A stretch of DNA of 41,683 bases from an uncultured Alphaproteobacteria bacterium (GTDB taxonomy: Bacteria > Pseudomonadota > Alphaproteobacteria > Rs-D84 > CACZYB01): NCBI GenBank assembly GCA_944392955.1, contig CALXYK010000007.1, forward strand, positions 75,003 through 116,685, given 5' to 3'. Positions 1-41,683 of the stretch are shown piece by piece. The stretch's first letter is position 1. The number at the start of each line of letters is the position of its first letter. The translations under genes and the position numbers were made by a program. The notes under the pieces are model-generated. The model was not told the DNA's origin, did not search any database, and saw only the letters and a program-made list of their open reading frames with translations.

Positions 1-11
1 CCGGGTCAAAG

Positions 12-33
12 AGTGGGAAAGTTAATCCCCACT
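12..33 (-). terminator. Possible weak hairpin at the glgB 3' end
   Basis: An inverted repeat (AGTGGG at 12-17, CCCACT at 28-33) overlaps the glgB stop codon. Read on the minus strand it could form a 6-bp hairpin, but only a short, interrupted T stretch follows and the window ends there. It is weak as an intrinsic terminator. Confidence 0.2.
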
Positions 34-2242
34 AAACTTTCTTTTTCTTTGGTTTTAATATGATAGTCGCCAACGGAGGCAATGTCAAAGAGATAGATTG
101 TTTTTGATTATGCCAAGAAATGTTTTCCGTTTTAATATCATACTTATTTCCAACACCACTTCCCATATATTCAAAATCATCAGAGTTAAATATTTCTTCA
201 AATTCGCATTCTTCTGGAACACCAACACGATAATTTTCTCTTACAATAGGTGTCATATTAGAAAGAACTACCAAATAATTTTCCCTGTTTTTTGCATATC
301 TTATATATGAAAATACACTATTTTCAGAGTCATTATAATCTATCCAAGAAAAACAATCTGGACTTGAATTATTTTCATATAGGGCAGGTTCAGATTTATA
401 TAATTCGTTTAAGAATTTAACTTCTTTCTGAACTGCTTTGTTATAAGGGTCGTCCATAAGATGCCAATCCAAACTTTGGTTTTCGTTCCATTCGTTGTAT
501 TGCCCAAACTCATCTCCCATAAAGATTAACTTACGACCAGGGAATGTCCACATATACCCGTAAAATGCACGGAGGTTAGCAAATTTTTGCCACTTATCCC
601 CAGGCATTTTATTCAATAAGGAAGATTTACAATGCACAACTTCATCATGAGAAATAGAAAGTACAAAATTTTCAGAGAAAGCATACATAATACAATGTGT
701 CATTTGATGATGAATATATTTTCTGTAAATAGGATCTTTGCTCATATAATCAAGAACATCATGCATCCATCCCATATTCCATTTATATCCAAAACCTAAT
801 CCACCTATATCAACAGGTTTAGAAACATTTCCCCATCCAGTAGACTCTTCTGCAAATGTAGCAGAGGAAGGAAATTTCCCATATAATATAGTATTTACTT
901 TTTGAAGAAATGAAATTGCTTCTAAATTTTCCCTACCTCCATAAATATTTGGTATCCATTGGCCAGGCTGTCTGCTATAATCAAGGTAAAGCATAGAAGC
1001 AACGGCATCAAACCTTAAACCATCAACCTTGTATTCATCAAGCCAAAATGTAGCAGATGCGATTAAAAAGTTGACTACCTCATTTCTTCCATAATCATAT
1101 ATTTTTGTTCCCCAATCTTTGTGTTCGCCCTTTCTATCATCTTGATATTCATACAAAGGTCGTCCATCAAACAAGGCAAGTCCATGATCGTCCTTTGGGA
1201 AATGTGCAGCCACCCAATCAAGTATAACGGCGATACCAGCATTATGGCATTGTTCTACAAAATATTTAAAGTCATCAGGATTTCCATACCTAGAAGTAGG
1301 CGCAAACATCCCTATTGTCTGATATCCCCAAGAACCATCAAACGGATATTCCATAATAGGCATCAACTCTATATGTGTGAATCCCATATACTTAACATAA
1401 GGTATCAAATCATGAGCCAATTCTCGGTAATTTAAAAATTGATTTCCATCCTTCCTTTTCCAAGAGCCAAGATGCACTTCATAAATAGAGATAGGAGCAT
1501 CAATTGAATTAACCGCCTTTTTTATCTTCTCCCAATGTGGATTTTGAGTCCATTTATAATTATCATTATTCCAAACAATAGAGGCGGTTTTAGGTCTAAC
1601 CTCCTGATAAAATCCATAAGGGTCAGTTTTCAAAGGCAAAAGTCGGCCGTCCTTTGAAATTATTTCATATTTATACAAGGTTCCTTCGTCCAGTTGAGGA
1701 ATAAAAATATCCCAGATACCACTTACTGGATGTTTTCGCATAACATTTACACGACCATCCCAATGATTAAAATCTCCAACAACACTTACCCTATATGCAT
1801 CAGGTGCCCAAACAGCAAAAGAAACACCTTTTACCCCCTGATGAGAAATTACATGAGCACCCATCTTCCTATAAAGTTCAAGATGATTTCCCTCCAACAA
1901 AAGATGGTTATCAAATTCACCTATAACAGGGAGAAAACTATACACATCCTCTATCAATCTTTCCTTTGCATCATCATAGGTAACTAAAAGTTTGTAATCA
2001 TTAACATCAAAGTCTACAAATGCTTCATACAAACCATCATCATGAATTTTTTCCATAGGGACTTCAACGGACAAACCTTTTGCAACGACAGATATTTTTT
2101 GTGCAAAAGGATTAAATGTCCTTATGACAGCAGAACTTTTTTTGTTATCTAATTTATGAAATCCCAGCAAAGCAAAAAGATTATCCGCTCTACCTGTTAC
2201 GATATTTCTAATATCTTCACTTGATAAAAATGCACCACTCAT
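32..2242 (-). CDS. glgB: 1,4-alpha-glucan branching enzyme GlgB
   Basis: Forms alpha-1,6 branches in glycogen by cutting and re-attaching alpha-1,4 chains; cytoplasmic, GH13 family. The 736-residue length matches the long bacterial GlgB form: an N-terminal carbohydrate-binding/beta region, a CBM48-type module around residues 135-215 (FAVWAPDAYRVSVVGDFNHW), then the alpha-amylase barrel. Catalytic residues align well: nucleophile Asp412 in DGLRFDAVASML, acid/base Glu465 in FAEESTGW, and Asp533 in ISHDEVVH. A GGGAGG ribosome-binding site lies 7 nt before the ATG. No other glycogen gene (glgA, glgC, glgP) is in the window, so it is either solitary or at the edge of a cluster to the left. It is divergent from the OmpA-like gene. 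Confidence 0.97.
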   Translation of the reverse strand: MSGAFLSSEDIRNIVTGRADNLFALLGFHKLDNKKSSAVIRTFNPFAQKISVVAKGLSVEVPMEKIHDDGLYEAFVDFDVNDYKLLVTYDDAKERLIEDVYSFLPVIGEFDNHLLLEGNHLELYRKMGAHVISHQGVKGVSFAVWAPDAYRVSVVGDFNHWDGRVNVMRKHPVSGIWDIFIPQLDEGTLYKYEIISKDGRLLPLKTDPYGFYQEVRPKTASIVWNNDNYKWTQNPHWEKIKKAVNSIDAPISIYEVHLGSWKRKDGNQFLNYRELAHDLIPYVKYMGFTHIELMPIMEYPFDGSWGYQTIGMFAPTSRYGNPDDFKYFVEQCHNAGIAVILDWVAAHFPKDDHGLALFDGRPLYEYQDDRKGEHKDWGTKIYDYGRNEVVNFLIASATFWLDEYKVDGLRFDAVASMLYLDYSRQPGQWIPNIYGGRENLEAISFLQKVNTILYGKFPSSATFAEESTGWGNVSKPVDIGGLGFGYKWNMGWMHDVLDYMSKDPIYRKYIHHQMTHCIMYAFSENFVLSISHDEVVHCKSSLLNKMPGDKWQKFANLRAFYGYMWTFPGRKLIFMGDEFGQYNEWNENQSLDWHLMDDPYNKAVQKEVKFLNELYKSEPALYENNSSPDCFSWIDYNDSENSVFSYIRYAKNRENYLVVLSNMTPIVRENYRVGVPEECEFEEIFNSDDFEYMGSGVGNKYDIKTENISWHNQKQSISLTLPPLATIILKPKKKKV

Positions 2243-2266
2243 AATTCTACCTCCCCATCAATATCA

Positions 2267-2295
2267 ACTATATATGCTTTGTAAATCAAAAGCAA
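2267..2295 (-). promoter_or_regulatory. Sigma70-type promoter for glgB
   Basis: On the minus strand TTGCTT (2295-2290) is followed after 17 nt by TATAGT (2272-2267), 25 bp upstream of the glgB start codon. Spacing and hexamers fit a housekeeping promoter. Identified by eye only. Confidence 0.5.
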
Positions 2296-2320
2296 TTAGA
2301 TTTTTTTTAATTTTCTTCTT

Positions 2321-2335
2321 AAAAAAAAAAAAAAA
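2321..2335. repeat. Homopolymeric tract of 15 A
   Basis: Fifteen consecutive A residues lie between the divergent glgB and OmpA-like genes, 27 bp before the GTG start of the latter and just upstream of its ribosome-binding site. A T8 run sits nearby at about 2301-2308. Tracts of this length are prone to slippage and could alter promoter or UTR spacing. Confidence 0.85.
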
Positions 2336-2362
2336 GCATAGTAAAACAAAGAAGGAGACGGA

Positions 2363-3892
2363 GTGAAAGGGACAAAAGGAATGCAAAACAGGGTATTTTT
2401 ATTTTTGGTGTTTTTCTTATGCATCTTAAATAATGCTTCGTCCCTTGAAGCGAGGAGAACTGAGGCTTCTTTAAACGGAGCCTCAGGTTTGTCTTCAAAC
2501 GTTGCCACAATAAATGATATGGTTTGGTTAAAACCGAACGAGGCATTTCTTCCTTCCGAAGAAGATGCAATTGTCTATGAAATATCTTCGGTAAATGATG
2601 ATAGTATAAATATGTCAAAAGAATTTGGCATGACTAGCACTCAACAAAGAGTAAATAAAAATACAGAAATTTCAAAGAAAATTGATACCCCTGTTAAACA
2701 GGAAAAGCAATTAAGTTCCTTAAAGGCTGAGGATAAAGTAAAAATTGTTTCCAAAACTGACACTGCCAAAAAAGAAAATAAAACAACATCTTCAAAAAAA
2801 CAAAAAAATATTGATACTACTAATTCTAGTAAGAAGACAGATGATAAGTTTTCAAATATAAAGGTGGAAGAGGGTGAAGAAGTTTTAGTCTTTATGTCTC
2901 CATCAAAAATAGATAATAAAAAAAGTGATACCTCCTCCAACATAACTATTTCCCAAAATGAACAAAAGGTTGATAATGTTCCAACTAATACTCAACCTTC
3001 TACAACATCAGTTGTTGCTTCTGCCGACACTAATCCATTTGGTGTAATTGTTTCAAATACAAATATAAAAGAAGACGAAAAAACTTCGGCAGACAAAAAT
3101 CCATTTGTTCGTGCCTTTTCCGCTCTTCGTCCAGAAAAAATTTCTAACACTAATTATAGTAATAAAAAGAAACAAAAGGAAAAAACTCTTTCATATATGA
3201 ATCCTGAATTATTAAAAAAGGATTTACACCGCACATATCTTTCTGATAATCAATACCTATCACCAGTAGAAAGTTTTTCCGATGAATATGCAGATGAGTA
3301 TTTAGAGGATGAGGCTCAGGAAAATTTTGAAAATCAATCAGAAGCCTATGCCGAAGAATATGCAGACGATACGAATTTTTCTTCGCAAAGAAATGTAAAG
3401 GATGCATTGGAAGGTGATGGTCCAGTAGATATAAATGAGATAAAGGAAAAAATCCAAACAACAAAGAAAATGTCCAATAGGGCAAGTGGACCTTTAAAGG
3501 CAGGTACCCGTGAAGTTTTAGAAATGAAAATAGATTTTCAGGATGGAAGTAGTGCAGTTTCAGGCGAAAGTGTTAATTTAATAAGGTCTTTTGCTCAGGT
3601 TGCGACAGATCAGCCAACTAACTCAATAGAAATTACAATACCAGAAAGTGTGATGAGTGATATAAAAAAGAAAAAATTAACAGCTCGTCGTCTTTCTATT
3701 GTAAGTAATATTTTAAGGAATGCGGGCATTTCCGATAAACAAATAAAACCAGTTTTAAGTAATAGAGATGAAGATTCTTTTGCATTTAGGATTATAAGTA
3801 ATGACGAATATACTACATTCAGGGTAAGCAAGGGTGTAGATATGTTTGGTGAAGAAGAAAATGTAAAGGAATATAATGTAATGAAATGGTAA
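2363..3892 (+). CDS. Exported protein with degenerate OmpA-like C-terminal domain
   Basis: No specific family recognised. The N-terminus has a hydrophobic signal-like segment (VFLFLVFFLCILNNASS). Residues about 60-350 are low-complexity, rich in Lys/Ser/Thr/Asp/Glu and probably disordered. Residues about 375-480 resemble an OmpA/MotB peptidoglycan-binding fold: MKIDFQDGSSAVSGESV matches the first strand, and KLTARRLSIVSNILRNAGI matches the LSxxRAxxVxxxLxxxGI helix, followed by IKPVLS. The usual GHTD and conserved Asn are missing, so peptidoglycan binding is doubtful. The GTG start at 2363 is chosen because GAAGGAG lies 5 nt upstream; the in-frame ATG at 2381 has no spacing to its purine tract. 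The 3' end overlaps comF by 7 nt, implying co-transcription. Confidence 0.7.
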   Translation: MKGTKGMQNRVFLFLVFFLCILNNASSLEARRTEASLNGASGLSSNVATINDMVWLKPNEAFLPSEEDAIVYEISSVNDDSINMSKEFGMTSTQQRVNKNTEISKKIDTPVKQEKQLSSLKAEDKVKIVSKTDTAKKENKTTSSKKQKNIDTTNSSKKTDDKFSNIKVEEGEEVLVFMSPSKIDNKKSDTSSNITISQNEQKVDNVPTNTQPSTTSVVASADTNPFGVIVSNTNIKEDEKTSADKNPFVRAFSALRPEKISNTNYSNKKKQKEKTLSYMNPELLKKDLHRTYLSDNQYLSPVESFSDEYADEYLEDEAQENFENQSEAYAEEYADDTNFSSQRNVKDALEGDGPVDINEIKEKIQTTKKMSNRASGPLKAGTREVLEMKIDFQDGSSAVSGESVNLIRSFAQVATDQPTNSIEITIPESVMSDIKKKKLTARRLSIVSNILRNAGISDKQIKPVLSNRDEDSFAFRIISNDEYTTFRVSKGVDMFGEEENVKEYNVMKW

Positions 3893-4614
3893 TAGGTAAT
3901 ATTCTAAATTCAATCGTAAACTTTGTATTCCCTCCACAATGTTATGTCTGTAAGAAAATATTAGAAAGCGAAGATGGACTTTGTTTTGAATGTTTATCCA
4001 AAATAAATTTCATTACTAAACCAAGATGTAGTTGTTGTGGTATTCCATTTGAATTTAATATAGAAGGGAAAAATAAAAAATTACTATGTCCCAAATGTAT
4101 GCTTAAATATTATCGTTTTGATGAATGTATTTCATCTGTTCGTTATGATGATATATCTAAAAAGATAATATTACCTTTTAAACATGGGGACAGGACAAAT
4201 TTTGCAAAATTTATGGCAAAGATAATGTATACAAGTGGAAAAAGCATAATAGAAAAATCAGATATAATAATTCCCGTTCCAATACATTTTACTCGTATGT
4301 TAAAAAGGAAATATAATCAATCAAGTCTTCTTTGTAAATTTATAGGGAAAAGAAGTAATAAACCTGTTTTATACTCATTATTGATTCGTAAACATGCCAC
4401 GGCATCACAGGGACATTTTTCTTTAACCCAAAGGAAACAAAATATACTAGGTGCTTTTACTATAAAAAATCCTGACAAGATAAAGGGTAAAAATATCCTA
4501 CTAATAGATGATGTGTTTACAACAGGTGCTACTGTTAATGAATGTTCAAAGATATTAAAGCAAAACGGGGTAAACAAAATTTATGTTTTAACTTTTGCAA
4601 GGGCTGTAAAATAA
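3886..4614 (+). CDS. comF: ComF family phosphoribosyltransferase-like protein
   Basis: ComF/GntX family protein, linked to DNA uptake or nucleic-acid processing in several bacteria; its biochemical role is unsettled. The 242-residue length is typical. The N-terminus has a zinc-ribbon-like set of Cys pairs (CYVCKK, CFEC, CSCCG, CPKC within residues 12-67). The C-terminus carries the PRPP-binding signature ILLIDDVFTTGAT near residues 204-216. The PVPIHFTRMLKRKYNQSSLL segment is also typical of the family. The start overlaps the preceding gene by 7 nt. Only RseP follows, after a short promoter-bearing gap. Confidence 0.9.
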   Translation: MVIGNILNSIVNFVFPPQCYVCKKILESEDGLCFECLSKINFITKPRCSCCGIPFEFNIEGKNKKLLCPKCMLKYYRFDECISSVRYDDISKKIILPFKHGDRTNFAKFMAKIMYTSGKSIIEKSDIIIPVPIHFTRMLKRKYNQSSLLCKFIGKRSNKPVLYSLLIRKHATASQGHFSLTQRKQNILGAFTIKNPDKIKGKNILLIDDVFTTGATVNECSKILKQNGVNKIYVLTFARAVK

Positions 4615-4622
4615 TATAACTA

Positions 4623-4651
4623 TTGATTCTTTGTATATATTTATGTAATAT
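4623..4651 (+). promoter_or_regulatory. Promoter for rseP-bamA
   Basis: TTGATT (4623-4628) and TAATAT (4646-4651) are separated by 17 nt, 28 bp before the chosen rseP start. The -35 hexamer lies inside the 14-mer CTATTGATTCTTTG, which is repeated exactly upstream of skp. Confidence 0.5.
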
Positions 4652-4679
4652 ATAATAAATAAATTAAAGGAAGATGAAA

Positions 4680-5750
4680 ATGGGTTTATTAGCATTTATA
4701 ATTTTATTACCAGTAATTGTTTTTGTTCACGAATTTGGACATTTTTTGTTTGCCAGAATAAATGGGGTAAAGGTAGAGTCTTTTTCCATAGGTTTCGGTT
4801 GGACATTATTTTCATGGACGGATAAATATAAAACTGTATGGAAGGTAAGTGCGATTCCCCTTGGCGGTTATGTAAAAATGTTGGGACAATCTGATACACC
4901 AGAAAGTGCAGAGGAAAAAAACAAAAAAATAAACCTTTTATCACCTAAGGAAAGAAGTGAAAGTTTTGAGTTTAAAAAACGTTATCAAAAGGCAGCCATA
5001 GTTGCAGCCGGCCCATTATTTAATTTTATATTTGGTTTTTTGGTATTTTTTATGTTGTTTTTATTTATAGGAGTTCCTAAAACAACATCAGTAATAATAG
5101 ATATACAAAAGGATTCGCCCGCTTACATTGCAGGTTTTCAAAAGGAAGATAGTATAATCTCTATTGATGGGATACAGGTAAATCATCCATCTGGTATTTC
5201 AGAGGTTATAAACTCATCAAATGGTAAAAAATTAAAATTTGAAGTCGCCAGAGATGGCAAGGTAGTTGAAATTTTTGCCACACCTAAAAAAACTAATGAT
5301 AAGTATTTGCTAGGTATCAGTTATGGTTCTCGGTTTAATGAGTATAAAAAGTTAGGTTTTATTGATTCTATCACAAATGCATATAGCGAAGTTTCTTACA
5401 TAGTTTCACAAACGACAAAATCTTTGTTTGAAATATTAACAGGTTCCCGCTCATCAAAGGAATTAGGAGGAATGATTTCTATTGCAAAGGTAAGTGGAGA
5501 TGCCTTATCCGCTGGATTTTATTCTTTTATGTATTTAATTGCACTTTTATCAATCAGTTTGGGGTTATTTAATTTATTCCCTATACCTGTTCTTGATGGA
5601 GGATACTTATTTATTTATTTAATAGAAGGTATTTTAGGTCATGATTTATCTGATAAGATAAAGGAAAAAATGTTTTTTATAGGTTTTATGTTTATAATAT
5701 TTTTGTTATTACTTTCTAATATAAATGATATAATAAGGATGTTTGAATAA
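4680..5750 (+). CDS. rseP: RseP-type site-2 protease (M50 zinc metalloprotease)
   Basis: Intramembrane metalloprotease that cleaves anti-sigma factors and leftover signal peptides in the inner membrane. The first helix carries the zinc motif HEFGH (residues 17-21 from this start). A PDZ-like domain follows around residues 110-200 (PAYIAGFQKEDSIISIDGIQV). The C-terminal third-ligand motif FPIPVLDGG is near residue 300. Length (356 aa) is normal for single-PDZ alphaproteobacterial versions. The ATG at 4680 is preferred over that at 4674 because the AGGAAG element lies 2 nt before the first but about 8 nt before the second. The stop overlaps the bamA start as TAATG, so the two are translationally coupled. 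The rseP-bamA-skp-lpxD-fabZ order is classical. Confidence 0.95.
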   Translation: MGLLAFIILLPVIVFVHEFGHFLFARINGVKVESFSIGFGWTLFSWTDKYKTVWKVSAIPLGGYVKMLGQSDTPESAEEKNKKINLLSPKERSESFEFKKRYQKAAIVAAGPLFNFIFGFLVFFMLFLFIGVPKTTSVIIDIQKDSPAYIAGFQKEDSIISIDGIQVNHPSGISEVINSSNGKKLKFEVARDGKVVEIFATPKKTNDKYLLGISYGSRFNEYKKLGFIDSITNAYSEVSYIVSQTTKSLFEILTGSRSSKELGGMISIAKVSGDALSAGFYSFMYLIALLSISLGLFNLFPIPVLDGGYLFIYLIEGILGHDLSDKIKEKMFFIGFMFIIFLLLLSNINDIIRMFE

Positions 5751-8032
5751 TGTTAAAAAAAATATCATTTATATATACATTTTTCTTATTACTGATTAGT
5801 TCGGTTGCCTTTGCTAATTCTAGCAATACAGATAATATTGAAATTATAGGTCTTCAACGTTTACATCCGGATATGGTAAAAAATGTAATAGGCAAACAGG
5901 AAATAAATTCTTTACAAGAAAAAGATTTAAACGAGATTTTATTAAGATTATATAAAACTGGCTATTTTAATGATATAAAGGTAAATAAACAGGATGGAAA
6001 ATTAACTATTATTGTAAAGGAAAATCCTACGATAGGGGAAATAGGTTTTGAGGGAAATTCTGATGTAAAGACCGAAGATTTGCAAAGGGGAATAAAAACT
6101 CGTTCCCGCAGTATTTTTGACCCAACAACAATAAAACAGGATGTTGAAACAATAAAAACTATGTATAAACGTTTGGGTAATTTTAAGGCAGTTGTTGATG
6201 CAAAAACAATAAAGCGAAAAGATAACCAATATGACATAGTTTTTGAAATATCAGAGGGGAAAAAGGCTTATATAAAAAATATCACAATAAATGGTAATGA
6301 AAATTTTTCTGATGACGTTTTAAAAGAAGTTATTATGAGTAAGGAGTATTCATGGTGGAAACTTCTTGAAATGTTTGACACTTATGATGAAGAACGAATT
6401 TTATACGATACCGATTTATTAAGAACTCATTACACTTCCAGTGGTTTTCTTGATTTTGCAGTTTTATCTTATTCTGCAAAAATGGATTTAAGTGAAAGCA
6501 ATTTTTACATTACATTTGATATATCCGAAGGTAAAAGATATAAGGTCGGTGAGGTAAAAATTTCATCTGAAATTCCTGATTTAGACGAGCAAAAATTGTA
6601 TAAACTGATACTTTTGAAAAAGGGTATGTGGTATAGCGAAACCATTGCTACTAATAGTATAATAGATATGTCAAAACAAATGGGAGAAGATGGATTCGCA
6701 TTTATAGATATAGATATAGAAAAACATCCTAATCCTGAAACTGGTATAGTTGATGTAGTCTTTACAATAAAAAATTCTAAAAAGGCGTTTATCAATAAAA
6801 TAGATGTGAAAAATAATACTCGTACATACGACAGGGTAATAAGAAAAAATTTAGATTTTGATGAACAGGATATATACAATTCTGCAAAAATAAAATCCTC
6901 AGAACAAAAATTGATGAAGACAGGATTCTTTGAAAATGTTTCAATATTACCTAAACCTATTTATGGCACACCTGACAAAGTTGATATAGATGTTAATGTA
7001 AATGAAAAATCTACTGGTGAGTTATCATTAGGTGCTGGTTGGTCCAGTTTAAATAAAGGATTTTTTGAATTTGGAATAAAGGAAAGCAACTTTATGGGAA
7101 AGGGACAAACCCTTAGTTTTGTTTCTACATTTTCAGGCACACAAAATAATTTCAGTTTATCATTCATAGAACCATATTTATTTGATAGGGATTTATTAGG
7201 AGGAGTAGATGCCTACTATAATCAATATAAATATGCTTCTACATACGGATATGATATAGATTCTGTTGGTCTAGGCTTTAAAATAGGTTGGGATTATAAC
7301 GATAATCTTTATCAAAGATTTAGTATTTCTGGTAAAAATGAAAAGATGACCAATATATCAGATTCTCTGTCTGGTGAATTATTAGAAGGTGTTGGAGATT
7401 ATAATGTCTTTAAGGTAGGTCAGGTTCTTACATATCGTGATCAGATAATGGATTTTGTAAATGAAACACAACAAGGTTATGTTTTAACATTATCTAATGA
7501 ATATGCTGGATTCGGTGGTGATAAGTATTTTGTAAGAAATGAATTCTCCGCAAGGCAGACTTTCTCATTTTGGGACAATGTATGGCAGTTTGGTATTTCA
7601 TTTAATGCTGGTAATATAAATTCATTAAATGGAACGATTCTTTCCCGAAGTGATAGATTTTTACTAGGCGGTGATTCGTTAAGAGGATTCGAATACGGCG
7701 GAATAGGTGCTCGTAGTAAACAAAATACCAGTTATGCTTATGGTGGAAATTGGGAGGTAAACGGAACATTCCAGTTAAATTTCCCTATTGGAATTCCAAA
7801 GAAATATAAGGTTTCTGGATATATATTCTATGATTGGGGAAAACTTGGAAAACCAGTATTAGATGATTATAGTCAAATATTATATAGCGGTAAGGTAAGA
7901 ACTTCTGCTGGTTATGGAATATCATGGAATTCGCCAATAGGTGCAATAAACTTATCATGGGCTTATCCTATTACATACGAAGAATATGATGAACGACAAA
8001 GATTCAGATTTTCCATAGGAACAGGATTTTAA
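5750..8032 (+). CDS. bamA: Outer membrane protein assembly factor BamA
   Basis: Omp85-family insertase that folds beta-barrel proteins into the outer membrane. A signal peptide (about residues 1-22, ending SSVAFA) precedes five POTRA-type repeats (about residues 25-420) and a C-terminal barrel. The barrel contains the lid-loop signature region FLLGGDSLRGFEYGGIGAR, where VRGF/LRGF is the family hallmark, and ends in Phe (FSIGTGF), the usual C-terminal beta signal. The 760-residue length is typical. Directly coupled to rseP by a 1-nt stop/start overlap. Confidence 0.97.
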   Translation: MLKKISFIYTFFLLLISSVAFANSSNTDNIEIIGLQRLHPDMVKNVIGKQEINSLQEKDLNEILLRLYKTGYFNDIKVNKQDGKLTIIVKENPTIGEIGFEGNSDVKTEDLQRGIKTRSRSIFDPTTIKQDVETIKTMYKRLGNFKAVVDAKTIKRKDNQYDIVFEISEGKKAYIKNITINGNENFSDDVLKEVIMSKEYSWWKLLEMFDTYDEERILYDTDLLRTHYTSSGFLDFAVLSYSAKMDLSESNFYITFDISEGKRYKVGEVKISSEIPDLDEQKLYKLILLKKGMWYSETIATNSIIDMSKQMGEDGFAFIDIDIEKHPNPETGIVDVVFTIKNSKKAFINKIDVKNNTRTYDRVIRKNLDFDEQDIYNSAKIKSSEQKLMKTGFFENVSILPKPIYGTPDKVDIDVNVNEKSTGELSLGAGWSSLNKGFFEFGIKESNFMGKGQTLSFVSTFSGTQNNFSLSFIEPYLFDRDLLGGVDAYYNQYKYASTYGYDIDSVGLGFKIGWDYNDNLYQRFSISGKNEKMTNISDSLSGELLEGVGDYNVFKVGQVLTYRDQIMDFVNETQQGYVLTLSNEYAGFGGDKYFVRNEFSARQTFSFWDNVWQFGISFNAGNINSLNGTILSRSDRFLLGGDSLRGFEYGGIGARSKQNTSYAYGGNWEVNGTFQLNFPIGIPKKYKVSGYIFYDWGKLGKPVLDDYSQILYSGKVRTSAGYGISWNSPIGAINLSWAYPITYEEYDERQRFRFSIGTGF

Positions 8033-8038
8033 TACCTA

Positions 8039-8066
8039 TTGATTCTTTGATTTAACTTGTTATAAT
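8039..8066 (+). promoter_or_regulatory. Promoter for skp
   Basis: TTGATT (8039-8044), 16-nt spacer, TATAAT (8061-8066), with TG one base upstream of the -10 hexamer (extended -10). It lies just after the bamA stop and shares the 14-mer CTATTGATTCTTTG (8036-8049) with the rseP promoter. Confidence 0.6.
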
Positions 8067-8098
8067 TAGATTCGTTTTAAACTAAGAGGAGAAAGAAA

Positions 8099-8635
8099 AT
8101 GAAAAAAGTTCTATTATTTTTATTTTTATCATTAGGTTTTTTTACAGCATCAGTTAAGGCTGAAACAACAAATACAGTTGGAATTATAAATGTCCTTGAA
8201 ATCAATGATAAGGCAAAGGTTATGAAATCCCTAAATGCCCAAAGGGATAAGGCAGTTGAAGAAATTCAAGACGAAGTTAATTCTAAAAGGAAAGAGTTTG
8301 AAAAAAAAGAAGAAGAATTAAAGGGGAAACAGTCCTTAATGGAAAAAGAAGCATTTGGTAAAGAAGTTGTTTCTTTTCAAATGGATGTTATGAATTACGA
8401 TAAACAAACAGAACAAAAACTAAGCAAAGTGGAAAAATCCTATGTTGAAGCATTAAAAACTATACAAAAAGATTATCTTGATAGAATAGTTAGAGATATT
8501 GGAAAATCAAAAGGTTTTGAAGTAGTTATAAATGCTCAAACTGCTATTATCCTAAATGATAATCTTGATATTACAGAAGATGTTATAGAAGCATTAGATG
8601 AAGAAATTACAGAAATAGATTTAAGTAGATACTAA
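8099..8635 (+). CDS. skp: Periplasmic chaperone Skp/OmpH
   Basis: Skp holds unfolded outer-membrane proteins in the periplasm and hands them to BamA. The protein has a clear signal peptide (MKKVLLFLFLSLGFFTASVKA), a short beta region (NTVGIINVLEI), then two long charged coiled-coil helices (about residues 45-140) closing with a strand region (GFEVVINAQTAIILNDNLDIT). Length (178 aa) fits. AGAGGAG precedes the ATG. Its position after bamA supports the call. The next gene is a paralogue with the same architecture. Confidence 0.92.
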   Translation: MKKVLLFLFLSLGFFTASVKAETTNTVGIINVLEINDKAKVMKSLNAQRDKAVEEIQDEVNSKRKEFEKKEEELKGKQSLMEKEAFGKEVVSFQMDVMNYDKQTEQKLSKVEKSYVEALKTIQKDYLDRIVRDIGKSKGFEVVINAQTAIILNDNLDITEDVIEALDEEITEIDLSRY

Positions 8636-8655
8636 TTTTTTTCTGATATAATTTA

Positions 8656-8684
8656 TTGTTTCCCCTTTAAATTTTTGATATAAT
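8656..8684 (+). promoter_or_regulatory. Strong extended -10 promoter for the skp-like lipoprotein gene
   Basis: TTGTTT (8656-8661), 17-nt spacer, TATAAT (8679-8684), with TG one base before the -10 hexamer. The -10 element lies at the centre of the palindrome at 8662-8702, so a palindrome-binding protein or a hairpin would interfere with it. Confidence 0.65.
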
Positions 8685-8702
8685 CAAAAAGTATTAAAGG
8701 GG
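8662..8702. promoter_or_regulatory. 41-bp near-perfect palindrome over promoter and Shine-Dalgarno
   Basis: Outer arms CCCCTTTAA (8662-8670) and TTAAAGGGG (8694-8702) and inner arms TTTTTGAT (8672-8679) and ATCAAAAA (8683-8690) are each perfect inverted repeats around ATA. The right outer arm includes the ribosome-binding site. A T6 run (8706-8711) follows, so in read-through RNA from skp it could be a terminator or hide the ribosome-binding site; as DNA it could be an operator. Confidence 0.6.
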
Positions 8703-8711
8703 GAATTTTTT

Positions 8712-9281
8712 ATGCTAACTACAAGAAATTTATTTTTATCAGTTATAATTGTATTTTTGTGTTCTTGTTCATCATTACAAAAACATGCTCCTCAAAATGC
8801 TACTACAAAAATTTATAATAAGGTTGGGACAATAGATATTGATGCAATTCATCAACAGGTAAGGGTAATAAATAACCTTAATCTTCAAAAGGAAAAAGCA
8901 ATACAAAAATTAAAAACAGAAATAGATGCAAAAGAGTCAGAGTTTGATAACAAAAGAAAACAAATCAAAGAAAAAGAAGGCTCAATTGATAAAGAAAATT
9001 TATTAAGGGAACTTCAAATATTACAAATGGATATTATGTCCTATGACAAGCAAATTTCCAATCGTATGAGTGATATACAAAAAAGATATGTTAACGCTTT
9101 GGAACTTATACAAAAACAATATCTTAATGATATAGTTAAAGATATAGGGAAAAAGAAAAAACTGGAAATAGTTGTAAACGGGCAAACTGCAATTCTTATA
9201 AACGAAAGCCTTGATATTACTGCTGATGTTATACAACAACTTAATCAACAATTAAAAGATATTACATTTGAAACAAAGTAA
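8712..9281 (+). CDS. Skp/OmpH-like lipoprotein (skp paralogue)
   Basis: Tandem paralogue of the preceding skp. Shared features include the motif pattern QMDxMxYDKQ, the long charged coiled coil, and the C-terminal strand region VVNGQTAILINESLDIT. Unlike skp, its N-terminus ends in a lipobox (VFLCSC, Cys about residue 19), predicting lipid anchoring, probably to the outer-membrane inner leaflet since the +2 residue is Ser. A membrane-tethered chaperone near BamA is plausible but inferred. It has its own promoter and a palindromic control region, so it can be expressed separately from skp. Ribosome-binding site AAAGGGGG, 8 nt spacing. Confidence 0.85.
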   Translation: MLTTRNLFLSVIIVFLCSCSSLQKHAPQNATTKIYNKVGTIDIDAIHQQVRVINNLNLQKEKAIQKLKTEIDAKESEFDNKRKQIKEKEGSIDKENLLRELQILQMDIMSYDKQISNRMSDIQKRYVNALELIQKQYLNDIVKDIGKKKKLEIVVNGQTAILINESLDITADVIQQLNQQLKDITFETK

Positions 9282-9300
9282 TTTTCGGGATATTATTTCC

Positions 9301-9329
9301 TTGTATCCATTATAAAGTTTTGTTATAAT
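9301..9329 (+). promoter_or_regulatory. Promoter for the 9357-10202 lipoprotein gene
   Basis: TTGTAT (9301-9306), 17-nt spacer, TATAAT (9324-9329), again with TG one base before the -10 (extended -10), 27 bp upstream of the start codon. Confidence 0.65.
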
Positions 9330-9356
9330 GTCTTATATATAAAAAGGGGAGTGATT

Positions 9357-10202
9357 ATGAAAAATATTAAAAAATTACTTTTAACAATTTGTATATTGTT
9401 TTTGTATTCTTGTTCTTCTGCTGATAACATTGAAAAATCAGATATTGCCACTTTAAATAGTGCAAGTATGAGAAAAGTTTCTACAATACAAGATACAAAT
9501 ACAGATTCTTCATCAGATGATGAACCTGATTTATATGAAGAAATGGACTATACATTAAAAAATTTGAAACAACAAAAGGGTGATATTCCTCCATATCAAC
9601 AATTGGAACGTCAAATAAAAAAGGTAGAAGTAAAAAAAACAATTGTAAAACCTGTATATAATTTGGATAAACAAGTTCATGATTTTACTCAGACAGAGGT
9701 AGAAGATTTTCTTGATGATATAAGTGAACAAACAGAATTAGTAGAAGACGAAGAATACGACAGCAAAACTATAAATCTTTTAATGGAAAATTATAGAAAT
9801 ATTTTACAAACATCTTCTGCATGTTGTGTTTCTAGTATATCAGAAAAATTAAAGGAAAATGGAGTTTATGGAGAATCCTTACTACATATTTTAAAAGGTG
9901 ATGCACACGATTACTTTGTTCAAGATACTTGCTTAATCATCTCAAATAAGGAAATATCTGATATTTTTGAAAGTAAGGCATTGGCTAAAATAATAAAGGG
10001 AGTAAGAAAGGATTGTATTTGTAATAATAAGGAGTATTTAAGGGCAAATATAAATAATTTTTACAGAATATATAACGAAGATCCCGATTTTTATAAGGAA
10101 GTTTTGATTTATAGATACAAAGATAAACAAGGTCGTATCACAGAACATGATGTTAATGAAACGATATTAAACATTTCTTTGACATTAGAAAATTGCCCTT
10201 AA
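9357..10202 (+). CDS. Lipoprotein of unknown function
   Basis: No family recognised. The N-terminus is a lipoprotein signal (LLLTICILFLYSC; lipobox LYSC) followed by Ser-Ser-Ala, consistent with outer-membrane sorting. Residues about 25-125 are acidic and low-complexity. The C-terminal half (about 130-281) looks folded and mostly helical, with several Cys (SSACCVSS, DTCLI, KDCICNN, ENCP) that could form disulfides. It sits between the skp pair and lpxD, so a role in envelope assembly is possible but unproven. The ATG at 9357 is preferred over the GTG at 9351, since GGGGAG ends 5 nt before the ATG. Confidence 0.75.
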   Translation: MKNIKKLLLTICILFLYSCSSADNIEKSDIATLNSASMRKVSTIQDTNTDSSSDDEPDLYEEMDYTLKNLKQQKGDIPPYQQLERQIKKVEVKKTIVKPVYNLDKQVHDFTQTEVEDFLDDISEQTELVEDEEYDSKTINLLMENYRNILQTSSACCVSSISEKLKENGVYGESLLHILKGDAHDYFVQDTCLIISNKEISDIFESKALAKIIKGVRKDCICNNKEYLRANINNFYRIYNEDPDFYKEVLIYRYKDKQGRITEHDVNETILNISLTLENCP

Positions 10203-10250
10203 TTTATTTTAGGTTGGTTTAAATTTTATATTCAAAATTGGAGGTTTTTT

Positions 10251-11309
10251 ATGGATAAGTTTTATGATGTAATTGAAAAGATGAAATTAAAAGACATTGC
10301 CATCTTAACAAATGGAAAAGTTGATGAAAAATATAATGACTTTGAAATAAAAAATCTTGGTTCTCTTGAAAATGCAAACAGGGAAAGTATCATATATTTA
10401 TCATTGGATAATGCGGTAAGTTCGGCCCTTGATAAAACTGCGGAATATAAGGAGAAATTAAGTCATATACAGGCTGGTGCCTGTTTCATAAGGCAAGAGG
10501 ACATTCATTTCCTTCCAACTGGTATTATTCCTGTTGTGGTAGAAGATCCAAAACTTGCCTTCATACAATTAACAAAGGTGTTTTATCAGGATAAAAATGT
10601 CAAATACGAGGGAATATCCCCTAATGCATTTGTTGCAGAAGATGTAGAATTTAAAGATAAGTCCTCAGTTCATATAGGACACTTTGCTGTGATAGAAAGT
10701 GGTGTTTCAATAGGAAAAAATTGCTATATTGGTTCTGGTGCAAAAATAAAAACAGGTGTTCAAATAGGTGATAATTGTATTATAAAGGAAAATGCAGTTA
10801 TAAGTCATACTATAATGGGTAATAATGTTAATATAGGGGAAGGAAGTGTCATAGGTGGTAATGGCTTTGGCTGGCATAGTGGTTCCTTCGGTCATATATG
10901 GGTTCCACAACTTGGAAAAGTTATCTTAGAAGATGATGTTGACATAGGAATAAACACATCAATAGATAGGGGTGCAATAGGTGATACTATAATAGGCAAG
11001 GGCACAAAAATAGATAACCTAATACAAATAGGACACAATGTAAAAACAGGGCAAAATTGTATTTTTGCAGGAATGTGTGGTGTTGCAGGTTCAGCAAATA
11101 TCGGAAATTGGGTTTTAGTAGGTGCCGGTGCCGGTATCTCAGGTCATATAAATATTGGAGATGGTGTTCAAATAGGTGCCAGAGGTGGTGTGATACAAGA
11201 TTTAAAGGCAGGGGAAAAAGTAAGTGGTTATCCTGCTATGCCTGTATCTGACTTTTTAAAACAAGCCGCTCTTTTAAGAAGAATGGTTAAAAAGAAAAGT
11301 CCAAAATAA
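10251..11309 (+). CDS. lpxD: UDP-3-O-acylglucosamine N-acyltransferase LpxD
   Basis: Adds the second acyl chain, from acyl-ACP, in lipid A synthesis (third step of the Raetz pathway); cytoplasmic homotrimer. Residues 1-115 form the uridine-binding domain. Then come the hexapeptide repeats of the left-handed beta helix (many [IV]GxxxxI units, about 120-320) and a short C-terminal helix. The catalytic His is His262 in QIGHNVKTGQN. The FGW/H region (NGFGWHSGSFGHIWVPQLG) is typical. 352 aa is normal. GGAGG precedes the ATG. Followed by fabZ, as in the usual lpxD-fabZ-lpxA order, but lpxA is absent here. Confidence 0.96.
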   Translation: MDKFYDVIEKMKLKDIAILTNGKVDEKYNDFEIKNLGSLENANRESIIYLSLDNAVSSALDKTAEYKEKLSHIQAGACFIRQEDIHFLPTGIIPVVVEDPKLAFIQLTKVFYQDKNVKYEGISPNAFVAEDVEFKDKSSVHIGHFAVIESGVSIGKNCYIGSGAKIKTGVQIGDNCIIKENAVISHTIMGNNVNIGEGSVIGGNGFGWHSGSFGHIWVPQLGKVILEDDVDIGINTSIDRGAIGDTIIGKGTKIDNLIQIGHNVKTGQNCIFAGMCGVAGSANIGNWVLVGAGAGISGHINIGDGVQIGARGGVIQDLKAGEKVSGYPAMPVSDFLKQAALLRRMVKKKSPK

Positions 11310-11410
11310 GACAAATTATAGGAAAGAATATTATCCTGTAAAAAAAATACTTGCCTTTTTTATCCACAAGGAATAGATTATAACAACCGATTATATGGAA
11401 GGATATTATC

Positions 11411-11866
11411 ATGGAAAACGGAATAATGTATATTGATGAAATAAAAAGTATATTACCTCATCGCTACCCATTTTTAATGGTAGACAGGGTTATTGATATT
11501 GTTCCTGGCAAATCCGGAACAGGTATAAAAAATATAACAGTTAACGAAGAATTTTTTAATGGACATTTTCCAACTACTCCAACAATGCCTGGGGTTTTAA
11601 TGCTTGAAGCAATGGCACAAACAGCGGTTCTTGTAGGTTCTACAACAGCACCAGATGAGTTAAAAGGTGAAATAGTATTACTTACAGGTATTGATAATGC
11701 AAAGTTTAAAAACAGGGTGATACCAGGCGATCAACTTCATATCAAGGTTGAAAAGATTGCGGAAAAGGGACCTTTTGAAAAATGGAAAGCCGAAGTATGG
11801 GTGGAAGATAAACTTTGTGTTTCTGCGACACTAAGTGCTATGAAATCAGGTCAAAAAAAGATTTAA
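11411..11866 (+). CDS. fabZ: 3-hydroxyacyl-ACP dehydratase FabZ
   Basis: Dehydrates 3-hydroxyacyl-ACP in fatty-acid elongation; single hot-dog fold, cytoplasmic. Catalytic His52 (NGHFPTTPTMPG) and Glu66 (LMLEAMAQT) are present, as is the N-terminal ILPHRYPFLMVDRV motif. Length (151 aa) is typical. Its start is about 100 bp after lpxD. A strong hairpin terminator follows the stop, so this ends the cluster; lpxA and lpxB must lie elsewhere. Confidence 0.96.
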   Translation: MENGIMYIDEIKSILPHRYPFLMVDRVIDIVPGKSGTGIKNITVNEEFFNGHFPTTPTMPGVLMLEAMAQTAVLVGSTTAPDELKGEIVLLTGIDNAKFKNRVIPGDQLHIKVEKIAEKGPFEKWKAEVWVEDKLCVSATLSAMKSGQKKI

Positions 11867-11870
11867 AACC

Positions 11871-11901
11871 AAAAAACTTCATATTTAATATGAAGTTTTT
11901 T
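11871..11901. terminator. Bidirectional intrinsic terminator
   Basis: Perfect inverted repeat AAAAAACTTCATAT (11871-11884) / ATATGAAGTTTTTT (11888-11901) with a 3-nt loop. It has a T run on the plus strand and, by symmetry, on the minus strand. It lies between the convergent fabZ and the YqaA-like gene and can serve both. Confidence 0.85.
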
Positions 11902-11928
11902 TTATGTTCTTTTATTATTAAAACAAAC

Positions 11929-12513
11929 TTAAATTAACTTTACAAAATATACTGCCATAAACAATAAAACAAATGCAACAATTGTTAATAATTCTAAATG
12001 CTTTTCAATAAAATGTTTTGCATCTTCACCATATTTATTAAGAAGAAATGCAATAAAATAATATCTAATAGCACGAGACACAACCGAAGCAATTATGAAT
12101 AAAGGGAAATTCATTTTAACAAGTCCACTTGCAATACAAATTACCTTATAAGGAAATGGTGTAAGTCCCCCTGCAAAAACAAACCAATATCCCCATTTTG
12201 TGTATAAAGCGGAAAATTCACCAAACATTTCATTATAACCTAACATATTTATGATAGATTTTCCTATGGTATCAAAGAAAAATGCACCAACATAATATCC
12301 TGCCATTCCACCTAACACACTTGAAATTAAAGCAATAGAAGATATAGACAAAGCCTTTGAAGGTCGCGCCAAAATCATAGGTATCATTATAATTTCAGTT
12401 GGGAAAGGGAAAAATATACTTCCAAAGAAAGAAACGAAAAGCAAAGTTGCCATAGCATATTTTGTTTCACTTAATTCTAATACATAATCGTATGTTTTTC
12501 TTAATATTTTCAT
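11929..12513 (-). CDS. YqaA/DedA-family (SNARE-associated) membrane protein
   Basis: Small integral membrane protein (194 aa) of the VTT/DedA superfamily, closest by eye to the YqaA branch. It has an amphipathic reentrant region with FFPFPTEIIMIPMILA near residues 35-50, the GxxxGYYVG segment, and the signature FAGGLTPFPYKVICIASGL near residues 113-131, followed by C-terminal helices. DedA relatives transport or flip lipid carriers, but the substrate for YqaA is unknown. GAGG precedes the ATG. The gene converges on fabZ and shares its terminator. Confidence 0.88.
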   Translation of the reverse strand: MKILRKTYDYVLELSETKYAMATLLFVSFFGSIFFPFPTEIIMIPMILARPSKALSISSIALISSVLGGMAGYYVGAFFFDTIGKSIINMLGYNEMFGEFSALYTKWGYWFVFAGGLTPFPYKVICIASGLVKMNFPLFIIASVVSRAIRYYFIAFLLNKYGEDAKHFIEKHLELLTIVAFVLLFMAVYFVKLI

Positions 12514-12603
12514 TATAACCTCGGTAAATATTTCAAATTTTTACAATAAGGTAAAGTGTACTATAAAAATATATTAAGTCAATCAATTAAAAATAAAAAA
12601 TAC

Positions 12604-12632
12604 TTGAATATATAAAATGTATCTTGTATCCT
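12604..12632 (+). promoter_or_regulatory. Promoter of the first T4SS locus
   Basis: TTGAAT (12604-12609), 17-nt spacer, TATCCT (12627-12632). The -10 hexamer is weaker than consensus and forms part of the inverted repeat at 12623-12650. The same TATCCT -10 is seen in the candidate secD promoter. Confidence 0.4.
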
Positions 12633-12650
12633 TAAACATATAGGATCAAG
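12623..12650. promoter_or_regulatory. Inverted repeat between -10 and Shine-Dalgarno
   Basis: CTTGTATCCT (12623-12632) and AGGATCAAG (12642-12650) pair over nine bases with one bulged T. The right arm runs into AAGGAGG, the ribosome-binding site, and the left arm holds the -10 element. It could be an operator or a translational control hairpin. Confidence 0.4.
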
Positions 12651-12659
12651 GAGGTAAAA

Positions 12660-12842
12660 TTGAAAAAAGTTTTAGCATTATTTTTGCTTATAGTCGTTTC
12701 AGGTTGTGGCGGCAACTTGTATGAGCCGGATCCAGTTGGTGTAGGCTATGATGCAAACGAATTAAAGATGTCACCTTGCGCTTGCTTACAAATAGAAACA
12801 AAGCCGGGGTTACCTGAATGGTTTATACAAACAACGATTTAA
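12660..12842 (+). CDS. Small VirB7-like lipoprotein (putative T4SS component)
   Basis: A 60-residue protein with a textbook lipoprotein signal (LLIVVSGC, lipid Cys16) and a short mature part containing a CxC pair (Cys40, Cys42 in SPCACLQ). Size and location match VirB7, which tethers VirB9 at the outer membrane, but the sequence itself gives no firm family match. The start codon is TTG, supported by a near-perfect AAGGAGG 5 nt upstream and the immediate signal peptide. The 3' end overlaps the next gene by 25 nt, so the two are co-translated. Confidence 0.65.
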   Translation: MKKVLALFLLIVVSGCGGNLYEPDPVGVGYDANELKMSPCACLQIETKPGLPEWFIQTTI

Positions 12843-13726
12843 AACAAAAAAGCAAACAACAATCAACAACAAAAGATTCGGTTGCAGTATATCCTTTTAC
12901 TGTTGATGTTGCTTCTTTTCCGGAAAGGAAGTATCTTGCCGGTATATATAAGTTTGCAAAATTTTCATATATATCGTTATTGATTTCTGTTGTGTTATGT
13001 TTTTTAATTATTTTTCGTTCTTTTTCTAGAAGTACCAGCCCAACATTTATCTATTGGGATGATTTAAATAATAAGTTTTCCTTTAAACCTTATGAATATG
13101 CAAAGAAAGGGGATTCTTTCACCAAAACAAAGACCGAACATGACTACTATACTGAATATTTCATAAATACTTATCTTAACAAAAGATTTGGAGTATCTGA
13201 TATTTTTGTGGAAAATAATCAAAATTGGTGCGATTGCGAAAAAACTCGCCCTAATAAAATGGGAATATTTGATTTGAATCAGAATTGTTATTTGTGCACT
13301 TTTTCCGCTGGTCCTGTTTACAAAAATTTCTTAAATAATGAAAAAACAGCATACGAAAAATTTGCAGATAATGGAATAACAAGAAGGGTGGAAATCATAA
13401 ACCTAGAAAAACAATATAGCAGGGCTGATAGTAGTAAGGTTTCCTTTTTAACTAATATTTTTAATTCATTTACAAGTTCTAAACCAAAAATATATAAAAC
13501 CTATGATGGATACAAGGTTGATTTTATAATTGAAGATATAAAAGATGGACAAGTTACAGGAGCCGAAGTTTTAACTGGGTATTTAGAGGTAACAGGGAAC
13601 CAATCATCACCAACAATAAAGTATATCAGTTCTGAAAATTATTTATTTCATCCAAACTATGATAAAGTTTTAAAAAAACATTTTTCACAAACAACAAATG
13701 AGGTAGCAAATGCCATCTACAAATAA
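12818..13726 (+). CDS. VirB8/DotI-like T4SS inner-membrane protein (copy 1)
   Basis: Bitopic membrane protein: about 48 cytoplasmic residues, one transmembrane helix (about 49-67, YISLLISVVLCFLIIF), then a periplasmic domain whose length and pattern fit the NTF2-like fold of VirB8 and DotI/IcmL. The segment YYTEYFINTYLNKRFGVSD is the family-like first helix, followed by F/Y-rich strands. The assignment rests on architecture and neighbourhood and is tentative. Odd feature: a four-Cys cluster (Cys138, 140, 157, 160; CDC and CYLC) that could bind metal or form disulfides, perhaps with the CxC of the adjacent lipoprotein. It overlaps the upstream gene by 25 nt and the downstream one by 17 nt. Confidence 0.6.
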   Translation: MVYTNNDLKQKSKQQSTTKDSVAVYPFTVDVASFPERKYLAGIYKFAKFSYISLLISVVLCFLIIFRSFSRSTSPTFIYWDDLNNKFSFKPYEYAKKGDSFTKTKTEHDYYTEYFINTYLNKRFGVSDIFVENNQNWCDCEKTRPNKMGIFDLNQNCYLCTFSAGPVYKNFLNNEKTAYEKFADNGITRRVEIINLEKQYSRADSSKVSFLTNIFNSFTSSKPKIYKTYDGYKVDFIIEDIKDGQVTGAEVLTGYLEVTGNQSSPTIKYISSENYLFHPNYDKVLKKHFSQTTNEVANAIYK

Positions 13727-14429
13727 GGAAAATAAATATTTTATTTATCTTTGGATAATAGCATTTTTTTGCTTAGTAAGTGTTTTGATATCCTTATTTG
13801 TCTCATTTGTTTTTTCAGATAATTTATCAGAGGATAAATTTGTAATAGAAGGTATAATGATTCCAAATGTATCAAATACAGAAGACAATATGCAAATAAT
13901 TGCCCTTACTAATCAAACAACTACATCAAAGGAAAAAAACGAATTACTGAAAAATTTTTTAAAGGAATATATAGTAAATCGTTATACAGTTAGCGGTTCT
14001 GCTTATGAAATGCAAAATAATTTAGGTTTACAAAATTTAAATTCTTTATCAGGTGGTTTTATGCTTAAATACCCAAGTTATAGGGGTGTTAAAAATAATG
14101 AGATTTTATGGACTGATGCCTATGAAAATTTCAAAAATGGAAAGGATGGGGAGTTAGCAGAAATAAACGAATTGATGAAAAATAATACAACTCGTTCAGT
14201 AAGGATTCTTGGTGAACCTAAAAAAAATGGTGATTGGTGGAGTGTCCCAGTTGAATTTATATATAAAACACCAATAAACTATTCTGTTGAAAATACTCGT
14301 AGGGAAAAATATCAAATAGATTTAGATATAATAGCAGCAGGATTCAGGGATATAAAAAGCATAAGGCAAGGTCCTGCTTCATCCATTATCAAAATATATG
14401 TTATGTATATTAAAAAAACTAAAATCTAA
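13710..14429 (+). CDS. VirB8/DotI-like T4SS inner-membrane protein (copy 2)
   Basis: Same architecture as its upstream neighbour: a short cytoplasmic N-terminus, one transmembrane helix (about residues 10-33, FIYLWIIAFFCLVSVLISLF), then a periplasmic region with FLKEYIVNRYTVSG resembling the first helix of VirB8-like NTF2 domains. The later segments (ARSVRILG-like TRSVRILGEP, DWWSVPVEFIYKTP) are compatible with paired strands carrying the R-V pattern of VirB8. Tentative family call. The 17-nt overlap with copy 1 suggests stoichiometric, perhaps heteromeric, synthesis, as DotI pairs with DotJ in type IVB systems. Its 3' end meets the convergent olsB-like gene. Confidence 0.6.
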   Translation: MPSTNKENKYFIYLWIIAFFCLVSVLISLFVSFVFSDNLSEDKFVIEGIMIPNVSNTEDNMQIIALTNQTTTSKEKNELLKNFLKEYIVNRYTVSGSAYEMQNNLGLQNLNSLSGGFMLKYPSYRGVKNNEILWTDAYENFKNGKDGELAEINELMKNNTTRSVRILGEPKKNGDWWSVPVEFIYKTPINYSVENTRREKYQIDLDIIAAGFRDIKSIRQGPASSIIKIYVMYIKKTKI

Positions 14430-14431
14430 GA

Positions 14432-15229
14432 CTAAGCATTCTTAATCTTTTTTTCATAATGTTCCAAATAACTTTGTTTAAGGTTTTTTGTTTCAAATAT
14501 TATACATACATCAAAACAATTAAAGTTCCAATCAATAAAGATTGTATTACTTACCTTACAACCTATTCTAAGATATCCTTTAATCATAGTAGGAAGTTCT
14601 TTAAATGCAACTACACCATCTATTTCACTTTTAGGTATAACAGGGTATTCGCATTTATCTTTTCCCCTTGCTTCCACTGCCAATTCATCAACTGCAACAC
14701 AATTATAATAAAGATATGACAAAGATTGTTTATATTGATTTACATCGGTCCCCAAAAAACTACCACAACCAAACATAAGTTTTATATCAAAATCAAACAT
14801 ATATGCAGCCAAACCATTCCAAAGCATTTGCATAACGATTTTTGTTCTGTAATCTTTGTGTACACATGCCCTTCCTAGTTCTAATACTTCGCCGTTATAA
14901 TCATTAAATTTTTCCACATTAAATTCTGATTGTGAATACCATTTACCCGCTTTTTTAGCCCCGTCCTTCCTCATAAGTCTGTATGTTCCAATAACATAAT
15001 CAGCAGGATTATCGCCTGCGGTTTTATCAATAGCAATTAAATGATCACAAAAAGGATCAAATTCATCAAAATCTCTTTCTTCTAATTTTACTTGCTCAGA
15101 AGGGATAGCTCCATCTTCTTCAAAAAAGATTTTATACCTAAGTTTTTGAGCCGCAATTACTTCTTCTTCTGTTTTAGCAAGCCTTATCTCAAACTTTTCG
15201 TTTTTGATATTATCAAGATAACTAGTCAT
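14432..15229 (-). CDS. olsB: OlsB-like N-acyltransferase (ornithine lipid/hemolysin-type GNAT family)
   Basis: Resembles L-ornithine N-alpha-acyltransferases, which move a 3-hydroxyacyl group from ACP to ornithine to make lyso-ornithine lipid. Visible family motifs are FEIRLAKTEEEVIAAQKLRY near the start, YVIGTYRLMR, VLELGRACVHKDYR and LMFGCGSFLGTD. Translation from the ATG at 15229 (MTSYLDN) is chosen because AGGA lies 6-7 nt upstream; a longer in-frame start at 15292 adds a non-conserved leader. No olsA-type second acyltransferase is adjacent, so the final product (ornithine lipid or another amino-acid lipid) is uncertain. Confidence 0.8.
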   Translation of the reverse strand: MTSYLDNIKNEKFEIRLAKTEEEVIAAQKLRYKIFFEEDGAIPSEQVKLEERDFDEFDPFCDHLIAIDKTAGDNPADYVIGTYRLMRKDGAKKAGKWYSQSEFNVEKFNDYNGEVLELGRACVHKDYRTKIVMQMLWNGLAAYMFDFDIKLMFGCGSFLGTDVNQYKQSLSYLYYNCVAVDELAVEARGKDKCEYPVIPKSEIDGVVAFKELPTMIKGYLRIGCKVSNTIFIDWNFNCFDVCIIFETKNLKQSYLEHYEKKIKNA

Positions 15230-15369
15230 AAATATTCCTATTTTGTTTATAACGGATATATCATACAAGGTTGAGATAATAAAATAAAGCAAAAAATAAA
15301 ATAAGAATTTTAACTAGTATTTCTATAATAGATATATTATAATTCAAAAAAAATAAAAGGGGACAAATT

Positions 15370-17178
15370 ATGAAAAAAGATACACAATTAACGGAGACAC
15401 GTTGGGATTTATCATGTCTTTATAATTCTATACACGATAAAAAAATTACAAAGGATATAGAAAAGGTAAAATCTTTATGTAATAACTTTCCAAAAAATTA
15501 TAAGGGGAAATTATCATCTACATTAGAACATGCTATTATAGATTTAATTAAAATAGAAGAAATTACCTCAACAATATTTGCATATTTTTATCTTATGAGT
15601 AGTCGTGATGCAGAAAATCAAGAAATAAAAAAACAAACTTCCATAGCAACAGAACAATTATCAACAGCCTTATCTCAACTAACATTTTTTGATATAGAAT
15701 TAGGCAAAATGCCAACAACCGCTTATGAAAATCAAATAAAAGATTCGGATATACTAAAAAAACATAAACCATATCTAGATGATATAAGGAAAAATGCAAA
15801 ATACCAATTAACAGAGGATGTAGAAACAATTTTGACTCGCCTATCTCCGTTTTTAAGTAATGAATGGGACGATATGATGGACGAGATGGAAACAAAACTT
15901 GTATTTACCTTAAAACGTAAGAAATATAATTTATCTGAAATTATAAACATAAGTAATAATTCACACAATCCAAAGTTAAGACAAAAAGCACTTGATGAAT
16001 TAAATAAGGTTTTATCAACATCTAATTATGCAAACCTAAGGGCAAGGGCATTAAACTTAGTTATAGGAGAAAAGAATATTTTAGATTCTGAACGTGGATT
16101 TAAAACTCCTATGTCTTCACGAAATATATCAAATAATTTAGATGATGAAACCGTTAATGCTTTGCATAAAGCAGTTGCTCAATATGGTGCAAAACAAGGC
16201 AAAAGATACTATAACATTTTGCGAAAATTATTAAAAAAGAAAACTCTTAGTTGGTCGGACAGAAATGCACCTTTACCATTTGAAAGTAAAGTTTATTATA
16301 CATGGTCAGATTGTGTTGATACCGTGATAAATGCCTATAATAATTTCTCTTCAACTTTATCAGCCTTAATAAAGGATTCTTTCACCAATCACAGAATTGA
16401 TGCACCTGTTTATAAAGGGAAAACAAGTGGTGCATATAACTATACCATAGTATCCGAAAATGGCAAAGTTTCAACCTGGACTTTCCTAAATTATATGGGA
16501 ACAACCAGAGATGTAATGACACTTGCTCATGAATTGGGGCATTCAGTTCATGGACAACTAGCCGGTAATGCACAAGGAGTTTTACAGGCACAGGCACCTA
16601 TGGCATATGCAGAAACAGCAAGTATTTTTGGAGAAATGCTAACATTTGAATATATGTTAAACAATATAAAGGATAAAAAGGAAAAACTAATTTTACTTTT
16701 ATCAAAATCTAATGATTGGATAAATTCGGTCAACAGACAGATAAGTTTTTCCTTCTTTGAGCAAATAATTCATGAAAAAAGGAAACTTGGAAAACTTACC
16801 AGTCAAGATTTTAACGAGGCATGGTTAAAAGTCACAAGGGATATGTATGGACCTTCTGGTGAAATTTTTGAATATAACAACATTGAAAATCTTTGGTCCT
16901 ATGTAAGTCATTTTATGAGACCATTTTATGTATACGCTTATTCATTTGGAGAATTATTTACCCAAAGTCTATTTGCAGTGAAAAACAAAGATAGTAAAAA
17001 GTTTGAAAGATTATACATAGATATGTTAAAAAGTGGATCTACAAAAGATGCCGTAGGCTTAATGAAGCCATTTGGACTTAATCCAAAAGACAGCAATTTC
17101 TGGAAACAGGGTATAGATGTATCTATAAAAAAATGGCTTGATGAGGCGGAAAAGTTAATACAGGAATTAAAATTATAG
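15370..17178 (+). CDS. pepF: M3 family oligoendopeptidase F (PepF)
   Basis: Cytoplasmic zinc metallopeptidase degrading short peptides. Length (602 aa) and the layout of an N-terminal oligoendopeptidase domain followed by the M3 catalytic domain fit PepF. The zinc motif HELGH is at residues 387-391 (LAHELGHSVHGQLA), and the third-ligand Glu is in AYAETASIFGEM about 25 residues later. A late motif, HFMRPFYVYAYSFGELFTQS, is also typical. No signal peptide. AAAAGGGGAC precedes the ATG. The gene stands alone between the divergent olsB-like gene and lptF. Confidence 0.95.
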   Translation: MKKDTQLTETRWDLSCLYNSIHDKKITKDIEKVKSLCNNFPKNYKGKLSSTLEHAIIDLIKIEEITSTIFAYFYLMSSRDAENQEIKKQTSIATEQLSTALSQLTFFDIELGKMPTTAYENQIKDSDILKKHKPYLDDIRKNAKYQLTEDVETILTRLSPFLSNEWDDMMDEMETKLVFTLKRKKYNLSEIINISNNSHNPKLRQKALDELNKVLSTSNYANLRARALNLVIGEKNILDSERGFKTPMSSRNISNNLDDETVNALHKAVAQYGAKQGKRYYNILRKLLKKKTLSWSDRNAPLPFESKVYYTWSDCVDTVINAYNNFSSTLSALIKDSFTNHRIDAPVYKGKTSGAYNYTIVSENGKVSTWTFLNYMGTTRDVMTLAHELGHSVHGQLAGNAQGVLQAQAPMAYAETASIFGEMLTFEYMLNNIKDKKEKLILLLSKSNDWINSVNRQISFSFFEQIIHEKRKLGKLTSQDFNEAWLKVTRDMYGPSGEIFEYNNIENLWSYVSHFMRPFYVYAYSFGELFTQSLFAVKNKDSKKFERLYIDMLKSGSTKDAVGLMKPFGLNPKDSNFWKQGIDVSIKKWLDEAEKLIQELKL

Positions 17179-17259
17179 GAATTAGTTGATAAATGACTAA
17201 GTTTTAATAAGATAAAAAAATACTTTAAAAATAAAAATATTATAGTAAAATCAGAGGCT

Positions 17260-18384
17260 ATGAAACTACATAGAACGAATTTAAAGATAATAGATAAGTA
17301 TATAATCAAACAAATTTTGTTTGGGTTATTGATAGTATCGTCTATATTATTAGGTATAGCATGGTTTTCCCAGATTATAAGATTGCTGTCATACCTTGTA
17401 AATAATAATATAGGTTTCTGGACATTCATAAGGATGACAACACTATTACTTCCTGATTTATTAGTCATAATTTTACCTATTGCATTATTTGCCGTTGTGT
17501 TATTTGTATACAATAGATTAGTTTCAGATAAGGAATTAGTTATAATGCAAGCAGTAGGTATGAGTGTTAAGGAATTATCAAAACCTGCATTGAATATAGC
17601 GATACTTATTACATTGATGAGTTTTTATGTTACATTATTTATTTCTCCTATTTATGCAGTAAAATACAGAACATTTGCCTTTGATGCACAAAATGATATT
17701 TCTGCCCTTTTAATCCAAGAAGGTGAATTTAACGAAATTACAAAAGGTCTTACTATATATGTGAAGGGATCAAAGGATAATGTTTTATCCGATATATTTA
17801 TTAACGATCAGCGAATTCCAACAAAACCACGAACAATACTTGCAGAAAGGGGCATAATTACAGCATCTAATAATAATATATCAATAGCCCTTGTTAACGG
17901 AAGTGTTCAAGAAGAATCAGATGGTAAATATACTTTTGGTTCCTTTGAAAAATATACGGCGGATTTAGGGGTAGTTGCAAAAAATTCCGTTAGAAATAAA
18001 AGGGCAGGTGAGTTAAAGTTTTTTGAAATTATTTTTGCCCGAGAGTTAGGTTATGCAAACGATGAAACTTACCCTAAGTTTTTAGTTGAACTACATAAAA
18101 GATTGATAGAGCCTTTATATAATATAATATTTACTTTGATAGCATTGGTTGCAATTTTTAAATCACCACTTAATAAACGTAGCAATAGTAAAAATATGAT
18201 TTTTGCGGTTTTTTCTATGATAGGTGTAGAAATGTTATATATAGCATTGCTTAATTTATTAAGAGTAAACAGACATTTATATCCGCTGGTATACTTAATT
18301 ACAATAGGAATAATAATACTATTATACAAAATATTATATAGTGAAAAAACAATCAAATTCAAAAGGATAAAGTGGAAAAAATGA
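17260..18384 (+). CDS. lptF: LPS export permease LptF (YjgP/YjgQ family)
   Basis: Inner-membrane permease of the LptB2FG transporter that extracts LPS. Membrane helices: TM1 around residues 12-35, two more around 48-90, TM3 about 105-125, a beta-jellyroll periplasmic domain (about 130-270), and three C-terminal helices (about 280-370). The coupling-helix region DKELVIMQAVGMSVKELSKPAL resembles LptF more than LptG. It overlaps the lptD start. In many alphaproteobacteria lptF-lptG-lptD are consecutive; here no lptG lies between, so the partner is either encoded elsewhere or absent. The upstream ribosome-binding site (AGAGG) is modest. Confidence 0.85.
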   Translation: MKLHRTNLKIIDKYIIKQILFGLLIVSSILLGIAWFSQIIRLLSYLVNNNIGFWTFIRMTTLLLPDLLVIILPIALFAVVLFVYNRLVSDKELVIMQAVGMSVKELSKPALNIAILITLMSFYVTLFISPIYAVKYRTFAFDAQNDISALLIQEGEFNEITKGLTIYVKGSKDNVLSDIFINDQRIPTKPRTILAERGIITASNNNISIALVNGSVQEESDGKYTFGSFEKYTADLGVVAKNSVRNKRAGELKFFEIIFARELGYANDETYPKFLVELHKRLIEPLYNIIFTLIALVAIFKSPLNKRSNSKNMIFAVFSMIGVEMLYIALLNLLRVNRHLYPLVYLITIGIIILLYKILYSEKTIKFKRIKWKK

Positions 18385-20549
18385 GATTATTTTATAAAAT
18401 TTGTCCTTTGTTTTTGGTTTTTATTTTTTCTAACGAAGTTGTTTGTGCAACTCCTGATGATACTTTGTTTGAAACAGATGCGGTTATATATGATAAAAAC
18501 ACAGGGAAATTTACAACAATAGGCGATGTAAAAATAGATTATAAGGATAATAAACTCCTTACAAAGGAAATGGAATATGATACTACCACCAATGAAATAA
18601 CAGCAAAAGGCAAAGTAGATATTACTAATACAACTTCTGTTATGGATACGGAAAATCTTATTATAAACACAAAGGATGAAACCGCATCTTTGGGTGCTAT
18701 AAATGTAAAATTTGGTGAAAATTCGTATGCTAAGGCAGAAAATGCGGTTATGAAAAGCCAACAAGAAATAGTTTTAAAAAATGTTGAATATACCGCCTGT
18801 AAAGAAGGATTAAATGAATGTTCAAATCCACCTACCTGGAAAATAGGTGCTGGCAAAATAACTCATAACAGAGATACAGGAAGTCTTTTCTATACAAATG
18901 CACTTCTATACATGTGGGATATTCCGGTTTTTTATTTACCGATGCTACGAAGTTATACACCAGAGGTAAAAAATAAAAGTGGGCTTTTGTATCCAAAGTT
19001 TGGAAGTTCATCTAACCTAGGCACGGTTTTCCAATTACCTATTTTTATAAAAATAAATGATTATAACGATATGACTATTACTCCAATGATAACATCGCAA
19101 AGGGGAACTTTGTGGTTAGGGGAATACAGGACTAATCAAGATTTTGGAACCAGTTTTACAGAGGGAAGTTTCAAACAATCTGGGGATGACGAAGATAAAA
19201 GATGGTATATCAATACCAAGAACTATTTTGAAATAAATGATGTTTGGCGTGGAAAGGTAAATATCGCACGAACTTCAGATGATACATATTTAAGGTTGTA
19301 TGATTTTACATCTGATCCTTGGCTTTCCTCTGAAATAGAGTTAGAAGGTTCGTTAAATAGAAGTTATTTAACGGCCAATATGTATTTTTATCAGGATTTA
19401 AGAGATATTGCCGATAGTTATACACCAAAAGTAGTACCTATTATTGATTACAGAAGGGTAAGCGAGCCTAACTCTATTGGCGGATTCTTTGATTTAAATT
19501 TAAATACTGCACATATATTAATGGATTATACAGATTCGGACAGAAAGACATCCCGAAATTTCAGAACATCTTCTATACTTAGGTATAACCAACCATTTAC
19601 AACCTCTGGGGGTCATTTATTTACATTAGGGCTAGAAGGTAGAGGTGATTTATTTGTTTTAGAAGATATTATGGATAGTAATAACAACGATAATTACTAT
19701 TCAGGAACAGAAGCCAGAGGCAACATTAGTGCAGATTTAACATGGAAATATCCACTTTATCGTTCATATTCTAATAGAACAGAAATAATAGAACCAACGA
19801 TAGAAATAATTGCCTCTCCTAAAAAAGAATCCAATTCAGTAATTCCTAATATGGATAGTAAATATATGGAATTAGAGGTTGAAAATTTGTTCAGCACAGA
19901 TAGATTTTCTGGTTATGATATTTTTGAAAGTGGAACCAGATTAAATTATGGAATAAACTACATTCAAAATTACAATAACAATCAGCAACTTGCGTTTTTC
20001 ATAGGTCAAAACTATAACATAGATGTTCCTGATGATATTTACTTAGATAACAGTGGTCTAAAAAATGTAGAAGGTTTATCTGATATAGTTGCAAGTATGA
20101 CTTATACTCCATCTCAATATTTAAGGTTCAAATACAAAACTCGTATTTCCAATAATGATTTTAAGGTAAATCGTAATGATGTTAATTTATACATAGGTCC
20201 AAGAGCTTTAAACATCACATTAAATTATGTGTATTTAAGAAATATGTTTATAGAGGATGAATTATCAGTAAGAAAGGATGAATTAAATACATATATTTCC
20301 TCACAACTAACACAAAGGTGGAGGGGATTTGCAGGACAAAGGTATGATTTATATGAAAGTAGGACAATAGAATTTTTTGCTGGTTTGGAATATGAAAACG
20401 ATTGCTTTAAATTTAATATTAACTTCTTAAATGAAAATACCCGAGATCGTGATTACATAGGAGACAGATCTATTTACTTTACATTTACATTTAAGACATT
20501 AGGAACTATTTCAAGTAGTTTTGGAGTTCAGTCTAATTCAAATGAATAA
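18381..20549 (+). CDS. lptD: LPS-assembly protein LptD
   Basis: Outer-membrane barrel that, with LptE, inserts LPS in the outer leaflet. A signal peptide (about residues 1-23) precedes an LptA-like beta-jellyroll (OstA repeats such as VIYDKNTGKFTTIGDVKI) and the barrel. The YTACKEGLNECSNPPTWKI segment is the conserved Cys-containing junction, and WDIPVFYLPMLRSYTP is a strong LptD motif. A late Cys (ENDCFKFNI) could complete the disulfide. The ATG at 18381 overlaps the lptF stop as ATGA; an in-frame GTG at 18372 is an alternative. Followed by surA, as usual. Confidence 0.94.
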   Translation: MRLFYKICPLFLVFIFSNEVVCATPDDTLFETDAVIYDKNTGKFTTIGDVKIDYKDNKLLTKEMEYDTTTNEITAKGKVDITNTTSVMDTENLIINTKDETASLGAINVKFGENSYAKAENAVMKSQQEIVLKNVEYTACKEGLNECSNPPTWKIGAGKITHNRDTGSLFYTNALLYMWDIPVFYLPMLRSYTPEVKNKSGLLYPKFGSSSNLGTVFQLPIFIKINDYNDMTITPMITSQRGTLWLGEYRTNQDFGTSFTEGSFKQSGDDEDKRWYINTKNYFEINDVWRGKVNIARTSDDTYLRLYDFTSDPWLSSEIELEGSLNRSYLTANMYFYQDLRDIADSYTPKVVPIIDYRRVSEPNSIGGFFDLNLNTAHILMDYTDSDRKTSRNFRTSSILRYNQPFTTSGGHLFTLGLEGRGDLFVLEDIMDSNNNDNYYSGTEARGNISADLTWKYPLYRSYSNRTEIIEPTIEIIASPKKESNSVIPNMDSKYMELEVENLFSTDRFSGYDIFESGTRLNYGINYIQNYNNNQQLAFFIGQNYNIDVPDDIYLDNSGLKNVEGLSDIVASMTYTPSQYLRFKYKTRISNNDFKVNRNDVNLYIGPRALNITLNYVYLRNMFIEDELSVRKDELNTYISSQLTQRWRGFAGQRYDLYESRTIEFFAGLEYENDCFKFNINFLNENTRDRDYIGDRSIYFTFTFKTLGTISSSFGVQSNSNE

Positions 20550-20564
20550 GGGGAAAGGGGAATT

Positions 20565-21461
20565 ATGCTAAAACGATTTTTAATAATTTTTATGATGTTG
20601 TTTTTCACTTTTGAAGACACGAATGCTTCATCTGTTGAAATAAAGGCAATAGTCAATGGTGAAGTTATTACCTCGTTTGATATAGGTGAAAGGGTAAAAC
20701 TTTCAAAGGAACTTCTTAAATTAAATAAGATAGATATGCCACAGGAGCAAATAGAAGCAAATGTCCTAAATGAAATGATAGATGATAAAATAAAAATTGC
20801 CGAAGCCCAAAAATATGGTATCCGAATTGATGAAACAGAATTAAAAGAAGCAATGTTAAAAATGGAAAATTATCTTAAATTACCAAAAGGTGGTTATGAT
20901 AATTTAATTAAAAAATTAGGAATAAAAGATTCCATAGTAAAAAAACAAGTAGAGGCTGATATTATTTGGATGAAATTTACCTATGGTGTCCTTCGTTCTT
21001 ATGTGAAAGTTTCCGAATCTGAAATAGATGCTTTTATAGATGGTTTAAAGGAGAATAAATATTTTAAATATGATTTTGTTTCATTTATCAAAGATGCAAA
21101 AGATTTTAAAAAATACAATTCTGATTTAAGTAAAATAACAAAATGTTCTGATTTTATTGATTACGCAAAAAAACATGGAAATAGTGGTAGTGGTTTAAAA
21201 ATATCATTAAAAGATGTTGAAATGGATAAATCATTACATTCTTTCTTTTCTCGTTCTGCCTTGAATAAGGCTTTACCTGCAATAGATATCAATGGTGCCA
21301 CAACAATATTTTTCATTTGTGATAAGCAAGAATATATTCCCGAAATAACGAAAGAGGAAAGGGAAAACATACGTTTCCAAATTTTACAAAGCAAACTTGA
21401 TGCTTATGCTAATAAATACTTTGAAAAGATAAAGGCAAATTCTGTAATAGATATCAAATAA
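20565..21461 (+). CDS. surA: SurA-like periplasmic chaperone
   Basis: Periplasmic chaperone for outer-membrane proteins, here directly after lptD as in many proteobacteria. A signal peptide (about residues 1-21) precedes a SurA N-terminal domain starting IKAIVNGEVITSFDIGERV, with a helical core MIDDKIKIAEAQKYGI. The C-terminal half should contain a parvulin PPIase domain, but the usual catalytic motifs are not evident, and at 298 residues the protein is shorter than two-parvulin SurA (about 430). It probably acts as a chaperone with a degenerate PPIase domain. AAGGGGAA precedes the ATG. It converges on rbfA, leaving 1 bp. Confidence 0.85.
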   Translation: MLKRFLIIFMMLFFTFEDTNASSVEIKAIVNGEVITSFDIGERVKLSKELLKLNKIDMPQEQIEANVLNEMIDDKIKIAEAQKYGIRIDETELKEAMLKMENYLKLPKGGYDNLIKKLGIKDSIVKKQVEADIIWMKFTYGVLRSYVKVSESEIDAFIDGLKENKYFKYDFVSFIKDAKDFKKYNSDLSKITKCSDFIDYAKKHGNSGSGLKISLKDVEMDKSLHSFFSRSALNKALPAIDINGATTIFFICDKQEYIPEITKEERENIRFQILQSKLDAYANKYFEKIKANSVIDIK

Positions 21462-21462
21462 T

Positions 21463-21825
21463 CTATTCCAAATCCTTTTTTACATCAGGGGAATTTAAAA
21501 TTTCTTCTATTCTGTTTGCATATTCAATGGAATTATCTTCTTTGAAAATTAACATAGGTGTATTTCTAAGGTTTAATTTATTTGCCAAAACAAATCTAAT
21601 TTCTGAACTTATTTCATTAAGTTTTTTAACCAAACCTTCATTCTTTTTTGTATCTAAGGCAGATATGAATACCCAAGCAGTTTGATAACCTGGACTTGGA
21701 CTTACTTCTGTTATAGAAAATATATCAGAGATCTTATTTTCAAAAATGCCTTCCAAAAACATACTGGAAAGAGTTCTTTTTATAACTTCACCTACTTGTT
21801 GTTGTCTTTTTGAAAATTTTTTCAT
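21463..21825 (-). CDS. rbfA: 30S ribosome-binding factor RbfA
   Basis: Small KH-type protein needed for late 16S rRNA processing and 30S maturation. About 120 residues, with the family opening SKRQQQVGEVIKRTLSSMF, central strands (FSITEVSPSPGYQTAWVFIS) carrying the AxG-like kink, and a C-terminal segment LRNTPMLIFKEDNSIEYANRIEEIL matching the typical PxLxFxxDxSxxxxxxIxxLL. The ATG at 21825 is chosen since GGAG is 8 nt upstream; an in-frame GTG at 21834 abuts that site. It is not next to infB or truB here. Confidence 0.93.
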   Translation of the reverse strand: MKKFSKRQQQVGEVIKRTLSSMFLEGIFENKISDIFSITEVSPSPGYQTAWVFISALDTKKNEGLVKKLNEISSEIRFVLANKLNLRNTPMLIFKEDNSIEYANRIEEILNSPDVKKDLE

Positions 21826-21847
21826 ACTGCACACTCCAAAAGAAAGA

Positions 21848-21873
21848 CTACTATACCCACATAGATATAGTAG
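21848..21873 (-). terminator. Hairpin between the DUF192 gene and rbfA
   Basis: Perfect 8-bp inverted repeat CTACTATA (21848-21855) / TATAGTAG (21866-21873), 10-nt loop. On the minus strand it follows the DUF192 stop and is trailed by a pyrimidine-rich TCTTTCTTTT, so it may act as a leaky terminator or attenuator before rbfA. Confidence 0.4.
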
Positions 21874-21886
21874 CCTTAATAATAAA

Positions 21887-22468
21887 CTATTTTTGTATTA
21901 AAATATCCCCAAGCATTATACCACTTTCTTGAATAGTTCCAGCAGGTAGTTCAATCACATACCTTGTTAAATATTCAGGGCTAAGGAATTTAGTTTCACA
22001 CTTTTCAAAGAAACTATTTACATCTATATTTTTATTCTTCCTAAATGCCTTTTCAAATTCAACAGAACAAGGATTGATTAGTTCTTCACTCAAAGGAAGT
22101 CTATCCGAAGTCAAAGCGATAACCTCACCTTTGTTATTAAGAAATACCATATCAAGAGAAATCAAAGTATCCTTCATCCACATAGAATAATAACCAGGAT
22201 CTTCAAAATCAAAAATCATACCAGTATTTTTATCAAGACCTTCTCTTCCCATAAGTCCATTAAGTCTTTTTTCATTGGTATCAGCAATTTCTAGTTTAAG
22301 TTGGACTTTTTCCTTTCCTTCTTTATCACTAATTGTAAACTTTGTATAATCACGACAAGGAATGAGATAAAATACTCCGAAAACAATTGCGATAATAAGG
22401 AACAAAGTTGCTATCAAAAGATAAATTTTAGAATTTTTATTTTTTACAGATTTTGTATTTTTAGCCAT
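21887..22468 (-). CDS. DUF192 family membrane-anchored protein
   Basis: Member of the DUF192 (UPF0127) family, function unknown. One N-terminal transmembrane anchor or uncleaved signal (about residues 12-33), then a periplasmic domain with the family hallmarks LKLEIADTNEKRLNGLMGRE, GMIFDFEDPGYYSMWMKDT and SLDMVFLNNKGEVIAL, and a C-terminal YVIELPAGTIQESGIMLGD. It is longer than many DUF192 proteins because of an insert (about residues 120-150, with a Cys pair) before the last strand block. GGGAGG precedes the ATG. Lies downstream of atpG on the same strand but with a gap of 72 bp. Confidence 0.88.
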   Translation of the reverse strand: MAKNTKSVKNKNSKIYLLIATLFLIIAIVFGVFYLIPCRDYTKFTISDKEGKEKVQLKLEIADTNEKRLNGLMGREGLDKNTGMIFDFEDPGYYSMWMKDTLISLDMVFLNNKGEVIALTSDRLPLSEELINPCSVEFEKAFRKNKNIDVNSFFEKCETKFLSPEYLTRYVIELPAGTIQESGIMLGDILIQK

Positions 22469-22540
22469 TTTATACCTCCCATATTTTGTTTACCCTAATA
22501 GATTATATTATAAAAAAGACATTTATTCAACAGCAAAAGA

Positions 22541-23470
22541 TTATAAAACACTTTTTTTACTATTAAGGACTTCTGCCCCAATTACAACATCCAAAAGTTC
22601 ATTTGTTATTTCAGTTTGTCGTCTTTGTTGATATTTAAGATTCATAGTTTCTAAATGTTCATCAATATTTTTTTCAGCATTTTGCATAGAAATCATTCGA
22701 GTAAAATATTCTGCTGCTAAACTTAAAGAAATTGCCTTATAAATATTTACAAATAATAATTGTCTCATAAATTCTGAAAATAGATTTTTTCTAGTATTAT
22801 TACTATACATAGGAATATTTTTCGTAGGCCATTTTTTATTTTTTAAGTTTTTTAAAAAATCTAAATCTACGGGTAATAATTGAATAACATTTTGTGTAAG
22901 CAAAGAATGTTCATCTTTACTATTATAAAATATAAACAATTTTAATTTATCATTTGAAAAGGAAAAATCCTTTTCTCCCATTTGTTGTTGCATTTGTATT
23001 TCACTTACACGAAATAATATTTTCTGAGCCACTGTTATCATAGATCTAACAGAACTTGGCATAGTAAATAAGGTGTTTATATCCCACCCCATAGCCAAAA
23101 TCTTAGAAGACAAACTTTTCCCACCAACAATAAGGGTAATATCATTTTGATTTACATTATTTTGCTTTAAATAATCAAAAGCAAAGTTGGCAATGGTTTT
23201 ATTAAATTTCCCAACCAATCCCTGATCTGAACCTAATATTATTGCTACCACCTTTTCTTTAAAATTTTTCTTTGCCAAAGAAGGAATGCTGTTTGTTTGT
23301 AGTAAGGCTTGTAAAGCAAGTTCTATATTGGCATAATATTGTTCCAAAGATTTAGAAGATTTTTCATATTGCCCCACACTCACAGCAGACAAAGTCTTCA
23401 TACTACTTACTATATCCCGTAAGGAAGAAGTAGTTTTTATTCTTCGTTTCAAACCTTCCAAAGTCTGCAT
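22541..23470 (-). CDS. atpG: F-type (N-ATPase) ATP synthase subunit gamma
   Basis: Central stalk rotor of F1. Starts with the family helix LKRRIKTTSSLRDIVSSMKTLSAVSVGQYEK and ends with the C-terminal helix MNLKYQQRRQTEITNELLDVVIGAEVL, which resembles the gamma C-terminal signature (N..RQ..IT.E..EIV.GA). At 309 residues it is slightly longer than common gamma subunits, as described for N-ATPases. It is the last gene of the operon, 2 nt after atpA. Ribosome-binding site AAGGA. Confidence 0.93.
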   Translation of the reverse strand: MQTLEGLKRRIKTTSSLRDIVSSMKTLSAVSVGQYEKSSKSLEQYYANIELALQALLQTNSIPSLAKKNFKEKVVAIILGSDQGLVGKFNKTIANFAFDYLKQNNVNQNDITLIVGGKSLSSKILAMGWDINTLFTMPSSVRSMITVAQKILFRVSEIQMQQQMGEKDFSFSNDKLKLFIFYNSKDEHSLLTQNVIQLLPVDLDFLKNLKNKKWPTKNIPMYSNNTRKNLFSEFMRQLLFVNIYKAISLSLAAEYFTRMISMQNAEKNIDEHLETMNLKYQQRRQTEITNELLDVVIGAEVLNSKKSVL

Positions 23471-23472
23471 AT

Positions 23473-24996
23473 TTATCCTTCGTTTTTCTCTTTAAATCTA
23501 TTTGTTATTGTTTCGGCAAGTTTTTTAATTTCTTGCATAAACTTTTCATTTAATTTTGCACCATTGTCTATATCATCTAAAATATTTGGAATAGATTCAT
23601 GTGCCTGTTTTATAAGTTCCTTTTCTAAATCGTCAATTTTATCCAAAGGTATATCATCAAATGCACCAGAGTTTGTAGCATATATTACAACAATTTGTTC
23701 ACTTGCCTTTAATGGTTGATATTGAGGTTGTTTTAATATTTCACGAATTCGTTCACCTCTGGTAAGTATTTTTTTTGTTCCTTCGTCCAGTTGAGTTCCA
23801 AATTTAGAAAAGGCTTCTAATTCTTCAAACTGAGAATAGGAAATTTTCATATCACCAGCAACTGCCTTGTATGCAGGTAATTGTGCCTTTGATCCCACAC
23901 GTGAAACTGATATACCAATATTTATTGCAGGTATAACACCTTTTTGAAATAAGGTATTAGTTAAAAATATCTGTCCATCAGTAATAGAAATTAAGTTAGT
24001 TGGTATATATGCAGCAACATTTTCAGCCAAAGTTTCACATATTGGCAATGCGGTCACAGAGCCACCACCATATTCTTTTCTTAATCTAGTAGATCTTTCT
24101 AACAATCTTGAATGAATATAGAATATATCACCAGGATATGCTTCACGACCAGGTGGTCTTCGTAAAAATAATGATAATTGCCTATATGCCTGTGCATGTT
24201 GAGTAAGATTGTCATAGATTACAAGAACATCTTTACCTTCTTTTTCCATAAAGTATTCAGCCATAGATGCAGCCGCATACGGAGCAATATACAAAAGTCC
24301 AGGGGAGGACTCTCCACTTGCATCTACGACAATAGTATTTTTCATACAATCTTTTTGTTTTAAAACATCAATAACCTTTGCGACACTATCTGCCCTTTGT
24401 CCTATTGCACAATATATGCATATTACCCCTGTATCTTTTTGAGCCAAAATAGCATCAACAGCAATCGCAGTTTTTCCAGTTTGCCTATCTCCTAAAATTA
24501 GTTCTCTTTGCCCTCTACCTATTGGGATAATAGCATCAATAGCCTTAATTCCAGTTTGCAAAGGAACAGAAACAGCCTGCCTTTCCATTATTGGATGTGC
24601 ATCTCTTTCTATATTAAAACGTTCTTTTGTTATTATTTTAGGACCATTATCCAATGGATTGCCCAAAGGATTAACAACTCTACCTAATAATTCTTTACCA
24701 ACAGGAACATCTGCTATCCTTCCGGTTCTTCTAACTTTATCACCAGATTCTATGTTCCTAGGACTATCTAGCAAAACAATACCAACTCTGTTTTCATCAA
24801 GGTTAATCACAATACCAACGGAATCTTTTATTTCCACTAATTCATCCATTTTTACACTGGAAAGTCCAGAGCAACTAACGATATTTCCAGTAATTTCCAC
24901 TACTTGACCTATTTCTTCGGATAAAATAGTTGATTTGGTATTTTTTGTAATTTCCTCTACTTTTTCCATAGCATCTTTAACAGTTTCATTTAGCAT
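23473..24996 (-). CDS. atpA: F-type (N-ATPase) ATP synthase subunit alpha
   Basis: Regulatory nucleotide-binding subunit of F1. Walker A GDRQTGKT at residues 169-176; other hallmarks are PIGRGQRELILGD, YCAIGQRADSVAKV, LVIYDNLTQHAQAYRQLSLF, RRPPGREAYPGDIFYIHSRL and ISISVSRVGSKAQ-like ISVSRVGSKAQLPAYK. Length 507 aa is normal. AAAGGAG precedes the ATG. Position between atpF and atpG fits the N-ATPase order. Confidence 0.97.
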   Translation of the reverse strand: MLNETVKDAMEKVEEITKNTKSTILSEEIGQVVEITGNIVSCSGLSSVKMDELVEIKDSVGIVINLDENRVGIVLLDSPRNIESGDKVRRTGRIADVPVGKELLGRVVNPLGNPLDNGPKIITKERFNIERDAHPIMERQAVSVPLQTGIKAIDAIIPIGRGQRELILGDRQTGKTAIAVDAILAQKDTGVICIYCAIGQRADSVAKVIDVLKQKDCMKNTIVVDASGESSPGLLYIAPYAAASMAEYFMEKEGKDVLVIYDNLTQHAQAYRQLSLFLRRPPGREAYPGDIFYIHSRLLERSTRLRKEYGGGSVTALPICETLAENVAAYIPTNLISITDGQIFLTNTLFQKGVIPAINIGISVSRVGSKAQLPAYKAVAGDMKISYSQFEELEAFSKFGTQLDEGTKKILTRGERIREILKQPQYQPLKASEQIVVIYATNSGAFDDIPLDKIDDLEKELIKQAHESIPNILDDIDNGAKLNEKFMQEIKKLAETITNRFKEKNEG

Positions 24997-25000
24997 TCAA

Positions 25001-25798
25001 TTACTCCTTTGATATATTTTTTGAAATTTTCTGAGTTTTAGTTAGTTCTGCTAATCCATCATCAAGATTTTTTTGCAAAGCAGTTATATAGGTATTAAGT
25101 CCATAACTTATTAACAAAGGTTGACAAGCAATTTCAATACCACATAAAATAGAAGGGTCAAGTTCAAAAGATGCTTTTACCTCCTTTACTCCAAGTAAAA
25201 AGGAAAATTCATGCAATATTTCCGCCTGTTGTTTTTGGTTTATTTCAAAAGATGAACTGATAATTATACTTGAATTTTTCTTATAAAATTTTTTAAGTTC
25301 ATCAATTTTTTCCAATTCTTTGTTTTTAAGTTTTTCAATGAAGTTATTAAGAATAAGAGTTTGAACATCTGTATTTGCAAGGTTAATAAGTGCATCAGAT
25401 ACGGTTTTAAGAATTGTTTTTCCAGCCAAATCTCTGATAGAATTTCTTAAAAATTCCCTTTCAGTAATTATTTGCTCTTCAAAAGCTTTTCTTTTGCCAA
25501 GCATTTCTGCATTGAAAGTTTTACGCAAAGTAGAGTATTCAGCATCTGCCTTTTTATATGCATCTGCGATAATTGAACTTTTACTTTTTTCTAAGGATTT
25601 GATTTTTTCTTCAAACTTTTTCTTTTCTTTTTCTGCAAGTTGTTTTTCAGCCATTGCTTCCTTTAACCTATTTTGAATAGTTTTTTCCCTATTATCCATA
25701 GAGGATAAAACAGGCTTGAAAAGATATTTTTTCAAAATCCAAACAATAATTAAGAAATTTATTATCTGAAAAAATACAGTGCTCCAATTTATATTCAT
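25001..25798 (-). CDS. atpF: ATP synthase subunit b with delta-like C-terminal region
   Basis: Peripheral stalk. An N-terminal membrane helix (FFQIINFLIIVWILKKYLFKPV, about residues 9-30) is followed by a long charged coiled coil typical of subunit b (about 30-130). At 265 residues the protein is about 100 longer than a usual b subunit. The extra part (about 165-260) resembles the delta/OSCP C-terminal domain: VKASFELDPSILCGIEIACQPLLISYGL, like the delta motif D.sllGG..i..g....D.S. No separate atpH is in the operon, so this is probably a b-delta fusion, as reported for N-ATPases. Ribosome-binding site AAGGA. Confidence 0.9.
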   Translation of the reverse strand: MNINWSTVFFQIINFLIIVWILKKYLFKPVLSSMDNREKTIQNRLKEAMAEKQLAEKEKKKFEEKIKSLEKSKSSIIADAYKKADAEYSTLRKTFNAEMLGKRKAFEEQIITEREFLRNSIRDLAGKTILKTVSDALINLANTDVQTLILNNFIEKLKNKELEKIDELKKFYKKNSSIIISSSFEINQKQQAEILHEFSFLLGVKEVKASFELDPSILCGIEIACQPLLISYGLNTYITALQKNLDDGLAELTKTQKISKNISKE

Positions 25799-25838
25799 AA
25801 TAAATCCTTTGGTATTATTAAAACAAAGTTAAGTAATA

Positions 25839-26120
25839 CTATCTGACAATATTACTAACGGCATAGTTCCAAAAAGGATTACTAAAAATCAAAATCATAG
25901 CAACAAGCAAAGCATATATAGCAGTAGATTCCAACATAGCCATTGAAACGAACAAAGTACTTCTAAGAGTGCTTGCTTCATCTGGTTGTTGAGCCATAGA
26001 AGCCAAAGTCTGTTTTGTTGCCATACCTTCGGCAAGGGCAGGTCCAATACCACCTAATCCTACTGCGACAGAAGCACCTATAATAGAAGCCACTGCAATC
26101 CATACTAATCCCATATCCAT
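25839..26120 (-). CDS. atpE: N-ATPase subunit c (proteolipid, Na+-type ligand set)
   Basis: Rotor ring subunit: two transmembrane helices joined by a polar loop (QQPDEAS). In helix 1, GIGPALAEG supplies Pro27 and Glu31. In helix 2, AMLESTAIY supplies Glu64, Ser65, Thr66 and Tyr69. This two-carboxylate plus ES-T-Y pattern is the signature of Na+-binding N-ATPase c subunits. The ATG at 26120 is preferred, since AAGGAAGG is 6 nt before it and an in-frame ATG at 26138 lies upstream of that site; mature length about 93 aa. Confidence 0.95.
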   Translation of the reverse strand: MDMGLVWIAVASIIGASVAVGLGGIGPALAEGMATKQTLASMAQQPDEASTLRSTLFVSMAMLESTAIYALLVAMILIFSNPFWNYAVSNIVR

Positions 26121-26171
26121 AATATACCTTCCTTTCATTTAAGTTTATTATATGTTAATTATGTTTAAACA

Positions 26172-26939
26172 TCAAATCCTTTCTAATTGAAGAGACATCA
26201 ACTCTTCCATCTCGGATTCTGATGGATCCCCCATACCAGCAGATATATATACCATAGCTAATACGGAAAATATATAAGGTTGTATTGTTCCAGCTAACAA
26301 CCCATAAATGTTTATAAGTCCAGGTAAAAAGAACGGCGCTAACACAAACAAAATTCCAGCCAAAAGTCCGCCACTCATTATGTTACCATAAAGTCGTATT
26401 GCAAGAGAAACACCACTTGATATTTCACTTAAAATATTCAAAGGGAACAAAATAAATATAGGTTCAAAAAATCTTTTGAAATAACCAAATATTCCCTGTT
26501 TTTTCATACCATACACTATCACAGATGACATTACAACTATTGATAATCCAGCAGTTGTTGATATTGATGAAGTAGGTGGCATATACCATTCTAACGATTT
26601 ATCAACAATAAATGGAATAGGAAGTAATGCAGTCCAATTTGCAACCAGTATAAATATGAACAAAGATCCTATTAAACAAATAAATGGATCTGCTTTTCTT
26701 TTCATAATAGATTCTATTTGTTCTCTTAAAAATTTCACTAAGACCTCTACCATATTTTGCAATCTAGTCATTTGCAAACTATCATTGAAATCTTTTGTAA
26801 TATGTCTAAAAAAGAAAAATAGGAAAATCATTATGCCCCAAGTTCCGACAATAGTCATATTTATATCAATAGAAAATGTCCTATTAAATAAAGAAACTGG
26901 AATTTGATAAAAAACTATTTCATCAGGGCTGATTTTCAT
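26172..26939 (-). CDS. atpB: F-type (N-ATPase) ATP synthase subunit a
   Basis: Stator channel subunit. Five to six membrane helices, with the essential Arg182 in GVSLAIRLYGNIMSGG and a C-terminal helix IQPYIFSVLAMVYISAGM. The LFIFILVANWTALLPIP segment is typical. 255 aa, similar to N-ATPase a subunits. GAGGTAA precedes the ATG, which overlaps the end region of the atpR gene spacing only by a short gap of 11 nt. Sits before atpE. Confidence 0.95.
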   Translation of the reverse strand: MKISPDEIVFYQIPVSLFNRTFSIDINMTIVGTWGIMIFLFFFFRHITKDFNDSLQMTRLQNMVEVLVKFLREQIESIMKRKADPFICLIGSLFIFILVANWTALLPIPFIVDKSLEWYMPPTSSISTTAGLSIVVMSSVIVYGMKKQGIFGYFKRFFEPIFILFPLNILSEISSGVSLAIRLYGNIMSGGLLAGILFVLAPFFLPGLINIYGLLAGTIQPYIFSVLAMVYISAGMGDPSESEMEELMSLQLERI

Positions 26940-26950
26940 ATAAACTTACC

Positions 26951-27241
26951 TCATTTCTTTTTTATAACATTTTTATCTTTTCTTATTGATAAATATCTGA
27001 AAAATACAAAAGCAACTATTATAATAGCAATTTCTATAAACGACCTATAATATTTTAATACGAAAAAGAAAAACAAAAGTGTTAAACACATTCTCAATAT
27101 GAATGAGAAATAAATATAGTTAAAAGATTTTTCTTTTGATAATACCTTGTTAATGGAGTTTTTTAATAATTTAAAATATATCAAGGAAAACAATCCAGTT
27201 ACGAAAAACAAAATCATATAATGTAATATAGAATTTAGCAT
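26951..27241 (-). CDS. atpR: N-ATPase accessory membrane protein AtpR
   Basis: Small membrane protein of about 96 residues with three predicted helices. A conserved-type Arg sits in the second helix (FILRMCLTLLFFFFVL), as in AtpR proteins of N-ATPase operons, thought to help c-ring assembly. The ATG at 27241 overlaps the atpQ stop as TAATG; GGAGG lies 9 nt upstream, making this start better than the TTG at 27247. Identification rests mainly on operon position and size. Confidence 0.8.
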   Translation of the reverse strand: MLNSILHYMILFFVTGLFSLIYFKLLKNSINKVLSKEKSFNYIYFSFILRMCLTLLFFFFVLKYYRSFIEIAIIIVAFVFFRYLSIRKDKNVIKKK

Positions 27242-27582
27242 TAGCAATTATCCTCCTTATCTAATCTAATTTTTTCTTTTTTTATCCAATGATATGCATT
27301 AAAAGTTCCCAAAATAAAACCTAATATTACAAAGTTTAAAGGCCAAGATATAAATTCACTTGGATAATTTTGTTCCAACCATATCCCAAGATATGCCATT
27401 AAAACAATAGGAACACCGATACCCCAACCTACCAAACCAAACACATATAAAAATTCAAAGGCCGAAGATCTTTTCCCACTTACACAGATATGTTTATTTA
27501 TCTTTTTTGAAACGGTGTTAATCATCTTTTTATCAAATTTTAAGTTTTCTTTTGATTGTATTTGAGGTTGTTTTTTTAACAT
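27241..27582 (-). CDS. atpQ: N-ATPase accessory protein AtpQ (AtpI/AtpZ-like)
   Basis: Small protein with two transmembrane helices (about residues 45-65 and 80-100) and a GWGIGVPIVLMAYLGIWLEQ segment typical of AtpI/AtpZ-type F-ATPase gene-1 products. An N-terminal Lys-rich cytoplasmic stretch precedes them. ATG at 27582 is chosen because AGGA lies about 7 nt upstream; the ATG at 27588 abuts it. The stop overlaps the atpR start. Position between atpC and atpR is the N-ATPase pattern. Confidence 0.85.
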   Translation of the reverse strand: MLKKQPQIQSKENLKFDKKMINTVSKKINKHICVSGKRSSAFEFLYVFGLVGWGIGVPIVLMAYLGIWLEQNYPSEFISWPLNFVILGFILGTFNAYHWIKKEKIRLDKEDNC

Positions 27583-27602
27583 TTTCATTTCCTATTTTAT
27601 GG

Positions 27603-27986
27603 TTAAGAATTTCCCAAATCTTGAATCAGTTTTGCAATATTTCCTTCCAAAGAAGCCAATGCAGTTTTTGTTTTTTTATCATCTTCTTCCATTTCCTTAA
27701 AAGTCAATTCCATTTGTTTTTTTAAATCTATTAAGTTTTGACCTTTTATTGCATTTCTAACAGAAAAATCAACATTATCACCATATTTAACTAATATCCC
27801 GGAATCAACAGCAAAAAATTCCTTTTTCCCATTTTTTTCAAAAGAAAATATAGATGTAATTATAGAAGAGACATAATCAGCATGTTTAGGAAGAATAGTA
27901 AAATAACCTTCTGTTCCCTCTGCCTGAATTTTAGTTATATTTTCAAGGTAAAAGGTTTCTAATGGAGTTATTATTTTAAGGTTCAT
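27603..27986 (-). CDS. atpC: F-type (N-ATPase) ATP synthase subunit epsilon
   Basis: Central stalk subunit that couples gamma to the c ring. A beta-sandwich N-terminal domain (TPLETFYLENITKIQAEGTEGYFTILPKHADYVSSI) matches the family motif GxxGxxxILPxHxxxxxx. A helical C-terminal tail follows (LIDLKKQMELTFKEMEEDDKK). 127 aa. Placed second in the operon, directly after atpD, which is a mark of N-ATPase order rather than the usual HAGDC order. AAGGA precedes the ATG. Confidence 0.93.
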   Translation of the reverse strand: MNLKIITPLETFYLENITKIQAEGTEGYFTILPKHADYVSSIITSIFSFEKNGKKEFFAVDSGILVKYGDNVDFSVRNAIKGQNLIDLKKQMELTFKEMEEDDKKTKTALASLEGNIAKLIQDLGNS

Positions 27987-28001
27987 TGCTATAATTCCTT
28001 T

Positions 28002-29444
<1,443 letters not shown>

Positions 29445-29460
29445 TCATAAATATAAGTCA

Positions 29461-29489
29461 AATATATATTAAAAATAGGTTTAGGTCAA
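29461..29489 (-). promoter_or_regulatory. Promoter of the ATP synthase operon
   Basis: On the minus strand TTGACC (29489-29484), 17-nt spacer, TATATT (29466-29461), giving a start about 20 bp upstream of the atpD start codon. Strong match to housekeeping consensus. Confidence 0.65.
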
Positions 29490-29557
29490 GAATAATGATT
29501 TCATAGGAATAAATATTTGTCTAACAGATAAAAGTTATAGTATAAGACTATATTTTC

Positions 29558-29586
29558 TTGCAATTTTAAAGTTAAGATATTATTAT
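29558..29586 (+). promoter_or_regulatory. Promoter of the second T4SS locus
   Basis: TTGCAA (29558-29563), exactly 17 nt, TATTAT (29581-29586). Initiation would fall near 29593, beyond the ATG at 29589, which supports the TTG start at 29622 for the first gene. Confidence 0.55.
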
Positions 29587-29621
29587 CAATGTTGATAAGA
29601 GGGAATAAAAGGAGATATATA

Positions 29622-30266
29622 TTGAGACACATAGATGAACAAAGATATTTATGGTTATTTCGTGCATTTGGAATATTTTTGGTAATAAGTATTTTTTTAA
29701 ACATAACACTCATCGTTGCATTTGAAAAGGTATCTCCTCAACCAAAGAAGGAAGCTTTTCTAATAACAGGGGAAAACAGGGATATTTCAAAAATATATTT
29801 AGAAAGGAAAAACAATTCTGATTTAGATATTTCTCAGGACAATGTTGGTTATGTTATCGCAAAAAATTATATTTCACAATATATCATAAACAGGGAAAGT
29901 ATCTTTTTAAATCGTGGTAAAATGTTAAATCTTTGGGGCACCGAAAGCGAGATTTTTTATCTGTCATCAACACCTGTCTACAATCAATTTGTAAATAGTG
30001 ATTACTATAAGCAAGGGATTATAAATTCCAACAGGCAAATAATTACAACTTCTATCACTGATTTAGAATACCAAAGCAAGTCAAAGGAATGGATTGCAGT
30101 TGTAAAATTGAAAAAAACGGATGAAAACGGATTAAATCCAATATTTGAAACAAAAAGAATAAGGATAAAAAGTAAATTTACAACTGGAAAAATTTCATTA
30201 ACTCCACAAAAAGAATGGGAAAACCCACTTGGATTTAAAATAACAGAATACGAATATATAAAATAA
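29622..30266 (+). CDS. VirB8/DotI-like T4SS inner-membrane protein (copy 3)
   Basis: Short cytoplasmic N-terminus (RHIDEQRYLWLFRAFGIF), one transmembrane helix (about residues 11-34), and a periplasmic domain with YVIAKNYISQYIINRESIF, the VirB8-like first helix, then strand pairs (TTSITDLEYQSKSKEWIAVVKL) resembling the NTF2-like fold. TTG at 29622 is preferred: AAAAGGAG lies 7 nt upstream, and the ATG at 29589 has no ribosome-binding site and precedes the predicted transcript start. First gene before VirB9- and VirB10-like genes, matching the VirB8-9-10 and DotI-H-G order. Confidence 0.7.
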   Translation: MRHIDEQRYLWLFRAFGIFLVISIFLNITLIVAFEKVSPQPKKEAFLITGENRDISKIYLERKNNSDLDISQDNVGYVIAKNYISQYIINRESIFLNRGKMLNLWGTESEIFYLSSTPVYNQFVNSDYYKQGIINSNRQIITTSITDLEYQSKSKEWIAVVKLKKTDENGLNPIFETKRIRIKSKFTTGKISLTPQKEWENPLGFKITEYEYIK

Positions 30267-30337
30267 TAAAAAAAACACTTGTAATATTAAAGTAAAACAA
30301 GGTAAATTATAAGAGAGAAGAATAGGAAAGATTAAAA

Positions 30338-31867
30338 ATGAAAAATATTTTAAGGTTAACTATCTTATTATTAAGTTTTTTAATAAAACCAACTTTTGTT
30401 TTTGCACAGGAATATACAGCCGCAGGTTTTGGTACACAAACTGCATGGGATAATCCAATGCAAAATATGGGTGAAAATCAAACCAAACCAGGATATCAAA
30501 AAATACAATGGGAACCTGGTTCTGTTATGCCAATAAAGTTAAGAGATGGAATGTTAACAGTTATAAATTTTCCTGAATGGGAAACGATAAAGGATGCCTA
30601 TGTCGGCGACAGGGATTTTTTTGATGGTCGTCCCGTTGAAAAAAATGTATTTATGATTTCTCCAGTTGATGGTAGGGCAATGGCTGATACCAATTTATTT
30701 ATTTTTGGAAGTAGTGGAAATAAATATGTTTTCTATTTAAAGTCAGAGCCATTAAATACCGAAAAAATTACATCATCAGTTATAGATATATCTGTTCCAT
30801 ATAAATATAGTAAGGGAAGTTCTTCGTCAGGCAGTTCCGATGGCAATTTTTCTACAATGAAATCTATAATGGGCGGACAAAGTTTTAAGGAAATAGGAGA
30901 TTCCGATTGGGAAGGTGAAGATTTCGGCTGGATAAAAAGTATAAATGTTGATCCAACAGAATTTCGTTTTGATTTAGATGTTTTTGTCCCAAATCCAGAT
31001 GATTATATAATCGCACCGGAAAGAGTTTGGCGAGACAATATATTCACTTATATTGACTTTGGTGAAAAGGCATTAAATATGAACCAAAGACCAGTAGTCT
31101 CTCTTTTAGTAGAAGGTGGTGAATCTCCGGTAGGTTTCCGAACCGAAGGTCCACAAAGTCGTCTTTTAGTAGTTGAAGCAATAGGTGATTTAGTTCTAAG
31201 AAATGGCGGAAGAATAGTTTGCATAAAACTACGTTCAAAACCATACCTTCTATCAAACCCACCACCACCACAGGATTTATTGGCAATCTCGGGTAATGTT
31301 GGTGGTGATATAACAGGTGTTGATTACATGAATACAGGTGTAGAGGCATTGGGCAACTATGGTTATGGCTATGATATGCAGGGTGGATACAATACCAATA
31401 TGCCTATGTCAACCTATGCATATCCACAACAGATGGTGGGCGGATATTACCCATCAATGCAAATACAACCAGGGGTAAGTTATTACAACAGCAGTGAGAA
31501 CGAGGCTATATACAATTCCTTATTGCCAAAGACAAAAACTAATGCTTCGGTTTTACCAAACCATTATGTTCCACTTGTAAAACAAAATAACCAAACGGTT
31601 AGTGTTGAAATTTTCAAAGGAAAGTCAGTTGTTGAGTTAGAGGATAAATGGCTAGAACTAAGTGAGAAGCTTCCATGGCTTGATGAATACACACCATTTT
31701 ATTCCGTTGAAACAAGTGGTGTTGATGAAATAGGTCAGCAAAGATATTATGGTGGTGAATTATATAGATTAAGGATAGGTCCATTCTCAAAGATAGAGGT
31801 TGCTGATGAAATATGTCAAAAACTATCACTTCAAAATGTTCCATGTGGAGTAGTAAGGGCACAATAG
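30338..31867 (+). CDS. VirB9/DotH-like T4SS core protein with C-terminal SPOR domain
   Basis: Outer-membrane core-complex subunit of a type IV secretion system. A signal peptide ends near residue 24 (PTFVFA). Residues about 45-150 match the VirB9/TrbG N-terminal domain: MPIKLRDGMLTVINFPEWE, YVGDRDFF, then ADTNLFIFGSSGNKYVFYL. A middle region follows that may be a VirB9 C-terminal domain with an inserted linker, and a Pro/Gly/Tyr/Met-rich stretch (about 300-385). The last 90 residues look like a SPOR peptidoglycan-binding domain (LYRLRIGPFSKIEVADEICQ). That tail is unusual for VirB9. A possible internal promoter (TTGTAA at 30279) precedes the gene. Confidence 0.8.
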   Translation: MKNILRLTILLLSFLIKPTFVFAQEYTAAGFGTQTAWDNPMQNMGENQTKPGYQKIQWEPGSVMPIKLRDGMLTVINFPEWETIKDAYVGDRDFFDGRPVEKNVFMISPVDGRAMADTNLFIFGSSGNKYVFYLKSEPLNTEKITSSVIDISVPYKYSKGSSSSGSSDGNFSTMKSIMGGQSFKEIGDSDWEGEDFGWIKSINVDPTEFRFDLDVFVPNPDDYIIAPERVWRDNIFTYIDFGEKALNMNQRPVVSLLVEGGESPVGFRTEGPQSRLLVVEAIGDLVLRNGGRIVCIKLRSKPYLLSNPPPPQDLLAISGNVGGDITGVDYMNTGVEALGNYGYGYDMQGGYNTNMPMSTYAYPQQMVGGYYPSMQIQPGVSYYNSSENEAIYNSLLPKTKTNASVLPNHYVPLVKQNNQTVSVEIFKGKSVVELEDKWLELSEKLPWLDEYTPFYSVETSGVDEIGQQRYYGGELYRLRIGPFSKIEVADEICQKLSLQNVPCGVVRAQ

Positions 31868-31885
31868 TCAAGCAGGGGTAATCTT

Positions 31886-34105
31886 ATGGATTTGTTTAAA
31901 AGGAAGAAAAGCATAAGCAATAGCAAAACTGTATCAGATGAAAATACAGAAATGCTTCCTTCTAATAAACAAAGCAAATCTGACATCATAACAAAAAAAA
32001 CAAATACCCTTTTGGTTATAATTGCCATAGGTATGTTAGGTGTTTTTATAATAGGTGCAGTTTTAAGTGCAAATAAAAACAGCGCAGAAATATCTTCTAC
32101 GGAAAAGGGATTGGAAACCGCCGTTGATAAAAAAAAGTTAGAAGATGTTCCATACCTATCGCCGGTTGTTTTATTTGATCCTGATACTTTGAAAATAGAT
32201 AATCAGTTGGTAGGAAGTGAAATTTTTAAACAAATCCTTGTTTCTGTATCTGTTAATCCAGTTAAATTTACCGATATATCATTATCATTCACCGTTGAGG
32301 GGCTTATCCTTGATGCCAGTGATTGTTTATCTCGGGAAAAGGTATCTGCAAATTCCAGTTGTTCAATAAACCTTACATGGACACCGGAAAAAAAGGAAAA
32401 CAAAAGTCTGTTTATAATGGTAAAATATAACGAGTTAGAAGATAATAATGTAGTTAAAAATGCAGATAAAACAGCTAAAATAAATATGACTCTTCAATCA
32501 ACAGAGCCTGAACCTGTTGTTGCACCTGCACCTGAACCTGCCCCAATACAACAGGAGCAGTTTTTTGATGAAGGATACGAAATTGATGAAAGTTTAGCAC
32601 CAGAGGAAGAAACCTTCTTTGAACAAACTATACCACAACCCCGCACAACACAAAAACCGGACGATTGTAAAAAATATGCAAGTAAGGCTTATGATTTCAG
32701 TGGAACTTTCATAGGTTGGGTTCAGGGAAATAACGATGTTTTTTCACCTAATTGCTCTGATGTAATAGGTGTTATGCAAGATGATGGTATGGTAATGGAA
32801 ATAGGCACCGGAATAATAATAGGAAAGGGGCCTGTTATGGATAAGAAAAAGTCAGAGGAGCGAAGAATTGAACTTACACTACCAATACTTGATGAAATAA
32901 TGCAAACTACTGGCACCCCACCTGAACCAAATTTTGAGGAGGTGATGAGCAATCGTTATACCCTTAAATCATCAAGCCAACCAGTCGACGATTACACTAC
33001 ACTACATAGGATAGAGGATACCCTTGGTATATACGAAGAACAACAGAAAAAATTAATCCCATTTACAATAACAAATTCTGCTCAGGTTTCCTCTATGCCA
33101 AAGGATGAAAGATATGTCCTTCGTCAATCAAAACCTATACCTGCTGTTTTAAACCGACCTATTTACATGTCATCGGATACAAGTGAATTACAGGATGTAA
33201 CCGCTACGGTTGAAAGAAATGTTTTCGGTGGTGATGGACGCACTATAATAATACCTTCTGGATCCCAATTAATAGGTGTGGCAAAATTACCGGATGCAGC
33301 TGGAATACAGGCTGTGCAAAAAATAAACATAAGCTGGAACCGACTTATTCGTCCTGATGGTGCGGAATTTGATCTTGGTGCCGTTGGTAATTATTCTGCG
33401 GATGCCCAAGGTCGTGCAGGTGTACCTGGTAAAAACGATACCGAATATATGCAACAACTATTTATAAAACCACTTCTTTATAGTGCATTGCCTGTCGCGA
33501 TGGAGGCAATATTCCCATCAACATCAAACCTTGTCACCCGTGTAAGACGTTCCGATGGAACATATAATACTATAGAGGGAGTTGCAAACACATTCGATAT
33601 TACTGATGGTAATAATGATAATTATAGTTACGATTGGAATGATACTACATACCAACTTGATATGTCATCAAAGGATAAAATAAAGGCGGAAATTCAACAA
33701 AACTTTAAATCAGTTATGCAAAAATTGATTGAAGATAGTGCAAAACAAAAAATACCTTTTACCGTTCCTTCTGGCACCAGGATACAGGTATTTTTGAATA
33801 ATGACATTATGCTCCGCACAACAGATGGAATAGATGAGTTAATAAATGGAGAAAATGGAGACAATGTGGCAAATAAATATAAATATGGGGATGAGAGTGG
33901 TGTAACGGATACAAGAAGAGGTAATTTTTTATATGACTTCACTTCTAACTCAACAGATGGGGCAACTACATTTAAAGATTATACTACCGATGCTAACAGG
34001 ACTGCAATCAATCAAGAATATATAGACACTTATGGAGCAGATGACGCATATTATGATGATACAGGTGATGTATATGACGAAGATACAGGTGAGGTATATT
34101 ACTAA
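31886..34105 (+). CDS. VirB10/DotG-like T4SS core protein with Ig/ASH-like insert
   Basis: Scaffold that spans from inner to outer membrane in T4SS. Short cytoplasmic N-terminus; one transmembrane helix (about residues 40-63); a beta domain (about 93-182) with the pattern GLILDASDCLSREKVSANSS, resembling ASH/choice-of-anchor Ig domains; a Pro/Glu-rich linker (about 205-250); and the TrbI/VirB10 barrel domain (about 415-550). The last has IPAVLNRPIYMSS, RTIIIPSGSQLIGVAKL, ISWNRLIRPDGAEFDLGAVG and DAQGRAGVPG. The C-terminal 190 residues extend beyond the usual VirB10 end and finish in an acidic, Tyr-rich DTGxVY repeat. The protein (739 aa) is larger than typical VirB10 (about 380-480). Confidence 0.85.
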   Translation: MDLFKRKKSISNSKTVSDENTEMLPSNKQSKSDIITKKTNTLLVIIAIGMLGVFIIGAVLSANKNSAEISSTEKGLETAVDKKKLEDVPYLSPVVLFDPDTLKIDNQLVGSEIFKQILVSVSVNPVKFTDISLSFTVEGLILDASDCLSREKVSANSSCSINLTWTPEKKENKSLFIMVKYNELEDNNVVKNADKTAKINMTLQSTEPEPVVAPAPEPAPIQQEQFFDEGYEIDESLAPEEETFFEQTIPQPRTTQKPDDCKKYASKAYDFSGTFIGWVQGNNDVFSPNCSDVIGVMQDDGMVMEIGTGIIIGKGPVMDKKKSEERRIELTLPILDEIMQTTGTPPEPNFEEVMSNRYTLKSSSQPVDDYTTLHRIEDTLGIYEEQQKKLIPFTITNSAQVSSMPKDERYVLRQSKPIPAVLNRPIYMSSDTSELQDVTATVERNVFGGDGRTIIIPSGSQLIGVAKLPDAAGIQAVQKINISWNRLIRPDGAEFDLGAVGNYSADAQGRAGVPGKNDTEYMQQLFIKPLLYSALPVAMEAIFPSTSNLVTRVRRSDGTYNTIEGVANTFDITDGNNDNYSYDWNDTTYQLDMSSKDKIKAEIQQNFKSVMQKLIEDSAKQKIPFTVPSGTRIQVFLNNDIMLRTTDGIDELINGENGDNVANKYKYGDESGVTDTRRGNFLYDFTSNSTDGATTFKDYTTDANRTAINQEYIDTYGADDAYYDDTGDVYDEDTGEVYY

Positions 34106-34130
34106 AATACAGGTTATTAAGGAGATTAAA

Positions 34131-34490
34131 ATGAAAACATTTTTATTTGTATTAGGATTATTACTTTCTTTTTCTTTACCTATCAGGGCCGAAGGCTTTA
34201 TGACAGCATTCGAAGAAATCCCTCTTCAAGATGGTATACAGGAAGAGGAACCCTTCTCCTTTGATACCGAAGATTTTCGTATAATAGAACAATATGTTTC
34301 CAGCACAACTATTTCAAAAGATGAATTCCTTAAATTTTATAAGGAAACATTATCATCACTTGGTTGGGAATTAAAAAGTTCTAAAAATAACACTTACTCT
34401 TTCAAAAGGGAAGACGAAGGACTAACCCTTACCATAGAGTCGGAATCCCCACTTGTTGTATTATTTATATTAAAACCTTATGGGAAATAA
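34131..34490 (+). CDS. Small secreted protein of unknown function in the T4SS locus
   Basis: 119 residues: signal peptide (FLFVLGLLLSFSLPIRA, cut near residue 20) and a small alpha/beta domain (about 50-119; KDEFLKFYKETLSSLGWELK, then YSFKREDEGLTLTIE). I recognise no family; the YxxTLxxLGW pattern occurs in several small periplasmic proteins. It starts at the ATG at 34131, with AAGGAG 6 nt upstream, and not at the longer frame beginning inside the VirB10-like gene. Location suggests a T4SS accessory factor. Converges on sodB, leaving 10 bp. Confidence 0.7.
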   Translation: MKTFLFVLGLLLSFSLPIRAEGFMTAFEEIPLQDGIQEEEPFSFDTEDFRIIEQYVSSTTISKDEFLKFYKETLSSLGWELKSSKNNTYSFKREDEGLTLTIESESPLVVLFILKPYGK

Positions 34491-34500
34491 ATACATAGGT

Positions 34501-35082
34501 TCAAAGGCAACTTTCCACAAACTCCCAATTTATTAGGTGGTTTATGAAATTATCAATAAATTCAGCCCTTTTGTTTTGATAATCTAAATAATATGAATGT
34601 TCCCACAAATCAATACATAATAATGGTGTTTGATTATGTGCCATAGGTGTATCAGCATTAGATGTTTTAATTATTTTATATTCTCTTGCCTCTGCAACCA
34701 ACCATACATATCCACTTCCAAAAACGGAATTTGCAATTACTTTGAATTGATTTGAAAAATCTTCTATACCTGTGAAATTTGCCAATAATTTTCTAGGGAA
34801 ATTTGTATTTGCCCCCACCTTTAAACAATTAAAAAAGAAATTATGATTAAAGACTTGTGCTGCATTATTAAAAATAGACCTTGTTTCTTTTGAATGACTA
34901 GATTTAATAATAATTTTTTTCAAACTTTCATTTTCAAAAGCCGTCCCTTTTATAAGTTTGTTCAGATTGGAAATATAAGTTTCCACATGCTTATCATAAT
35001 GAAAATTCAATGTATTTTCGGAAATATAAGGTTCCAAAGCATTTTTTTTGTATGGTAATGGGTATTGTGATAGTTCAAACAT
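34501..35082 (-). CDS. sodB: Superoxide dismutase, Fe-type
   Basis: Converts superoxide to H2O2 and O2. Fe/Mn SOD fold, 193 aa, no signal peptide. Metal ligands: His28 (LNFHYDKH), His80 (FNHNFFF), Asp158 and His162 (IDLWEHSYYLDYQNKR). The Gln in NNAAQVFNHNFF and the overall pattern fit the iron-specific form. ATG at 35082 is chosen because AAGGAG abuts the ATG at 35088 but lies 6 nt before this one. The 5' region carries a long two-tier inverted repeat next to the ribosome-binding site. Its presence implies exposure to oxygen or oxidative bursts despite the Na+-type energetics. Confidence 0.94.
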   Translation of the reverse strand: MFELSQYPLPYKKNALEPYISENTLNFHYDKHVETYISNLNKLIKGTAFENESLKKIIIKSSHSKETRSIFNNAAQVFNHNFFFNCLKVGANTNFPRKLLANFTGIEDFSNQFKVIANSVFGSGYVWLVAEAREYKIIKTSNADTPMAHNQTPLLCIDLWEHSYYLDYQNKRAEFIDNFINHLINWEFVESCL

Positions 35083-35096
35083 TTTCATCTCCTTTT

Positions 35097-35134
35097 TTAT
35101 TGAATTTACAGGAAATTATCCTATTTTTCAATAA
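35097..35134 (-). promoter_or_regulatory. Two-tier inverted repeat next to the sodB ribosome-binding site
   Basis: Outer arms TTATTGAA (35097-35104) / TTCAATAA (35127-35134), inner arms AGGA (35110-35113) / TCCT (35119-35122). On the minus strand the stem ends 2 nt before AAAAGGAG of sodB, so it is either an operator or a leader hairpin that could gate translation. Confidence 0.45.
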
Positions 35135-35222
35135 GAACAAAAACCTAAAACTTATTTAGAAATGATATTATGTTGTAAAAGAATGTATTTTGATAGTTTT
35201 TGCTTCAACTCGTCTATCCCAA

Positions 35223-36590
35223 TTATGCAATTTCACCTTTTAAATTTGCATAACTTCCCGATGTTATTTTTACATTTTGTATAGAACCTAACAAAGATTT
35301 ATATGCCTTTACTATTACAGGTTGAAGATACTCATTTTTACCTATGATATATTCAGGATTCGTCTTGGAAACATCTGTAAATAATACACTCATCACCCTT
35401 CCGACACAGGACTTATTAAATTTATCCTGTGATTTCCTAAGTTCATATTGCAACCTTTTTAATCGTTCGGACTTTATCTTATTATCAATCTGTCCGTCCA
35501 TTTTCTGAGCAGGTGTATTAGGTCTAGGCGAATATTTAAAAGCATAACACTGAATAAATTGAACTTTTTTTACTATATCCAAAGTTTGTTGAAAATCTTC
35601 TTCTGTTTCATTTGGAAATCCCACAATAAAATCGGACGATATTTGAATATCAGGATTCGCATTTTTAAGTTTTTCTACTATAAAAAGATATTGCTCCCTT
35701 GTATATTTTCTATTCATTTTTTTAAGTATTTCATTACTTCCTGATTGTATTGGCAAATATACTAATGGCATAAGTTTTTTTTCATTTCTATGAAGTTCAA
35801 TCATATCATCAGAAAATTTAGAAGGATACGAAGTTGTATATCTGATTCGTTTTACATTATCAAATTTTGCAACTTTTGAAATTATTCCAGCCAGATTTGA
35901 AGGTTTCCCATTTTCATCAAGTCCATTATAACAATCTACATTTTGTCCTAATAAATTAACTTCTATTGCCCCTAAGTTTTGTAAGTTTTCAATTTCTGAC
36001 AATATATCCTTTTCATTTCGTGAAACTTCCCTTCCTCTTGTATTAGGAACAACACAATATGTGCAAAAATTATCACACCCTTCTTGGATTTGCACAAAGG
36101 CTACTTTCTCAGATTTTTTTACTTTTGGTAAACAATCAAATTTTTCCAACCCCGACAAATCTGTATTTATTTTATGTTCAACTTTTTTAGATTTTTTTTC
36201 AGATGAATTTACAGATTCTATATTTTCTAAGGCCTGAGTTATCAATTCCGGTAATAAATGATATTTCTGAGATGATAAGACAATAGATACGAACGGAGCC
36301 CTTTTGAAAATATTTTCACCTTCTGCCTTTGCCACACATCCAATAACAGCAAAGACCGGCTGAGCTTTTTTAAACCTTAAATAAAGTTTATAGATTCGAC
36401 CTAATTCAGAAAATATTTTCGCAGAAGCCTTTTCCCTTATATAACAGGTATTTAAAATAATGACATCGGCATCTAGTTCATCATCTACCTGTTGCATATT
36501 ATGTAATTGAAGCAAGTCCACGATTCGCGATGAATCATAAACATTCATTTGACAGCCAAAAGTTTTAAGATGAAATTTTATATTACTCAT
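35223..36590 (-). CDS. miaB: tRNA-i6A37 methylthiotransferase MiaB
   Basis: Radical SAM enzyme adding the 2-methylthio group to i6A37 in tRNA. The UPF0004 domain (Cys13, Cys49, Cys85) binds one Fe-S cluster; the radical SAM triad Cys172, Cys176 and Cys179 (GCDNFCTYCV) binds the other. The KFHLKTFGCQMN N-terminus, VVPNTRGREVSR and the C-terminal TRAM domain (about 390-455) agree. 455 aa. AGGA precedes the ATG. It follows gatB by 1 bp, so it is part of the secD-gatA-gatB-miaB transcription unit. Confidence 0.96.
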   Translation of the reverse strand: MSNIKFHLKTFGCQMNVYDSSRIVDLLQLHNMQQVDDELDADVIILNTCYIREKASAKIFSELGRIYKLYLRFKKAQPVFAVIGCVAKAEGENIFKRAPFVSIVLSSQKYHLLPELITQALENIESVNSSEKKSKKVEHKINTDLSGLEKFDCLPKVKKSEKVAFVQIQEGCDNFCTYCVVPNTRGREVSRNEKDILSEIENLQNLGAIEVNLLGQNVDCYNGLDENGKPSNLAGIISKVAKFDNVKRIRYTTSYPSKFSDDMIELHRNEKKLMPLVYLPIQSGSNEILKKMNRKYTREQYLFIVEKLKNANPDIQISSDFIVGFPNETEEDFQQTLDIVKKVQFIQCYAFKYSPRPNTPAQKMDGQIDNKIKSERLKRLQYELRKSQDKFNKSCVGRVMSVLFTDVSKTNPEYIIGKNEYLQPVIVKAYKSLLGSIQNVKITSGSYANLKGEIA

Positions 36591-36591
36591 A

Positions 36592-38058
36592 CTATCCTAA
36601 TTTTTTCTTTAAAATTTCATTTACTATCTGAGGATTTGCCTGTCCCTTCATTGCCTTTAATGTCTGTCCTACGAACCAACCAAATAGTTGTTGTTTTCCA
36701 GCCTTATAGGCATTTACATTATCTGGTGAAGAAGCAATAATTTCATCTATTACTTTTTCAATAGCACCTGTATCAGATACTTGTTTAAATCCTTTTTCTT
36801 GAACTATTTTCTTTGCGGATTTTTCATCGCCTTCATACATGATTTTAAACACTTCTTTTGCAATTTTTCCGCTTATAGTTCCGTCTTTTATAAGATCAAT
36901 CAATTCCCCAAGTTCTTCTGCCTTTATAGGAGATTCTGATATATCTTTGGCCTCTTTGTTAAGTATGGCAAACAATTCCGATTGCATCCAATTTGAAACA
37001 ATTTTCCCATCTCTTTGTTTTTCCTTACCTACCGCCTGCTCAAAATATTCAGCAATAGCACGTTCACTTGTTAAAATATCAGCATCGTATTGAGAAAGGT
37101 TATATTCCTCTATAAAGCGTTTTTTCTTTTGATCAGGTAATTCAGGCATAGAAGCCTTTATCCTATCTACTAAACCTTCCTCTAAAACCAAAGGCATAAT
37201 ATCAGGATCTGGGAAATACCTATAATCTATGGCATTTTCCTTGCTTCGCATAGTTCTAGTAGTTCCAGTATTTGCATCAAACAACCTGGTTTCTTGGGAA
37301 ACTGATAATCCTTCATCAAGTATTTCTACTTGTCTTCTTACTTCATACTCAACAGCTTGCATTAAAAACTTAATTGAGTTCACATTTTTTGTTTCCGTTC
37401 TTGTTCCCAATTTATCAGAACCTTTTTCTCGCAGTGATATGTTTATATCGCAACGCATACTTCCTTCGTCCATATTACCATCACATGTTCCAAGGTATCT
37501 TACAATAGAACGAATTTTTTTCACATATTCTCCCGCTTCATAAGGGCTGGAAATATCAGGTTTTGATACAATTTCCATTAAGGCAACACCCGCACGATTA
37601 AAATCTACCATAGATTTTACAGGAGATAAATCATGAGTTAATTTTCCAGCATCTTGCTCAACATGTAATTTTTCAATTCTTATTTTTTTGGGATTTCCTT
37701 CATCATCAAGAATTTCTACCCAACCATCACTTACAATAGGATGAAATTGTTGAGTAATTTGATAACCTGTTGGTAAATCAGCATAAAAATAATGTTTTCT
37801 ATCAAATACGGATCTTTTATTTATTTTTGCATTTAAACCAAGCCCTGTTTTTATAGCCTGTTCAATACAGAATTTATTTATAACAGGAAGTTGTCCAGGA
37901 AAACCACTATCAAAAAATGATACATGAGTATTAGGACTTGCTCCGAATTTTGTAGAACTGGAAGAAAACAATTTAGATTCGCTAATTACCTGACAATGAA
38001 TTTCCAAACCTATATTTATTTCATATTCTTTATTTTTTCCTTTAACTGTATATACCAT
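36592..38058 (-). CDS. gatB: Aspartyl/glutamyl-tRNA amidotransferase subunit B (GatB)
   Basis: Kinase/amidotransferase part of GatCAB, which converts Glu-tRNAGln or Asp-tRNAAsn to the amidated form; cytoplasmic. Signatures: EINIGLEIHCQVISESKLFS, LDRKHYFYADLPTGYQITQ-like DRKHYFYADLPTGYQITQQ, FNRAGVALMEIVSKPDISS, and MRCDINISLREKGSDKLGTR. The C-terminal YqeY-like tail domain (about 390-488) is present. 488 aa. GGGAG precedes the ATG and overlaps the gatA 3' end. Presence implies no dedicated GlnRS and/or AsnRS, if GatC is found elsewhere. Confidence 0.97.
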   Translation of the reverse strand: MVYTVKGKNKEYEINIGLEIHCQVISESKLFSSSSTKFGASPNTHVSFFDSGFPGQLPVINKFCIEQAIKTGLGLNAKINKRSVFDRKHYFYADLPTGYQITQQFHPIVSDGWVEILDDEGNPKKIRIEKLHVEQDAGKLTHDLSPVKSMVDFNRAGVALMEIVSKPDISSPYEAGEYVKKIRSIVRYLGTCDGNMDEGSMRCDINISLREKGSDKLGTRTETKNVNSIKFLMQAVEYEVRRQVEILDEGLSVSQETRLFDANTGTTRTMRSKENAIDYRYFPDPDIMPLVLEEGLVDRIKASMPELPDQKKKRFIEEYNLSQYDADILTSERAIAEYFEQAVGKEKQRDGKIVSNWMQSELFAILNKEAKDISESPIKAEELGELIDLIKDGTISGKIAKEVFKIMYEGDEKSAKKIVQEKGFKQVSDTGAIEKVIDEIIASSPDNVNAYKAGKQQLFGWFVGQTLKAMKGQANPQIVNEILKKKLG

Positions 38059-38060
38059 AA

Positions 38061-39533
38061 TTATTCTCCCATTACCTTTGAAGGTGTATTATCAAAATTT
38101 GAAACTAATTCCAATTGAGAAGCAAATTTAAACACATTTTCTTCATCAAATTTTTTACCTATGATTTGAAGTCCCAAAGGCAATCCATTTTTATCTTTTC
38201 CAACTGGTACTGATATAGAAGGAAGTCCAGCCAATGATGCCCCCACCGTATAAACATCATTTAAATAAACATCAAGAGGGGATAATTTATCATTTTTAGA
38301 AAATGCAGCACCAGTAGTAGATGGTGTAAGTATTACATCAACTTTTTTAAATGCCTCATCAAAATCATTACAAATTAAGTGTCTTGTTTTCAATGCTTTT
38401 AAGTAAGATCTTTCATAAAATTCTTCTGTTAAAATAGTTGACCCTATCAAAAGTCGTTTTTTAACTTCTGCACCAAAACCTTCAGTCCTTGTCAATTCAT
38501 ACATTTCATCCAATGAATGGAAAGGTGAAGTTGTCCTATAACCATATTTAACACCATCATACCTAGATAGATTAGAAGATGCCTCTGCTGGTGCAATAAT
38601 ATAATATACAGGCAAAGAATACTTTGTATTAGGTAAAGAAATTTCAACAACTTCCGCCCCAAGTTTTTTCAAATCTTCAGCTCTTTCATCCCAAAGTTTT
38701 TGAACTTCTGGATTAAGTTTATCACTTTTGTATTCAAGAGGAATTCCTACTTTTAACCCTTTTATAGATGAGCCTAATACCTTTGTCCAATCGACCACTT
38801 CCTTAGGTGCAGTTGTAGGATCCTTTTCATCAAGTCCAGCAATAACCTTTAAAAACAAAGCACTATCTTCAACAGATCTTGTTATGGGTCCTGGACAATC
38901 AAGCGAGGAAGCAAATGCAACCATTCCATACCTTGATGCACGACCATAGGTAGGCTTCATTCCAACCAAACCACAAAAACTTGCAGGTTGACGTATTGAA
39001 CCACCGGTATCACTACCTGTCGCAGCCATTGCACAGCCAGATGCCACCGCAGCCGCAGATCCACCCGAAGATCCGCCCGGAACTAAATCCTCACCATTTC
39101 TCTTATACGGATTTTTTACTTCACCGAAATAAGATGTTAGGTTAGTAGATCCCATTGCAAACTCATCCATAGAAGTTTTTCCCAACATGGATATTCCTGC
39201 ATCAAGTAATTTTTGGGAAACCGTAGATTCGTATTGAGGAATAAAGTTTTCAAGCATTTTAGAGGATGCCGTAGTTCTAACACCCTTTGTACAATATAAA
39301 TCTTTTATTGCCAAAGGTATTCCTTCTAATTCTCTTGCTTTACCTTTTGCAATATTATCATCGGCAATTTTTGCCTGTTCCAAAGCAATTTCCGGAGTAG
39401 ATGTTACATAAGCATTTAAATAACTATATTTCTCCATATTTTTAATATAAGCCTCAGTTAATTCCACAGCGGAAATTTCTTTATTCAAAAGTAATTTTTT
39501 CGCATCAGCAATAGTTAAATCAGTTAATTTCAT
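38061..39533 (-). CDS. gatA: Glutamyl-tRNA(Gln) amidotransferase subunit A (GatA)
   Basis: Glutaminase/amidase subunit of GatCAB. The Ser-cisSer-Lys triad is visible: Lys77 (GIPLAIKDLY), cis-Ser155 (VPGGSSGGSAAA) and nucleophile Ser179 (TGSDTGGSIRQPASF). 490 aa is normal. AGGA precedes the ATG, with a gap of 18 bp after secD. gatC, which usually precedes gatA in gatCAB operons, is not seen; secD occupies that position. Coupled to gatB. Confidence 0.97.
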   Translation of the reverse strand: MKLTDLTIADAKKLLLNKEISAVELTEAYIKNMEKYSYLNAYVTSTPEIALEQAKIADDNIAKGKARELEGIPLAIKDLYCTKGVRTTASSKMLENFIPQYESTVSQKLLDAGISMLGKTSMDEFAMGSTNLTSYFGEVKNPYKRNGEDLVPGGSSGGSAAAVASGCAMAATGSDTGGSIRQPASFCGLVGMKPTYGRASRYGMVAFASSLDCPGPITRSVEDSALFLKVIAGLDEKDPTTAPKEVVDWTKVLGSSIKGLKVGIPLEYKSDKLNPEVQKLWDERAEDLKKLGAEVVEISLPNTKYSLPVYYIIAPAEASSNLSRYDGVKYGYRTTSPFHSLDEMYELTRTEGFGAEVKKRLLIGSTILTEEFYERSYLKALKTRHLICNDFDEAFKKVDVILTPSTTGAAFSKNDKLSPLDVYLNDVYTVGASLAGLPSISVPVGKDKNGLPLGLQIIGKKFDEENVFKFASQLELVSNFDNTPSKVMGE

Positions 39534-39551
39534 TTTTCAATCCTCATCATA

Positions 39552-41099
39552 CTATAAATCAATTTTCTTAGGTTTTCCAGTTTTTGCCCACAACTCTAAT
39601 ATAAGTTTTAGACAGGTAATATTAGTGAACAAAGATGCCAATATACCCATAGTTAAGGTTACGGCAAATCCCTTAATAGGTCCTGTTCCAAATTGGAACA
39701 TAATTAAAGCAGAAGCCAAAGTCGTAATGTTTGAATCCATAATAGCAGAAAATGCATTATCAAAAGCATCTTCAATAGATTTTATCGCACTAAATCCACT
39801 TTTTACTTCTTCTCTCATTCTTTCGAAAATAAGAATATTTGCATCAACAGCCATACCAATATTCAAGGCGATACCAGCGATTCCAGGCAATGTTAAGGTC
39901 GCACCAGTTATTGCCAAACCTGCAAATATTAAGATTATATTTAGTATCAAAACTATATCAGAAAAGATTCCCAACATACCATAGGTCAATACCATAAACA
40001 CAAGAACAATAATAAGCCCAAGGATACTTGCGAAACTTCCCTTTTGTATGGAATCTGCACCCAATCCTGCACCAACAGTTCTTTCCTCTACAACAGTTAA
40101 TTCACAAGGCAAAGCACCCGAACGAAGCATAGTGGAAAGATCTTTTGCCTCTTCTGCGGTAAATCCGCCAGTTATTTGCCCATAACCACCAGTAATAGGT
40201 TCCTGAATAACCGGAGCAGATAATACTTTTCCATCAAGAACTATTGCAAACCTTTTTCCAACATTTTCAGAGGTAAGTTTTGCAAAAGCCCTTGCACCAA
40301 TAGAATTAAAAGTAGTAGTAACAGCAGGTCTTCCATTTTGATCATAGGTAACTTTTGAATCAGTTAAATTTTCACCACTAACAGCCACTCTTTTTTTAAT
40401 TACTATACCATCAATTACTTCGGCATCTACACCAATTTTACCTGTTTGCATAGCCTCTTCATCAACCATGTGAAAAGTCATTTTTGCCGTTTTACCAATA
40501 AGTTCTTTTACTCTATCAGGATTATCCACACCAGGAAGTTGGACCATGATTCTTCTATCACCTTGTTTTTGAATAGAAGGTTCCTTATTACCCAATGAAT
40601 CAACACGTCTACGAACTATTTCAATAGAGTTATTAAGTATATCAGACTTTATTTGTTCAATAGATGCATTATTGTAAAATATTTTAAGTTTATTAGCATC
40701 TTGTTCAATTTGTACCTGGTTCATAGTAGCATTTTTAAGTCTTTTAACAGCCTTATCTAAATCAGATTTATTTTTAATAACAACAGTAGTAAAGTTAGAA
40801 GTTGCATTAAGGTTTGTATAAGGTATCATTTCAACATTATTTTCCCTATTGCCTCTAAGTTCTTTTCTAACAATATCTTTTATCTGAGAATTTTTTTCTC
40901 TTATAACAGAATTTATATCTGCTTCTAATAATATATATGCACCACCTTTTAAATCCAAGCCTAAGGCTATTTGATAATCTTTTAAAAAGTCAGGAAGTTT
41001 TTCCCTTTGTTCGTTATCTAAGAAAGTAGGAACCACAACCATAAGTGATAATAGCACCACTGCTAAAATAGAAAAAAATCTGAATTTTGAAACTTTCAT
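39552..41099 (-). CDS. secD: Protein translocase subunit SecD
   Basis: Inner-membrane partner of SecYEG that uses the ion gradient to complete protein export. An N-terminal TM helix (about residues 7-27), the conserved LGLDLKGGAYILLE, a large periplasmic P1 domain (about 60-340), and the C-terminal RND-type bundle with GIALNIGMAVDANILIFERMREE are all present. The start at 41099 (MKVSKF) is preferred because AGGAG lies 8 nt upstream; an in-frame ATG at 41162 would add an unconserved leader. 515 aa. secF does not follow; yajC does not precede. Cotranscribed with gatA. Confidence 0.95.
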   Translation of the reverse strand: MKVSKFRFFSILAVVLLSLMVVVPTFLDNEQREKLPDFLKDYQIALGLDLKGGAYILLEADINSVIREKNSQIKDIVRKELRGNRENNVEMIPYTNLNATSNFTTVVIKNKSDLDKAVKRLKNATMNQVQIEQDANKLKIFYNNASIEQIKSDILNNSIEIVRRRVDSLGNKEPSIQKQGDRRIMVQLPGVDNPDRVKELIGKTAKMTFHMVDEEAMQTGKIGVDAEVIDGIVIKKRVAVSGENLTDSKVTYDQNGRPAVTTTFNSIGARAFAKLTSENVGKRFAIVLDGKVLSAPVIQEPITGGYGQITGGFTAEEAKDLSTMLRSGALPCELTVVEERTVGAGLGADSIQKGSFASILGLIIVLVFMVLTYGMLGIFSDIVLILNIILIFAGLAITGATLTLPGIAGIALNIGMAVDANILIFERMREEVKSGFSAIKSIEDAFDNAFSAIMDSNITTLASALIMFQFGTGPIKGFAVTLTMGILASLFTNITCLKLILELWAKTGKPKKIDL

Positions 41100-41133
41100 T
41101 TTTAAAACTCCTAAATTTAAACAAGCAAACAAA

Positions 41134-41162
41134 AGGATACAAAATGTCTGTAAATTTTGCAA
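41134..41162 (-). promoter_or_regulatory. Promoter for secD-gatA-gatB-miaB
   Basis: On the minus strand TTGCAA (41162-41157), 17-nt spacer, TATCCT (41139-41134), 35 bp upstream of the secD start. Confidence 0.5.
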
Positions 41163-41235
41163 GGGTAAAGATTGTTAAAACACAAAAAATAATAAAAAAT
41201 ACTTTCTTTTTAAAATTTTAATGATACAATGAAAA

Positions 41236-41600
41236 ACAGATACGGCATAAGCTGTATTTAGTATCTTTGAACAGATACGGGACCGTCGAAAGTCCTTTGC
41301 ATATTGCGGAGTATGATTCTAATCATACTTCGTCAAATCTCCGGCTTTTGTTGGGGAGTCTTTGGCGTATGTCCAAGGGAATTCCCTAAAGGTCAAAGAG
41401 TCATTTCAATATGCATGATTTTCGAACTCCCCGACATGTTTTCAGATATGCAGTATGTCATAAGAAATAGTAGTATTTCATTATGGGATGTCCTACCCAC
41501 AAACCTAAAAACGCATAGGGACATCCCACCTAAATATAAAATTTCTTATGACAAAGATTGTTGCAAAAGATGGGTGAGGATTTTCATGGCTTCTTCACCC
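41236..41600 (+). other. Hairpin-dense, relatively G+C-rich non-coding region (candidate structured RNA)
   Basis: About 360 bp with no convincing gene on either strand, markedly richer in G+C than neighbours. Stems seen: ATACGGC/GCTGTAT (41240-41257); AGTATGAT/ATCATACT (41310-41329) inside CGGAG/CTCCG (41307-41343); GTTGGGGAGT/ACTCCCCGAC (41350-41359, 41426-41435, one wobble) enclosing TCTTTG/CAAAGA and GGGAATTCCC; a long hairpin with 12-bp GTCATAAGAAAT/ATTTCTTATGAC (41457-41468, 41541-41552) and 10-bp TGGGATGTCC/GGACATCCCA (41484-41493, 41519-41528); GGGTGAGGA/TCTTCACCC (41572-41600). ACAGATACGG is repeated at 41236 and 41271. I could not match tmRNA, RNase P, SRP or a riboswitch; strand is tentative. 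Confidence 0.5.
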
Positions 41601-41642
41601 TTCCAAAACAACAATATAACAAACGGGAGGAAAAAGAAGCAA

Positions 41643-41683
41643 ATGAAAACAAAAACAATACCAATATCAACATTTTTGATACT
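41643..41683 (+). CDS. Possible 5' end of a truncated gene
   Basis: An ATG at 41643 opens a frame to the window edge (MKTKTIPISTFLI), which could be the beginning of a signal peptide. A GGGAGG element lies about 12 nt upstream, slightly far. Only 13 complete codons are visible, so product and reality are uncertain. Confidence 0.3.
   Translation, partial: MKTKTIPISTFLI

Follow-up and report, generated by a model that had tools for sequence, protein, structure and literature searches.

A divergent VirB9 protein with a C-terminal SPOR domain in an uncultured alphaproteobacterium

The window, by which the whole analysed stretch of 41,683 nucleotides is meant (contig CALXYK010000007.1 of assembly GCA_944392955.1, positions 75,003 to 116,685), harbors an ATG-initiated gene on the + strand (30338..31867) that encodes a 509-aa fusion of VirB9 and a SPOR domain (Pfam CagX, 1.3e-18; SPOR, 1.4e-5). 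The host is probably a gut-associated alphaproteobacterium with a genome of ~0.9 Mb; among the assemblies of its relatives, recorded as Alphaproteobacteria or 'Rickettsiales', at least one comes from deer rectum, and the codes of others suggest gut samples. The fusion gene lies between virB8 and virB10 homologues. The upstream gene (29589..30266, +) encodes a protein of 225 aa that matches Pfam VirB8 (PF04335, 2.8e-5) barely above the cut-off, and its position in the gene order is shared with relatives. The downstream gene (31886..34105, +) encodes a VirB10 homologue of 739 aa (Pfam TrbI, 3.4e-22; NCBIfam VirB10, 1.5e-21, the latter under its cut-off). A small protein of ~119 aa with a signal-peptide-like start follows (34131..34490, +, start inferred within a mechanical ORF from 34032). 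It has no Pfam match, and a gene of similar length occupies the same place in the close relatives L003 and L005. Elsewhere in the window, two tandem OmpH/Skp chaperone genes (8099-8635 and 8712-9281) are located downstream of bamA, and a further ORF of 509 aa (2363-3892) gives an OmpA-type match below threshold (E 0.0086).

The N-terminus of the fusion protein reads as signal-peptide-like. The CagX/VirB9 profile (PF03524) matches residues 53-297 with 68 bits, against a curated cut-off of 34.2, and is covered from position 3 to 196 of 198. Both VirB9 domains are therefore there, in agreement with the sequence-only reading, which had called this part VirB9/TrbG-like. The NCBIfam VirB9 model (TIGR02781) scores 50.8 bits against an equivalog cut-off of 217.7; judged by its sequence, the protein is a divergent VirB9 outside this named equivalog. 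The VirB9 core (residues 30-305; 30425..31252, +) comprises the N- and C-terminal VirB9 domains and shows a dN of ~0.05 against a dS above 1 with its nearest relatives. It is followed by a linker (residues 306-417; 31253..31588, +) that is poorly conserved in the alignment and rich in G, Y, P, M and N, much as had been described. The SPOR domain (residues 418-509; 31589..31864, +) is an addition behind this linker, the ordinary VirB9 C-terminal domain being located upstream of it.

Pfam SPOR (PF05036) matches residues 470-507 with 25.8 bits, above the cut-off of 21, using profile positions 38-76. The N-terminal half of the domain is too divergent in this sequence for Pfam, but a distant relative (L074) matches positions 5-76; the tails of some relatives score under the cut-off. 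When a profile of 15 diverse VirB9 tails was aligned by hhalign to one of 14 SPOR tails, mainly from FtsN-like proteins, the probability was 99.3 (E 4.3e-20) over 86 columns, and the tail profile also matches alphaproteobacterial FtsN-like SPOR domains. The fragment 408-509 is predicted to adopt a β-α-β-β-α-β order (pLDDT 77, pTM 0.65). In a fold search with this model, the RlpA SPOR domain (6i05) aligns over 75 of 76 residues at 2.2 Å (Z 9.0), followed by the RlpA complex with denuded glycan (6i09, Z 8.8) and the CwlC SPOR domain (Z 7.4). The top row is a Burkholderia exported protein (6ozd_B, Z 9.6, 82 residues, 3.1 Å); from rank five on Z is at most 5.4, and the known SPOR domain of DedD scores 5.1. 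A sequence search of the Protein Data Bank with the tail profile gave no SPOR match, whereas the fold search did. The full-length model, built from 11 close sequences, is poor (mean pLDDT 38.7) and gives no usable VirB9 core or tail placement; its C-terminus has the same element order as the fragment model. A 23-sequence profile matches the solved VirB9 6gyb weakly (E 0.022).

The SPOR match is not due to chance, and the SPOR-type pattern that the sequence-only reading had seen at the C-terminus is confirmed by both the profile comparison and the predicted fold. The competing explanation, that an ordinary VirB9 C-terminal domain had been misread as SPOR, is refuted and keeps next to no probability: the match to CagX has already run to position 196 of 198 when residue 297 is reached, the ordinary VirB9 proteins seen elsewhere in the class lack a tail of this kind, and the fold matches SPOR structures.

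Genes for the ATPases and the coupling protein of a type IV secretion system (T4SS) are found in the same genome: VirB4 (C7:22739-25015, 4.2e-106, below the equivalog cut-off) and a VirB11-like ATPase (C7:50862, 6.3e-23) on contig C7, and VirD4 on contig C9 (2.7e-35). VirB4, VirB11-like and VirD4 proteins also occur in most or all of the relatives searched. The T4SS genes of the host genome are scattered over at least four places on contigs C7 and C9; in L003 and L005, the VirB11 gene is ~4 kb or less from the fusion, beside virB8-virB10. A search for the relaxase family PF03432 gave no match in 13 genomes, the host's included. The long, repetitive relatives at the VirB10 position had raised the possibility of a Dot/Icm (type IVB) identity, which was rejected: Pfam returns VirB8, CagX and TrbI, and on the basis of these matches the vir-type label is kept. 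In the SPOR-carrying families outside the order, the VirB10-position gene exceeds 1100 residues through beta-flower repeats (PF21785, up to 11 stretches). In other families, this gene contains a weak ASH/Ig-like stretch near the N-terminus (L083:6382-9999, L084:6451-9873, L090:693-2417). Two VirB8-type genes precede VirB9 in some related clusters (L083:2705-3403 and 3703-4413; L084:2878-3633).

This VirB9 occurs in 53 of 59 genomes of the same order, and in all 53 the matching segment reaches residue 507-509. The six genomes in which VirB9 is not matched are G019, G020, G029, G043, G046 and G050, five of them at least 96% complete; G019 retains a VirB11-like match. CagX matches are present in 84 of 385 genomes of the class. 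Twenty CagX genomes with long frames were fetched, and the SPOR tail is present in 16 of them, which belong to seven families outside the order. Relatives therefore keep the fusion, both within the order and beyond it, a point that the sequence-only reading had singled out for checking. The remaining four (L090-L093) encode a SPOR-less sister VirB9 in which no hidden tail was found, and the ordinary VirB9 proteins examined at other loci of the class likewise show no such tail. Among seven sequences searched with a profile made for this study, the plasmid VirB9 proteins of Erythrobacter aureus and Sphingosinicella contain a SPOR-like tail by that profile only (7e-8 and 5e-9, respectively). A Microvirga plasmid VirB9 (550 aa, L162:2752-4404) has an end that resembles a degenerate SPOR by eye, with an insignificant match. 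The phages searched gave no match. In 398 genomes of the phylum, a draw that held no carrier from the other families, no core-plus-tail match was found outside the order.

A tree of the core unites the 47 tailed proteins of chromosomal origin in a single supported group (100/98); adjoining it are the plasmid proteins from Sphingomonadales and the one from Microvirga (95/87 for the whole). The tail label requires two changes on this tree, and the outer placements are unsure, with long branches; that the fusion arose once is the most economical view, though not a proven one. Comparison with the two nearest relatives gives a dN of 0.045-0.047 for the core and 0.046-0.052 for the SPOR domain, with dS of 0.7-1.3. 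The dN/dS of the SPOR domain is ~0.06-0.08, near the core value, whereas the dN of the linker, measured on residues 306-407, is ~0.3, six times that of the flanking domains. The SPOR domain is therefore constrained like the core, under strong purifying selection, and the linker is not.

The ligand site of the tail departs from that of known SPOR domains at one position. In RlpA, denuded glycan is contacted by Q270, R302, R309 and R311, with F274 stacking (PMC6895207). Among SPOR domains of known structure, only the Gln position is highly conserved, and its counterparts in FtsN (Q251) and DamX (Q351) are important for septal localisation (PMC6895207). At the position of Q270, the protein has E424 (codon 31607..31609, +), and Glu replaces the canonical strand-1 Gln in 46 of 46 chromosomal VirB9 tails. 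Among 37 other SPOR sequences, Gln is found in 25 of the 29 with a residue there, and the RlpA and FtsN-like SPOR proteins of the host's own genome retain it. The Erythrobacter and Sphingosinicella plasmid tails have Asp, as read by eye. The register is supported by hhalign; the structural alignment starts with model residue 13 opposite RlpA 266, so E424 falls on 270 if the strand is ungapped. The strand-3 basic patch is kept (R477-R479, codons 31766..31774, +): R477 and R479 correspond to RlpA R309 and R311 by motif, not by superposed coordinates, the former being Arg in 39 tails and His in 7 of the 46, the latter Arg in all. The F274 position holds no Phe, Tyr or Trp in the 46 tails, and a His once. 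A cysteine pair is invariant both in VirB9 tails and in the other SPOR domains compared, as in FtsN-like SPORs; cysteines of this kind stabilise RgsS of Sinorhizobium meliloti (PMC7822825). W438, R479 and R507 are invariant and the C-terminal Q509 is nearly so, a stricter conservation than in other SPORs.

An acid opposite the NAM lactyl carboxylate should weaken binding of denuded glycan. Because Gln has become an invariant Glu while the arginines are kept, the tail probably prefers another glycan than FtsN and RlpA do, or binds with a different strength. The sequence-only reading had proposed that the domain couples the ring to denuded glycan as in cell division. This proposal is supported in part: a VirB9 core with a true SPOR domain is there, but binding of denuded glycan as in cell division would be an extrapolation, and the uniform Glu is specific evidence against its unmodified version. 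Denuded glycan itself should exist in these cells, since Amidase_3 (AmiC-type amidase) is present in 14 of 14 near-complete genomes, including the host's. Deacetylated glycan was considered as a ligand for the Glu but finds no general support, the polysaccharide deacetylase family PF01522 being absent from the host genome and present in only 4 of 21 genomes. RlpA does not hold deacetylated glycan in simulation (PMC6895207). In Legionella, a deacetylase supports Dot/Icm placement, according to work cited in PMC10838918.

The most likely function, for which the odds are slightly better than even, is to tether the outer-membrane core multivalently to peptidoglycan through a modified ligand site. 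VirB9 contributes at least 14 copies to the outer-membrane core (PMC12857230). On this reading the protein is the VirB9 subunit of a chromosomal vir-type T4SS, and its core would build the outer-membrane core ring as usual, in ~14 copies. From each copy the flexible linker would hold a SPOR domain out into the periplasm, and the resulting ring of domains may grip the peptidoglycan sacculus multivalently, giving avidity even if single binding is weak. Wherever suitable glycan is accessible, this grip would hold the machine in place or stabilise it. The assembly of the ring, the binding to peptidoglycan, the anchoring of the machine and any influence on its position in the cell are steps that we infer. 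Septal or polar placement would follow only if the ligand is denuded glycan, and is uncertain because the Gln-to-Glu change makes that ligand uncertain.

Peptidoglycan tethering is judged first, and next comes the possibility, put at little above one chance in four, that the SPOR fold now serves for contact between proteins, the sheet face with E424 and the arginines docking a component of the core complex or of the divisome instead of glycan. The invariant Glu together with the lost aromatic at the glycan site, the strict conservation of W438, R479, R507 and Q509, and the precedent of DotK/Lpg0657 (PMC7511231) all point this way. However, the arginine contacts and the cysteine pair of glycan-binding SPORs are kept, and a long variable linker fits a tether better than a docked subunit. 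Improbable, at about one chance in ten, is a tail that mainly stabilises periplasmic VirB9 or is left over from an old fusion, with no special ligand. S. meliloti RgsS is indeed destabilised when its SPOR domain is removed (PMC7822825), but purifying selection on the tail is as strong as on the core, the tail is retained in every genome of the order with VirB9, and a plain stabiliser has no need of a ligand site in which a Glu and an Arg are invariant. A more far-reaching version of the tether, to which we give roughly one chance in four, is that VirB9-SPOR marks a T4SS lineage in which a distinct acidic SPOR class reads some glycan or wall state that is not plain denuded glycan, and thereby sets the site at which the machine is built.

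In the portion of the open literature covered, as distinct from subscription papers and domain-architecture tables, no paper describing SPOR joined to VirB9/CagX was found, consistent with the sequence-only reading, which knew of no standard VirB9 with this tail; novelty is claimed for the description of the fusion only. A domain of wall-binding type on the ring subunit itself offers a single removable domain for testing two unsettled points: how so wide a ring complex is anchored in, and crosses, the peptidoglycan layer, and how a T4SS comes to its place on the cell. A large group retains the fusion, which apparently also occurs on plasmids of cultivated Sphingomonadales, and the uniform Gln-to-Glu change constitutes a natural experiment on SPOR recognition.

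The protein resembles VirB9/TrbG proteins such as Agrobacterium tumefaciens VirB9, R388 TrwF and Xanthomonas citri VirB9 in its complete two-domain core and in the order virB8-virB9-virB10. None of those proteins is known to extend beyond the core, whereas the present one continues with a linker and a SPOR domain. With FtsN-like and RlpA SPOR proteins, RgsS included, the tail shares the SPOR fold and the strand-3 arginines, and with the FtsN-like members also the cysteine pair. In contrast to them, it has Glu for Gln and is carried by a secretion ring protein, while theirs are found on a divisome protein or a lytic enzyme. In the Dot/Icm system of Legionella, the OmpA-like domain of DotK, like that of Lpg0657, resides in a separate subunit and is not fused to a VirB9-type protein. 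The likeness here is a peptidoglycan-binding-like domain that lacks ligand residues and belongs to the outer-membrane core of a T4SS; DotK and Lpg0657 are without key residues of the peptidoglycan-binding domains that they resemble, and it is suspected that they do not bind peptidoglycan (PMC7511231). Helicobacter pylori CagX is also a VirB9 enlarged by a lineage-specific region, which matters for activity (PMC13417560), but the extra region is an internal insertion that cryo-EM does not resolve, not a C-terminal SPOR domain. The plasmid VirB9 proteins of Erythrobacter aureus (NZ_CP031358.1) and Sphingosinicella sp. BN140058 (NZ_CP035502.1) share a 42% identical core and a SPOR-like tail, but differ in their short linker, in Asp for Glu and in not reaching Pfam SPOR. 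A MobA/MobL protein is encoded near the Erythrobacter system, and a MOBQ relaxase is typed on the Sphingosinicella plasmid.
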